Translations under genes and position numbers: made by a program
Source of the DNA: Heterocephalus glaber
Lineage: Eukaryota > Chordata > Mammalia > Rodentia > Bathyergidae
Length of the DNA stretch: 64,000 nt
Direction of reading: 5' to 3'
NCBI RefSeq assembly: GCF_000247695.1
Contig: NW_004624734.1
Location: 15,617,894-15,681,893, forward strand
The notes under the pieces: generated by a model
Databases searched by the model: none
What the model was told of the DNA's origin: nothing
The model's input: only the letters and a program-made list of their open reading frames with translations
Part shown: positions 1 through 64,000 of the stretch, piece after piece
How positions within the stretch are numbered: position 1 is the stretch's first letter
Layout: each line of letters begins with the position of its first letter

Positions 1-190
1 AAAAGGAAAAAAATGAAAGCAAAGTCTTTGTAAACAGGGAACAGTGGAGGGGTTAAGGGAGCACAGGGAATGGGGAAAAATAAGAACCAAGATACATCAT
101 GTACAGGTACAACTACCCAATGATAAATGCAAATGTAATGTATACCTGAAATGTACCAGTTAAAGAATTTAAGCAGAAAAAAAAGAAAAA
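1..190 (+). repeat. Probable L1 3'-end-like repeat (family seen 4 times here)
   Basis: A purine-rich stretch (gggaacagtggaggggttaa) is followed by a block around atgtacaggtac and ends in an A-rich tail. The same order (purine-rich block, 'atgtacatgt' core, A-rich end) recurs near 18.5, 19.7 and 21.7 kb in the same orientation. This points to one dispersed family, most simply the 3' UTR of a lineage-specific L1. The assignment is inference; similarity between the copies is seen directly. Confidence 0.4.
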
Positions 191-1159
191 GAAAATAGAA
201 GAAAAGGGAAAACGTGCAGTCCAGATCCAAATTTTTAAAGTTAATAAAGTATGATAGGCTTTGGTTTAAGGTAGGCCTTCCATGAATTCTTAAGGGCAAT
301 GATATGCCTAGATTCAGTTAGCTTCATCTGAACTAAGAGTGATGACCAGGGAGTGTTATAGATTGTAAGACATAGAGATAATCAAATATAGTGAATCTCC
401 TTTAACATATTGTTGTTGATAAACTTAGAGAAAATATGTTTTGATGTGCATATCCTACCAAATTGCCAAATAAAACAGAAAATTTCAATCACGAGTCTAT
501 TATAAATCTAATTATATACTTTATATGAATATAACACTGATTAATCATTCAATATTCACTTTCATATTTCACAACTTTGCATCCAAATAGACAGACGAAC
601 TAATTGTAAACACAATAGCCTATATTCTTAATATATCATGATGATCATGAAATTGGGATTCCCTCCTCAAAGTGTAAACACACACATTCAGTAATATGGT
701 TGATACTCTTTGAAACTAGGATTGGCCTAGAAAACTTTGTAAAACAGAAATATTTCCATGTATCTTTGTGAAAACAACATTTCTGAAATTACAGGCATTC
801 TATATCCAAGATGGCTTTCACTTTCTCCTCAGCTTGACTAAACTTTATACTGGGTTCTTCATATCAACATTTCATGTCCTTTTTCTGAAGGACTTTTATT
901 TTTGAAAATATGCAATTGTAAATTCTCCCTCTGTTCCTTTGAGATGTAAAGTGCCTACAATTCAGAAAGACCTTTCTCAAGTAAAAAAGGGTAGGAACTA
1001 TCCTTCTGAAATGCAATCATCTAGAAAAATAGGCTTTGTTTCTTCTTCTCTGTGGAAGAGTGAAAACCTAATTTTTATTAAGTAATAATTAGCAAAGACT
1101 TTGACCATCATCTCCCAGAATCATCTTGTACTTTTCCATTATCACTGACATGGAATGAA
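191..1159. other. Intergenic, nothing recognised
   Basis: AT-rich single-copy-looking sequence without a convincing reading frame on either strand, and no repeat that I can name. Confidence 0.5.
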
Positions 1160-1505
1160 TGTTTTTCCACTCTAAAATTCATATTGAGGTTTAGTTGCTC
1201 TTATAATATTAGCTGGAGACTTTGAGAAGTGATTAGATTTAGATGAGTTCATGGGTTTGGGGTCACTGAAAGAGCATTAGTCCCTTCATGAGAAGAGGGA
1301 GAGAGACCTGAGTTAGTGAGTTTGCTTTCTTTTACCATGTGATGCCCCAAATTGTCTGAGGCCTCTGCAAAGAATTCTTGAAAGCAACAAGACCTTCACC
1401 AGACATGGACCCTTGACCTTGGACCTCCAGAACCATAACTAAGTAAACCTATTTTTCTATAAATTACCCTATATGTGATATTTATTGCCACAGAAACAAA
1501 GACAA
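1160..1505 (+). mobile_element. Diverged MaLR-type LTR, sense
   Basis: The order of motifs follows MaLR LTRs (MLT/MST group): an early 'aaaattcatattgaggttta', a central 'gaagtgattagatttagatgagttcatggg', a 'ccttgaccttggacctccagaacc' block and a 3' end with 'aagtaaacctatttttctataaattaccc'. Diverged and without internal retroviral sequence, so probably a solitary LTR. Ends are approximate. Confidence 0.55.
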
Positions 1506-3120
1506 ACACAAACGGATGTTTAAAAACTTCTTTATGTTTGAAGAGTTGAGCTCAATCTCTCATCCCAGTTACAGTAGTGTTGGGTGAAGTATCTGTTGAT
1601 GTTTTTAACAAATGTCCCATGTAGTTTTTCTTTTCTACTTGCAATGAAATCATTTGGGTTAATGAAATGTCAAGTACAGGCATATGAGTTTATAAATTAC
1701 ATGTTTTAAAAAACACAATAGCAAGGAAAAATCACTGAAATAATTTCTTACATCACTGTCCTGCTTGGAAGGCATTTACCATGCAGGACTGGGAAAGATA
1801 ATTTAGGTGAATAGCCTTTTATAGTCTGCTGTTGTCACTGTCAGACTTGGACACTTAATCTACTCGGGGCAAGCTCATGATGATATAACTGTATAAATTT
1901 ATAAGGAAGATGCTTGGTTTTGAGCTCAGGAAAATCCACTAAGTCTCTCCTTTATAAAACATGCTCAATACCCACATCCTCCAAGCAGCATGATTTTCAT
2001 GACCTTTGGAACATATTTTCTTATACAGGATACATTTGGCCACCCACTCCCAGGTTGCCTCCTGAGTGTCACTCATATTGCCATGCATACAGATAAGCTG
2101 AGGACTTGTTAGCAAAGCAGATTTATGAGACCTTCCAGTGGAAAGCGTATTCCGTGGTTCTTGTGTACTGGGACCTCAGTGAATGCTAAATGAGAGGTCT
2201 GCAACTAGGCACATCCCCAGCCAAATATCAAGAATTTAAAACAAGTTATCATTGACCACAGTTTTTAAAACTATTCTTTAGATTTAATATGAAAAATAGA
2301 AATTCTTAGAACTCAATCATGTAATACTTGTGCCCAGAATTTTCTTTTCTGCAAGATTGGCTCTAAAGAATCTCTGCTTTCATGGCTCATCCAAGTTACC
2401 AGATTGTTTGCCACCCAAGGCCCTGAGTTTCTGTCCCATACTGAAAAGGTGATCATAATTTATATAGTTTCTGTAACTGTCTAGACTTATGGAACCTCTG
2501 CTTTTAATCCTCATTACTTTCTAAAGCCTAACAGTAAAAAATTGACTGGAAAATTTTACAGAGATTACCTTAAAAATTACTGAAGCCCTTTTTTAAAGAA
2601 CTCTTTTTCATCTTTGAATGCTGCTCAGTGATAGAGAAGTTGTCAGAATATTTTTTCTCTGATAGAAAATTTCAGGAAGAGAATAACTGCACCAGAGTCT
2701 ATTGTGTACAGATTAATACATGAAACTCAATCGAAATGTTTTATTTCAATGAAATTGTTCACAAAGTCACATGGGGATTTATGTGATGACAACCATGTTA
2801 TCTTTCATGTCCACATTGTTACAGACAATTAACACAGAAACTAATAATGCATTTAAATCAGTTACTTACTTTGTCTTTTAACTTCTCAATTAAACTGCAA
2901 GTATTCTTGGGTTTTTTTTTTCATACTTGACAATGAACAGACTGGGTCAATAAGTTTCAATATTTTTGTATCCCCAAAGTCATTTGGCAAGAAATATGGT
3001 TTTCTCAGTATAAATTTATATATTAACTTAAAGGTTTTTGTTTTATATTCTTAAATAGAAAAATAACCTAGGACTCAACAAATCCATTCGCTGACAGTGA
3101 CAAAATAATAGCAGGTATAA
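1506..3120. other. Intergenic, nothing recognised
   Basis: AT-rich. The 60-codon frame at 1914-2096 has no family resemblance and is treated as chance. Confidence 0.5.
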
Positions 3121-3124
3121 TTCT

Positions 3125-3240
3125 ATAATTTATTGAGTTCATACCATTTCTCAGTACTTGACACTGTAATTGGTAGGGATACTACAAAACACTCAGGAAC
3201 TGAAGATAAAGGGAGTGAAATAACTTGATCAAATGTAGTG
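3125..3240 (+). repeat. MIR-like SINE fragment
   Basis: Resembles the MIR core: 'ttattgagttcataccatttctcagtacttgacact' followed by an aaataacttgatcaaatgt segment matching the 'taacttgcccaaggtcac' part of the family. Weak, diverged match. Confidence 0.35.
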
Positions 3241-3411
3241 TGATGTTAACATTTGTCTTAGCCTCTGTTCTGTCCATTAAATTACATTGCTTAATTAATT
3301 AAAAAGCTGGAATGAAATTGAGCTTGGAAATACTCAAAAATAGGACATGTTTTTCCTATTTTGCATGAACTTACACAATTACTCTCAAAGTAGAATAACA
3401 TTCTTTGTTTT

Positions 3412-3437
3412 ATTATATATATATATATATATATTTA
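3412..3437. repeat. (TA)n microsatellite
   Basis: Uninterrupted alternating T and A, directly visible, continuing into a short TTTATAT run. Confidence 0.9.
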
Positions 3438-4639
3438 TATTTAAAGTTTTCAATAAAGATTTTTTTTTTCCCTAAATAACTTGTCTCCTCCACTGCAGAC
3501 TATAAGCTGTAAAAGAGCTATTTTGGCTTTTGGATAGATCTTGTCTTTTTCACACTACCTCAACTGAAGTCAATAGGCAGTATTTGTTGAAAGTAAAAAT
3601 AAAAATGCATAGGTGACTGTATTTTCTAAAAGTCCTATACATACATAGAGGTATAAAGCATGAAAGAATATAGTTAAAAGCTGAGATTATCAATCTTAAA
3701 AACATTGAAAACCTGAGAGAAAGGCACTGAGGTATGTAGTACCAAGTTCATAGTGTCATTTAAATATGTTTGTAGAACCAACTGTCTTGGGAAGTAATGC
3801 TGCACACTCTTCAAAGATATAGTTTCCCAGAAATTTATATTCATAGCATAGTTTCACTTTCCTTGACCTTTCTTACAAGTTTGTGCAGTTGGCTTTACGA
3901 AATGAAACTTGAGGTAGGTTTATTTTTATTAGTAATTAAGAATTGGGAAGACACTTTAAGAATGTTTTGTGGCTTAACTAAACTATTCCTGTAGTTGTTT
4001 TTTTGTTCTTTGTTTTTTTGTTTTATGTGATCTTGTTATTTTCTCCTAAGGTTATTGTGTGCACTATAGAATTGGAAAGAGAGCCCACTAGAATTTTTCT
4101 TTTGGATTCTTTGATTGCTTTCTGCACCCCCACTCATACTTGTTTTATCTCAAAAATCTCAGGTTCTTACATTTGATATAAGTTTTAGATGACAACCTGG
4201 ATTTTTGTTTTGACAAGTCGATTGCTACAGCAGAATTTCTGAAAGAAGAGTTTTGTCATTTGTAACATGACAGTTTGTATACTAGACTTCCCACATAGGA
4301 ACATCTTGACTTTGTTATTTTCCAGGATATAAAAGTATAAGTAGCACCATAACTTCTGGCCCTGAGATTAAAAAAAAAAAAAAAAAGAAAAGAAAAAAGA
4401 CTTCAAAGAGCTTTATGGACATAATTTTCTCACATCAGCTACTGATCATGGTATTTTCAACATTTTATTTATGGAGCATCACAAAATCATAGTCTGTAAG
4501 AAACCTCAGAAGGTTGTTTTGGTAAAATGTGCACCCAGTCAAAGCATTACCGTATTCCTTGGATTAATTCTTTCATGAGGAGCCATAGTAATCAAAGGGA
4601 CTTTCCAGTGAAGTGGAATAGATAATGCCAGCACAGATT

Positions 4640-4745
4640 CCATGCTTAGAATTCTGGGGTTCCAACTGGATTCTACCTGGGCGACACTGGACAAAGACAC
4701 TCAATCATTCTAGTCCTAAGTGTCCTTATTTGTAAAATGCAGAAA
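4640..4745 (+). repeat. MIR-like SINE fragment
   Basis: 'attctggggttccaactgg', then a 'ctgggcgacactgg' and 'cctaagtgtccttatttgtaaaatg' series, matches the order of the MIR body (tctggagtc ... gaccttgggcaag ... cctcagtttcctcatctgtaaaatg). Confidence 0.5.
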
Positions 4746-5174
4746 ATATGACTTGTACCCACTCCATAGATTACTTATGTTGATTAAACTTTCTAAACGT
4801 TTTTAAATCACCAGAAAACTGGCTGGAATAATCTAAGGAGTATATAATTATTTGTTTTAAATTTGTCTTTATTATGGACGTTACTTTTTATTATATTACT
4901 TTTACTTTTAATTAGCATAAAGATTACACCAACATCTATGAGTCTTATTTATCTAATTAGTGATATTTAAGGCCCTGCAAAAGTGAGTCTAGGCTATTGT
5001 AACTCACAGTCATGTTTAAATGAGGACATGAGGAAGAAATTTTATTAATATCTACACTTTAAAGATGAGATAGCTACAATAATTTTCTCAGGTAAATATC
5101 CAAATCTTTAATTAACATTTTTGTACATTGGGAGTTCAAACCCCTTTTTCTTAGTCTTTAAAAATCAGTTTCTA
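4746..5174. other. Intergenic, nothing recognised
   Basis: AT-rich, no frame or named repeat seen. Confidence 0.5.
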
Positions 5175-5259
5175 GGGCCAGAGATTTAGCTCAGTGGTTC
5201 CTGCACCTGCCTTGAAAGCGCAAGGTCCCGAGGTTGATCCCTGGTACCAAAAAAAAAAA
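5175..5259 (+). repeat. ID-like tRNA-derived SINE
   Basis: A roughly 75-bp body starting 'gggccagagatttagctcag' carries a tRNA-like A box (tagctcagtggt) and B box (aggttgatcc) and ends in 'ggtacc' plus an A tail. This is the architecture of rodent ID elements, where an RNA polymerase III promoter drives a small RNA mobilised by L1. Two further copies in the window share the body and the ggtacc ending. The body differs from mouse and rat ID at several places, which favours another rodent lineage. It is a SINE, not a tRNA gene: the 3' half does not fold back to an acceptor stem. Confidence 0.8.
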
Positions 5260-6700
5260 TCAATTTCTAATACAAATTTGTCAGGTTGCTAAAAACAGAA
5301 AGGAAAAATTTTGTTGTAGAATGTGAAGGTATTCATGGAATTAAAATGTACTTTAAATCCATTCCAAACTAGAACAAATCAAAAAATTCTGACACATCAT
5401 TACTCTTGTTGTTTAAAACCTGTGACCATGTATATTCCAGTGCAAAGCATCACTAAGCCACTGACTCTGTGGATCTTAAGTTCAAAAGTTCTACTGTACT
5501 CTGTGGCTCAAAGAAAGACAAGGCTCCTGAACACCTGAAGCCCTCCCAAGATTTTTTGTCTATTCTGAATGTGACACTGAAACTTTCCTTGAAGTTTCGG
5601 TAGATGAGCTTATAAAATATTGCTTTGATGTGGATGGAAGACCCTAATTGAATCGTCAGCTTTTATCAGTTAGTAGGGAAGTGATGAGGCTCAGATGCTC
5701 TGGGGAAAGCCATGTTAGATACTCCTCTCTACAAGGGATTCTGGAAGCACCATAGTAACAATGAACCAAACACCAAACTAAATTGCTTTTAGTTCCATGT
5801 TTCTGTTTTCCGCACAACAAACTCTACAACATCTTTCTATTGTATTTTACTTATAAAATTATTTGATAAAGTTCTGGAAGAAAAATGCATCACTATTCAT
5901 AAAATAATCTTCAATGTGAATTCAAAACTAGTATTTTACTGAGCCTTACTTTGCTATCCTGCACATTTTTAATTTATACAGTTATTTTTCTTATATCATC
6001 TTTTCCCTTATTCTTTTAATAATTTTATCTTCTCTCCTCTGGGTTCTCATTAAAGATTTTATTTCTTGCTTTACATATTTGATGCAAAAGATGAAAGAAT
6101 CCTTTAATTATGACCTTAATTGCTTTACTATTCCTAGGAGAGTTTCTGACACTATTATATAACTCATGAACCCAAATTTACTTGTTGGAAGAAGAAACGC
6201 ACTTCACTGCTGGCTGCAGATAGATGATAATTAATCAGGTTGTTTTCCAAAAATTTAACCAAAGGGATGCTTTACAAATTTCAATATTTAGAGTTCATGT
6301 ATGTCTCATTCTTAGGGTTAAATTTCAGTCTCCTATCTGCCCATTTTTACAGCTTGACTTCTTTAATTAAAAATCTTATCTTCTATTCTGAAATTGTCCA
6401 GAAACTAAAATATCTCACTATCAGTATATATCAAACTAAAGATTCCTTGGTAAAGTCAACAAAACATGACTCTGAATGGGTTAAAAACAGAAAAAAATTT
6501 CTTGGAACTTTATCAGTGATTCACAGAATCTATTGGAGGATAGAAAATCAATTTAATAATGAAGAAGCACCAAGGCATATCTGAAGTTATGGGGAGAGAA
6601 AACAAAGACAAAAACCTAATTCCAGAGAGTAGCAAAATTATGATCTACTGCTGGTGCAAATGCAAAAATAATAGTGATCTAAAACATCTATGAATCATTG
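5260..6700. other. Intergenic, nothing recognised
   Basis: Contains a 114-codon frame at 6240-6584 with low-complexity AT-driven composition and no recognisable domain; treated as chance. Confidence 0.45.
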
Positions 6701-6704
6701 TGTT

Positions 6705-6860
6705 TTTCTGCCATTAATCTATATAGTAATCATCACTATGAGATTGATGCTATTCTTTTCCCTATTTATAAATACAAAAACTAAGGCAGAATACTTAAGC
6801 ACCTGTTTAAGGTCACACATCTAGCAAATTGTAGGATAAAGAAGCAAATGACCTTTATAT
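6705..6860 (+). repeat. MIR-like SINE fragment
   Basis: 'gatgctattcttttccctatttataaatacaaaaactaaggcaga' followed by 'ttaaggtcacacatctagcaa' follows the MIR consensus order (two-base pair count, then 'gaaactgaggca', then 'aaggtcacacagctagtaa'). Confidence 0.55.
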
Positions 6861-7970
6861 TAGAACATGTGTGCCACTTTTTATTGTAAATCACTCAGAA
6901 TTTTCAATCTTCAGGATATTTTGGTCAAGACTCAAAATGAATGGCAGGATCAACAGATTAACCCAATTTGACTTGGTGCAGAAAGATTCTCTGATTACAT
7001 TCAAATTAACCAGATATCAAAGATAAAAGGCTAAATTTTCTAAATATTAAGGCAATGCTAGAAAGGGAAAACAGATGTCAGGGAGCAAAAAATAAGAAGA
7101 TGTGTTATAAAATGCCTAGCCCTCACACTCCATGGAAATGAGTATTTGAGACTATCTTCTTCATTTCATGGAATAGAAAACATAAACATACTCATTTACT
7201 TTATTTTACTATTTTAGTTTTATTCCAATAATAGTTTTTTGCACTTTGAATTATAACCCAGAGTAAAAATTATCTTGATTGAAATAGTTTTCATTTTGTT
7301 ACTGTGCACTTACTTTTGTATGAAATAAAATTATCACTGTTGTAATATAAGAGGAGGAAGTGCTGTACTAGATGAAGCAGCCAAAATATTGACAATATTT
7401 TTTTTTAAGGAGAGGATGTTTTCATTGAGTGGAGGCAAGAGGAATCTTCTTTCTTATAAGGGAGTAGAAGTATTAAAAATGTCTTCTTTCCTATGCAATA
7501 CAACTGCAAAGCCTTGTTCAAGGTCACTGTGAGTGCACACATTTGCAGTGTAATAGAATATGCAGTTATTCATAAAACTAATTCATTGGTTATGGAAAAA
7601 AAGAAACCTTCAAATAAATATATGGTCAATGTTTTAAAGTAAGAACATTATTCAAATATGTGGCTTTTGCAGGTATTGTTTAACAAGGGTAAGTTTATTT
7701 GCTTTTTTGTTTGCTTCTTTAATGTGATTTGCTAATTTCATGCTTCCTGAATGTCAACAGGGGTAATAAAATAGCAATTTAAGGCCACATTAAAAGCTGA
7801 ACTAAATGGCAGAATTCTACTGAAGACATTAAAACAAAATTATAGCATGTCCTCCTATCAGAAGACATCATTTTAGCTTTAATGTAGAATGGTGAAGCAA
7901 AGACCTTTAATCTTCACCCCACCCTGTCCTTTTTGGCCTGAGGCTCAAATTCTTTTTTCTGAAAATTTAA
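6861..7970. other. Intergenic, nothing recognised
   Basis: AT-rich; no supported feature. Confidence 0.45.
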
Positions 7971-8010
7971 TTCTCTCCCTCTCCCTCCCTCTCTCCCTCT
8001 CTCTCTCTTC
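7971..8010. repeat. (CT)n-rich low-complexity tract
   Basis: Pyrimidine-only run of CTCC and CTCT units on the + strand, directly visible. Confidence 0.9.
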
Positions 8011-8193
8011 TTTTTCTCTTTAATGACTTGACATAAAACTGTAGATATTTAATGCATATAAGTTGATATGTTTGCAAACAAATATAAAACTGTTAAACCA
8101 TGTATCATCAACACTATGAATGCCAGAATTTTATCTGTCCACCCTCTCCAAAAATTTCCTCTTACACCATTTTTGTTGTTTTGTGTATTTGAT

Positions 8194-8202
8194 TGTGTGT
8201 GT

Positions 8203-8235
<33 letters not shown>
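8194..8235. repeat. (GT)n microsatellite
   Basis: GT dinucleotide repeat with one 'at' interruption. It creates apparent open frames on both strands (8049-8252 and 8068-8268) that are repeat artefacts. Confidence 0.95.
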
Positions 8236-8254
8236 GTAAGTGCACTTAACAAAA

Positions 8255-8430
8255 TGCGATTAAACTAAATGTCCATTCAAGGCTGAATGGATAAAAAAGT
8301 GATACATGAAATGGAATAAGATTTTAACCTTTTAAAAGAAGGTAAATCTGCCACTTGCAACAACATAGATGAACTCATATGACATTAGTCTAAGTGAAAT
8401 AGACCAGACACAAATGACAGTGTATTACCC
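8255..8430 (+). mobile_element. L1 3'-end fragment, sense
   Basis: The string of motifs 'aaatgtccattcaaggctga', 'atggataaaaaagtgatac', 'atggaataa', 'gcaacaacatagatgaact', 'agtgaaatagaccagacaca' is the familiar order of the distal L1 ORF2/3' UTR region (tgtccatca, ggataaagaaaatgtggta, ggaatac, acatggatgaact, gtgaaataagcca). Confidence 0.6.
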
Positions 8431-11214
8431 CATGTAAGTGTGGGATTAATTATTTTATTTCTTAGGTTATATACATTCTGCTTAGAGCATCCATTGTCAA
8501 GATTTGAGAATAGATTTACTGTGTACAAAAACAGCAGGACCACATTTTTTCTCCTTTATTTTAGAATGTTACTCCAAGGAAGCTTGCCTGGGTATTTAGG
8601 AATGGTAAATTTATTCTTTCTACCCAAGTTAGTGTATTTTTTTGTTGCCAATATTTCAGGTGTTGAACTGAGATTTCTCCTCCCCTACCCTATCAGGCCC
8701 CAGGTACAACCAGTAGGTAAGTTAACAATCTACTGTATAACAATATTTTCTTAAATGCTTTTTCCTTACTTACACGTGGCATTTCCACTGTTATTCATGT
8801 TAAGCAGCTCTCCTATCATAATTTGTATTGATTTGTGTTTGTTTTTTCCTCTTTTTTCTTAAGTAGTAAGAACCAAATTGGAAAAGCCATGGAGAGGCAC
8901 AAAATCTTGAGACTTATACTCAGCAAAAGATTGACAACCCATCAAAAGTAATTACAATCATTTCTTAGTCATTATTATACAGAATGCCTTCATTCATTGT
9001 CATATTGTAAACTCATGACATGCTGTGGTAGAAAGGGAAAATGTGACTTAACTTCACAGAATGACACTAAAAACTTAAATTATATGTCCAATGTAAGACT
9101 TCTTTCTACTATCATGAAAATGACCATAAATAGAAACTTTGATGTAAAACTATCTCTTTAGGAAATATATAAAAAATTCATGGCAAATTGATTTTACTTT
9201 CACTCTGACTGCTACTAAACCTGAAGCTCTCTTTCATTTTTGGAAATTTTTATGAGTTTCAGAATATGTAAAAACTGTGGAAGCCTTGTTTTCACATACA
9301 TCAATAACACACACTGAATTCTGGAATCTTTAATCTGTCTATATCTGTCAGTGTTGGTCACATTTTAATACTATCACAACTCTATTATTTTTTATTGATG
9401 TTATCAGATATATTGAAATATAATGCCTATCACAACAGTCTCTTCATGAACACTTTTCTAGTTAAAACTGAAATTATAGGACTCATATCAGGTGATTTCT
9501 AGTAATTGGGCATCTTTTAATACGTTGGGTAAAAGTTCACAAAATTTCATGGAAAGAGATGTCTCTAGAAAGACCCAGTTCAGCAAGAAGGCAATGACCT
9601 TTGCAAATATCAATTGACTTTCCCTGAATGTAAGTGAAAGTAACACTAAATAACTGGAATATAAAAAATTTCAGTGGCCCAAAAAGCTAACGTAAGATTT
9701 AGAAAAAAATAGTCATAATGATTATTTAAATATTTGGTGCTTATTATTAGCAGATCATTCTTGTTCTTTCCAAAGCATTCTTCCTGAAGAAAGAATTAAA
9801 TCATTGTAATTATTGCCTGTGCCCTTTCACACATTCCAAATCTGAGGATGTGAAGTGATTTATCAGACTGGTAGTTTGTGAAGTGTGCATGTTTCACTTA
9901 GCCCTGCCCTTTATTTGTCTCGAGAACAAATTTATTCCTAGAAAGCACAAACTTGCTTCTGCTATGTTCTGTGCCAAATGTTACCTGGATTCTCATTTGA
10001 TGTCCCCTGCTCTGCTCCCACTCAACCAGATTTGTGGGTAAAGTTTGCCTAAGTCTGGGATTTACTCTTTCTTAAAGTTACCTTATTCATTCCCCTGACA
10101 AGGAGTTTTGGCCACCTTATCTACTTTTATCATATTCCCTAAAATATTCAGAACTCAGTAGATGAGAGAGATGCTATTTATTGGGGTCCTCTTTTGAGAT
10201 CCAAGGCTTACAATATTGAAGAAAAGAGTCTTAAGCTCTTTAATCTATTCAATAGCTTTAATAAACAATATTAGAATCATTTTTCCAATAAAAAAGCAGC
10301 AGCTCAATGATTAAATATTCAATGGCACATTATAAATGTTGAGCCTGGATTTTTACATAATCTGCCCATCCCTAAATCTCACATTCTTAAATATATATTC
10401 TGCTCCCTAAACTCACTTAGATGAAGATTACTGGTTTTCACTTTCATCTCACTGATTATTAAACAGCCTCAAATAGGAATTAAATTAATTTTTTAGGTCA
10501 TGCACTCCATAATTGACTTATTTTGGAAATCAGTTTCTTACCTTTGTTCTCTTGTACAATTTATAATATGGGTAAATTAGGCAGAACAGTTCTGTCAGGT
10601 GTAGTTATAATCCTTTATAGGAAATCTGATGTCATATTTGCATTTAGCCAAAGGACACATAATCTGTGGCAGAAAAACTTAAGTATCCATTTCAACTCCA
10701 ATTTAAAGCAGAAGGAGAAAATATTCAACAACTGGTTTTGGTGGAGGCTAGGGGCTAAAGAGGTTTTTAAAAGAAAACTGTCATTTTTAAAATACTTTCT
10801 GTTACTGTGAGAGAATAATGCAAAGTAGTATCTACAGAAAATTAATATGAATCACTTTTGCATTGCTAATTTAGCATGAAAATCTACTCTGATGTTGTTT
10901 CATAAGTACATATTTCCTCATGAAATTATTTTTTGTTGGCTTGACTTATAAATCTAATTCCTATGTGTCTTTGACTGAATCTTAATAGTTAATCTGATTA
11001 GTCTGTCTTATAATACCATATAACCCCCTCACAAGACTTTAGATGCACTGACAGTTTTAAATTTTCTATTAACAAAATAAAGAAAACAAAAAAATATATT
11101 AAAATATATGTACTTTGATATTCTCTTCTATATCTGCATACACACATAAGATTGAAAAAATATTCTATTCAAATATCCTTCATAAAATAATTTTCATATA
11201 TTAATTAGCTGTTA
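8431..11214. other. Intergenic, nothing recognised
   Basis: About 2.8 kb of AT-rich sequence. Open frames at 8440-8754 and 10523-10810 show no domain, signal or repeat-protein similarity and are treated as chance. Confidence 0.4.
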
Positions 11215-11690
11215 TTGGTAGCTCTCAAAAACATAATGACATAAATAAGTCTTTATTATATGTCTTAATCTTTAGATTAAGATCTGGATTTAGATCCAGC
11301 TCATTTGAGCTATTGTCCATAATCAGCTGATGGTTGGCCAGGCAGGTTTGTAAATCTTGGTTATGATCTCATATACGTAGGCTTTGGCTAAGATGACTTT
11401 CCTGTGTTCAGTATGAGTTCTCTTCACTTAGCAGTATTGCTCAGGCTTTTTCATAGGCTGGCTCAAATCTATTCTAATAGTATCTGTAAAAAAGAAAATG
11501 AAATAGTAGTATAAATGTATGAGTTTTTTTTTAAGATATGGTATTCTTTATCAAGTCTACTAACAGCCTACTGGCCAAAGCAATTCAAATGGCTGAGTCA
11601 GAGAGACAGAGTACAATAAAATTATAGGGAAAAGGGCATGATTGCAGGGGACCAATAATAAGGGCCATCAAGACAACCATTTCACAATAC
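11215..11690 (-). repeat. Diverged LTR-like interspersed repeat, family not named
   Basis: Motif order (a 'tctttattatatgtctta' start, 'ggttggccaggcaggtttgt', 'cataggctggctcaa', 'ctactggccaaagcaattca', 'agggccatcaagacaacca' end) recalls a common mammalian LTR repeat in antisense orientation. I could not assign the family; orientation is inferred. Confidence 0.35.
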
Positions 11691-12835
11691 AATGTCAGAC
11701 ATCAACATTTATAATTCATTTGGGGACTATCAAGGCCATATAGATATTTCACATTTAATACAAAAATGTATATTGTATTGGTTAAATCCTGATGGTATTC
11801 ATAAGCAGGTTAATATCTGTCAGCAACATATTTTTATTCTTATTCATGCGTTTATAATCAGCTTGAGCAGTATAACGAGTTGAGTCATATGACAACTTGG
11901 TAGTTTAAATATCATCTCAGTGGAGAAAATGAGAGGAAGTCTCTCCTTTTTTCTCTTTCTTACACACACACATGCACACACTAAAAGAACAAACAAAAAT
12001 AACTCAAGCCTAGCCAAACCTTTAAGTAAGCCTATTTTCTATTGGCCTTTTGTCAAACAAATAAAATGACCAACTTTACCACTAGGGCAGGTAAATGTCT
12101 TGGTTAGTGACTTGGATGGCTTTGAGGTTAGACACCATATCTTTTGACTTTTAGAAATCCTTTCCAACTCTTAAAACAAAGCTTTGGTTTTAGGCAAATT
12201 TAACTAAGTTACAACTGAGGTAGATTTAACTCAATCATATTTCTTTCTTACTCTTAATTATACATTTTCAGTCAGTCATTGTAATCAATTATTTGTTAAA
12301 TCAATGATGATTCTAGATATAACATTATTAGCATAGACACTAAATGAGAAAAAGTTTGTGGAGTTTTAAATATTAACTACACAACTAATTAAATCTTACT
12401 GAATCTATTGATCTAGGTTTCACTTTATTATGAACATTTTTCTTGACATTTTACTTAACCAGGATTATTGGCTTGTGAATTGAGTATATCTGCCTTGATC
12501 TTTATTATCATTAATATTGTGGTCCTTTTGTATAGAAAAATATATGAGATTGGCAATCAGTGTGACATTAGACTAAATGTATAGACGCAAACATTCACTG
12601 ACTGAGATTGTCATCTAATTAATCACATCTTCATGGTGGGATTTGGGGAAAGATTTGTGCTGAATCAAGTTGGTAAGTATTTGTCTTCTTAACTTTACCG
12701 GTGTGTGGAAAATGTGATGTTAATAGTGATCATTTGAAAGATACATAAAGGTTTAGAAGACATAGCTTTTGCTTTCAGCAGCTTACCTATGAATAGAAAG
12801 CAATTTAATGCATAAGAACATAAAAAATAACAAGT
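11691..12835. other. Intergenic, nothing recognised
   Basis: AT-rich; short (AC)n-like run near 11963-11985. No gene or repeat named. Confidence 0.45.
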
Positions 12836-12837
12836 GG

Positions 12838-13168
12838 TGTTTTAGCCTGTTTTGTGATGCTATCACAGAATTCCACATTTGGATATTTCATAAATACATA
12901 AAAATTTATTGTCTCATAGAACAGTAGGCTGAGAAATCCAACATTTTAAAGATCCTTCTTGTTGGATCATAACATGGTAGAACCCATCATGTGGCACAAA
13001 TAGCAAAGAGAAAGAAAAAGGTAACTCACACTCATGAATTTGTTTATGCGGTCAGAACTCTCTTTGACCTAAACACCTTCTAAAAGATTCATCTCCTGAT
13101 TCTATCACAGTGGCAATTAAATTTTAATATGAGATTTGGAGGAGACAAACATTTAAACTATAACATAT
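12838..13168 (-). mobile_element. MaLR-type LTR, antisense
   Basis: Reads as the reverse complement of an MST/MLT-type LTR: 'gttttagcctgttttgtgatgctatcaca' at one end, 'aaatttattgtctcatagaa' inside, and 'gagatttggaggagacaaacatttaaactataaca' at the other end. Solitary, diverged. Confidence 0.6.
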
Positions 13169-13182
13169 GGAATCATATAAAC

Positions 13183-13375
13183 CAGTGGTGGAAAACCTAT
13201 GGCATGCATGTTATTTGTTTTACTTTTCATACAAAAGATGTGAATATATGAGTTATTTTTTTCTAAACTAAAACACCAGTATTCAGGTTTAATTGTAATG
13301 TCAGCACTTTGTAATAAATAAATGGGTTTTAGGTTGCAGTTTGGGCACTTGTTTCTAAAAGGCTTGCCATCAGTG
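13183..13375 (+). mobile_element. Non-autonomous hAT-type DNA transposon
   Basis: Imperfect terminal inverted repeats: 'cagtggtggaaaacctatgg' at the left and, read on the other strand, 'cactgatggcaagcctttta' at the right. The flanks share 'ataaac' on both sides (13177-13182 region and 13376-13381), consistent with a decayed target duplication of the hAT type (8 bp). Internal 'ttgggcacttgtttctaaaaggcttgccat' resembles the 3' end of Charlie-group elements. No transposase frame remains. Confidence 0.6.
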
Positions 13376-13384
13376 ATAAACTCT

Positions 13385-13470
13385 GTTTAAATCTTAACTC
13401 TGGTGTTTACTATTTGTGATTTGCTGGATCTTACCAGGCCTCAGTTTTCAAAACTGTTAAACTGTGGTAG
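13385..13470 (+). repeat. MIR-like fragment
   Basis: 'tttactatttgtgatttgctgg ... aggcctcagttttcaaaactgtt' follows the MIR core order. Diverged. Confidence 0.35.
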
Positions 13471-15770
13471 GCATCTTGAGAGATAACTGACAACAATGAA
13501 AATCTTGAAGATTCATAAAAAATAGTAGCTTGAACAGAATTTGTTTCATGCATCAAACAGTGTAGCAATATTTTTAATGAGCAAATAATATTAATTAAAC
13601 TCTATTTGCAGTTATCCCAGGAGAAAGGTAGAATTGTCCATGTTTGTCTTAAGAGTTCATAGAATCTCAGGTTCTGCTAATTTTTTCCCCACATAAACAG
13701 CAAAATGAATAGGAGGTTTGTATGTTGTGGTGCTGTTACCAGCTAGCATGATGAAAATTAAAACTATAGCCCAATTACAGAGGTCTTTCACTTCCTTGGT
13801 TAGGTGAATTCCTAACCATTCATTTTTGTTGATGCTATTGTTCTTGGTGAGGCCAGCCAGGAGGGAAGAACAGTTTTGTTTCTCTGGGCACAGTGAGAGG
13901 CAGGGAGCTAGAGGATGAGAAAAAATTAATGGAAGCTGGTGACTCAGGAAATTTTCTCAATTCTCCAAAACTGTTTCTTAATATGTCCAACTTTGCATGC
14001 ATAGGGTATATTCAAGAGAACAGTGGGATCACCATCCATTGCTAGCAGTGTTCTGGCAGTTGGCTACATACCCCCTACTCTGAAGAGATGAGTTACATTG
14101 TCCCTTCAGGGATTGGGACATCGAGGCCTCTCTGATTCTCCAACAAGCCCCATTGGATCAGGCTCACACTAAGATGTCCTTTAGGTTTGTTTAGCTGAGC
14201 CCTAGGGACATGTGCCCCAGAAGTGACCCACAGGATGCTCCCCTCTGCAGTTGCATGGATTGGGAATGGCATCTAGCCTGTTATTAAACCAGTCAATGGA
14301 ACAGACCATTCAAGTGTGACTTAGAGTTTAGTATATCTTTTTGTTTCCAAGTTTTTGTTCTTTTCTATAGTTTGTCCAGCTTTCTCATTCTTTTGGGGCA
14401 AATAGCTATCAGTAACTTGGTTTCCTGCTTGAGTAGCCATCTAAACTTTTTTGTGCCTGAAGCCTCATCTACACTTTTCCCCTAGATATCCTTTTATCTC
14501 TAGGTATCATTACTGTGTCACTTTCTCAAGGCCCTGTTTCTTAAGAGCTCAGGGAGCCATCTCATCCACCTTTCCACCATGTTTGGCTGTTATGGTTTTT
14601 ATTTTTTTTCAGCTGATATGGAGTTGGAGGGCTGTGCCAATTCAACTTTTGACCATATTTGTAGGTATTTTGGTTCTTCATGTGGGCCAGCTACATGATC
14701 CTGCCATGTTTGCCTGTCATGTTTTTCCATATGACCTCATGGACACCAGGAACTCTCATCCTTTGAGATACAAATTAAATTCTTTAATTTCAGGGAATGT
14801 AATGATCTTCTCTCTTTTTCTTTTCTAAACCAGGTTAGATCCCCTCCTATTTATTTTAACAAAAACTCAGATAATTTAGAAATATATGCCTGAAAGTCTG
14901 AGCAGTGCAAAAAGAACAGCTAGTGAAGGTCAAGTCAAGAGGCTGTGAGTGTGCAAGTCAAGCAATAACAAAGCCTATCCAGAGAATTTTCTCAGGTTTT
15001 TTTCTTCTTTTATTCTCTTCAAGCCTAAAAATATGTTTCTATCTCTACTCTTTGAAACAAAGTAATTATCCAAATTTTGTTTCATTATCAGGATAAATGC
15101 ACAGGATACTCTCTCAAGTGTCTGGATGGAGCCCCACAGGTTCAACCTTGGTCTTTAAGAAGTTTTAGTGGGACGTAGGTTATGGTGAGGTCTGAAGAAA
15201 AAGTACCAGTGTTGCTCAGTTCACCAAAGATGTCTACTAGTAGAGTGGAATTTGAGTCTCATGGAAGACACCCTAGGAATTTATTGGTTCTCTGTCCTTC
15301 TGTGAAGATGATTTCACAATGACCTCAGACTTAGTCTTCTCTCTCTCTCTCTCCATCACCTCCATGACAGGCCATGGGAAACACTCTTTAATGCCATCAA
15401 CCTCTCCATTAGACTGTAGCCTTAATATTGGATCCTGTCAATTTGAGAAAAAAAATCTTATGCACTAGGAATATCTGACCTAAGAAAACTTTTCTTTTTT
15501 TACATGTCAGATAAGAGAAGAATTGTTTTGGGTGTCCTGACCTAAAGACTAGAGTATGAACATTGCCCAGTAGAGGACTTTTGGAAAATGTTAGATGCAA
15601 ATATTGCTGAACAGCTAATATCAGTAAAGCTATGCTAATAAAAGAAGGTAAGGGACTAACTTTGAATCAAAAACCTGACAGAAGTCCTGATGCCCTATCA
15701 GGTCAGAGTATTCTTGAGACAAAGGGTTACTTGTAGTTGATAAAGGCTTACTAAGTACCAGCACATTCTT
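13471..15770. other. Unassigned, possibly upstream part of the retroviral relic
   Basis: About 2.3 kb, less AT-rich than its surroundings between 13850 and 14300. A 125-codon frame at 14451-14828 has no recognisable domain. A short CT run lies near 15341-15353. As decayed pol follows on the same strand, some of this could be unrecognisable 5' retroviral sequence, but I see no direct support. Confidence 0.3.
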
Positions 15771-15779
15771 ACAGACGCC

Positions 15780-17490
15780 TTTGACTTATCATAAAGATGA
15801 TCACTACATTTAATCCTCCCTCACTGATGCCTACAGGGTCAGAGCTTAGCCATTTTGTGAGTAGATGATTTTCCAGATGTATGCAGCTGGCAGGACATCA
15901 GTGACCAGCCCTTTCAGGATGTTGAAGAAGTATGGTTCACTATGGAAATCTCTTTGGCCATGAAGAACTTAGAAAGGCAGGTTATGTAGTCATCAATTAA
16001 CAACGGGACATTAAAGCCAAATCCCTTTTTCTGGAGACCTTGGCTCAAAAAGCAGAGTTCATAGCCCTTACTCAGGCATTGATATTAGGAACAGGCAAAA
16101 AGCTGAATAGGCACATGGGCTCCAAATATGCTGTTCTAGTACTACATACTCATGCAACAATGTGGAAAGAAGAGGGCTTGCTAACTAATAAGCAATCATC
16201 TATAAAACACAAGCAAGATATTCCACAAATCCTAGAGGCAGTCTATCTTCCTAGTCAGGTCTCTGTCATTCTGTCATTCATTGCAAGAAAGACCAAAGAG
16301 GTATGTCTAAAGTCTCCTTGGAGAATCAAAAGGCTGATAGAAAAACTATTTTTATTTCTAATTCCAGAGGAACCACTAAAAATAGGCCTTAGGAAAATGG
16401 GGAATTAAAAGGGGGCTTAGTCATATTTAGAAAACAGACTGTTCCATCCTCAAGGGATACAGTGGATAGCTATAAAATCCCTTACTCATGCTTTCCATAT
16501 TGGAAAAGATGCTACGTGGGAAATAGCCAGTCCAATTTTCTCAAGAATAGGACTTAGTGGCAACCATCTGACAGGTCTGAAAAATTGCCCTCTTTGTACC
16601 TACAATGACCCTGGCAAGCACAATCCATCATCTTTGTTAGAACCTTTACAGAGGAGAGAGAAATACCCTGGGGAGGACTTGCAAGTAGATGTTACACACA
16701 TGCTACCATGTGTGTGTGTGTGTGGGGGTTCAAACAAATATTGGTCCTAATTGACACCTTTATAGGTTGGATGGAGACCTTCCCTATTCATTCAGAGAAG
16801 GCTACAGAGTAGCCAAGGTTCTCCTTAAAGAGATATCCCTCAGTTTGTACTATACCAGTCCCTTCAGAATAGCAGTGGACTTTGTTTTATGTCTCAAATA
16901 ATTCAGGGACTGGTAAAGGCCTTAGGTGTAAAGTACCATCTCCTTCTGCATGGAGACCTCAGTCTTCCAGAAAGGTTGAAACAGCCAGTCAGACCTTAAA
17001 GCAAAATCTTGCCAAGAGACTTCTGAGTTTTAGCTCTGATTACTGCCAATTGCTAAATATGAGCCGATTTGAAATGCTATATGAAAGTTCTTTCCTATCT
17101 TTTTATTTGTTAGTAGACTCAGAGATTCTTATACTATCTTATTAATCTGGTCCAAGTACAACTTGGTGGGAATAAAATAGTGATAGTTCCTGGCCTAATA
17201 AGACCACCTAATGCCTGCCCTTGAGACCAAGTGCTAATTAAAACTTGTAAAGAACTGACTCTTGTAGACCAATTAAAAACAAAATAGAAGGGCTCCTTTT
17301 CAGTGATCCTTGCCACACCCACTGCGGTGGCAGAGACTGATAGCTGGATTCACATTTCTAGGATGAAGCCAATTCCACCTAAACTGTCTGAGGAAAAAGA
17401 ACATCCCAAAGGAGAAAGATACTTCTGTGGAATTCTGAAAGACTTCTCTTCAAAAAGCAGTCCTGCTCCAGGTACAGATAAGTAGAGTAT
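15780..17490 (+). mobile_element. pol: Decayed class I (gammaretrovirus-like) ERV pol: RNase H to integrase
   Basis: Relic of an endogenous retrovirus. Read across several frames in order: the end of the reverse transcriptase connection and RNase H entry (about 15780-16030), an RNase H segment in the frame 16040-16408 with an AEFIALTQAL motif, an integrase zinc-finger/core region (about 16540-16900) with the word GEDLQVDVTH preceding the catalytic core, further core sequence in 16882-17145, and the C-terminal integrase domain at 17280-17380 with a TPTAVAETDSWIHISRMKP-like ending typical of class I pol. It is broken by numerous stops and frameshifts and by a (TG)n expansion at about 16711-16725, so it is non-coding today. 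gag is not recognisable. A related env could follow but is unproven. Confidence 0.8.
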
Positions 17491-18480
17491 CTAATGACCC
17501 CTAATCCATTACAATTTAAATGTATTGAGACTCCTGCTTTTCATTGGATCCATAATGTGGGTAATCTTTCTAGGGCTACAGCTCTCAGGATCTTTGTAAT
17601 TCATTTAATATCTAAGATTGCTCTTCATCGTGATTTCTCCTCCACAGAGTTTGAAAGTAAATTTAGAAAACTTTTCACAGAAGTTTTAATAATAATAACA
17701 ACATAGAAAGTAATAACATAGAAAATAATGTCTCTATTTGCTGAATCTGTCATAGTTCATATTATAAGACAGAACAGAATATATTCTGACCTGCTCCTTC
17801 TCATATTTGGGTTATCCATCCTCAATGTAATAGTAAAGTTTATCCATTGAAAGCTTCAGATGGTGATCTAGACTATAGGCCATGACTCTCCTGACAAATT
17901 CCTCAAGCTATCTCCAATTGAACAGGTAACTCAATGGTCCTTGTCATATAAACAATAACTCTTTTCTCATTGTCTTCTGACACGTTTTTATTCCAGCCTA
18001 GCTGGTAAGCCCCAATATCTCAAAGTAGTCAAATAGCACATACTTCCCAGTAGGTAGGCCCGGTAGGCCTTTTCACCTGGAAGTAGCTATAACAAGACAG
18101 CGACTTTCAACCCCTTCTGCATCCCATAAAGTATTATGGTGATTGTGTCTCTCCAGGAAAATGAGACCATCATGGATTCCCAGTAAACATGTGCAGAACA
18201 GTTTCCAAGCCCTACGCTGGGGACCCGTCAGAAATTGCTATCTTCAATTCTGATGTGAAATCAAATAGGTTTTTGATAGGACAGCCTAGATTAGATGTTC
18301 AGCTAAAAAATGAGAGATAGAAAAGACTCCTATCATTAACCTTGTGCCCATTGATTGGATCCAGGTGCAGGGCTGGGAAATTGTGTTCTGCACATCAGTC
18401 CTAGGGCTTCATGATGGACAGATCATGCAGAGTTGTTCATCTGGTTTGCCACAATTTAATCTCCTGTCTCAAAGGGGTAA
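17491..18480 (+). mobile_element. Possible 3' ERV remainder (env/LTR) with an inverted repeat
   Basis: Directly follows the pol relic on the same strand, so env or a 3' LTR would be expected, but no env motif is clear. A 70-codon frame at 17494-17706 is unidentified. Two segments, near 18168-18215 and 18370-18420, are similar in inverted orientation ('gtgcagaaca' against 'tgttctgcac', 'ccatcatgg' against 'catgatgg'), which suggests either a DNA transposon or inverted copies of one repeat. Confidence 0.3.
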
Positions 18481-18484
18481 GAAT

Positions 18485-18630
18485 TTTAACATCAGAAGAT
18501 ATATGTCATGAAGGGAATGAAATTAAGGAATGTTATGTACATGTAACAACATTCCAAGACAAACTCACTGTTATCTAATATTAACATGCACTAGTAAAAA
18601 ATAATGAAATAAAAATAAATAACTTAAAGG
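18485..18630 (+). repeat. L1 3'-end-like repeat copy
   Basis: Contains 'aaggaatgttatgtacatgt' and an A-rich end, matching the copies at 19.7 and 21.7 kb and, more weakly, 1-190. Same orientation as all of them. Confidence 0.45.
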
Positions 18631-19183
18631 AAAAATGAGACAGAGCTTGATATGAAGTGAGTTGTCAGTGAACCTTTTCCATTTTGAAAATGTGTGTCAC
18701 TTGACTGTGGATTTTATAGTTCAGTAGGTGAAGAAATGGGGCTCATTTGAATGTTTGTATTACAATGGATGGGGTCAAAATTAATGAAGTTTGGTACATA
18801 TCCTGGGAATCAAACAAAGTATTAAGCAGTTAGTTAGACACTAGGGATGTCTGAAATACAAAGGTGGGGGAGTGTCCGAAATGTGTTGCCAGTTAAGTAA
18901 ACAAAGACATCCATGTATAATACATTTACACTCATTCATTAGGTCTCAAACCTAAAGTGATTCCACAAAGTACAATGACCTTTTTAGGTTATATATTGTG
19001 CACAATTCTTTTAATATTTGACCACCTGGCCATCCAGTTCTCAAACAAGGCATACAGCATTTCTGACTGTCATAGCCTATATCCCAATGATATCAGGTAA
19101 AGTAATATCCTTTAAAGACCTCCTGCTTTGGGCTGGGACCTGGTTTAAATCAAGGACTTACCTTTCATAAATTTTATTCTATC
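18631..19183. other. Intergenic, nothing recognised
   Basis: No frame or named repeat seen. Confidence 0.45.
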
Positions 19184-19267
19184 TTTTTTTTTCTGGTACC
19201 AGGGATTGAACTCAGGACCTTGTGCTTGTAAGGGAGGCACAGTGCCACTGAGTCAAATCTCCGGCCC
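19184..19267 (-). repeat. ID-like tRNA-derived SINE, antisense
   Basis: Reverse complement begins 'gggccggagatttgactcag', keeps the B box (gagttcaatcc) and ends 'ggtacc' followed by an A-rich tail (seen here as T-rich at the left). Same family as 5175-5259. Confidence 0.8.
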
Positions 19268-19714
19268 TAATAAATTTCTTACATGATTAAAGCTTCCTAG
19301 AAAATGTTGACCATCTAAAAATCAATAGGAAGACATCTTGTAATTCCAAAGTAACTTGTAAGTTAAATGAGATAGGCATAATCATTCTAGTTCATGAACC
19401 CCAGGAGTAACTCTTGTGTGCGTAAAAAGATATGCAAACTCACACTCAGTCCAGATGTCTTTGTGGCACTGTGCATCTTCTTCCTTGAAGGTGTAACTAT
19501 ATCTATTTTACAATAAATTCTACTATGTATTTAACTTATTATTATGGTCTCAAGGTGCATTCATTTTCCTGCAAATGATTAAAATGTACCTTTCTTTATA
19601 GAAGAGTAATAGTCTGTGTGGTTTCTTAAAGTATAAATGAAGAGCCAAATAAAAGATTGATAATAGGAAGTAAGGAGGTAGATCTTTCTAAAAGTGGAGA
19701 GAGATCAAGCTATG

Positions 19715-19978
19715 GAGGAAAGGGGAGGATGGGGAGGAAATGGAGATTAAAAAGAGAATTAAGATATGTTATGTACATGTACCAACTCCCCGCAAGAAAG
19801 ATAAATATTACACATTGCAAACATGTAAAATGAAGAGAAGGGACTCAAGAAATGGAAACAGGGTGGATGGAGGGAAGGGAAAGGATATAAAAAAGAAATT
19901 AAGATGTATTATGTACATGTAGCAATTCCCCACAAGGAATGTAAACATTATGTATTACAAACATGTATTAATAGAAAA
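19715..19978 (+). repeat. Two tandem copies, about 140-bp unit, of the L1 3'-like repeat
   Basis: The core 'ttatgtacatgta' occurs at about 19769 and again at about 19909, a 140-bp period. Each is preceded by a purine-rich block with ggatgg and 'gaaattaagat' type sequence and followed by 'ccccacaag' or 'ccccgcaag' and 'aaacatgta'. The two units are similar along their length. This is a true local tandem duplication of a unit that is otherwise dispersed. The 60-codon frame 19740-19922 inside it is incidental. Confidence 0.75.
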
Positions 19979-20585
19979 GTGAAAAACTTAAGATCTACCC
20001 ATTATTCTGCATAGCCACCTATAAGTCTTGGTTAAATTCTTTCTCATTAAGGGTTCAAAGACTGGAGGACCATAGAAATGAGAGGCTGGTTACTTACTGT
20101 GTTAGAGTGCAACTTCCAGGTGATAAAACCACATAGAAAACAAAAGCATGAAATTAAATTTCCTATTATGCCTATCCACAAAAGACTCACATAAAATTTT
20201 AAGATTTTAAAGTATTTGAGAAAGTTACTTAAAAATCTAGAACATTTTTGTGCCTACATAATTATTATCACCAGTAACAACACATAGAATTGATTTTAGC
20301 AATCATTTTTGAAAATTATTAAATTTTTCTTCCTCTTTGATGTTCTCTAATATAAAGGTTGCACAAATGCCAAATGATTGAGCATAACATTCTTCCCACA
20401 AATAATATTGGAAATGCTTTGTAAACTGAATAACATAAAAATACTAATCATGATAAATTACTATACCTTTAATGACAAGATTCAATATGAAAATATACAG
20501 TACTGCATGTAAATCAAGCTAATTTAGATACACTTGGTAAAGGATAGGAACTGTAGTAAAAAGAAACAGGGTCTATTAGATAGCT
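19979..20585. other. Intergenic, nothing recognised
   Basis: AT-rich, no supported feature. Confidence 0.45.
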
Positions 20586-20589
20586 TGTA

Positions 20590-20745
20590 TCTGTACAGCA
20601 TTGTTTTAGGGGATTTATACTAATTCTAACTCTCAAGCCCTGCATGATAGCTACTTTTGCCTTCATTTTACAAATGGTAACATAAAGATGTTGAATAACT
20701 TGCCAAAACTGTCATAGCTTGAAAATGTCAAAAGTATTATTTAAA
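20590..20745 (+). repeat. MIR-like SINE fragment
   Basis: 'ctctcaagccctgcatgatagctacttttgccttcattttacaaatgg' followed by 'aataacttgccaaaactgtcatagctt' matches the 3' half of MIR (aggtaggtactattatcc, attttacagatgagg, taacttgcccaaggtca). Confidence 0.6.
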
Positions 20746-21685
20746 TTTAGACACTCCTCCATTCTTTCATTAATATTTTCAAGAATTTCTACAGTATAAA
20801 ATATTTATTTTCAGTTGTACACAGAAACGAATACTAAAATGCCAAACTTGTGAACTCTACACAAAGGAGACTAATATCACAGATTTTGAACTGTTAATTA
20901 TACATTAAATATACTCCTCAGCACTAATCCCTACATTTAATTCTTATATATCACCTATACCTTCATCATGCTCTTAATTAGTTTAGCAAACCCTAGAGCA
21001 TTAAAAGATAGATTTCTTGTGGGCCCAATCTAAACTCTCTGATAATTTTTAGCTGTGATGTCCAGAAAATCAACTTTCTGGATGATCACAGCCCATGTGA
21101 AAACCTAACATTATTGCCTTTCTCAGCAAATTTTATGTAATAACAATATTAATTTAGCAGCTGAGTTTCTTTTCTCCAGAGAAAGTTTAAAATGACTCGT
21201 GCTTTGCAATTAAATGGGATTTTTATTATCAAAATAACTCACAATCAGCTAAAAATGAATTCTGTCAAAGTTCTAGTAAAAATATGCAATAAAGTTAATT
21301 TAAAAATAATATTTAAGGGATCCTAAGATTGTAGCACCTAATTTCAATAGTCATCCTGTCTTCTTTAACAATATAACATAAGCTATTATATGCTAATTTA
21401 TTGAACAAATGAAAAATGAAAAGCCTGCTATATGAACATCTTACTGTAATAACACTTGTTAAGAAGCATTTTGAGGGTAGCCTGTTAAAATATTTAAGTC
21501 TTTAACTACAAATCATTCCTCCCAGCTTCATGGGTGGTATAGAGTATTAGCTAAACAGAGTGCTGCAGAACTGCAACAGAATCAGAGAGAATTTGAAAGC
21601 TGCAGAAATAAAGCAACTTACTTTTCCTTACATTTGTGAAAAACAGAGTTAAAAACTTTGACCTTCTTTAAAAAGATGAGAAGGG
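20746..21685. other. Intergenic, nothing recognised
   Basis: AT-rich, no supported feature. Confidence 0.45.
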
Positions 21686-21689
21686 AATT

Positions 21690-21830
21690 GGGGGATGCGG
21701 AGACCTTGGGGAATGGAGGGGCCTGAGATTAAAAATGAATTCAGATGACATATGTACATGTACTAATTCTCATAGTATGAATGTATTTACTATGTACCAC
21801 AAACATTTGCTACTAAAAAAAGAAAAACAA
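21690..21830 (+). repeat. L1 3'-end-like repeat copy
   Basis: Purine-rich start 'gggggatgcggagacc', core 'catatgtacatgtactaatt', then 'gtaccacaaacatttgctac' and an A-rich tail. Shares order and orientation with the copies at 18.5 and 19.7 kb. Confidence 0.5.
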
Positions 21831-24800
21831 AGCAAAGGAATCATTAACCCAAGCAACTTAGAGATGAGGAAGAAGCATAATGCATGAAGCTAAATTCAGA
21901 AGTTAAAACCATCTAGTCAAAACAAATTACAGGTTGCTTGTTTTATATTTATGCTAGTCTCTGACTTTCTTCCTTTTTGTTCTATCCTGTACCTGTTACA
22001 TCATAATTTTGTTTCACATTAGATTCCAACTTGGGACATTGTATGTAAATAACTTATTCCAAGACAAATGTAGACCATGTCATCAGCTTTGCTTCTTCCA
22101 TGTTAGTGCTTAGAATATGATAATGACTTAATAAAGACAATCAAGTGCTATTTTATTTATTTTAATTCTATTAAAAAGTAGGAAGCAAAAATAAGACATG
22201 CTATTTAGTAGTAAAATGTACTTCATAAAAAAACATGTGCTTTATACTTATAGACAATTCATTTAAATAATGAGGTGCAGGAAATCAGAGAGTGAGCCAG
22301 TAAAAGGGACATGTGCATCTAATGTGGAGAGGTGTGCAAGCAAGTAGACTGAAAACATATTAAAGAGAAAAGTGCAACACAAACCGGGGCAATTTAGTGA
22401 AGAATCAAATGATGCTGTGCGGCCTATGGCTACAGTTTTCTCTGATTATACTTGGTCTTCACACAATGATGAATATGTAGGCACGAGGGGTAAAATAATC
22501 TATCTTTTTACTTTCTTGAGCAAAACCATCCATTGCTTTCTTAAGAAAACATATTCATACATAAAAATGGTCACTGTTAAAGGCCTAAGATACGTTACTC
22601 TGTAAAATATTTATTCTTTCCAGATGTCAGATGATCATCTTGCTATATAATTTGGCCACCTTCTTTTGGAGCAAGAGAAGAAATTGAAGCAATTTGGATA
22701 GATAAGATGGAGAAATAATTTTCCATCTAAGGTATTTCATTCCCTTTCAAAAGGGGAATTATAAAGGTACAGGTGTGTAAGAAAGGATGGGGTGAAGAAA
22801 GGGTCACAGAGAACTAAGTAGACAAGAATGAGTGGAGAGCAGGGGGAATGTCTGCCTTCATGAAACAAATTGAGCCTGATCATAAGCCTATGACATTCAC
22901 CGACCTTCCACGGCTGCAGAGGCATTGCAGGAAGGAATTGTACTAGATAACCTGTGATGTTCCCACCAGCTATTAAATTATAAGCATATTTTGCAAAGGG
23001 AAATTCACGATTCGTTGGTGGACCCATGGCTTCTGATGAGCTAGAAAAGGAATGGAGATCAGTGACAACACTGGCTTCCTTTATTCTTAGCCAATTCTAT
23101 TTGGAAACTGTCAAGATTAACCTGAAATAGTTTGTCTGAATCTCTCAATAAGCATGGTTTCTTGCTCTTTTCCAAATATTCCATAAGAGAACTAGACCTC
23201 CCCTGGTTCTGCCTATGTTTTTATTGAAAGAATAGATCAGCTGTTCTCTTTGTAGGTACCCTCATTTATTGTTTACTGCTCATAGTCTTTGCAGATTAAT
23301 AGAGTGATAAAACAGCAGACAATAAAATATATTAATCAACTCCCTCTGCCCATTGCCGAGGGGGGACAGGGACATGCAGCAGACTGATATTAAAGAAGCA
23401 ACCCAGAGCCACGCAGCAGTTATGAATGGTACCTGATGTCTACTCTGTACTTGATTTCTTGTCAAAAATCATGTTAAAGTACCCTGGTTTCCCAAAGAGT
23501 GTTTTATTATGGTATTCTCTCCTCTTTTCTTTCCCTCTGTGTTCCCTTTAATTTCCTATGTGTTGACATCAACTATGAATGTTTAATGAATATGTCATGA
23601 ATATAATTTTTGGTCAGTCCAAATTACTGTCCATTTTTCAATGTCTCATTTTCTTCTTTGCTCTCAAGCTCATTATTTAACTTTTTATCTTCTCTGAATT
23701 GCAATTGGCACCTATTAACCCACATTCCTGTGCTGTATGACTCTTCTGAACATTAAATATAACTGACATGGGGTTGGGTGTGGAGTACGTGGTGTTAGCT
23801 GCTGCTTAATATCAGGTGCAGGTATAGAATTTAGCATTCCTTTCTATTTCTATTCTGCAAAGGTATACTTAATGGACCTTTCTTTATTTTTGCATCAGCA
23901 GCAGATATAAAAGACCATAAAAGTTGCTTTCTAGTGTGCAAAATAATTTTGAATGATTATAAATTCATAAATGATGGAGCATTAAGGGCCAAGCCTGTTA
24001 TCTCTTCATCTTGCATTCATTTTTGCAATCCACTCATTTGTCAGGTACTTTTCAGAACAGATAGAGATGAAAGCATGGGCCTTCCTCTGAAAAACTCGCA
24101 TTTCATTATAGGTAGTTGGAGTCAGAAATAGTCATCATCAGTATATCTTGAAAAGCCTAATGTTAGACATGTTTCCACAATGTAACACCCACAGAGAGAA
24201 ACCTCAAAATCCAAGCTAAAGATGTAAGAGGATATATTGAGAAGAAGGTAATGTTTGAACATCTTCCAAATGTTAATAAATGAATCAATCCAAGGTAGAA
24301 GGATAGAGGGAAATACACAGAATGATAAAATCTAGAGTCATATAAATTGGGTACATTCAAGCAAATATAATAATTTTAGGATGACTGAAGCTTAAGAACT
24401 TTCTTAGGTTCCTGAAGCCTCCATTTTGCCATGCTAGAGTGAGTTAAGTCATCATGTTGAAAGTAAACTCAAAAGATTTTAACTAAAAAAATGATAGTAT
24501 AAGATTTAGACTTTATTAAGATGGTGCTACTAGCAACTTAGAAGACAGACGTGGCAGACCTGTGTGTGCATAAATAGTTGAGACTGGAAAGAGTAGCCAC
24601 TAGATAGAGAAGCTTTTCAGAATACTATTAATAAGGAAAGGTAGAGTCCTGAGTACAGGCAGGCTCAGTAAGAACAGAAAAGTGAGACACACTAAAAACA
24701 ATTCAGGACAGAAATGAATAACCTCAGAGTACAGAGGGCCTGAAGAGATGACTTCTAACCAACCAGGTCTCAGGCTTAAGGAGCATTACAGATGCCACTG

Positions 24801-27800
24801 GAACCAGGTGCCTATTTCCCAGTTAAGGGAAAATTCTGTGACACTGTGTTTTTCTCTGAGTCTGTGTATTGGCAATGCCAATAGTCAAACTTAACATTGA
24901 CTGCCTATAATACAAAACAGCTGCATTTAGGAGATCCCGTTTTTCCTCACTATCTATGGCAAGTAAATGGAGCTATTTGATTCAAATAGAATAGGATGCC
25001 AACAATTCCTTCAGTGCATGGGCATTTGAAAACAAATCAACATTGGCTGCCCTTGTTTAACCTTAGAACAAATATTACTTCCCTTCTTCTATGAGCAAGG
25101 TGATGATAGATTTCCTGTCTTGTATCCCCTGAATTGTTTTATTTTAATCCAAACCAATACAAGGTCAATAGATAACTGTTGCTAAGAGTGACCCATCTCA
25201 CAATTCAAGCTCCTAAATAGGGACTAGAGAGAAGAAAAAGATGGGAAGTTTGCGGCTAATGGAAAATTACCATTTCTCTGCATGTGGTTCTTTCATATCC
25301 AAATGCCAGAAATTTTGTCAAGGGTACATCTACATTACAAGAATCAGAGATAGGGGTGGATTTGAAAGGGCTTTGTAAAGTATTGAATAGAAAATTGAAG
25401 GAGAGAATAGTTACCATTCATTCCTCTGGAATTAAGAAATGAAGATTCTTTTAACATAACATTACAATACTTGCATTATAGAGGTATGATATTCCTCTGC
25501 CCAAAATACTGTTTCTCTCAAAAAGGTACATGCATTTTGGTATACATAAGACTATAATCAGAGATTCCAAACTATTTTCAACAGGCCTTACCTCAGTTTC
25601 CATGCACATGTGTCTTAGATGGTTTGGGGTAGGTAGTAGCTACCGAAAGATTAATGCAGATAATGTTAGTTACATACCACCTCCCCCAACATAACTATCA
25701 GGTTAAGGTGAGAGCAAGTGTCATCCACACATACAGATACTTATTAGTAAACATTATTAGAAGAGGATTATTCTCTAAAAATAATTAAGGGTTAGAAAAA
25801 TCTAATCAGAAGAGCTATTTTGAAGAGTCCGTGAAGTTTCCACAACTGGAGGGAGATAAAGCAACATTCAGTAATCAGGTTGTCATTACATCTTCAAAGA
25901 GAAAAAACAAGAACTCATGGTGTGTTTCATATAGAGGGCAGGGCCATGAATGCTTGTTAATCTTCAGGTGCACTTACAAACTAGAACATTTAAGAATAAC
26001 TGTACTGCGTAAGAAGGGAAGTGCAAAAATACATTGGTGGTGTGTTAATAATAGTGTGTGGAATGTCAGAGAAGAAAGTTCCAAAAAGGAAAACTAGAAA
26101 AATGCCTTAGTCCACATTCACTTGCAGATTTATCTACAAATTTCCATGTTGTTAGAGGCTTTGAGACCAAGCAAACTAGGCTACGAGTTATTGTTTTGAC
26201 CAACACTTTTCATGACATGGGTGTTTTAACACAGTTGTTTTTGACCAGACTCATAGTACTAGGATCTTTTGGCAGAAAACTTACATAAATTAATGAAGAC
26301 ATGCAATCTAATGTATACTATTACATATAATATATAACAATAATATAATATGTACTTCATGATATATGTCAAAATACATAATATATAACATTTTAATATA
26401 CAGAAGAAGTAACAATTTATTGTAAACATTTTACCCATTAACAAATACGCCCATATCCTGTCCTGCCTCTGGGCTTTCAGATATGTGGTTCCTAAAGGGT
26501 TCCACATTCTCAATCACTCTTTCTTTAGCTTTGGTTTTCTGAATCCTTTTTATTGCACAAATCTCTACTTAAAGGCTTCCTATTTAAGTTGACTTTCCTA
26601 ATATCCCATACTTGTTCACTCCTGTCATTGTAAGCATCTATTAATTATAGTCATGTTAACTCATCCTCAGGAAAGAGACAATGACAATATTCTTCAGTGC
26701 TTTTTTTAGTTCCATGATATGGCTACTATTCTACTTCTTTGATGTAAAAACAGCAACCCGGTGCAGTTCTAACTCTTATGTGCCTTAGGGATTGGCAACG
26801 TACCTGTCTGCATGCTAAAATCCAGCATATATCTTGAATTCTCTTCATGAAGTACACTTTTGCTAAGGAACACCATCACATGAGATATCATGGAGAATTT
26901 TCACAAATCATGCCTTTCCACTGGATCTCATTTTTACATGGATTAATTTATTATTTTAAATAAAGTGATTGATTATATAAATATCATTTAATTACATGGT
27001 ACATCTATGTTACAGGATACTTTACCAAAATAAAAGGTGGAAGTTTTGTGGAAACATTTGTGGCCTGGAGTAGACACAGAAATGATCACCCTTCAATTGC
27101 CTCTGGTACTACAATAACCAGTTCTGATCTACAAGCAGTCATGGCCTGAGAGAAAATGGTGTTGTGAAAGATTACCCAGAAATATAAAAAATATATTTTA
27201 TTATAGGTAGAACTATTTCACTTTGATAATTACTGAAGCCAGAACATGGTAAAGCACAGCCATCAACCAAATCTACTCCACTGCTTGCTATTGTAAAGTT
27301 TTATTGGGACAGAGCCTCTCATTCTTTTGCCTCTTGCCTATAGCTTCTAGGAAACTTAAATAGAAGAGTTTAATAGTAACCATAAAGATTTTACTGCAAA
27401 GATGACTGTTTTTACTGTCTCTTTATAGAAAATTGCCCAACTTCTTGTTTAAGAAATATGTGGTCTGTATGTTAAATTGCTTAGAAATTCTAGGTCAAGT
27501 GTTTTAAATATATAGTAACATATGAGGATAATTAAATTGTGCAAATAATTGGCACCATTATTCTATTTGCCTACTCCAGTAAACACTGTCTAATCCAGCA
27601 GAAGGTAATGAACGTACCATTAGCAGGCTCATTTCCTATTAAGCTTTGGCTTGAAGAGGAAAGCATATTTTGCTGATCATAAAGTGACTCATATCATAAT
27701 AATCATGAAGCAACCCAACACATAGTGACAAGTGTGAGTCACTGAATCCTCATATTCATGTCTTCAGAGTGGGTTGATGTGAAGCTGAAAAACCCCTAAT

Positions 27801-28545
27801 CCAGTGTCTGGATTCAGATGCTCTGCAGGGCTTCTTGGGATCCTTACTGATTTCTTTGATGAGCTTGGAGGTTTAAACAAAAAGTAGAAGGAAACAAGAA
27901 AACCTCTCTATTCTAAGTGCTATGGATCTTGGCCTGATATCAAGGTGCTTTCCCAAACACTCCAAGGAATATGAAGTGTGGAGAGCCAGACAATGCCTTA
28001 GTCCCTCTCGGGTTTGACCCTACTGGCCACCCGTGCTTCACACCCTTGAATGGGACTCAGAACACCTTCCAGTCACATTTTTCTTCTATATACATTGTTG
28101 AAAATGATAAACCAGGGTTTTTCCCTATGGATGTTAAAAATGTATGATTCACTGGACAACAATCATATTTTTTTCATCCTAAGTATTCAGCACATTTTCA
28201 TTTATCACACATGTGCCATATCTCTGCTTCCTCTTTGAATTCTACTCCTCTGACCTTGTGGTTCTTCTGTTGCCAGGTGAATTACCCCTGCCTCCACGAC
28301 TGTGCAAAGGCAAGCACCTATCCTTTCATTGCTTACAACTTCTGCTACCTTGCATCTCTCACGTTTATCTGGCTCTTATTTCATGACATTTAGGGTTATA
28401 CAGCACATATACACTTTATATATACCAGTTATATACCATGCTACAGATGTCGTATGATAAAAATAGGCACAGAAGGGTTAAATTAAAATATAATTAATAA
28501 AATGAAAGACATTTCTATAAAAACCCTCAAAATACTACTCATTTC
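21831..28545. other. Long intergenic stretch, nothing firmly recognised
   Basis: About 6.7 kb. Open frames (for example 22372-22605, 22737-23027 on -, 25831-26097, 26259-26513 on -) are short, unrelated to families I know and typical of chance. 26310-26400 is a very AT-rich block built from repeated 'tatataa'-like words. Some of this is surely old repeat too diverged to name. Confidence 0.35.
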
Positions 28546-28547
28546 AA

Positions 28548-28660
28548 TCACACATATCCCATCTTTCTGGTCACTTTCTGAAGTAGTTCTGGAATTCCTT
28601 TTTCATGAGTGTCTTCATTAGGTGTGCTGCTTCTGAGGGCCATCCAGCAGAAAAGCAGCC
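28548..28660 (-). mobile_element. Mariner-type transposase fragment, antisense copy
   Basis: The minus strand contains a short coding fossil ending ...KGIPELLQKVTRKMGYV, comparable with the C-terminal part of mariner transposases (…DFQNCFRKW… in the sister copy). It is the inverted counterpart of 28705-28875: 'ttccagaactacttcagaaa' read on the minus strand matches 'ttccagaattgcttcagaaa' at about 28823-28842. Confidence 0.5.
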
Positions 28661-28704
28661 TCATGAAAGAACTACCTTTACTGCATTTACTGCATCTGGT
28701 ACAC

Positions 28705-28875
28705 TGTGCCTTCTGGATCTTCCTCAAAGTCAAGATGGTCATGAAAGGTAAATGTGTTGAATTGATTCAGAATATCAAGGCAGCCATAACAGCACAACTA
28801 AAGACACTGATACAAAAAGACTTCCAGAATTGCTTCAGAAAGTGGCATGAATGATGGATGAATGTGTTTGAAGGG
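28705..28875 (+). mobile_element. Mariner-type transposase C-terminal fragment, sense copy
   Basis: Plus-strand frame ending at 28854 encodes VKMVMKGKCVELIQNIKAA and then LIQKDFQNCFRKWHE. This is the order seen near the C-terminus of mariner-family transposases (K-x-K-G-x-x-F-x-x-I-x-x-I, then a D-F-x-x-x-F-x-x-W motif). The catalytic D,D34D region is not present. Non-functional. Confidence 0.6.
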
Positions 28876-31345
28876 AGGGGGTGTTGTGAGAAGGATTAAC
28901 AGGAATCTTTTAATGCGACATATTAAAATATTAAATACTCACTGTATTTTTGTCACACTTCACTCATACATGTATATAACTTATACATATGTATATAACA
29001 TATACATATATAAATACATATATAGTTACATAGTTATATATTCCACTAATGCCATATTCTGTGATCCCAACCTTCTATCTTGATTTATTATATCTATTTT
29101 TTTCAAGGACTTTGTCATTCATTAGAGTGTATTTTATTCTTTTGGCAGATCTGATTTTTGTTTGGCTTAGAGGTGACTATCTCTGTGCAATCTTTTTCAA
29201 TAGTGCATGCAGAAACCGCCAATTAGTACTAATTCTCTGCTTGACTAATTTTTTTCATTACCCTAGCTCTAGCTTGACCTCATTTCCAAAGCTCCTTATA
29301 GTTAAACAATGATTATGGAATCAGCAAACCAAATTGAAGCAATCCTTTATTTGTACCCAGAATCTGGAAAAATTGTTAGTTTCTATGTTGAGTTGTTTCA
29401 TGTTTATTTGTTTGTTTTTTCTTGCTTTGTTTCTTTTAAAATGAAATATCCTGGCTAGATACACTATAACTAACATGGATCAATATAAAATAATGATCTA
29501 TGGCCAAGCTAAGAATAAATGCAAAATAAAAAGATTACATGATTCAATTTATTTAAATCTGTCAGAAAAATACTTCATTAAGGTATAAGTGATACAAACA
29601 CTTTCGAAAATTTTTACTATTTTCTAGAAAACTTTTAGAAGTGGCTAAACAAAGGTTTACATATATGAGCATGCATTCTTTAAATAATTCATATTTATCT
29701 GTATCAGTGAATGTATAGGGCTCTGAAGATAGAACTATGAGTCAGATACTGTCTTTATCATTAAATTTCTCAGTCATGTGCTAAAAGACAAAAGTTACCT
29801 TCCAATAGCAGTGCAATATTGTAAAAATGAAAGCTGATATTGATGGAAACAATCTAGAATTTCATTCTAGAAAACATAAACTATTAAATTTAGTGTTTCT
29901 TTGGTGAATTTTAAATGAACAAATCTGTAATTAATTAATGAAATGATAACAATGTAATTATTAATGAAATAAATTTAAGAAATATGGCTAAGAAATTCAT
30001 GAGCACTCCTTGGGAGAAAAAAGAAAAGAAAAATATGAACGATGAGTCAAATTAGAGAACTATATTAAATAATCCATCTGGGTTTTTGTTGGTTGCAAAA
30101 ACACAAAATAATTACCACCAAAATATGAAAAGGTCAGAACATGTTATAATAAATGAAGTGAGCCTATGTCTGTTACCAACATCTCTCACTTTAATTGGCA
30201 TTTGTTTTTAAAGAAATACTGTGACATTTACACTTCAATTATGTATGGTAAGAAAACTAACCAAGTTTCAAAACAGAGAACTGAGGAATGAAAACTCTGC
30301 ATTTGAAATGGAAACAAAAATAAAAAGAAGTTTATATCTAAGATCAAAAGTGGGTTTTGCCCACGTACTCAAAAGCATCATAGTGACCATTGCCTTGGAC
30401 CTCTGAGTATTTCAAGCTGCATTACTCGAATGATTTTTTATTAACTGAGCTACTAATTCTTAATTGAGAGATTCAGTTTATGCCAATATGGATCAGGTAG
30501 AGCTGACTTGTTTGTATTTGCCATTAAATTGATTTCTCTAAGGCAGGACTCATGTTGTTCATTTGTAATACAAATCTTTGATGGTTTTGCACTGCCTGTT
30601 GAATAGACCTGACTATTTAGCATTAACCTTTAACTTTTCCTAAATGCTAGGCCTAAATTACCAGATACATTTCCCATTTTTCTCTTGAAATAATTTAAAT
30701 GTTTTTAAACTATTAACTTCATGCCTGTTAGACAGAAAGTTGTTTCCTCTTCTTGAGCTGCAATGCACTTTGTATCCAATGCAATGAAAATGACTTGAAA
30801 ATAAATAGAGGAACCAATCAAAGGATTTCACTCACTTTATACTTCATTAAATGTATGAGGAATACTGCATGGGTTTTCCAGTTATTTGCCAAAAATGTGC
30901 ATCTTGGAAGATCTAAATAGACCTAAACATTACTTTTGATGATAGGTTCATATGCAGAGCATTAGCTCTCATTATATGCCCTATGTCCCAGAAGGGCAGG
31001 AATAATGGGTATTTTGCTTTTTGTATTGCTGTGATTAGGGGTAAACTTCCATTCAAGGCTCTCATGTCCTTTAAGACAGTGCAGGATGATGTTTTTCCTT
31101 ATTTTTAATGGAATCACAGAAACTAAGGAGGAGTGCAGAAACAATTCATAGGGCAATGTTTGTGGGGCACATAATCTCCTTGGTTATAGTCTCAGTCATT
31201 TGCCTGGAAGTGGCATTCAAGTAACTTTTTACTAATGAAAAACCTCATAAGGTATTAATTTCATCTACTTTCACTGAAAATAATAAGAACTTATAAGGCG
31301 CTACTTCGTAGAATGAAGGTTGAAAAGTGGAAAGTGTAGGTAGCA
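28876..31345. other. Intergenic; AT palindromic patch
   Basis: 28978-29040 is an alternating A/T-rich block with several self-complementary words (tatacatatgtata, atatataaatacatatata) that could extrude as a cruciform. Otherwise nothing recognised. Confidence 0.45.
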
Positions 31346-31349
31346 GAAT

Positions 31350-31690
31350 TTTTCTTACATATCAGTGCCTTAATTTAGGCTGCTACAGGAGAATCCCATA
31401 TATGCTGTGGCTTATAAACAACAGATATTTATTTCTTTTGGTTCTAGAAGCTGGAAAGATCAAGCTGCTGGTAAATGTACAGTCTGATCATGACTCTCTT
31501 CTGGTTCTTACATGGCCAACTTATTTTGTCAGGATGTTACAAAGAGAAAAGTTGGGCATTACCAGGAGTCTTTTTAATAAAACCATTAATCCCATTGTTG
31601 AGGTTCTGTCCTTATGAAATAATAATCTCATAAGGTCCAACCTTCATAACTTTAAAGGAAAGATTTTGGCATATAAATTTAGAGACACAT
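31350..31690 (-). mobile_element. MaLR-type LTR, antisense
   Basis: Left end 'gccttaatttaggctgctac', then 'ggcttataaacaacagatatttatttctt', 'ggttctagaagctggaaag', and right half 'ataatctcataaggtccaacctt' and 'agagacacatca' follow the antisense order of MST/MLT LTRs. The open frame 31327-31617 is a by-product of this repeat. Confidence 0.6.
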
Positions 31691-32620
31691 CACCATTCCG
31701 TATGTAGCATCAATATGTCAATTGATTTACATTTGCTATGAATTTTTTGATTCAGTGCTGTTCTTTAAATAACATATTCTATCAAAACTACCTAATAAAG
31801 ACAGGCAAATATGTCTATGAGAACCTCACATAAGAGTCCAAGGGCAAGAGACATTAAAGTATACTCTTAATTATTGAATATAGTTTGTGATTTTTCCTTC
31901 ATTTTAGCATATATTCCTTGCAGTAGGAATTATTTATTACATTAAGTAATTATAGTTTCACATGTTTTAAAACAAAACAGATCCCAAACTAAATCTAATT
32001 GAAAAACCTTGCATTATAAAAATAAGAAAAAGAAGGCCAAAAGGAATGAAAGGGTGAAGCTCTACCTAAAGTTCTTGATTCTACATGTGGATGAAGAATC
32101 ACAAAAGGCATCTGGGCTTCACATGCAGATATGTTTGCTAAAAAACAACAGCAATATAAAGAATATAGTTATCCCGGAGAAAAAGGAAGAGAGCACAAAG
32201 GAAGCATGTACATCTGAAACTATTTTATATTATCGTATATTTATCTTAAAAATACTTGCATTACACAGGAAAAGTAAATTTTAAAAAGAAAAGAACTTCA
32301 ATAGAAAGTGTTAATATATTGATCCATAAGTCAAAAAATTACAAAAAGCGGCACATGGCCCACTTCAGTTTTATTTCTACCTTCACAAAATGAATAGTCT
32401 CTCTTTTACACAAACTACTCAAGAAAACAATGAATAAAGGAGCATTCTGTATTTTATTTTATGCAACTATTATGATTTTGGCGACATACTTAAAAGCAAA
32501 TTGAAAAAGTTGTGTAAAAATTCATTAATGAATGCAGATGTCATTTCTTAAAAATATTAAAATGCTGCATCAAAATTAGTATATAAGATTACACTGAGTC
32601 TATTCTAGAATTCTAGAATG
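31691..32620. other. Intergenic, nothing recognised
   Basis: Contains a Lys-rich 91-codon frame at 32009-32284 with no identifiable domain; probably chance in an A-rich strand. Confidence 0.4.
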
Positions 32621-32624
32621 CTTT

Positions 32625-32965
32625 TACAATGGTATTATGGACTGAACTGTATCCCCCCAAAGTTCATATGTCGAGACCCTAATCCTCCAATGTAGCTATT
32701 TCAAGATACAGACTTTAAAGAGGATAATGAGGATAAATGGGGTCATAAGAGCAGGGGCATTATCTGATTATCCCGGAGCCCATACAGAAAGCACAGGACA
32801 CATAATGTTTCTCCCTTCATGTGTACATAGAGAAAAAGATAGGAGGACACCCTAAGAACATGGGGCTCTGCCATCCAGGAGAAGCCTGGGAAGAAACCGA
32901 CCTAAGCTAAATAGAAGCCAAAACAAAACTACGGTAGCTATCTTGTATATGACAAAGGAGAATTC
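32625..32965 (+). mobile_element. MaLR/ERV LTR fragment, sense
   Basis: Starts 'ttatggactgaactgtatcc' and 'ccccaaagttcatatgtcgagaccctaatcc', then 'ggataaatggggtcataagagcagg' and 'ccatccaggagaagcctggg'. This is the well-known beginning of a mammalian LTR of the MLT/MST type. The 3' end with the poly(A) region is missing or too diverged. Confidence 0.6.
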
Positions 32966-32989
32966 AAAGCCAAAAAAAAAATTGAGTAT

Positions 32990-33360
32990 GAAAAATTATT
33001 GTTATATCATATTAGATAAAATTTCAAGAAATTGGAAATCTAACATCTACTGATGCAACTGAAGGATGTAGTTGAGAAAATCACCAATTATAGTTTGATA
33101 TTTGAACAACTCCTTGCAAAACTTGACAAACAGAAAAAGAGAAGCACTAAGGATCTCACCAAATTATTGAAAACATTTAAACCATTATATATGTAGAGAG
33201 AACTACACCTAAGAGATAAAAAAAGCTAGTTTGTTTTCAGGCACAATATACCATTCATAAAAATAGATGATGTGTTAGGCAAAGTTGAAGGCACAATAAC
33301 TACCAGAATAATGATATCAAACAAACTGTATTCTGAGGTTAAATTATAATTAATTTAGCA
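32990..33360 (+). mobile_element. L1 ORF2 fragment, sense
   Basis: 'taccattcataaaaatagatgatgtgttaggcaaagttgaaggcacaa' and 'atgatatcaaacaaactgtattctgagg' match the order of the L1 ORF2 segment that follows the endonuclease (…TKIDYMLGHK…, ISSIFSDH). Old, with stops. Confidence 0.5.
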
Positions 33361-33384
33361 AACAAAACCCATGTTGTGTGTGTA

Positions 33385-33732
33385 GACATTCCTCATTTAA
33401 CAACTTACCTGTTTAAAGACTCTTGGGACTTAACACTTGCCACAGGGACTTACAACCCTCATTTGGAGTTACGACTGCAGGAACATGAGTGGCATTGCAG
33501 CTTCATGGTGGCTTCTTCTACAATATAGTAATTTTCTATTCTGTTATACATTACAGTACTGCATGTAAGAGTTATGCAAATAAAATCAAAGTCATCAAGT
33601 TGGAGTTTCCTTTGACCATTCCTTTGTTCTGAATATTGTAAGGTACATACTCCATTCAATTCCTCTTTACTGACCAATTCATTTAGTGACCTAGTTGCAG
33701 GAATGCAACTTGGTCATTAAATGAGGAATGTT
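33385..33732 (+). mobile_element. Tigger/pogo-like MITE with TA target site
   Basis: The ends are inverted repeats: 'acattcctcatttaacaact' at the left, and 'acattcctcatttaatgacc' when the right end is read on the minus strand. TA dinucleotides flank the element (33383-33384 and 33733-33734), as required for Tc1/mariner-superfamily insertion. About 348 bp, without transposase. The minus-strand 72-codon frame 33459-33677 is not transposase-like. The superfamily is supported by ends plus TA; the exact family is not. Confidence 0.7.
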
Positions 33733-33734
33733 TA

Positions 33735-34125
33735 TATGGTACTAAGTTATTGTTTAGCTTAAAAGAAATTCATAAAGTAAATGATGAAATACGATGTATC
33801 AGTGTATAGCTTCACTGCAAGTTAGAAAACTAGCACATAAGGTAGTGGATAGATGAAAATATATAGTTTTAATGCACTTATAAACTAAAATTAAAGATTT
33901 ATCCGGTTTTTGCTTGAAGATTACAGTTTTCTCAATTTTTGCATGAAATTCATATATGCTATCTAGAAAAATTCAAGGAACAAGGATTTGAAGAGAAACA
34001 AATTTCATTATGTTCTGTTAATATGGGCATTTCAAAACTGGGACACTAAGTATAACAAGATTCAAATGAACTACCATAGAAAATTCCAAAGAATCAACCA
34101 AAGACATTTATTGTGATCCCTGTTG
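33735..34125. other. Intergenic, nothing recognised
   Basis: AT-rich, no supported feature. Confidence 0.4.
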
Positions 34126-34129
34126 TTGA

Positions 34130-34600
34130 ATTTTATAAAGTGGTGAGGAACTGGAGGCAACTTGAAAGCCTATCATTGAGAGTGGACTAATAGAAGATGG
34201 ATGGATATTATCACTGTGGACATTTTGTAGCAAATAAATGTAGTTGAGAAATTGAACACATAGAAATATGAGCTATAAGAGTGGTCTTTAAAAGCTAGTT
34301 CTTAGGGAGAAAGAACAGATAAGGCAATACAATCTATAATATAATAACATTCCTCTAAATTAAAAACATCCACACATCCATAAACTATTAAAAATGAATG
34401 TTGCAGAAAAATATCTACAACCTTAGAAACCTAATTTAATTTTATTAAAGTGGTTGCCAATAGGGGTTTAGGTCAGAGAAATAAGAATGAGCTACTTGGA
34501 TGAAAGGAAATATACACATATGTATATAAATATATATGTCCTGTAGGGGATAAAAAATATTACAGTATACTGAACCAAAGTTCATGTTTAACAAAAGCTC
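34130..34600 (+). mobile_element. L1 3'-end fragment, sense
   Basis: 'ggtgaggaactggaggcaacttgaaagcc' (compare the L1 'aaactggaaacaacctaaatgtcc'), 'gatggatggatattatcac', 'tgcagaaaaatatctac', 'gtggttgccaataggggt' are in the order of an old L1M/L1ME 3' region. Confidence 0.55.
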
Positions 34601-34614
34601 TGATTATACAATTT

Positions 34615-34700
34615 AAAAAAGATGAAAGGAAACAAGGAAAGAAGGAAGGAAAGAAGACAGGAAGAAGGAAAAGAGGGAAGGAGGAGGGGGGAAGAAAACA
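34615..34700 (+). repeat. Long polypurine tract (GGAA-rich)
   Basis: About 80 bases almost purely A and G (ggaaagaaggaaggaaagaa and similar), with only isolated C and T. Such tracts can form triplex H-DNA. The complementary frame 34560-34868 (Phe/Ser/Pro-rich) is an artefact of it. Confidence 0.85.
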
Positions 34701-35039
34701 AAGCAAGCTTAATGCTGTATGGTAGCAATAAGTAATTGAAGAATGTAAAATAAATGTCCCATTGACGTGAATGACAAAACTGGGAGTAAATATAAGGGTG
34801 TACAAAACATAAACATGATTTTTACTAATTGTCTTAATATACTGCTTTGATTGCATAATATACTGCATTGATTGTAAGATAAATACATATATAGATAAGA
34901 ATTTTTTAAAAATAAAAAGTACATGGAGAGCAAAATGCAGGATTAAATAATAAACACTGAATAATAATTATTTTAATTAAGTTTTTTTACAAAGTGCATG
35001 TAGAATGTGATACTTGACTGCATTGAGTAATGCGTAGAA

Positions 35040-35560
35040 ATTGGTAAAGCACCCGTCTGAGTGTGTCTGTGAGTGTGCCTTCAAAGAGGATTAGCATGTG
35101 ATTCACTCAATGTAGGCAAAGGATCAGCCCTAAATGTAGGCAGCTCAGTCCAAAGGGATGGGGTTAGATGGAACACAGAGCAGAAAGAAGCCTGTATACA
35201 TGCACTTGACTCTTCCCGACTTGGGGTATTTTTGCTGCTGCCTTCACATCAGACTCCAGATTCCTCAGACTTTACATATCCCCAAAACAACTTTCCTGGA
35301 ATTTCCAGGCTTTCAGTTTCCAACCTTGGCCACACCATTGGTCCTTCTTGTTCTGAGGCTTCTAGATGTTTCAGCTGAATAGCTACTGTTTTCCTTAGTT
35401 CTCCATCTTGCAAAGAACCATTGTGGTACTGCCCAGTCTGTGATTGTGTAAGCCAACTTAATAAGTCTCTTACGTATGCATTGTAATAGCTCAGTTCCAC
35501 TGGAGATTCCTGCCTAACATATAGATTCACATACAGTTAGAATGGTAACATCCTGTGTAT
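35040..35560 (+). mobile_element. ERV LTR-like repeat, sense
   Basis: Motif order 'gtgtgtctgtgagtgtgcct', 'gaggattagcatgtgattca', 'ggcttctagatgtttcagct', 'cccagtctgtgattgtgtaagccaac', 'agttccactggagattcctgcct' matches a common mammalian LTR ending in a 'gagaaccctgactaata' motif. I cannot name the family. The opposing open frames here (35073-35378, 35249-35530) are chance products. Confidence 0.5.
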
Positions 35561-35799
35561 TACTTATTGAGTAACCCGATGGTGCATCTTATAAAACTAT
35601 AGTGAGACATCACATCCAAGATTCTGATGATATGGTAAACATTACAAATACGCAAACACACTGATAGTTCCATCATCATGATGACAATAGTTGTTGAGCC
35701 TTTAAAGCTGTATCTGTTCTCCATTCATTTCCAGAATGTAATTCATTATTTAACATTTTGGAATTGGCTTTTTTACTTAATATATATTTCTAGCAATCC

Positions 35800-36725
35800 A
35801 TTTAAGATGTTTCATCTTTTAATAGTTCATTAAAACTGATTGATAATCAAATTTTAATTTTGATTAAGTAAAATTTTAAAAATACTTTTTCTGCTTTGGT
35901 GTCAGTTTTAAGAATGGTAGCTAATACAATTTTTCCATATTTAAAAAAAATTTTATAGTTACATATTTTACATTTAAGCTTGTGATCCTTTTAAGATAAT
36001 TTATTTCCTTTGCATCATTGACAAAAAAGTTCTGAATATTTTGGGATCTTTTTCTGGTTTTTAAATTTTCTGTTCCACAATTCTGTTTCTTCGTGTCTGC
36101 CAGTACTGCAATGTCTTGATTATCCTATTAGGAGAGAGATTCTTCTCATTTTGTTATATTTCAAGATTGTTTTGGTATTTGACAGTCTGGAGATTTCTAT
36201 GCAAATTCAATGTAAAGTTATCTACGTCTCCAAAACTTTGCTGAAAATTTTATAGAAATTTCACTAAACCTATAACCAAAAATGAGAACAGTTATATTTA
36301 CTATGGCAGGTTTTCCAACCCCTTAACTTAGAATGTCATTTCATAAGTTTACGTCTTCTTTGCTTTATTTCATCTGGATCTTACAATTTTAAACATATGA
36401 ATTCCTGCATTTATGTTGTGAAATCCACCCTCATGTGTTTTAATTTCTTTCAAGTGATTATATATAGTACTGTATTTTATATTTCAGCTCCTACCTCTTT
36501 GTATATAGAAATGCAATTGATTTTTATCTTGTGACCTTGCTGAATTCAAGATTTCTTTTTTTGTACATTACTTGAAATGTTCTGTCTAAGTAATCTTGTC
36601 ACCTGCAAACACAGTTTTATTTACTCCTTTCAAATATGTACATTTTTTTCCTTTCTCAACTATTTCAAGTGTCTGGAACCTCCTGTATTGTATTGAATAA
36701 CAGCATGAAGAGCAGACATCCTGGC
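35800..36725 (-). mobile_element. L1 ORF2 (3' half), antisense, left part
   Basis: Antisense ORF2 hallmarks: 'gatttctatgcaaattcaat', 'atcttgtgaccttgctgaat', 'tgtattgtattgaataacag' followed by 'gagcagacatcctggc' (compare the antisense L1 'tgttgaataggagtggtgagagagggcatcctt'). Sequence of this L1 resumes at about 37212 after an LTR insertion. Many stops; dead. Confidence 0.7.
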
Positions 36726-37211
36726 TGTGGTCATCAGAATAATGCCTCTTAATACCTGGAGTTGTCAAAGTCTGTCTCCTGAGCATCTATAAATATATTA
36801 TGTGGCTAAAAAGGAATTTTTACATGAAGATCTTGAGATGTGGAGAATCACTAGTTTATTTTGCACACTCACGCTAATCACCTATGTTTTTAAAACAGGG
36901 AGGTGGAGATTTGAGTATAAAAATAAATGTTGAGGTGATCCAGTGTGAGACGGACAACCAACCCTAGCTGTCTGTGCAGATGCAGTGGAGGGTGTAAGCC
37001 AAGATACTGAAGTGGCTGGAGAAGTTCATAGGCCAGGAACAGATACTCCTCTGGAGCTTCAAGAAGTATCCCCAAATCCCAATCCCTTGAAGTTAGCCCT
37101 ATGAAGCTGATTTCATACTTTGGAATTTCAGGAGAGTAACAAATTAAGTGTATTGTTTTAAGCCAGTAAGTTTGAGGTAATGTACTGTAGCATCAATAAG
37201 AAACTAATGTA
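36726..37211 (+). mobile_element. Full-length MLT1-type MaLR LTR nested in L1
   Basis: Begins 'tgtggtcatcagaataatgc' and ends 'tgtattgttttaagccagtaagtttgaggtaatgtactgtagcatcaataagaaactaatgt', cut here into its parts: a TGTGG start, 'gatcttgagatgtggagaat' in the first third, and the 'ttgttttaagcca' end block that defines MLT1. Solitary LTR inserted in the antisense L1, opposite to it. Confidence 0.8.
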
Positions 37212-38230
37212 ATTGCCTTATTCCCAATATTAGAGGGAATATACTCAGTCATTCCATGGTAAGAGTGACATAAGCTGTAATATTTCTAGTAGGTGCTTTT
37301 TTATTAATTCCTAGTTTTCTGAGGGTTTTAATAATTAATAGGCATTGAATTTGGACAGTAAACAATTATGATCATTCAAGTTTTTCTTCTTTATTCAGCC
37401 ATAACAGTGGATTATATCAATTGACTTTAGAGTGTTGAATCAGCTTCACATACTTTGAATAAATCTCAATTTGTCATTGTGTATACTTAATCTTTATACA
37501 TTTCTGTATTTATTTGTCAGTAGTTATAAGGATTTTTATGTCGCAGTTCATGGGTGTTTCTTACCCATAATGTTTTCTCTCTATTTTTTTCTCTTTCTTT
37601 TTTGTATATTTATTTGTCTACTATATGAATCAAAGCAATGCTAGTGTTATGAAGTCAGTTGATAAGCATTCTTTCCCTTTACATTTTTTTGAAAATACTT
37701 TGTAAAATGGAAGTTAGCACTTTAAATATTTGATAAGTTCCCTCAGTGAAATTTTATGGCTCTGGAATTTACTCCCTGGAGTTATTAAATTGAAAGTTCA
37801 ATTTATGCAATAATTACACAACTATTGAGCTTCATTCTTTTATTTTGTTCAAATATTGTTAGTTTGTAATTTTAGAGGAATTTATTTTTTTCTGGGTTTT
37901 TAAGTATTCTTGCATAAACTTGTTTATCATATGTTTTTGTTGCCTTTTAATTTCTGCAGGATTAGTACTAATATCCTCTATTTAACTCATGATGTTGATT
38001 TTTTTTGTTCTGCTTTTACCTTTGCCAAATTTGTAGAATTTTTATTAATTTTGATGATTTTTGCAAAGGACAGGCTTTTTATTTTATTATGTTTTCTGTA
38101 TTGCTTTTGTATCTTCAATTTTTTTGGAATTCTGCATTGATTTTATATCTTTCTTCTCATCTATTTTCTTTGAATATATTTTTCTATTTGAGGCACAAAC
38201 TCAAGTTAATGATAAAATGTTCTCTTCCCT
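37212..38230 (-). mobile_element. L1 ORF2, antisense, right part
   Basis: Continues the L1 of 35800-36725: 'aattcctagttttctgaggg' and 'aataggcattgaatttgg' match antisense ORF2 ('tcctagtttgttgagtg', 'ggatgttgaattttgtc'), followed by 'tcaatttgtcattgtgtata' and 'ctctggaatttactccctgg'. The Phe-rich frames at 37910-38232 are antisense L1. Confidence 0.65.
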
Positions 38231-39039
38231 AATGTAAATAGAACTAGAAATTCCATTCAGTGCAACTGTAGCCACTTTCACTTATTTTTGTATGTTGTAT
38301 TTTCATACAATATAAAGTATGCTAAGCATAGTCTTCATATTCTTTAGGCCTTCTTTTGGTCCATGGATTTAGGAATATACTGTGTAACAGCAAGATTTCA
38401 GAGATTATTTTTGTCTGTGTGTCATTACATTAAAAAATGTATATAATTTCAATTTTTTAAAATTGTATTTAGATTTTTTATGGCCAGTTATATGGTGTAT
38501 CTTAGATAGATAGCTATAACTGGGTGGAATATTCTGTATATGTAAAGGAGATTTTATTGCCTCATAGAGTTAGTTCTATTTCCTTGTTGGTTTACTATGC
38601 AGTACTATTCATTGATGAGAGTAGAGGAATAAAATTTTATAAGATAACAGTATTCATATAGGGGAACATTGTGATTATTTCATTCTCTAGTCATATACAA
38701 CAGCTGATGGTAGATAATGAAAAATCAATCTTTAGCCTGCTGCCTCAAGTTCACTCTGAATCTTGGAATAAAACATTGTATTTACACTTCACAATCTCCT
38801 CAGATACTTAAAATCCAAAGAAATAAATCGTATTCCTAGGATCCACTTCAGACCTACTAAATTCACTTTATCTGAGATGAAGTATACAATTCTTCAATAA
38901 CAAGGGTTTACATAATTCCTGTGACCAATTTGGCAAAAAATAACATGCACTAAATTTAAAAATTAATAACCCCTAAAACATTGCTTCCTAAGATGTGTGT
39001 TGTATTCCTCTTACCACCTGTGTACTCAAAGTGCATAAT
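38231..39039. other. Intergenic, nothing recognised
   Basis: AT-rich up to a sharp rise in GC at about 39040, where gene-derived sequence begins. Confidence 0.45.
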
Positions 39040-39491
39040 CTCCAGTCTGTGCAGCAGCGCTGGGACCCAGTGGCTGTGACCCAGCTGGTCCCCGAGGTCA
39101 AGCAAGGCGACCACGGACAAAGGAGCATGTTGGCCCTGAGGAGCGCTGGCCCCGCGCCCACCAGCCCGCCCTTGTACCCAGGCCGCCTGTTAGGCTGGGG
39201 CTACTTGCTTGGCCAGCAGGCCTGGCCCACAGCATGGAGCCATCCAGGCGCACCTGGGGCCACATGCTACCACAGCTCCTTCTGTGGCTCCAGCTGCTCA
39301 ACATGCTGGAAGGAGGAGGATGAGGTGGGGTCAGTGGGGTAGGGGCGCTGCCCCAGGGCTGCAAGCATGATGGGTGGCCCCAAGGGAGTAGTAGGGTGGA
39401 GGCACCTGCCAAGGGCAAAGTGGTGTGCAGCAGCCTGGAGCTCCTGTAGGTCCTGCCCCTGGACACGCTGCCCAACCTCACAGTCACCCTC
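39040..39491 (+). pseudogene. ADGRA3: ADGRA3 (GPR125) N-terminal fragment, dead copy
   Basis: Derived from the start of the adhesion receptor GPR125: 5' leader, signal peptide and beginning of the leucine-rich repeat N-cap. One frame runs from an ATG at 39234 (MEPSRRTWGHMLPQLLLWLQ, a hydrophobic leader) through GCKHDG at 39357 and KGKVVCSSLEL at about 39414-39446 to LPNLTVTL ending at 39491. The order and spacing match my memory of GPR125. The frame has no indel but two in-frame stops, TGA at 39321 and TAG at 39447. GC-rich sequence upstream of the ATG would correspond to 5' leader. After 39491 the leucine-rich repeats do not continue, so the copy stops at or near what I believe is the end of exon 1. 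An exon-1 genomic fragment and a truncated retrocopy are both possible. The neighbouring frames 38995-39342 (+) and 39098-39541 (-) are shadows. Confidence 0.78.
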
Positions 39492-39581
39492 CAATTTGGT
39501 TTGCAACCAAAATTGTGGAAAGAATTAAGGCCGTGGAGCAATGTACTACTGTAGCTATCAAGTTACTAAAACCTTAACTTT
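39492..39581. other. Unassigned junction between two gene fragments
   Basis: Ninety bases between the ADGRA3 piece (+) and the LETM1 piece (-). Matches neither as far as I can see. Confidence 0.5.
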
Positions 39582-39822
39582 CCCACAGCAGACTGAAGCC
39601 TTGGTAGTAGCGCTTGAGCTCCTCTAGCACCCTCTGTCTCAGGGACTTCTTTACTCCCACTGGGGCCACTGGGCTATACAGCCTCCTCCAGCTTTTTGTC
39701 CTTGACCTTCAGGGACTGGAGTCATGGCTGAGAGGGGGCAACGAAAGCCAGCCACACATCAGAAGGTATCCCCCCCGCCCCCGACAAACACACCGGTTGC
39801 AGCAGAAGTCCATGGCTCTCCT
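39582..39822 (-). pseudogene. LETM1: LETM1 internal fragment, dead copy
   Basis: On the minus strand the word [12 protein letters not shown] is followed, after a frameshift, by [20 protein letters not shown] and [12 protein letters not shown]. Human LETM1, the mitochondrial inner-membrane cation/proton exchanger and ribosome-binding protein, has the same series just before its transmembrane segment ([39 protein letters not shown], FRLLW), from memory. Weaker similarity continues upstream to about 39822 (GWLSLPPLSHDS against GWHSSRPVRDDS). The reading frame is shifted at about 39690 and a stop precedes it. Similarity ends abruptly at 39582, immediately before the membrane helix. Confidence 0.68.
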
Positions 39823-40317
39823 GCCAACACACACAGGTGCTCAGGCCTCGGCATCCAGCGGCCACTGGGCTCGGCTCTGAGGCACAGCTACAACTTCTAA
39901 TGTGATATTGAAGAAAACTTGTGAGAAGAGAAATCTTTGCCATATTTCTGATCTCAGCAAGAAAGGTTTGTGCTTCTCATCATGCACAGCAGCAATGGTA
40001 GCCATCAGTGTCTTGTAGATGTTCCTTCAAGGGATACTAGTGAGAATGTCCATTAATGGAATGTTGCTCCAAGAATGATGCAGGCAGGGTCAGCTGAAGA
40101 AGCCACAACGCAACCAGACTCATGGTCCCTAATATTTAAGATATTTGAAGGCTTTATATTCTGAGATGGTTCCTTATGCAGTGATAATTGAACCAGGATG
40201 CTGATTTCTGTGATGACATCAGGATCTGGGAGTGAGGGGAGGACAAGGAGCTGTGCTGCCTCCTCTTGGACATCAGAGAGCCCCTGTGATGGAGGTGTGG
40301 AAGCCACACCAGCCCCA
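39823..40317. other. Unassigned, moderately GC-rich, coding-like in places
   Basis: Minus-strand words such as YKTLMATIAAVHDEKHKPFL (about 39965-40025) look protein-like, but no family is recognised and frames are short. The minus-strand 89-codon frame 40053-40322 is unidentified. Could be further gene-derived debris or an old repeat. Confidence 0.3.
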
Positions 40318-40450
40318 GGCACAGGATCTTGCTATGCAGTTTGGGCTGGGCTTGAACACAGCATGTAGCTGAGGCTGACGTCAAATGCATATCCTCAGTC
40401 TCCTGGTGCTGGGATTGCAAGCATCCTCCACCACATCTGGAACCAGTTAA
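40318..40450 (-). repeat. B1-type (7SL-derived) SINE, antisense
   Basis: Left edge 'aggatcttgctatgcagttt', middle 'gggcttgaacacagc', then 'cctcagtctcctggtgctgggattgcaagcatcctccaccac', cut to its diagnostic parts, is the reverse complement of a B1/Alu-monomer ('ggtggatgcctgcaatcccagcactcgggaggctgagg'). Diverged. Confidence 0.8.
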
Positions 40451-41035
40451 CAATTTACTGGCAACATGTGAGCTGATCTTCTCTTCCTGATAAATGCTGC
40501 TGCTCCCAGCTGGCCACACAGTCATGAAGGGTAAACAAGCGGTGCTCCAAAGGGGATTGTCCTGTACAAGCTATCTTCTTCAGGTTCACCTCTTTGCAGC
40601 TCCTCAAATCCAAATTTCAAAAGGTCAACATTGTTGGTATCAGGTTGACCCTCATGTAGAAGAAATTTGTTATAAGACTTTCTAGAGTAGGCCCAGGGAC
40701 ACCATAGCCACATAAAATCCTCAGACGTACTTCACAGTACAAAACAGCAAAAAACTGGAGGAGCAGATCCCCTCCCCTAGTACCGGGGAGGTGAGCTGCA
40801 TAGGCGCCAGCAGCACCACTCTCCCCCACCCCCGGAGGCTGCACTGAGACAGTATTTGGATCCTCAGCACAGAGGTGCAGGGGGTCATAAAGGACATTGT
40901 TCTGAGCTCCAGAGGATAGAGCAGAAGTGAGCAACAGAAAGAGGGCCTCTCTCAGGCTCCTTGATGAAAAGGGAAGCCCATTGGAAAAGTGAAGAAAATC
41001 TCTGCAATAAAGGCACCCCAGACCACTGTGGTTGC
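40451..41035 (-). other. Unidentified coding-like block
   Basis: On the minus strand an uninterrupted stretch of the 190-codon frame 40617-41189 (its first part is SINE, see 41041-41230) and the overlapping frame 40522-40713 carry protein-like sequence, for example DTNNVDLLKFGFEELQRGEP. Low codon-level AT bias compared with flanks supports gene origin. I do not recognise the protein. It could be part of the same cluster of copied gene fragments. Confidence 0.3.
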
Positions 41036-41040
41036 ACACT

Positions 41041-41230
41041 GAATCAGGCAGGATGATGTGTGACTGCAGTCCCAGCACTCTGGACAGCTGAGGTAAGAAG
41101 GTCACATGGTGGAGTCCAGCCTGACCAATTTGGTGAGTTAGTGAGACCCTTAGTGTATCTGAAGTAAAATGTCTGAGGATATAGTTCACTGAAGAGATGC
41201 AGAGTACAAGCCCCAGTAATGCAAAAGTGA
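41041..41230 (+). repeat. B1 monomer followed by tRNA-like tail (B1-dID-like composite SINE)
   Basis: 'tgatgtgtgactgcagtcccagcactctgg' then 'gtccagcctgaccaatttggtgagttagtgagaccctt' is a sense B1 body. It is followed by 'ctgaggatatagttcactga' and 'gcagagtacaagccccagta', which resemble an ID-type tRNA-derived unit. B1 joined to an ID-like tail is known in several rodent families outside Muridae. Confidence 0.65.
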
Positions 41231-41335
41231 AAAACTAATGGATAGATGATAAATAGATAAAAATATTCATAGATGCTTAAATAAAAATAACAAAATAAGT
41301 GGCTACTGATTTATTTAGTATGAAGAAAAAATGGC

Positions 41336-41930
41336 TGTCACAGGCAGAGTCAGGGGGAGAGCCCCCACAGTCCTGGGCCTGACTCTCCCGATGATGCAGA
41401 AGGTTGTGGAAGAATCACATAGAGACCAAAAGCTTAGAAGCAAAGTTGTACTTTTATTCAGCAAGCATGCAAGAGTACAGCTCCCTTCTCCTAGAGAGAT
41501 AGTAGGAGTGCCCAAAATGGAGCCATCACTGCAGGGGGGCTCAAGATGCTGGTTTTATAGTAGTTGGGACCTATCCTGCCTCTGGGCTGAGGGTGCCCCT
41601 ACTTGATTGGTTAATGATTAACTTAGCTCATTACTAGTGACAACAGGGAAGGGTCTTTTCAGGGGCCCCTTACATCTTAGGGCCAAGGTTTCTTTTCCTT
41701 TTGATCTTAGCAAACCAAGCTTTGCAGGGTACAGTGTGAAGAGGAGATGCAGCCTCAGCAGACTGTCAGCTTTTTATGGATGGTTAAGCCTGTTCTTCCA
41801 GCTATCTGAACTCCTTTGGGGAGGGGCTCATCTCTCCCTACCTAGGGGTCTCTATCCCTACAGGGCTATAGGGTTTTCCATTACATGGAGACTCAGGTTA
41901 TGGAACCCCAAGACATGAACTCACTTCCTT
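41336..41930 (-). mobile_element. LTR of an endogenous retrovirus, antisense
   Basis: Read on the minus strand: a TATA-like 'ctactataaaaccagcatc' (about 41550-41568), about 110 bases later 'gctgaataaaagtacaactt' (poly(A) signal, about 41445-41465), a pyrimidine-rich U5 with an internal stem ('gggggctctccccctgac') and an end at 'ctgtgaca' (41336). This is the TATA, R, AATAAA, U5 layout of a class I-type LTR. No primer binding site or internal sequence follows the U5 end, so it appears to be solitary. The 5' boundary (near 41863 or 41930) is uncertain. Confidence 0.7.
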
Positions 41931-41989
41931 GGCAACATCTCCAAACAGAACTTGGAACCCTTGCTAACGGGCATCACAATCTAGTAACA

Positions 41990-42655
41990 GCCCTCTCCCA
42001 AGCTCATTTGGCTGGAGACAGTCAACAGCGAACATGCTGAGCCACTTCTTCACTTTGAGAGGCTGCAGCCTCAGGACCCCAGGTAGAGAAAGTATCTGTG
42101 AAAGATTAAGAAGATGTCTGATTCCATCCAAATGCTGCAGGCCATGCTGGAAGAGCCGCATGACTGTCACAGACACTCGAGGGATGGGTCTCTCCTGGAG
42201 TGACCACTAGTGACCTACCAAAATCAAGGTACCCCAGTGAAGTCTCCCTAAGCCCAAATACCAATGGCAAAGAAACTGGGAAGAGCATGGGGCAAGTATC
42301 ACCAGGCCCAGAAATGCCCAGTAGCTCTGGGCAGGCCTCCCCAGAGCCAGGCACTGAAAACCTAGAGAGTCAAAGTCCGGGGGGGGGAGACTGAAGTCAC
42401 AGCCAATGGCCCCCCAGGAGACACTGAGAAAGAGAAGCCTGGTGTACATCCACCCAGGCCTGACCTCCACTATTGGAAACAACTTCACAAAGAGCCTTGC
42501 AGAATTCTGGCCAGTATGGTCCCTGCAGACAGGCAGGCTGCTCTGGTTCTCTGAGCCCTGCCTGCCTGTTTCCCTGGGCAGCCAACCCATCTATGGTCCT
42601 TTCTTCCCAGGTACCTCCACCACCCACAGCTCTACCCAATCAGGCCTGATTTTGA
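41990..42655 (+). other. Unidentified GC-rich, coding-like sequence upstream of the PRKCI copy
   Basis: Plus-strand frames here (for example 42200-42394 with KETGKSMGQVSPGPEMPSSS, then 42406 onward) have gene-like composition, with Pro/Ser-rich and then mixed sequence, but I do not recognise the protein. The frame starting at 42406 runs straight into PRKCI-derived codons at about 42656. There is no matching PRKCI sequence in this part: the expected N-terminal 35 or so residues and the 5' leader are absent or unrecognisable. Confidence 0.35.
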
Positions 42656-44332
42656 GAAGAGGCATCATGACAAGGTCTCTTGAGAATTTCATCCCATTTG
42701 AGGGCCTGTGTGATAAAGATCGAGATGTGTGGTGTTTGGACAATAAACAGCTTTTCACCACACACTGGGTAGAGGAGGAAGGAGACCCAAATACTGGGTC
42801 ACCTCAGTTGGAGTTAGAAGAGGCCAATAGGCTTTCTGAGCTAAAGAAAGATTCTGAGCTCTTAATTCATTCATCACCTTGTATACCAGAACATCCTAAA
42901 GTGCCTTGTCCAGGAGAAGAGAAATCCATCCACCACAGAGCTGCAGGCTGCTAGAGAAACTGTATTATGTGAATGGCCACTTTTAAGGCCAAATACTTCA
43001 GCAGGCGAGCTCACTGTGCTGTCTTCACAGACCGTGTAGGAGGACTTGGCCGCCAGGTGTATAAGTGCACCAACTGCAAACTCTCAGTTCACAAGAAGTG
43101 CCACAAACTTGTCACAATTGAATGTGGGCAGCGTTCTTTACCATCAGAGCCCACAATGCCAATAAATTCATCACCCATGGCTTCAGACCCTGCACACACA
43201 GCAATCCCACATAACCTTTCAACTCATGAGGCTTTAGATCAAGTTGGTGAAGAGAATGAGGCAGCAAACACCAGGGAAAGTGGCAAAGCTTCATCTGGTT
43301 TAGGTCTTGAGGACTTTGATTTGCTCCAAGTGATGGGCAGAGGAAGTTATGGGAAAGTACTGTTAGTCCAACTGAAAGAATCAAATTGTATGTATGCCAT
43401 GAAAGCAGTGAAAAAAGAGCATGTCAACGTTGATCAGATACAGAGAGAGAAGTGCATTCTAGAGCAGGCATTCAATTATCCTTTTCTAGTTGCACTGCAT
43501 GTTTGCTTCCAGACAGAAAGCAGACTGTTCCTTGTTCTAGACTATGTCAGTGGGGGAGATCTACTGTTTCATGTGCAGCAACAAAAACGTTTCCTGAAGA
43601 ACATGCCAGGTTTTACTCTGCAGAAATCAGTTTAGCAGTCAACTACCTTCATCAGCAAGGAATACTTTACAGAATTTTAAAATTGGAAAATCTATTACTA
43701 GACTCAGAAGGGCACCTTAAACTCATTGATTTTTGCTTGTGTAAGGAAGGCTTACAGCCAGGAGACAAGACCTGCACTTTCTGTGGTACTCCTAATTTCG
43801 TGGCGCCAGAATTTATAAGAGGGGAAGATTACAGTTTCAGTGTGGACTGGTGGAATCTTGGAGTCATCATCTATATCATGATGATCGGAGAGTCTCCATT
43901 CCATCTTGATGAGAGCTCTGATAACCCTTATGAAAACTCAATCGAGCATGTCTTGCAAGTAATTTTGGTAAGAGACATTGTCATACCTCATTTTCTGTCT
44001 GTACAAGCTGCAAGTGTCCTACAGAGTTTTCTGAACAAGGACCCAAAAGAATGACTGTGTTGTGATCCTCACAGGGACTTTGCTGATGTTCAGGAGCATC
44101 CATTCTTTCAAAATGTGGACTGGGACATGATGGAGCAAAAGCAGGTGTGCCTCTCTTTAAACCAAATATCTCTGAGGGATTTGGTTTGGACAATTTTGAT
44201 CCTGAATTTACTAATGAACCTGTCCAGCTCACCCCAGATGATAATGACATCATGAGGGAGCTTGATGGATATGAATTTGCAGGTTTTGAGTATATCAATC
44301 ATCTTATGATGTATGAAGAAGAAAGGGTCTGA
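42656..44332 (+). pseudogene. PRKCI: PRKCI (protein kinase C iota) processed pseudogene, coding part
   Basis: Intronless copy of the atypical PKC-iota mRNA. In order: PB1 domain (about 42656-42920; [20 protein letters not shown], then [17 protein letters not shown] with the acidic OPCA motif), pseudosubstrate region disrupted, C1 zinc finger (about 42925-43125), kinase domain (about 43310-44055) and C-terminal tail with turn motif region ([16 protein letters not shown]) ending at TGA 44330-44332. Frame breaks: TAG at 42953 with frameshifts before and after, a frameshift at about 43590, and TGA at 44052 with a further shift before 44147. The second Cys of the C1 CxxC is Phe (HCAVFTDR). The glycine loop (GRGSYGKV) and ATP-binding Lys (YAMKAVKK) remain, but the catalytic Asp of YRDLK has become Ile (YRILKLEN). 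No residues before about position 36 are recognisable. Confidence 0.97.
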
Positions 44333-46205
44333 TCCCCATTTTTCAACTATGCATTTTGCTTATGTTCCCATTTAATGCTTGGAAAAACTTGTTGCCAGCC
44401 TAGATAGAATTTTACCATTTCAGAGATGTCTGGAAGCTAATTTTAATTTAGTGTTTTGAAGCTATTTTTAGACCTAATACTTGATTCTTATAGTCTATAG
44501 TAGAGAATATGGAATTTTTTGTTCATAAATTAGATTTTTATGAACTGATTTAAATAACAATGAGATAATCGCTTGTTAACCACACTTGTATGTACATTCC
44601 ATTTGTTGAGTGGGACATAATGCCTAATATTTTTTCTTTTTCCTTACGATACAAGAAAACAATTTGTCTTTTCAGTAAAATATTTTACCTATGCTAGTTT
44701 CTCTCCAACCACACTTTTGAAACTGACCACCTTTTGGGGTCAGTTTATGTAGTCTTCAGGAAAATCCAAAAAATACCAACAATTGTGAATAAAAACACAT
44801 ATACTTGTATCTTTTATATATGAGGAGGATATAGTATATGACTGCAAGCTTTGGAAGGGTGAGGGTTCTCATGAGGTGGGGCATCTGAGAAAGATTAAAG
44901 GATATTTTATTAAATGTTTATAAATTTTAAATTGTTCTAAATTTAAAACTGGATCATTAACTAAAATTAAATTGAACTAAGATTGTACCATTATAACTTA
45001 TTTACATTTAGATGATGATGGTTACCTTTCACATCCTTGGCATAAAAATGATACTAAGGCAGAAGGATGATATACAGCATCCTAATTTTAGTTAATGATC
45101 TAGTTTTGAATTCAGAATGATTTAAAATTTGTAACCATTTAATGGATTATCTTTTGGTCTTTTTCAGATGCCCCATTTCATGAGAAATATTACTTTTCCA
45201 AAGCTTGTGGTCATGTATTGTCTTTTCTTCATATAATTTAGTTTGAAATTAATGAAAACATCAAAGGAAAATATTTATAGACATTCACGTGTTCATTTCC
45301 AAGACACGTATGTTTCTCTTAATGCCTGGAACTTGTTTTAAAACAAAAAGCAATATTCACAACATAAACTTATAGAGAATTCTAACCCATCAGAAATGTG
45401 TTTAGGATCTTGCTTTTAAGTATTCCTCTTTGCCTTAGGGCATTCAGAGGGTAGAATAATCACCCAGGGTGTTTGTTTACCATGTTTATCACTGAGCCTA
45501 CATTATAATTCTTTTGGGCTTCTCAAACTCATTTTGAGAAACACTTTCTTCAAGATATTCTTTTGTCCTCCAGTTAAATAGTAGAAAGTGTGCTGATGAT
45601 ATAATATTTTACGATGTTACAAGCAGAAATTTACAACGTTATGAATATTTTTGGACAAATTTTACATGAATGACTTCATTAGATACCTACCTTGTTCCCC
45701 TCAACAAAATCTTATCAGTTTTCTGCCAATGATATCCAAATGATGAGCATTTTTCTTTGTTGAGGTTTTCACCATTATTCAGGGTGGTCTTTTGCTTTTG
45801 AATTTTTTAAGTAATAAGATTAACTGTATATTTTATAGAGAAATGCATTACAAATATGTTTTCAACTTTTTTTGTAGTATTTAAGTATTATGTCAGTTCT
45901 TTTCATGCCATATAGAAATTGTCTCAAAATACTCTTTAGGGGAATAAGTCAGTTTATAGTCAGAAAGGTTGACATTCTGGTGTTCTAAAAAAAATATTTT
46001 GCATAATCCTGCAGTCAGATCATTTTATGCCTATGTAGCTTGGGTTAAATTTCAAGTACTATGTTCAGCACTGGTATATTTACTGTATACATTTGTTTTG
46101 TTTTGATTTTTGTCATGTAGAACACTGACTTGATCATCACAATGTAATCTGTGTTTTGTTCTTTTTTCATGTTACAGTTTTTAAATAAAACATTTAATAT
46201 AAATT
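44333..46205 (+). pseudogene. PRKCI: PRKCI processed pseudogene, 3' UTR-derived part
   Basis: Follows the stop codon directly with no splice-like break. It begins 'tccccatttttcaactatgc', which resembles the start of the PRKCI 3' UTR as I recall it, and runs to a canonical poly(A) signal and A-rich tail near 46184-46232. Contains the long inverted repeat at 44817-45235. Whether the whole span is parental 3' UTR or includes later insertions cannot be decided without the parental locus. Confidence 0.8.
44817..45235 (+). repeat. Long inverted repeat (153-bp arms, 113-bp loop), near-perfect RNA hairpin
   Basis: Left arm 44817-44969, right arm 45083-45235, loop 44970-45082. The arms align in inverted orientation over 153 bases with no gap; 122 positions are identical and 31 differ. 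Of the differences, 15 are left-arm G against A in the reverse-complemented right arm, 10 are T against C, 1 is A against G and 5 are transversions. In a + strand transcript the first 25 are G-U or U-G pairs, so 147 of 153 positions can pair. In a - strand transcript the same 25 would be A-C mismatches. The loop holds a small stem of its own (catcctt with aaggatg). The arm tips are AT-rich, and I see no target-site duplication. Not assigned to a known MITE family. Confidence 0.95.
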
Positions 46206-46232
46206 TGAAACAAAAAACAAAAACAAAAAAAC
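46184..46232 (+). promoter_or_regulatory. Fossil poly(A) signal and A-rich tail of the PRKCI copy
   Basis: AATAAA at 46184-46189 is followed about 20 bases later by an A-rich tract (46208-46232) broken by single C residues. This is the 3' signature of L1-mediated retrotransposition of an mRNA. Confidence 0.85.
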
Positions 46233-48315
46233 CATATCCTTAACATATGTTTTGATCTTAACATGTAGCAAGTACAGAAATTTGGAAACTTTTGATCATT
46301 ACAAGGTCCATATTTTACCATATACAAAATTTTGATGTAATGTAATTATCATTATATGAAAAAACAGTAATGTGTCAATAAAAAAAAAGAGTGTAATCTC
46401 AAGGTTAACCCAGAATGACTGAATTAGAATCCTCATATTAAGAAATTCCCAAGGGGTTCCATATGGTTTTCAATAATTTAGCAATATGGAAGTCTAATAA
46501 TAGGAGATACTCAGAAGGTGCTATGCAAACTTAAATTTAGGATCTGAAAGACCATAGGTTTACCTGGATGCTGCACTCTTATAAATCTAACAATATTTTT
46601 TTTCATATGTCTTACTTCATTTCTGGGTGGGTATTCTGAATACCCTCTAAGTTTTACTCTGGGGAAGAGCCTTGTAACTTGTTAGCCACTGACATACTGT
46701 GTAGAATGCTGGAGATCCCTTTTTTCTAAAGTTTACAACTGACCTCTTATCTCCTTCAAACAGGAGATTTCAGGAAAGTTGGCTGCTATTACATTCAGTG
46801 GAATTCACTGCCCTCCATATCCAACTACCTAGTCATTACATAACCTGTATAAACTCAAATCAATCTAACTCATATATAGTTTGCCATTACACTCTTGTTT
46901 TTTCTTTGTTTTTTTCTTGTTTTAATTTTTCTTCCATCATTTCAAAAGTTTCTTGTCATAAGAATGTTTCCTTTAAACACTTAAATACCATGAGTAAATA
47001 ATCACATGGAAATGACAATTTTGGACATTACTCTGGATAAGAGGATTATTTACTGAGAAAATTATTAAATACTAAGATAATTGACAAAAGTTTTTTTTGT
47101 AAATTATCCACATAATTGTGTCAGACTAGCCCTATGTGATTCCTGATGATACCCATTCCCAGGTGTTCATGCCTTTGTGTAATCTCCTTGAGGACAATCA
47201 GGACTTGTAAAGCGACTCTAACCCAGAGGACACAGCAAACATGGTGAGATGGTGTATTCATGTTATCATTATATTATGTCATTTTTAAAACTCTTCATTA
47301 ACGTGGTTACTTTCCAGTTGGATTACTATCCAGAGACACTTCTGGATCAACTCCCTTACTTCTGCCATTTAGAATTCTAAAATCCCCAAGTTTAAGTCAT
47401 AAGTTCAGGATAAGTGATGTGCTGAACTAATAGAGAAAATACAGTTAAGACAAACACCTTTCTGGCTAGATTCAATGATATAAGTCCCACGTGCTTTCTT
47501 CTGGGTTATAAAGAAGAACAAGAAGCCCTCTTTGCCCCCTATCTAAAGTCATTTCCTCCCCTTATCCTGCCCTACTGTATGTAATAATAAGCTTCATATG
47601 GTTAATACTGTGATTATCAATACAAAAGTATGAATGACAATAGTAAATAATGCATGCTTGGAAACTACACATAGTCTCTAGCCTAATGGTTCAAATGTTA
47701 TCCTGCCATATGGAAAACCTCTTTGAGTTTTCATTTTCCAGGAAATTTGGTAGAACTTAAATAATTCTGTGGCTTTAAAAAGAGTGGAAGAAAAGGAAAT
47801 AGAGGACAGGTCAAAAGAATGTGTGTATTATCCAAAATATATTCTTTCTCTCTGGATATAAATAATGTCACTGATATTGCTGCTGGGGTTACATTGCAGG
47901 ATTTTCTACAGTGACTAATCCAGAAGTCCAGGTACTGGAGCAAATAAAGAAACAGCCTGCAACTCCAGTGACATGAGTCCCTGGTGCTATGAACTACAGA
48001 AACCTATACAAAGGCATGATCTCACTCAAGACTGTTATTAGATGAACTCAATAAGAGTTCACTCATTTCATTTTGTGTGATTTTATTTTAATAACTCTTT
48101 GCCACCATTTAGGGATTCACAGATTTTCCCAGGCCTGGACCAGATCTAAGATTTCTTACATTTTAAACACAGCCTTCTTCATTCTTGTACGTTATATAAA
48201 ACTGACCTCTCATTACACAAATATATGTATTATCACTTATCTTGCTTTAATTTCTTGGTCTATCTTTTCTCAGTCTCATTGTCTTACTTATTTTACAGCA
48301 CAAGACACAATACCT
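46233..48315. other. Intergenic; possible old LTR fragment at 47100-47400
   Basis: AT-rich. 47130-47260 ('cccattcccaggtgttcatgcctttgtgtaatctccttgag', then 'ggacttgtaaagcgactctaac') recalls an old mammalian LTR type but is too diverged to assign. No gene seen. Confidence 0.35.
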
Positions 48316-48319
48316 AATA

Positions 48320-48655
48320 CTAACCTTAAAGGCGGAAAGTTATTTTGGTTCGTGGTGGTTTCAGTCCATGGTCACCTGGCTCCAAGGCATGATGGAAGGG
48401 AATGGCGGTGAAGGTAAGCTGTTCAACCCAATGCAGCCAGGAAGCATGGAGAAAAGGGAGGAGCTGTGGACCAGAATACATCCTTCCAGGCCATGCCTCA
48501 GCTGACCTAACTCCAACCGGGCCCCACCACCTTACAGCACATTTAGCCACTGACCCATCAATGGATGAATCCACTGAAACAGTATAGTGTCCTCATGATC
48601 CAACTACCATCCATGCACATGAGAATTTCAGGGCACATTGTTTCTAACACTCTAA
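48320..48655 (-). mobile_element. Rodent-type MaLR LTR, antisense
   Basis: 'ggtttcagtccatggtcacc', 'gcatgatggaagggaatggc', 'catccttccaggccatgcc', 'ccaaccgggccccaccacc', 'actgacccatcaatggatga' and a 'catgatccaactaccatc' end run in the same order as in the copies at 57155-57520 and 58590-58960. Reading frames on both strands here (48326-48574, 48402-48587) come from this repeat. Confidence 0.6.
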
Positions 48656-48789
48656 GTATTTCTGAAAAAGAGACAACATGATAGCTGCAATATTGTAGGT
48701 GTTTCCTATCAGTTCTCCTAGTATATTGAGAAGAATGGATAATAAGATGATAATTTCTTTTATTCATATGAGAGAAGAAATATTTTGTT

Positions 48790-49195
48790 TCCACCTGTAT
48801 TAATTGGGTTAGACTACCATAATCACAGATCTGATGATTTCAAATATAGATATTTATCACCTCACATTACTGGAGGCTGGCAGTCCAAGATTAAACTACC
48901 AGTGGGATCTGGTGAGTCCTGCTCCCTTGGCTTGCATGTGCTTCTTCTCAGCTTATCTTCCTATGGCCCTTCTGTGTACACAGAGGAAAGAGGAATGAGT
49001 AAGCTAGAAAGAGAGAGCTTGCTAGTGTTTTTTATCTCCCTTTACTAGTTCTATTGGATTAGGGTCTGGATTTTATGACCTTATTATACCTCAATTATCA
49101 ATTATATTTAAATATCCTATCCTCAAAAATGGTCATTGAGGTTAAGGTTTTCACATATACATGGAAGGGGAACAATAAATTATAACAACATCCAA
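48790..49195 (-). mobile_element. MaLR-type LTR, antisense
   Basis: 'ctgtattaattgggttagactacc' (left end), 'tatttatcacctcacattactggaggctggcagtccaagatt' (inside), 'cttcctatggcccttctgtg', and 'tatgaccttattatacctcaatta' match the antisense MST/MLT order. A different subtype from the copy just to its left. Confidence 0.6.
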
Positions 49196-50735
49196 TAGTG
49201 TTAAATTATAATTGTTTACATCAATTAATATTATATTTTTTACATGAAAGAGGATGAAATTATAATCAACATGGGCATATTCTCAAGCATCTTTCTTCTT
49301 GTTACCTTCATTGGCCTGTCAGGTCAAAATTTTGTTTTAAGCAAATACTAATTTTCTCTTGCATTCAGTAGTATGATGGTCCTGACCAAACACACAATAA
49401 CAACATGTAGGTTCATGTATGTTCATGTGATATAGATTTGCAGCGCATATTTTCATTCCCTTGTCTTTCCTTCAATTTATCATTTTGGGACTCACTTGAA
49501 CGTGCTTGGGAAAACTGGATAGAGAATTTGTTCATCAGATAGGCAGATGGGGGAAGCCTTGAATGGATCATTTGTCCAGGAGCTGAAGCAACCACACAGG
49601 AAGCAGTCTAGTTTCCATTTGGGAATAGTAATTGAGAAAACTCTTTAATTGATTGCTGCATCCACTCAGAGCTGTTTTCAAGCCACTAAATCCTGGTTCC
49701 TGAGCACAGATTTCAATTTGCCACATGGAGGCAGCAGTCCTCTCTGCTGCGTGATGCAGCCACTGAACATTTCGTGAGATGCCTTCTCTCTTAAGCCTTC
49801 TCATCTTAATTGGTTCCATACAGTTCATGTCTCTTTAATTGGTAATTTTTCTATACAGTTCATGTTCCACTCTACTTCTATTATGTGTGAAATCATGGTT
49901 TTTAAACTGGTCATTCCCTTTACTCTGAAAACAAATATGCATATATGTTCAATTTCTTATAATTATACAAATATCTTGCCATAATCAACAGAAGAAATGT
50001 CAGTAATGATTCAATTTTCTTAAGTTTTAAACTCTGAGGAAAACTTTTGTCTGCTATCCCAGTTATATCAAGATTCTGGATTTTTACATGAAGAAACTTA
50101 AGTTTTTTGTCTTAATATGAAAAATTAATATCACTTCATATATCCTTATGTCAAACACAAGTCTTTTTTCCTGAGATTCTGGTTCAACTCTCTGCTTGAA
50201 GTTCATTCCTTTTTTCTCAACACATCCAAGAATGATCTTTGTTTAGTGGTGAATGAAGAAACCATGTGGTTTCTTCCCCCTTTGCACTCATTGTCTGGAT
50301 AGAAAAGACAATAATCAAAGAGTGACATAAATAAATGCAGAGATACAACAATGGCGCCTGGTCTAGAGTATAAATATCATATATTATGAAAGTCTGTATT
50401 AAGGTAATTTCACATAGTTGTGCAGATTAAAGACAGCTTCTCTGCTGAACTCACATGTAAAAGATGAGAGTGATTTAATTTGATGGTAAGGACAAGATGC
50501 ATATTTATAGCAAAGGAAATAATCTCTACAGAGATCCTGTGTTGAATCACTGGAAAGAATAATTAGTACTGATAGAGATTAGGAGAAAAGGAGGCAGATA
50601 TGGGTCCTGAAGCAAGTAGAGATCACACAACAAAAGCCTTTAGGCAAAGTGAAAAACATTTGCTCTATGCCCAATGCAGCAGCCGACCACTGAAGGGCAC
50701 TTCTCATCAAGGCTACACGAGGCCAGTTCCAGCTT
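49196..50735. other. Intergenic, nothing recognised
   Basis: Two short minus-strand frames (49413-49595, 49568-49828) lack any recognised similarity. Confidence 0.4.
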
Positions 50736-50739
50736 CTGT

Positions 50740-51300
50740 CACCTGAATATTATTCTGTCCACATTGCTCTGTTTCCTCTTTCTCCTTTCCAGGGTCTATT
50801 CTCAGCAGCAGCCAGAGTAGTGGATCTAAATTCAGGTCTAATTGATTTACCTAAATGGTTGCACCAATTCTAACACCTTGTCTTTCCCAAAATAGCAACC
50901 AAAGTCCCCTTGCTGGTCCTGAGATTGTGTTCATTGTTATGTCTCTAACATGATCTCCTTGTACCCCTTCCCTTGTTCTTTCTGTATAGCTACAAAGTCC
51001 TATGGCTGTTCCAGTACTCTTTAAGATGTTCTAACCTCAAGGTCTTGGCTGATTTAATCCTGAAACTGGACTTCCCTTAGGTATGTGCATGACAGAAATT
51101 CCTAGTACACCAGTTTCTCTCAGATATACACCAGGGAGCCAGCCTTGACTTCCCATATAAAACAGCTACATTTTGTCCCTACCACTCCTTTTTGCCTATT
51201 ATATATTCTCCAGTTTTTGTTCTGACTCAGAATCTTTACTTTATGTAGAAGAGACATAAATAGATTCTTATCATCAAACAAGGGGCTCCTCAAGTCCTGC
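50740..51300 (-). mobile_element. Probable L2 (or old L1) 3' fragment, antisense
   Basis: 'tattctcagcagcagccagagtagtggatc', 'accaaagtccccttgctggtcctgag', 'gtaccccttcccttgttctttc', 'ctacaaagtcctatggctgttcc' follow the antisense L2 order (cagccagagtgatc, aaagccaaagtccttac, ctccagcc, tggccttcc). Diverged. Confidence 0.45.
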
Positions 51301-52065
51301 TTGCTTTCTAAAGCTTCTTTTCAATACTCAGCAATCTTTTTCTTTAAATTCCCAGTAAGCCTGATGATCTAAACCAATAATTTAGTTATGGTAGCCTATG
51401 ATATTTTGTAACTTCTGAGTAATTCTCATTTTAAAATAGCACTTGAAATTCCTTTTCTTTCATGTACAGTGCCAACATAATGTTAATTAGCAAGAGGTGA
51501 ATAAATGTTTGCTATATAATCAAGATAACCACCATAAGTTAAGTTTAAAGCAGGAAAAAAGCAATATATGTTTGTCAAAAAATAGTAGTCAATTTTAGAT
51601 GTTGTACAACTCTTTTGTAAGGAAATGGGAGAAACAGACACACAAAAGTAAATTGGGTGTTTTAATATTATGTTGAAAAGTTTAGAATGTTTCTTTAGCA
51701 ATGAGACATTGGTTATTACAGATCAATGGAAGTTTAGAAAGATAACTCCTGTAGTATTGTTGAGGGTAATTGGTTAGAATACGAAGAGAAGCAGATTGGT
51801 AAAGGCCATCAAAGTAGGTCATGCTGAATGAAGCCATGGGGCAAAACAAACAGAAAGAAAAGAGTTATTTTTGATGTTCTTTTATTAAAATTTTTACTGA
51901 CTGAGATTGATTCAGTACTGTGCTAGCCATTAGGATTACAAAAATAAGCTGGAAGTTTAGTGGACATACCATTAAAATCACTTCATTATCTGCACTTTTC
52001 CTTTTGGTCCAAAAATTCCAGTTCATATTGACAATGTCAAGATGTATGTTCATTAAAACTAAAAA
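51301..52065. other. Intergenic, nothing recognised
   Basis: AT-rich; opposing frames at 51865-52138 are chance. Confidence 0.4.
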
Positions 52066-52069
52066 AAGT

Positions 52070-52275
52070 AGCTTACATTTGCATAACATTTTGCAGTTTA
52101 AAAGTAGCTCTCAGGTGCCTTATGTTATTTGTTCTTAAAGAATACTAACAAGTAAGCTAAGTGGGAAAATCCCTTATTTTCAAAAAGGAACTGTAGGTGA
52201 AATTTGTTAAGTAACTGGCCCAACGTCATATAGCCTCTGGATTAATTACTGAAGACATATACACAAGTTCTGAAT
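52070..52275 (+). repeat. MIR-family fragment
   Basis: 'tagcttacatttgcataaca', 'ctctcaggtgccttatgttatttg', 'taactggcccaacgtcatatagcc' follow the MIR order (tttacatgtattatctcatt, taacttgcccaaggtcacacagc). Confidence 0.6.
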
Positions 52276-53595
52276 GCAATATGAAGTTCCTTAGAAATTC
52301 ACCCCATGTATATTTCTAAAGTTTATGATAGTTATTTTTTCCTGCAATAATTCTATTAGCTCCCTTCTCCAGAGACAATATTTTACTCTCTAATTCTATT
52401 AGTTGGCTTATGAGAGATTTTATATGAAATATCAATAGTGCTCTTCTCTATTATTTAATTATTTTCATTACATAGGTATATTAAGCTATTCAGGCCAAAA
52501 AAAAACTAACCAAGAAAACAAAAAAATGAAGAAAAAAAAACAAAGAATTTTTCATTTTTCCTTCCACTAAGGAAGTTTTTTATTCCAAAACTACAGAAGA
52601 AAGTAATTTTGAATATACATATGTATATATATATATTTCATAAATGAAAAAAGATAATCTGATAATTTCAATTATTAAGAGAAATACTTTTTAATTTGTT
52701 TGTGTAATTTGAATGTTATTCAAATAATTTCTCACAAAACAAAAGATAAAAATTGAATTAGATTGTATAGTAAGTTATCAAATTCTATTGGAAAAAGTTG
52801 AAGTATAAGCTATATCTCTATTCTGTTCTGGGAAAATAAAATTATTAGTTTATTAGAAAAACAAATTCTATGAATACAATATGAATATGAAATGACTTCA
52901 AATACACATTCTCATGAAATCTGTGATTGAAAGCAAATGAGATGTGATAAAAATATGTTGAATGTTTAAATTTTAAAATATTAGAGTAAAAGACACATTG
53001 CCATTAATCCCCCAAAAAGGCCCCCATCTTTGAAGACACTTATCCCATCAATGACATGTAATACCCAGAACCCATTTTCTTGATTTCTAAACACTTTTCT
53101 CTAATAAAAGGAACCAAAACTCCTTAACAAAATGGCTGATTGTAAGGTTGGAGAAAGAAATAAACAAGGTGAATTTCAGAAAATATGTAGGGCTTGAAAG
53201 TAAGAAAGTGATAAAAAGATGACCCCAAAAGTTTGAGGATATATAAAAAGAAAAATTAAGAGTTCCCAATGGGCAAAAATAGAGCAATTTAAGCAACAAA
53301 ATAAACAACATAATATTATCATATAACTCAAATATAAGATAAACATATTGGATCCATACAAATCTAAAAGAACAAAGAACTAATCAATAGAGAAAAAGAG
53401 ATGAATCTTAAATTATGTTCACTTCCTTTCCTCCAGATTATAGATTTTAATATGCAACACAGAGTAAAAGTTGGAAGAAAGAAGGAAGGGAAACTAGTTT
53501 TAGGTGCTTAGGGGTTAACAAAAAACATTACATTTAGAAGTGGAAATAAAACCAGGAATGGAACATACTGGAAGGTGAACACATATACCTGCCTA
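52276..53595. other. Intergenic, A-rich
   Basis: A-rich on +, with a tract at 52496-52545 composed of A runs split by single bases, and an alternating AT patch near 52618-52637. No gene. Confidence 0.4.
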
Positions 53596-53599
53596 GAAG

Positions 53600-54500
53600 T
53601 GGAAAATTCAAGCTGGTGAATATGTACCAATTAACTAAAGTGAATCATGATTATTAAACATAAGAGTCTTATGTTAGGGGATGAAGAAGACAGGAAGTTT
53701 CACATTTTCCCATAAACAATAAAGAGTGCTGAGGATGTCAGCTGCCAAATACAGAACAGATCTCATTCATTCAGAGATGAATGAGTAGAAAACGAAAACT
53801 GTGCTAGGTCTTTGAAAGATTGTAAGAAAAGAGACAAAACAAATATGGTCCAGATGTTTCCACAAAAGAAAATCACTCTGAAATGTATAAGACGGAGAAA
53901 GACTTGCTAAAAGGAAACTGACAAAAAGTAGAGAAGATACATACCCAACATTTCAAAAAATGATGTAACAGAATATCATCACAGGAAATGAGAAAGATGC
54001 TAAATGTAAAAAGATAAGAAAAGCTTGAATGAGATAATCTATTTGGAAGAAATTAACAAAAACATGAAAGGGATATTAACATAGAGTTACAGATTTATAA
54101 TCTTCATTTATAACAACAAAAGACCCAAATAAAAGAGAAAGAGGTATTTAAAAGAGTAAAATAAAATCTAGGAAAGTCTCTCCTAGAATGTGAAGAAAAA
54201 TAGCATTAAATAAATACAATTGTGATGATCTACTACTGCATTCACTGGATGAAAAACACTTAAAAGTTTACTGAAGACATTTTTCCTGAGCTAAAGAAAA
54301 GCTTCGATGTGCAGATTAAAACAACTCAAGGTATTATTAAAAACTACCAATCTATGGCCTAGATAAGTTTCTGAATTTGAAAGGAAAAGATAACATAATC
54401 TTTCAAACATTCAATTAATAAAAATACAATAGGTGCAAAGAATTTTATTCATAATTATTAAAAGTCATAAGTGTATGAAGCAGTATCTACACCATTTTGA
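53600..54500 (+). mobile_element. Old L1/HAL1-like ORF1-region fragment, sense
   Basis: A-rich sequence in which 'ttttcctgagctaaagaaaagcttcgatgtgcagattaaaac' and 'aaagataacataatctttcaaaca' resemble the ORF1-end region of HAL1/L1M elements (aagaaaaggcttcaggtgcaaattgaaa, gataaagaaaaaatcctacaag). No frame survives. Confidence 0.4.
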
Positions 54501-55770
54501 AAGACTATATATATAATATATATAAAATTACTCATGCAAAAAGATGGGGAAAAGATACATATACATTCAGAAAATACCCCATTTAACTATTTTTTCCAGA
54601 GAATAAAACCAGAAATAATTCTTTTGCTAGTTGAATTATGGATAAAAAATGTCAAGCATGAAAATTTTATGGAATAAAAAAACTGGCAATAATTTTGAAA
54701 ATAATTAAATGCAAACATCATGAGAGATAAGTTTTAAGCTAATGAGTCAAAAGATATTAGTCCTCATTTTATTGATAAAATAGCATGGAAGCTTGAGGCA
54801 AATCATGTTTTGTCTTTACCATCTCCATTTGTAAAACATTGCTTTGTCTCAATGTCAAAGTTATAATTAACATTTTAAAGTCACATGAGTACATTAGCTG
54901 TTTTCTTGACAGTGCTCTTTTTCAGAATGTTCTGTGATCAGAAGACTTGCCTAGATTGTAACTTTCATTCAAAACCCTTTTCCCAAGGTGGTAGACTGTT
55001 GCTATTTTTTATTTTAAGTTTGCCAGTACAGGACAAGATATTTACATTATTCTGATTTTTATTCAAGTGCTAGAACAGAGAACAGAAATTTTCTTGATTT
55101 TTGGCCAATGAATATTCCCTTTTCAAAGAATTCTAACATAGCTTTTATAAGTGAAAAAATGCATGATGCTTTCATTACTTTGTGTAATTGCCTTATTCCT
55201 CACTGCTAGCGTGAAGAACAGATAAACAAAACAAAAAACCAACAAAAATCCTTGTTGCTTTCATGTCTAGGTTCATCTAATGTTGAAAGACCCCTTTCAA
55301 ACTATGGTGTTTATTCAATAAGTTAAGGAAACGTGTTTCTGTTGGATAGCTGGTGAGGAGTTAGACAAAGGAAACAAAGAAAATCATGTGAATTCATCTC
55401 ACAGCATTCTGGCATAGGTTCTGTGCTGTACACAAGGTCGATATGCCATCTAATTTGTTGACCAAGAATCTGTTATTGCAGTAATAATAATTCTTAATAA
55501 AAACTCCGTAAATGTCAAGATCTTCAGAGGATCAAATGGGTGAATTAAGAAAAACATGAAATCATTTTTCTGAATTATTTTAAAGAACAATACATGATAT
55601 ATAAATGAAGGATCCAAATGCATTCAGATATGACCATGGGATTGGTAAGTATGCTTTGTTTCTAACTTCTTTATTTTCTCTAGAAGCAGTGTTCATCAGG
55701 ATCAGCCTGATTCATTAAAGACATTTGTTTACAAAAGTAATAGCAAATCCACTGAGTGTTTTTGCATGCA
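54501..55770. other. Intergenic, nothing recognised
   Basis: Starts with an AT-palindromic patch ('actatatatataatatatataa', 54504-54526). No gene or named repeat. Confidence 0.4.
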
Positions 55771-55774
55771 GCAA

Positions 55775-55895
55775 GCATTTTAAGTGTTACATGTATTAAT
55801 TCATTAGAGAGTTGCATTATCCTATGAAGTAGGTACTCTTAGCATCATATTCTTTTTTATAGAGTTGTCATAAATTAGCTCATGCCTGGGACCCC
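55775..55895 (+). repeat. MIR-family fragment
   Basis: 'agtgttacatgtattaattcatt' then 'cctatgaagtaggtactcttagcatcatattc' is the most conserved part of MIR (tacgtgcattatctcatt, ctatgaggtaggtactattatt). Confidence 0.65.
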
Positions 55896-56344
55896 ACAAT
55901 GACTGAATAGGGTTGAACCAGAAGTTTCCAACTGAACAGTCTGGTGCAATACTATTACTTCTACAACGTTTCACAGTTATCATGAAATGTAATGGGAAAT
56001 GCTGAATAAGGGTTGGATTTCTCAACTCCATTTTTCTTTATTAATTTCAGTTGGAAAACTGAAGATGACTCTATGATACTTAATTTTATGAATCTATTTC
56101 TAGGATATTGAGAATATAAATTCATTATTGGAGTTTTTAATTTTCAATATCAATCTCCACTGACTTTTAAAGAATATCTATCAAGTTTCCAGAACTGCAA
56201 AAGATGTATCTATATGGTGTTTCTGAGTGCCTTGGAGAGAAATTTTCACATATTTTGGAAATTTTTAAAATTTAATTAATTTTATTGGTACTTTTTAAAT
56301 ATAGATAATGAATACATTATATAGGGATTGAACATGACATATAT
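55896..56344. other. Intergenic, nothing recognised
   Basis: AT-rich. Confidence 0.4.
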
Positions 56345-56805
56345 GTGATAGCCAACCGGACTCCATTTATGTACCTGACTCCATTTGTGTCAAGTGGAGT
56401 GATTCTGGGTGATCACCTTCCCTTTCCCCCTTGAGAGTCCCCTCAGTTAACACATAACAGACCACCACATCCTGTGTGAGTCTGCAACTATATGTTATCT
56501 TTGTGACCTTTTAGTAGAGCAATTGTGTTAACTTTACTACCTTGTAAACAAAAGATTCCCACAACTGTGTGATACTTTGTTTTAACTAAACTGTGTGAAA
56601 CTTCCCAGACCCCCACTAACTTATCAAGGCTCTGCCCCTGTGAAACTCCACTTGTGCTCCCCCTCTCCTTGAGCCCTCCCCAAATAGAAGAGCCCTTAAA
56701 AGGACCCTACAAACTGCCTTTCCTTTGCACAGAGTCTTTTTTCATGAGCCACTCTAGATCAGCTGGCCTATAATAAAGGATTCCATTTAATTTAGAGTGT
56801 GACAC
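56345..56805 (+). mobile_element. Solitary ERV LTR, sense
   Basis: A sharp island of higher GC in AT-rich flanks. It opens with 'tgatagccaaccggactcca', has a pyrimidine-rich promoter-proximal part, 'gcccttaaaaggaccctac' as a TATA-like box (about 56691-56709), and 'ggcctataataaaggattcc' with AATAAA at about 56772-56777, about 70 bases after the expected start. It ends near 'gtgtgacaca'. Two similar 'gactccattt' words near the start (about 56360 and 56379) look like a small internal repeat. No internal proviral sequence on either side. Not similar to the LTR at 41336-41930 by eye. Confidence 0.65.
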
Positions 56806-57154
56806 ATCTCTATAGTCCCAACTTGCCTGGCCCTATTATATATATTGATTCTTTGCTCCCCTTCCTTTCCACTCCCTTCAACTCCTCTTCCTCATCTTAT
56901 TTACAAAAGCTTTGTTTCCATTTTTTTTCTTATCATTTTTTTCTTTTCCCTTCATTTCTTTCCCCCTCCCTCTCCCTAGTTCTCCTTCCCATTTGAACAT
57001 TTTCTACCTATTTCACAAAAAATTTCCAACTCTTTTTACAGGGACCTACTTTGATGACATCAGTCTTGAATTCCAAATGGAGAACTAGATCTGTGAAAAG
57101 AAAAATGAAAGTGTTTGTAGTACTTATCTCTCTCATCCCTGGGAAAAAATACAT

Positions 57155-57520
57155 GATATCTACATCTTAAAGGAGGGGAGATTTAATTTGGCTCACTGTT
57201 TAATTCACAAACAACTGACTCCAAGGCAGGAACAGCTTGATGGAAGGCATGGAAGACAAAGGGTGCTCAATACATTGCATCCAGGAACCAGAAAGAAAGA
57301 AAGGGAGGAGTCAGGGACAAAAATATACTCTTCCAGGTCATGACCCCAGTAACCACCTACAACCAGGTCCCACATTCTAATAGAGCATAATGGTATTGAA
57401 CTTATCAGTGGATGGATCCACTGATAAACATGGAGCCTTCTTGATCCAATCACCTTCTGAAAGGCCTACCTCTGAACATAACAATTTTGGAGGCCATTCT
57501 AGATATAAACCATAACAGTT
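57155..57520 (-). mobile_element. Rodent-type MaLR LTR, antisense
   Basis: 'ggggagatttaatttggctcac', 'gatggaaggcatggaagaca', 'gtcatgaccccagtaaccacctacaaccaggtcccac', 'cagtggatggatccactgata', 'gatccaatcacctt' and 'aaccataaca' at the end: antisense MaLR order, as in 48320-48655. Confidence 0.65.
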
Positions 57521-57669
57521 TCTATATCATAAATCTGTAAATCTGAGACAGAAGTGAAAGGAACTTTCATTGCTAACTTAATTCACAATGGCCATTGAAT
57601 GTCACCTGATGGCACTATCCAATACTCCAGGGAAACCAGGAAGTATTGAATTTAATTACTGCTCCTGGA

Positions 57670-57722
57670 TTCATAAATTGTAAATTGTAAACTGTAAACT
57701 GTAATTGTAAATTGTAAACTGT
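57670..57722 (+). repeat. Short minisatellite, unit about 7-14 bp
   Basis: Repeated words 'attgtaa' and 'actgtaa' alternate six or more times before a TTTTA-rich run (57723-57743). Directly visible. Confidence 0.85.
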
Positions 57723-57744
57723 ATTTTATTTTATTTTATTTTAA

Positions 57745-57828
57745 TTTTTTTTTTGGTACCGGAGATCAAACTTGAGACCTTGTGCTTTCAAGGCAGGCAC
57801 CAGAACCACTGAGCTAAATCCCTCGCCC
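57745..57828 (-). repeat. ID-like tRNA-derived SINE, antisense
   Basis: Reverse complement reads 'gggcgagggatttagctcag' through a B box (aagtttgatct) to 'ggtacc' and an A tail (a T run here). Same family as 5175-5259 and 19184-19267. Confidence 0.8.
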
Positions 57829-58585
57829 ATGACTGTATTTTATTGAGGGAACAAAACTTTCCACATCCAGGTCTCTTTCCAGAAGACTCATTTGTTTTTA
57901 GTTACCCAAGGTCAATCTTAGAGTTGAAGATTATGCTAACCTATTGAATCAGCGCTGACTTATGCTTCTCAGACAACTCTTCTTCAGAATAGTAAGTGCC
58001 ATGCCTCACCTTTATTTCTATAGAAGCTTGAAGCAATTGAAAGGAAGAGCAGTACACTTCAGAACAGGCAACAATTAAAAAAAAAAAAACCTCTATGGTG
58101 AATGTAGTACTCTAATTCCTGGATCTAAACTGCCACTGATGGTAAAACCATCAGAAAGAGTGCAGATATCTCTAAGCCATTGAGAAATTTTTTGTTAACT
58201 TATCAGTATGCCCCTTTCCAACCTGAGTATTATGCTACTGAATGGGTACAAAAAACTTATATATATATCAATATTATATATTAATTGAAACTTTGTACTT
58301 CAGAGGATATTTCTTTTTTTATTTAATTTTACCAAAATTCTTGATGTAATTCAAGCTCCAATTATGTAGTTGACTAAACACACAAAATGTTGTAAATGTA
58401 TAACAGAAGATGAATGTGACCCAGAGAATTATTTTAGAAATAGAAAAAAAATATATATATAAATAACACCAATATAAATAAAGCCACAAACTAAATAGTT
58501 TGAGGTATAAACTTGTGGACTATGAAGTTACTATCTACAGAAAGAGGAAAAGAAAATGGATCTTTGTGGCCTGTGAAATACATGC
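57829..58585. other. Intergenic, nothing recognised
   Basis: AT-rich with (TA)n patches near 58258-58268 and 58446-58460. Confidence 0.45.
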
Positions 58586-58589
58586 TATG

Positions 58590-58962
58590 CTAGTTGCTTT
58601 TCTCTCTTTGCTGAGAGAAACTACTGGATACTCAAAGTTAAAGGAGGGAAGGTTTATTTAGCTTACAGTTCATAGAGATCTCCAGTCCATCATTGGCAGG
58701 CTTCAGGACAGAGTGGCAGAGGGCAACAGTTCATGGTGGCAGAAGGCAGCAAAAGCAACAAAAGACCTCAACAGCATTTTTCTGCCACTTTTATCTCATC
58801 CGCACTGCTGGGATTAGGGCAGTGCTTAACCAATCATTGACATGGTTTGATAATCATATGTCCTTTACCCTTAATTCCAGCATCACATGCTCTAAATTCA
58901 GCCACCTCAGAAAAAGCTTGAGGCTTTGGGGGGACATCTAAACACAAGCCATAACATATGCC
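58590..58962 (-). mobile_element. MaLR/ORR1-type LTR, antisense
   Basis: 'gggaaggtttatttagcttacagttc', 'cagttcatggtggcagaagg', 'ctcatccgcactgctgggat', 'ttccagcatcacatgctcta' and 'acacaagccataaca' at the end follow the antisense order of rodent MaLR LTRs. The 82-codon frame 58693-58941 lies inside it. Confidence 0.6.
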
Positions 58963-61620
58963 ATTATTGTATGTTGGCCATGTGCTTAGGGTAGGACTAA
59001 AATTATGAGATTCAATAGGAATGCAAAAATATATATGAAAAATAAAACTGAATAAATGGCGGTATGAAAAATAATTAACTCTACCCTTAAACAAAAATAA
59101 TCATGTACAATTCAGCTATACCTAAAGGCCAACTGACCATGACCCCGTAAATAAAAGTCATGTCACTGATTTTTCTGAAACACTCATCATACATGAAACA
59201 TAACAAGCAAGTCTTCTATGCAGGTCAAAATGATTCAGTGAAGTTAAATCAATCTGCTATAGGCAAATCAGCACATAAACCTTTGCTTATCCTGAAAAGA
59301 TTGCTAATATATAACACCCAATTATGAAAAAGGTAAAAATCCTTCCTCCTTTATACTTTATCAATTGTACTGTAACGTTATGAGAAGAGATATTAACTAC
59401 CTTGGATTCAAAGTCTCCATACTTTGGAATTGTTATGTTCTATGCAAAATAAACTTTAATATTTTACTTGATCTGAGTTTATTTTGAACATTATCTATTA
59501 ATTTGCATTCTTTTAGGCTAATTACCACCCTTGTGTTTTTTATTCTTTATGCTGAATATTGTTTCTATGCTCTCTCTACATAGGAAACTAAAAAGAAGAG
59601 TCAAGATGATTAACTTTCATTTATGACCCAAAGATAATGATTTCTCCATTTGGCAAGAGAATATTGAAGTCTGTGACCCATGCTCACTCAAGGAACACTT
59701 AGAGAGCACCTGTATAGCTGCACTCCTAAGCACAACGACTTTCTTTACTGGTGAATCCTTATTTCTCCCTGAGAGAACAGAGTTGGCAGGGCTACAATGA
59801 AAAAGAACCCTAAACTTTGGGTAATTCTTTTGAAAGTCTTGGGTTGGTCTGTTCAATTTAGTAAGCACTAGCCACAGATACCTATTTATACTGAAATGAA
59901 TTAAAGAAAATTTAAAAGTCAGCTCCCTACTCATGCTACTCTATTTTAAATGTTAGATAGCTACATGTGCCTGGTGGCCTATTGTGTAGGACCACACAGA
60001 TATGGAACATAACCACTTTAGTGGAGTTCTATTGGATAATACTGCTCTTGGGGACCTGATAAAGGTAAGATTGTTTCTTCATGGTGGATATTTTAATTCT
60101 CCTTCTTTTATTATAAAAATATTCTAGAAATTCCTCCTGAACTCTGTAAGACTGTTTCTAATGCAGCTCTTGACATTCTTTTCCTAAGTTAATTATTTAT
60201 GTTTAAGGCGCTTCATTGTATTGAAGTATTAGCTGCCACTTATACATTTGGTAATATACCCTATTGCTCTTTGTACCCTATACATTAATTCCATCATGAA
60301 ATATGAAGCTACTGTAAATAATGTGGCCGCTTTCTCATTGTGAGATAAATTTTAAAAAGCAGTCTTATGGCTACCAATGTGAGCTTTTCACACTAGCTAT
60401 CATATAGAATCAAGTTATTCCTGTCTTCAAATTGCTAGATTTTCCTCCTTCATGAGGTATGATTTCAGGAACAAGATACAGATATTTTCTGATCAATCCA
60501 AAATATTATTCTTCAAATAAACCTCTAATCAGTTCTGGAGCTCACTCTTTAATATAGGACCTTTAAATTACTGGTAAAGCATTTCAGCTACTCCTGTGTG
60601 TATCATGTTGGTGTGGAATGATTCTTTACCCAGCTCCACTGAAGTTGTATTTTTAGTATATCCCTTTGGATCTCTCCCCACACTAGCTTCCCACTCTGGG
60701 TTTGTGTCTGGTGTGTGTATGTGTGGTGTATGGTAAGGGGGAGGTGTCATGATTCTTCTAATTGATACAGTTTTAATAATTGAACTTAATCATTATGCTT
60801 AAAAGCTAGATTATAGTGTTTTGGAAATGTATAATCATGGTTGGCCAATTTTTTAAAGTCTCTTTTGAATGACTTAGCAAATGACTGATGGAAGAGATAA
60901 TGGGCTTATATTCTTTCCTTCCAACTCCCCCACTTCATTGGTCTAATCAGTCACTATTTTCATCTTCATATCACTATGCCATTTTCAATGTCAGATATTC
61001 ATATTATGTCACTTCCTGTTACTCTCATGCTCAAAAACAATTACATTAAGATAAATTAAATCATTCCAGCCAAAGATTATTTCCTCTTTCTCTCCTCAGT
61101 TGGGACTTACATATTACAAATGTCTTCATTTTTACCCACTAATTTATTACTACACTCAGCTAATACTTGTTGAGTAATTAATGTTTACCAGCCACCTGAC
61201 ACCATGAAGGAAGCTGAAGGTAAGAGCCAAATGATGCAGAATTTTCTATTCTTTTCACTAATGAACCCATACATTACTTCTTTCCCCAAAATATTGTTTT
61301 AGTAGTTGCTAGACATCATCTAATTAACAAGGTGACATTTCCTTAGTCCTCTTCTTGTTTGAATTATGCAGCATCTTATATGATTAATCATCCTTTGCCT
61401 CTTAAAATTTCCTCTTCTCTTGACTTCTATGGCTGCGTTACTCAAAATGAGGCTAATAGATGGAGTGCTGGTCTTCAAACTCTACTACACCCCATAATGA
61501 GACACTGAGCCTGGCCAGAATGTCAAACATCTCTGTTGGTTCAGCACACTTCTTCCCTCTCTCCCTCCTTATCTTTTATGTATGTGTGACCACAATACAT
61601 TCTTGGTGAAGACATTAACG
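58963..61620. other. Intergenic, nothing recognised
   Basis: About 2.6 kb. Minus-strand frames at 59617-59934 and 60568-60750 show no known domain; the latter includes a short GTGTG-rich patch (60693-60730). Confidence 0.4.
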
Positions 61621-61634
61621 TGTTCATTTAATTT

Positions 61635-61722
61635 AGTCTCTCTCTGTCTATCTTTCTCTGTCTCTGCCTCTGTCTCTGTTTCTTTCTCTCTCTCTCTCTC
61701 CCTTTCCCTCTCTCTATTTCTC
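61635..61722. repeat. (CT)n/(TCTG)n low-complexity tract
   Basis: Pyrimidine-rich run of tctct, tctgt and tttct units, directly visible. Confidence 0.9.
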
Positions 61723-61944
61723 TGGAATTGTCTCTAGGGATTATTTGTATTTCATTATATATGTGGTAAAGAACACACATGAAAACAATCTGATAAGAAT
61801 CACTTCTTACCTATACCAAAATAAGCAACCCTTAACTGTTGACTCGCTGGGTCCTTTAAATTTCTTTGAAGTCACATTAGTCATTTATATTAGGATATAT
61901 ATAAATATGCTAACATATATAACTAAATCTTTTGGAGCAGACTG

Positions 61945-61996
61945 TATGTGTATGTGTGTGTGTGTTTGTGTGTTTGTGTGTATGTGTGTGTATGTG
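61945..61996. repeat. (GT)n microsatellite, interrupted
   Basis: GT units interrupted by 'ttt' and 'at'. Produces the Cys/Val-rich end of the frame 61745-62005, which is therefore an artefact. Confidence 0.9.
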
Positions 61997-64000
61997 TTCA
62001 TGTGAGTCTATCTAATTTGCAGTGTGGAGGCTTTTGATATAGTAAAGATCTTCATTTCACTCTGAGACAGAAACAGATGTCCGGCAAATGTATTTTCATA
62101 ATTTTGTAGACAGGGAGTTTCAGAGCTTGCTGTGACTTCCAGCCCTCCTCATTTTGCCCAATTTCCCCTCCCTACTAGCTGATACTAGACAGTCTCTCTC
62201 CTTACAGGTGCCATGTCTTGGTATTAATTTACTCAGCCTGGTTCAATGTCACCCTGGGTACTGGCTCTGCTGAGATTTGATTGTGCTTCCTGGGAGTAAC
62301 AGTTGGTCTCTGCTACTCTTAAGCTTTTCCCCGAGAATGCAATCCACCCATTCTGCTTAGGAATGAACCCCAATGATAAAGTATTATTCTTTGAAGGGGC
62401 TGGGTGGTACTGGGGAGAATAGACATTGGTCTATTTGGGAACACAGAGATTTCCTTGGTAGAGATTTCTTGTCAGAATAGCTAAACCCTGCTCAAGTCAC
62501 TCACTGAGTATGCTCATGGCATGAGACCTAGGTGTTCATAGAACCAACTTGACCTCTTTGATCATACAATGTCCAATTGAATCTTTGTAGAAAGATAAAT
62601 TCCCTGAGGCTGATGAGAGATTTCCTGCAAAAAAGATCATTAATAATTAAGTTGGAATGCAGAATGATACATTGATTCAACATTTTATTTGGGAATCTGA
62701 TAAAACTCCTACTCTATTCATATTAAACATTCTATCAGAAAGTATACTTTTATTCTAAGTAGACTTTTAGTTTAAGTTAGAAAAAAAAAATAAAAGATGA
62801 GTTCTTAAAGTTTTAAATACATAAAACATAAGGTTTTATTATTCCAAAGACAGACATTCTATTATCCAAACATATTAATTCATTTGCTTGTATGGAGACT
62901 TTAAATAGAAATAGATAAAGTTTAAATAAGTATTTTATGTTGAGAAATTGCTGAGTAAAATAATCAACTATTTCATATTGCTTAGTTTGCGTGTAGATTT
63001 AAGAAAGTTTTCCTTTTAATATATATTAGTTTATGCAAATCATCTATCATGACTATAGATTCTTTGAATTGCTCATTGAAGAAGAATTATCTTTCAGAGA
63101 TAATGTAAGTAAACAGCACAAACACTGAATCTGGAAATGGGTTTATCACAGATAAGTCTATTTTGAACCAAAATTACCTACATAGAAGTCAAGGTAAAAT
63201 TTTACCAATTTCTTTGCTATTTATCTATGCACAAGAGCTGATTCCATTATATGCCTTATGAATATAGGAAAATATGTGTGTATTTGTGTGTTGTATATAA
63301 TTATGCATATATAGAAAGTGATATAGATACATATATGTGTCAATGAAAGGAAGGAGAGACAAATCACTGACTTAAAAATGAGAATTTCTAACATTATACC
63401 ATCTATTTTTATGAATGTCAATATTTGTAGTGAGGTTTTTCCATTGTTCTGTCTTGCTGAAAAATTCCTGAAAATTTTAACCTTTGAAATTTTAAAACCA
63501 CAATACAGCAGACATTTCTCTTTTGTCTCTTCAGCTACTTGCAGACATACGAAACATAATCTCACCACACCAGAATGTGTTTGGACAGTGAGTAACACAG
63601 TAAAGCAGGCATCACACAGGTTCCTCTCTGCCAGGTGTGGTGACAGATGTAGGCAACTTAGTGTGGGTCACACTGGCCAAGAGTCTGAGTATCACATCTA
63701 AGTCCTGGTGCAGTGGCTAGTGGAGCAGTAATAGAGTCCACAATTGAGCAGTTCTGCAATACAGTGTGAGTTTTGTTTCTGCTATCCATTTTACATATTC
63801 TGAGTGTCCTCAGATTGTTTGAAAATCCCTTCCATTTTAAAGAGTAGGTGCCATTAATGGCTTTTAAGTACCTTGACTGCATACTGCCTTAAAACTTGTA
63901 CTCTGTCACCTGCTTAGGGATTTCAGTTTCCTCTGCCTCCTCATCAATTTATCTCCTCTTTCCTGACTCTTTCTCAACAGAACACACATATGCTCTTGTT
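61997..64000. other. Intergenic to the window end
   Basis: A somewhat GC-richer part at 62080-62600, then AT-rich sequence. Opposing frames at 63221-63701 and 63658-63882 (-) have no recognised similarity. An AT-rich patch at 63290-63345 repeats 'atatat' words. Nothing supported. Confidence 0.4.

Follow-up and report, generated by a model that had tools for sequence, protein, structure and literature searches.

Long double-stranded RNA, such as that formed by inverted repeats in 3'UTRs, is hyperedited by ADAR enzymes, and the features of such editing (A-to-G clusters confined to the duplex, depletion of a 5' G, and strand specificity) are shared by the PRKCI-derived repeat family described here; while ADAR hyperediting is normally seen as a mismatch between RNA and DNA, in the PRKCI family the G is fixed in dispersed genomic copies. 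RNA editing is usually regarded as leaving the genome unaffected. NUKU is reportedly a family of several retrocopies with L1-type hallmarks, all derived from the single gene KU70, and the PRKCI family differs from it in having gained an internal hairpin with frozen edits and in being large (at least 150 PKC iota matches). A-to-G hypermutation after reverse transcription is described for Rous-associated virus 1 and avian leukosis virus (PMC8586724 and PMC12925331), and a review (PMC12925331) mentions an inverted repeat region of an avian retrovirus in which nearly half of the A residues were changed to G. The avian retroviruses have the reverse transcription of an edited RNA in common with the PRKCI family, whereas they are viral and the PRKCI family is derived from a cellular gene, ends in poly(A), resides in the germ line and comprises tens of copies with differing edit sets. 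Deaminase scars fixed in genomic copies are likewise described, in PMC2873906, for endogenous retroelements edited by APOBEC, where they are G-to-A changes that result from deamination of cDNA, as opposed to the A-to-G changes of the PRKCI family, which would result from deamination of RNA before reverse transcription. ADAR hyperediting and retroviral A-to-G hypermutation are already known; for retrocopies of mammals, a full-text literature search, with subscription papers mostly outside its scope, listed no description of fossil A-to-I edits.

The copy studied here lies in a stretch of 64,000 nucleotides from Heterocephalus glaber (the window), and its features are listed in Table 1. We consider it very probable that ADAR-edited hairpin RNAs of a family of PRKCI retrocopies were reverse transcribed into new sites, and that the window copy is one of these insertions. 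An inverted duplication would have entered the 3'UTR of the retrocopy family, the transcripts would then fold into a near-perfect RNA hairpin of 153 bp, and germ-line ADAR would deaminate adenosines of the paired arms in many of them; reverse transcription of the LINE-1 type would read inosine as G and insert the edited sequence at new loci, of which the window copy, with about 19 frozen edits, would be one. We infer that the enzyme was ADAR, that editing occurred in germ cells or germ-cell precursors, and that the copying was done by LINE-1. A preliminary description of this DNA had proposed that an edited PRKCI hairpin was reverse transcribed into this copy, of which the reverse transcription of an edited hairpin RNA is strongly supported by the sister copies, while a location of the hairpin in the parental PRKCI gene is not.

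Table 1. Features of the PRKCI-derived repeat unit and its hairpin in the window
Feature	Position	Strand	Basis or remark
PRKCI-derived repeat unit, window copy, about 7.3 kb	39047..46388	+	alignments with other copies
Tentative target-site duplication, 5' side (AAAGTGCATAATCTC)	39028..39042	+	by eye
Decayed PKC iota coding part	42697..44332	+	68-71% amino acid identity to human PKC iota; start set by eye
PRKCI-derived 3'UTR with hairpin	44333..46205	+	40 scored copies from 191 candidates
Left arm	44817..44969	+	inverted duplicate of the right-arm region; no counterpart in the 3'UTR of the PRKCI gene
Left-arm A-to-G changes (n=13)	44824..44951 (span)	+	44824, 44827, 44828, 44834, 44844, 44857, 44861, 44864, 44875, 44876, 44889, 44900, 44951
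Loop, 113 nt	44970..45082	+	orientation relative to the arms flipped in some copies
Right arm	45083..45235	+	original sequence of the PRKCI 3'UTR
Right-arm A-to-G changes (n=6)	45108..45209 (span)	+	45108, 45144, 45145, 45156, 45157, 45209
Internal A-rich tract	46206..46231	+	35 of 39 copies shown run on beyond the tract
CAATAAA plus A-run that terminates the unit at its 3' end	46375..46388	+	
Tentative target-site duplication, 3' side (GAGTGTAATCTC)	46389..46400	+	by eye

With regard to the characteristics of LINE-1-type retrocopies, the three PKC iota pieces abut without introns in most of the 40 copies, the copies are spread over many contigs, and the A-run in the window copy is located where homology between copies stops, with an A-run also ending copy L082. 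The 3' limit of the unit follows from the end of homology at 46376-46392 in all seven other copies compared (L002-L008), and the 5' limit was set by alignment to one other copy (L049 vs L050). The flanks of the window copy have an imperfect target-site match of 12-15 nt when inspected by eye, and a script found no exact match of at least 8 bases. Its coding part is broken, with the three PKC iota pieces in three different frames. Copies L040, L041, L042 and L044 do not extend beyond the internal A-rich tract, which is likely to be the former poly(A) tail of the PRKCI retrocopy that founded the family. In the 5' part of the unit (39047-42650), alignments of other copies frequently begin at 39491, 39589 and 39713, and these shared start points may mark either where transcription begins or where similarity runs out. 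No Pfam domains were detected in ten selected open frames of 38992-42951, and an endogenous retrovirus with a captured gene was rejected, as no direct repeat of at least 60 nt joins the ends of the unit and these ten frames lack a Pfam match. Elsewhere in the window, an open frame at 16001-16408 (+) has an RNase H match of 25.5 bits, just under the Pfam cut-off of 25.8, and is probably a retroelement remnant. There are also two SINEs in opposite orientation (5175-5263 and 57740-57828), which we take to be ID-like, the window SINEs presumably resembling ID and B1 elements, as well as a poly-CA tract and two weak MIR matches.

The arms of the window hairpin pair over 153 positions (122 Watson-Crick pairs, 25 G-U, one A-C and five other), and the same two arms were returned by a repeat finder, in agreement with the preliminary description, which had reported gapless inverted arms of 153 bp with 25 G-U pairs against one A-C, and pairing at 147 of the 153 positions in the + strand RNA. 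Its statement that the - strand pairs less well is matched by folding of both strands, with a predicted energy of -210.5 kcal/mol for the + strand (-88.7 for shuffled sequences) and -140.3 kcal/mol for the - strand (-65.5 for shuffled sequences). It had also suggested that the bias would be chance if the differences were balanced relative to the ancestral arms, and here the imbalance stays: relative to a consensus built from 12 sister copies, the window arms have 19 A-to-G, one T-to-C, three C-to-T and no G-to-A changes, together with six transversions. Since A-to-G outnumbers T-to-C by 19 to one in this comparison, the excess of G-U over A-C pairs is, as judged from the alignment, not due to chance. 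The reading of all 25 G-U pairs as A-to-G changes holds for 19, which went from A-U to G-U, while five were already G-U in the consensus and one goes back to a C-to-T change. The positions of the edits in Table 1 were taken from the list of arm pairs and the 12-copy consensus, and the remaining edited copies also have edits at these sites more often than at others (mean 0.33 vs 0.16, P 4e-4). Sites that are often edited in the family include 44857, 44864, 44900, 44929 and 45108.

Searching with the 3'UTR (44333-46205) gave the 40 scored copies listed in Table 1, a search with the hairpin only added 13, and the flipped-loop version of the hairpin found further copies; in total 68 hairpin copies were examined among the matches listed. 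The at least 150 matches to PKC iota mentioned above were obtained with a 62-residue C-terminal query, and some of them may be exons that belong to other genes of the PKC group. A set of 20 loci comprised seven without the hairpin, four with it, three with one arm and six without a match (L069, L071, L075, L077, L078, L088). Three of the 40 copies (L045, L046 and L048) largely lack the arms and were excluded from the per-copy counts. A consensus hairpin (139 Watson-Crick and six G-U pairs) was built from 12 copies poor in A-to-G, and compared with 25 edited copies. Relative to the arms, the loop runs in the opposite direction in L076, L080, L086, L091-L102, L057, L058 and L065, and by match direction also in L040-L042, as if inverted by recombination between the arms; many flipped-loop copies are edited as well. 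Of these, L058 and L065 were oriented by their flanks, which do not settle the orientation of L057, and in the subset of 50 copies to which these three belong 30 have at least nine A-to-G changes. Older flipped-loop copies have a raised background, making L093 (nine A-to-G) and L104 (eight), which are close to the threshold, uncertain. In L084, which has no A-to-G changes, the left arm is joined to sequence about 70 nt past the right arm, perhaps because the reverse transcriptase skipped the hairpin; L084, L045, L046 and L048 all lack the loop together with at least one arm.

From the comparison with the consensus it is clear that A-to-G changes stand out in the arms of the 25 edited copies, at 549/2965 (18.5%), compared to 168/10648 (1.6%) outside the hairpin and, for the 12 unedited copies, 19/1426 (1.3%) in their arms. 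T-to-C changes in the edited arms (59/2963, 2.0%) are marginally above the 1.5% outside, as are C-to-T changes, at 6.7% in edited arms vs 5.3% both outside the hairpin and in unedited arms; G-to-A amounts to 44/872 (5.0%) in edited arms vs 209/5210 (4.0%) outside. Counted per copy, A-to-G changes in the arms number 9-39 in 43 of the 68 hairpin copies and 0-8 in the other 25, with a background expectation of 1.9, and the distribution looks two-peaked rather than graded. T-to-C counts range from 0 to 7, except for nine in L057 (three if read the other way, its orientation being unclear), and A-to-G exceeds T-to-C by at least six in 41 of the 68 copies, while an excess of this size in the other direction occurs in none. 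Selecting unedited copies in the same way on 300 windows outside the hairpin, as a check on circularity, gave at most 3.3% A-to-G vs the 18.5% in the arms. Because selecting copies on G-to-A in the arms gave 19.7%, which mirrors the signal at these A/G sites, hairpin-less relatives and the parent were used to set the polarity: in six such relatives and the parent, the majority base at 53 often-edited sites is A at 50, G at one and another base at two.

The A-to-G excess is limited to the paired arms and to a single strand. In the 60-nt flanks of the hairpin A-to-G changes number 11/695 and 8/598, and the loop of edited copies has 30/1088 A-to-G and 33/922 T-to-C, or 11/965 and 16/813 without L040-L042, the loops of which are apparently flipped and thus misaligned. 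There is no excess in the rest of the 3'UTR outside the hairpin, nor in the same arm of eight hairpin-less relatives (A>G 19, G>A 17, T>C 16, C>T 28, summed without the parent and L067, a near-twin of L066), and the coding part has similar A-to-G rates in edited and unedited copies (0.027 vs 0.024, 34 of the 40 copies). Along the stem the A-to-G rate varies, being low at the loop end (0.06 and 0.04); at the base of the stem it is low on the right (0.01) but not on the left (0.15). ADAR prefers a U or A as 5' neighbour, disfavours a 5' G and favours a 3' G. The context of the edited adenosines is ADAR-like, with edit rates by 5' neighbour of 0.229 for U, 0.214 for A, 0.090 for C and 0.065 for G, and by 3' neighbour of 0.390 for G, 0.206 for A, 0.113 for U and 0.084 for C (P 2.5e-4 and 3.3e-4 with sites as the unit), which extends to the family the 5' U/A context first described in the window arms; no such preference was seen for A-to-G changes outside the hairpin. 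Depletion of a 5' G is also described in PMC2873906.

The best identity among the PKC iota matches listed is 93% over 28 residues at C1:48339581-48339664, preceded by an apparent intron end, and this sequence is taken for the last exon of PRKCI. The 3'UTR behind this intron-flanked exon is collinear with the family except that it lacks the left arm, which is an antisense match to the parental right-arm region, and the parental right arm itself is interrupted by a SINE-like insert. The repeat finder detected no inverted repeat like the hairpin in the parental 3'UTR, contrary to the preliminary description, which had placed it there. As the left arm is missing from the parent, from L066 and L067 (contig C61) and from seven other loci, the hairpin most likely arose by inverted duplication within the PRKCI-derived repeat family, as far as these alignments go. 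It had further been held that the lack of a parental inverted repeat would rule out editing; the repeat is absent, yet editing stands, because the immediate source would be the PRKCI-derived family that already had the hairpin. The left-arm-less L066 (G000:C61, match at 921029-921214) and L067 (match at 942385-942570) are both PRKCI-derived and located about 21 kb apart. The open frame of L066 extends over 562 codons or more (according to the search tool 737, compared to 243 in L067) and contains kinase and C1 domains, although its YRNLK replaces the YRDLK of human PKC iota; L066 is possibly a coding retrogene or pseudokinase.

A first alternative is ancestry rather than repeated editing, in which a single edited or G-rich source copy handed the same set of G residues to a subfamily. 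Overlap between edit sets is indeed somewhat higher for closer copies (Spearman -0.37, with pairs that are not independent), and L041/L042 and L038/L044 have 16-18 edits in common; some edits may therefore have been inherited from edited source copies. Among the 25 edited copies, however, the mean Jaccard overlap is 0.230, compared to 0.229 for independent editing with fixed site preferences, and only 3 of 300 pairs exceed a z of 3. A tree based on sequence outside the hairpin, although poorly resolved and with short inner branches, interleaves edited and unedited copies. Parsimony required 423 changes for 550 carriers at 77 arm sites, a count that is weak evidence because inner branches are short and ordinary outside sites also need many changes (changes/carriers A>G 85/140, T>C 112/166, C>T 194/316, G>A 178/217). 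We regard a single source as very unlikely, and on the sequences compared editing took place more than once.

Selection for pairing, where only changes that preserve pairing through G-U survive, would agree with the 147 pairing positions in the window and with the presence of the hairpin in the 68 copies examined. Together with a one-strand C-to-T change it had been offered earlier as a rival to editing, and both fail because C-to-T, which forms G-U pairs as well, is hardly raised in the arms. Edited copies are also poorer in Watson-Crick pairs (104-129 in the 25 edited vs 130-140 in the 12 unedited copies), unedited copies of like divergence are interspersed among them on the tree, and the coding part of the window copy is broken, making such selection extremely unlikely. 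A conserved functional RNA structure was rejected likewise, given the C-to-T rates and the result of an Rfam search of 42000-47000, which gave nothing at the gathering score and a single match far below it.

That the changes were instead made in DNA after insertion, through a cruciform, an R-loop or transcription-linked mutation, finds some support in the editing of deoxyadenosine by ADARs in DNA/RNA hybrids, described in PMC12925331 for model substrates and enzyme mutants. Copy L082 terminates with an A-run inside the A-rich loop; the next 1.7 kb contain no further family sequence, so that this copy is without the right arm, while its left arm has 14 A-to-G and three other changes. As L082 was edited though its DNA lacks the right arm, the duplex existed in RNA and it was RNA that was edited. 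Its edit set is not contained in any of 71 copies compared (best overlap 9/14), and it may go back to an edited RNA that was primed internally or polyadenylated prematurely. It is the transcript strand that carries the changes, whereas T-to-C would be expected if A had been deaminated in the cDNA. An effect of hybrids or transcription should moreover extend along the unit, while the changes are restricted to the arms and one strand and leave the coding part unaffected, and the counts per copy look two-peaked instead of graded; we therefore hold DNA-level deamination to be extremely improbable. APOBEC-type deamination of cDNA, of which scars in retroelements are on record (PMC2873906), or one-strand C-to-T can be given virtually no weight, as the + strand G-to-A excess predicted for APOBEC is not seen, C-to-T is hardly raised, and the older base is A at 50 of the 53 often-edited sites.

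Editing of hairpin RNA by ADAR followed by reverse transcription, the reading preferred here, suggests that reverse transcription can traverse inosine-rich hairpins. It also calls for caution, as repeats with clustered A-to-G changes can be misread as products of ordinary mutation or of selection acting on the RNA structure. Several controls are built into the family: sister copies without edits, relatives without the hairpin, flanks that do not pair and a copy with one arm. It is a tentative and rather doubtful extension that ADAR editing coupled to LINE-1 reverse transcription forms a recurrent germline mutator in mammals, which would turn RNA edits into heritable DNA, with the family as a single-molecule archive of ancient germline editing that bears its marks in 43 of 68 copies. 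On this extension, editing may even have favoured the copying of the RNA, either because the hairpin became looser or because it escaped double-stranded RNA sensors. Tens of dispersed copies carry apparent RNA edits turned into heritable DNA, each such copy being the fossil of one RNA molecule, from which the strength and sites of an ancestral germ-line ADAR-like activity would be readable molecule by molecule.
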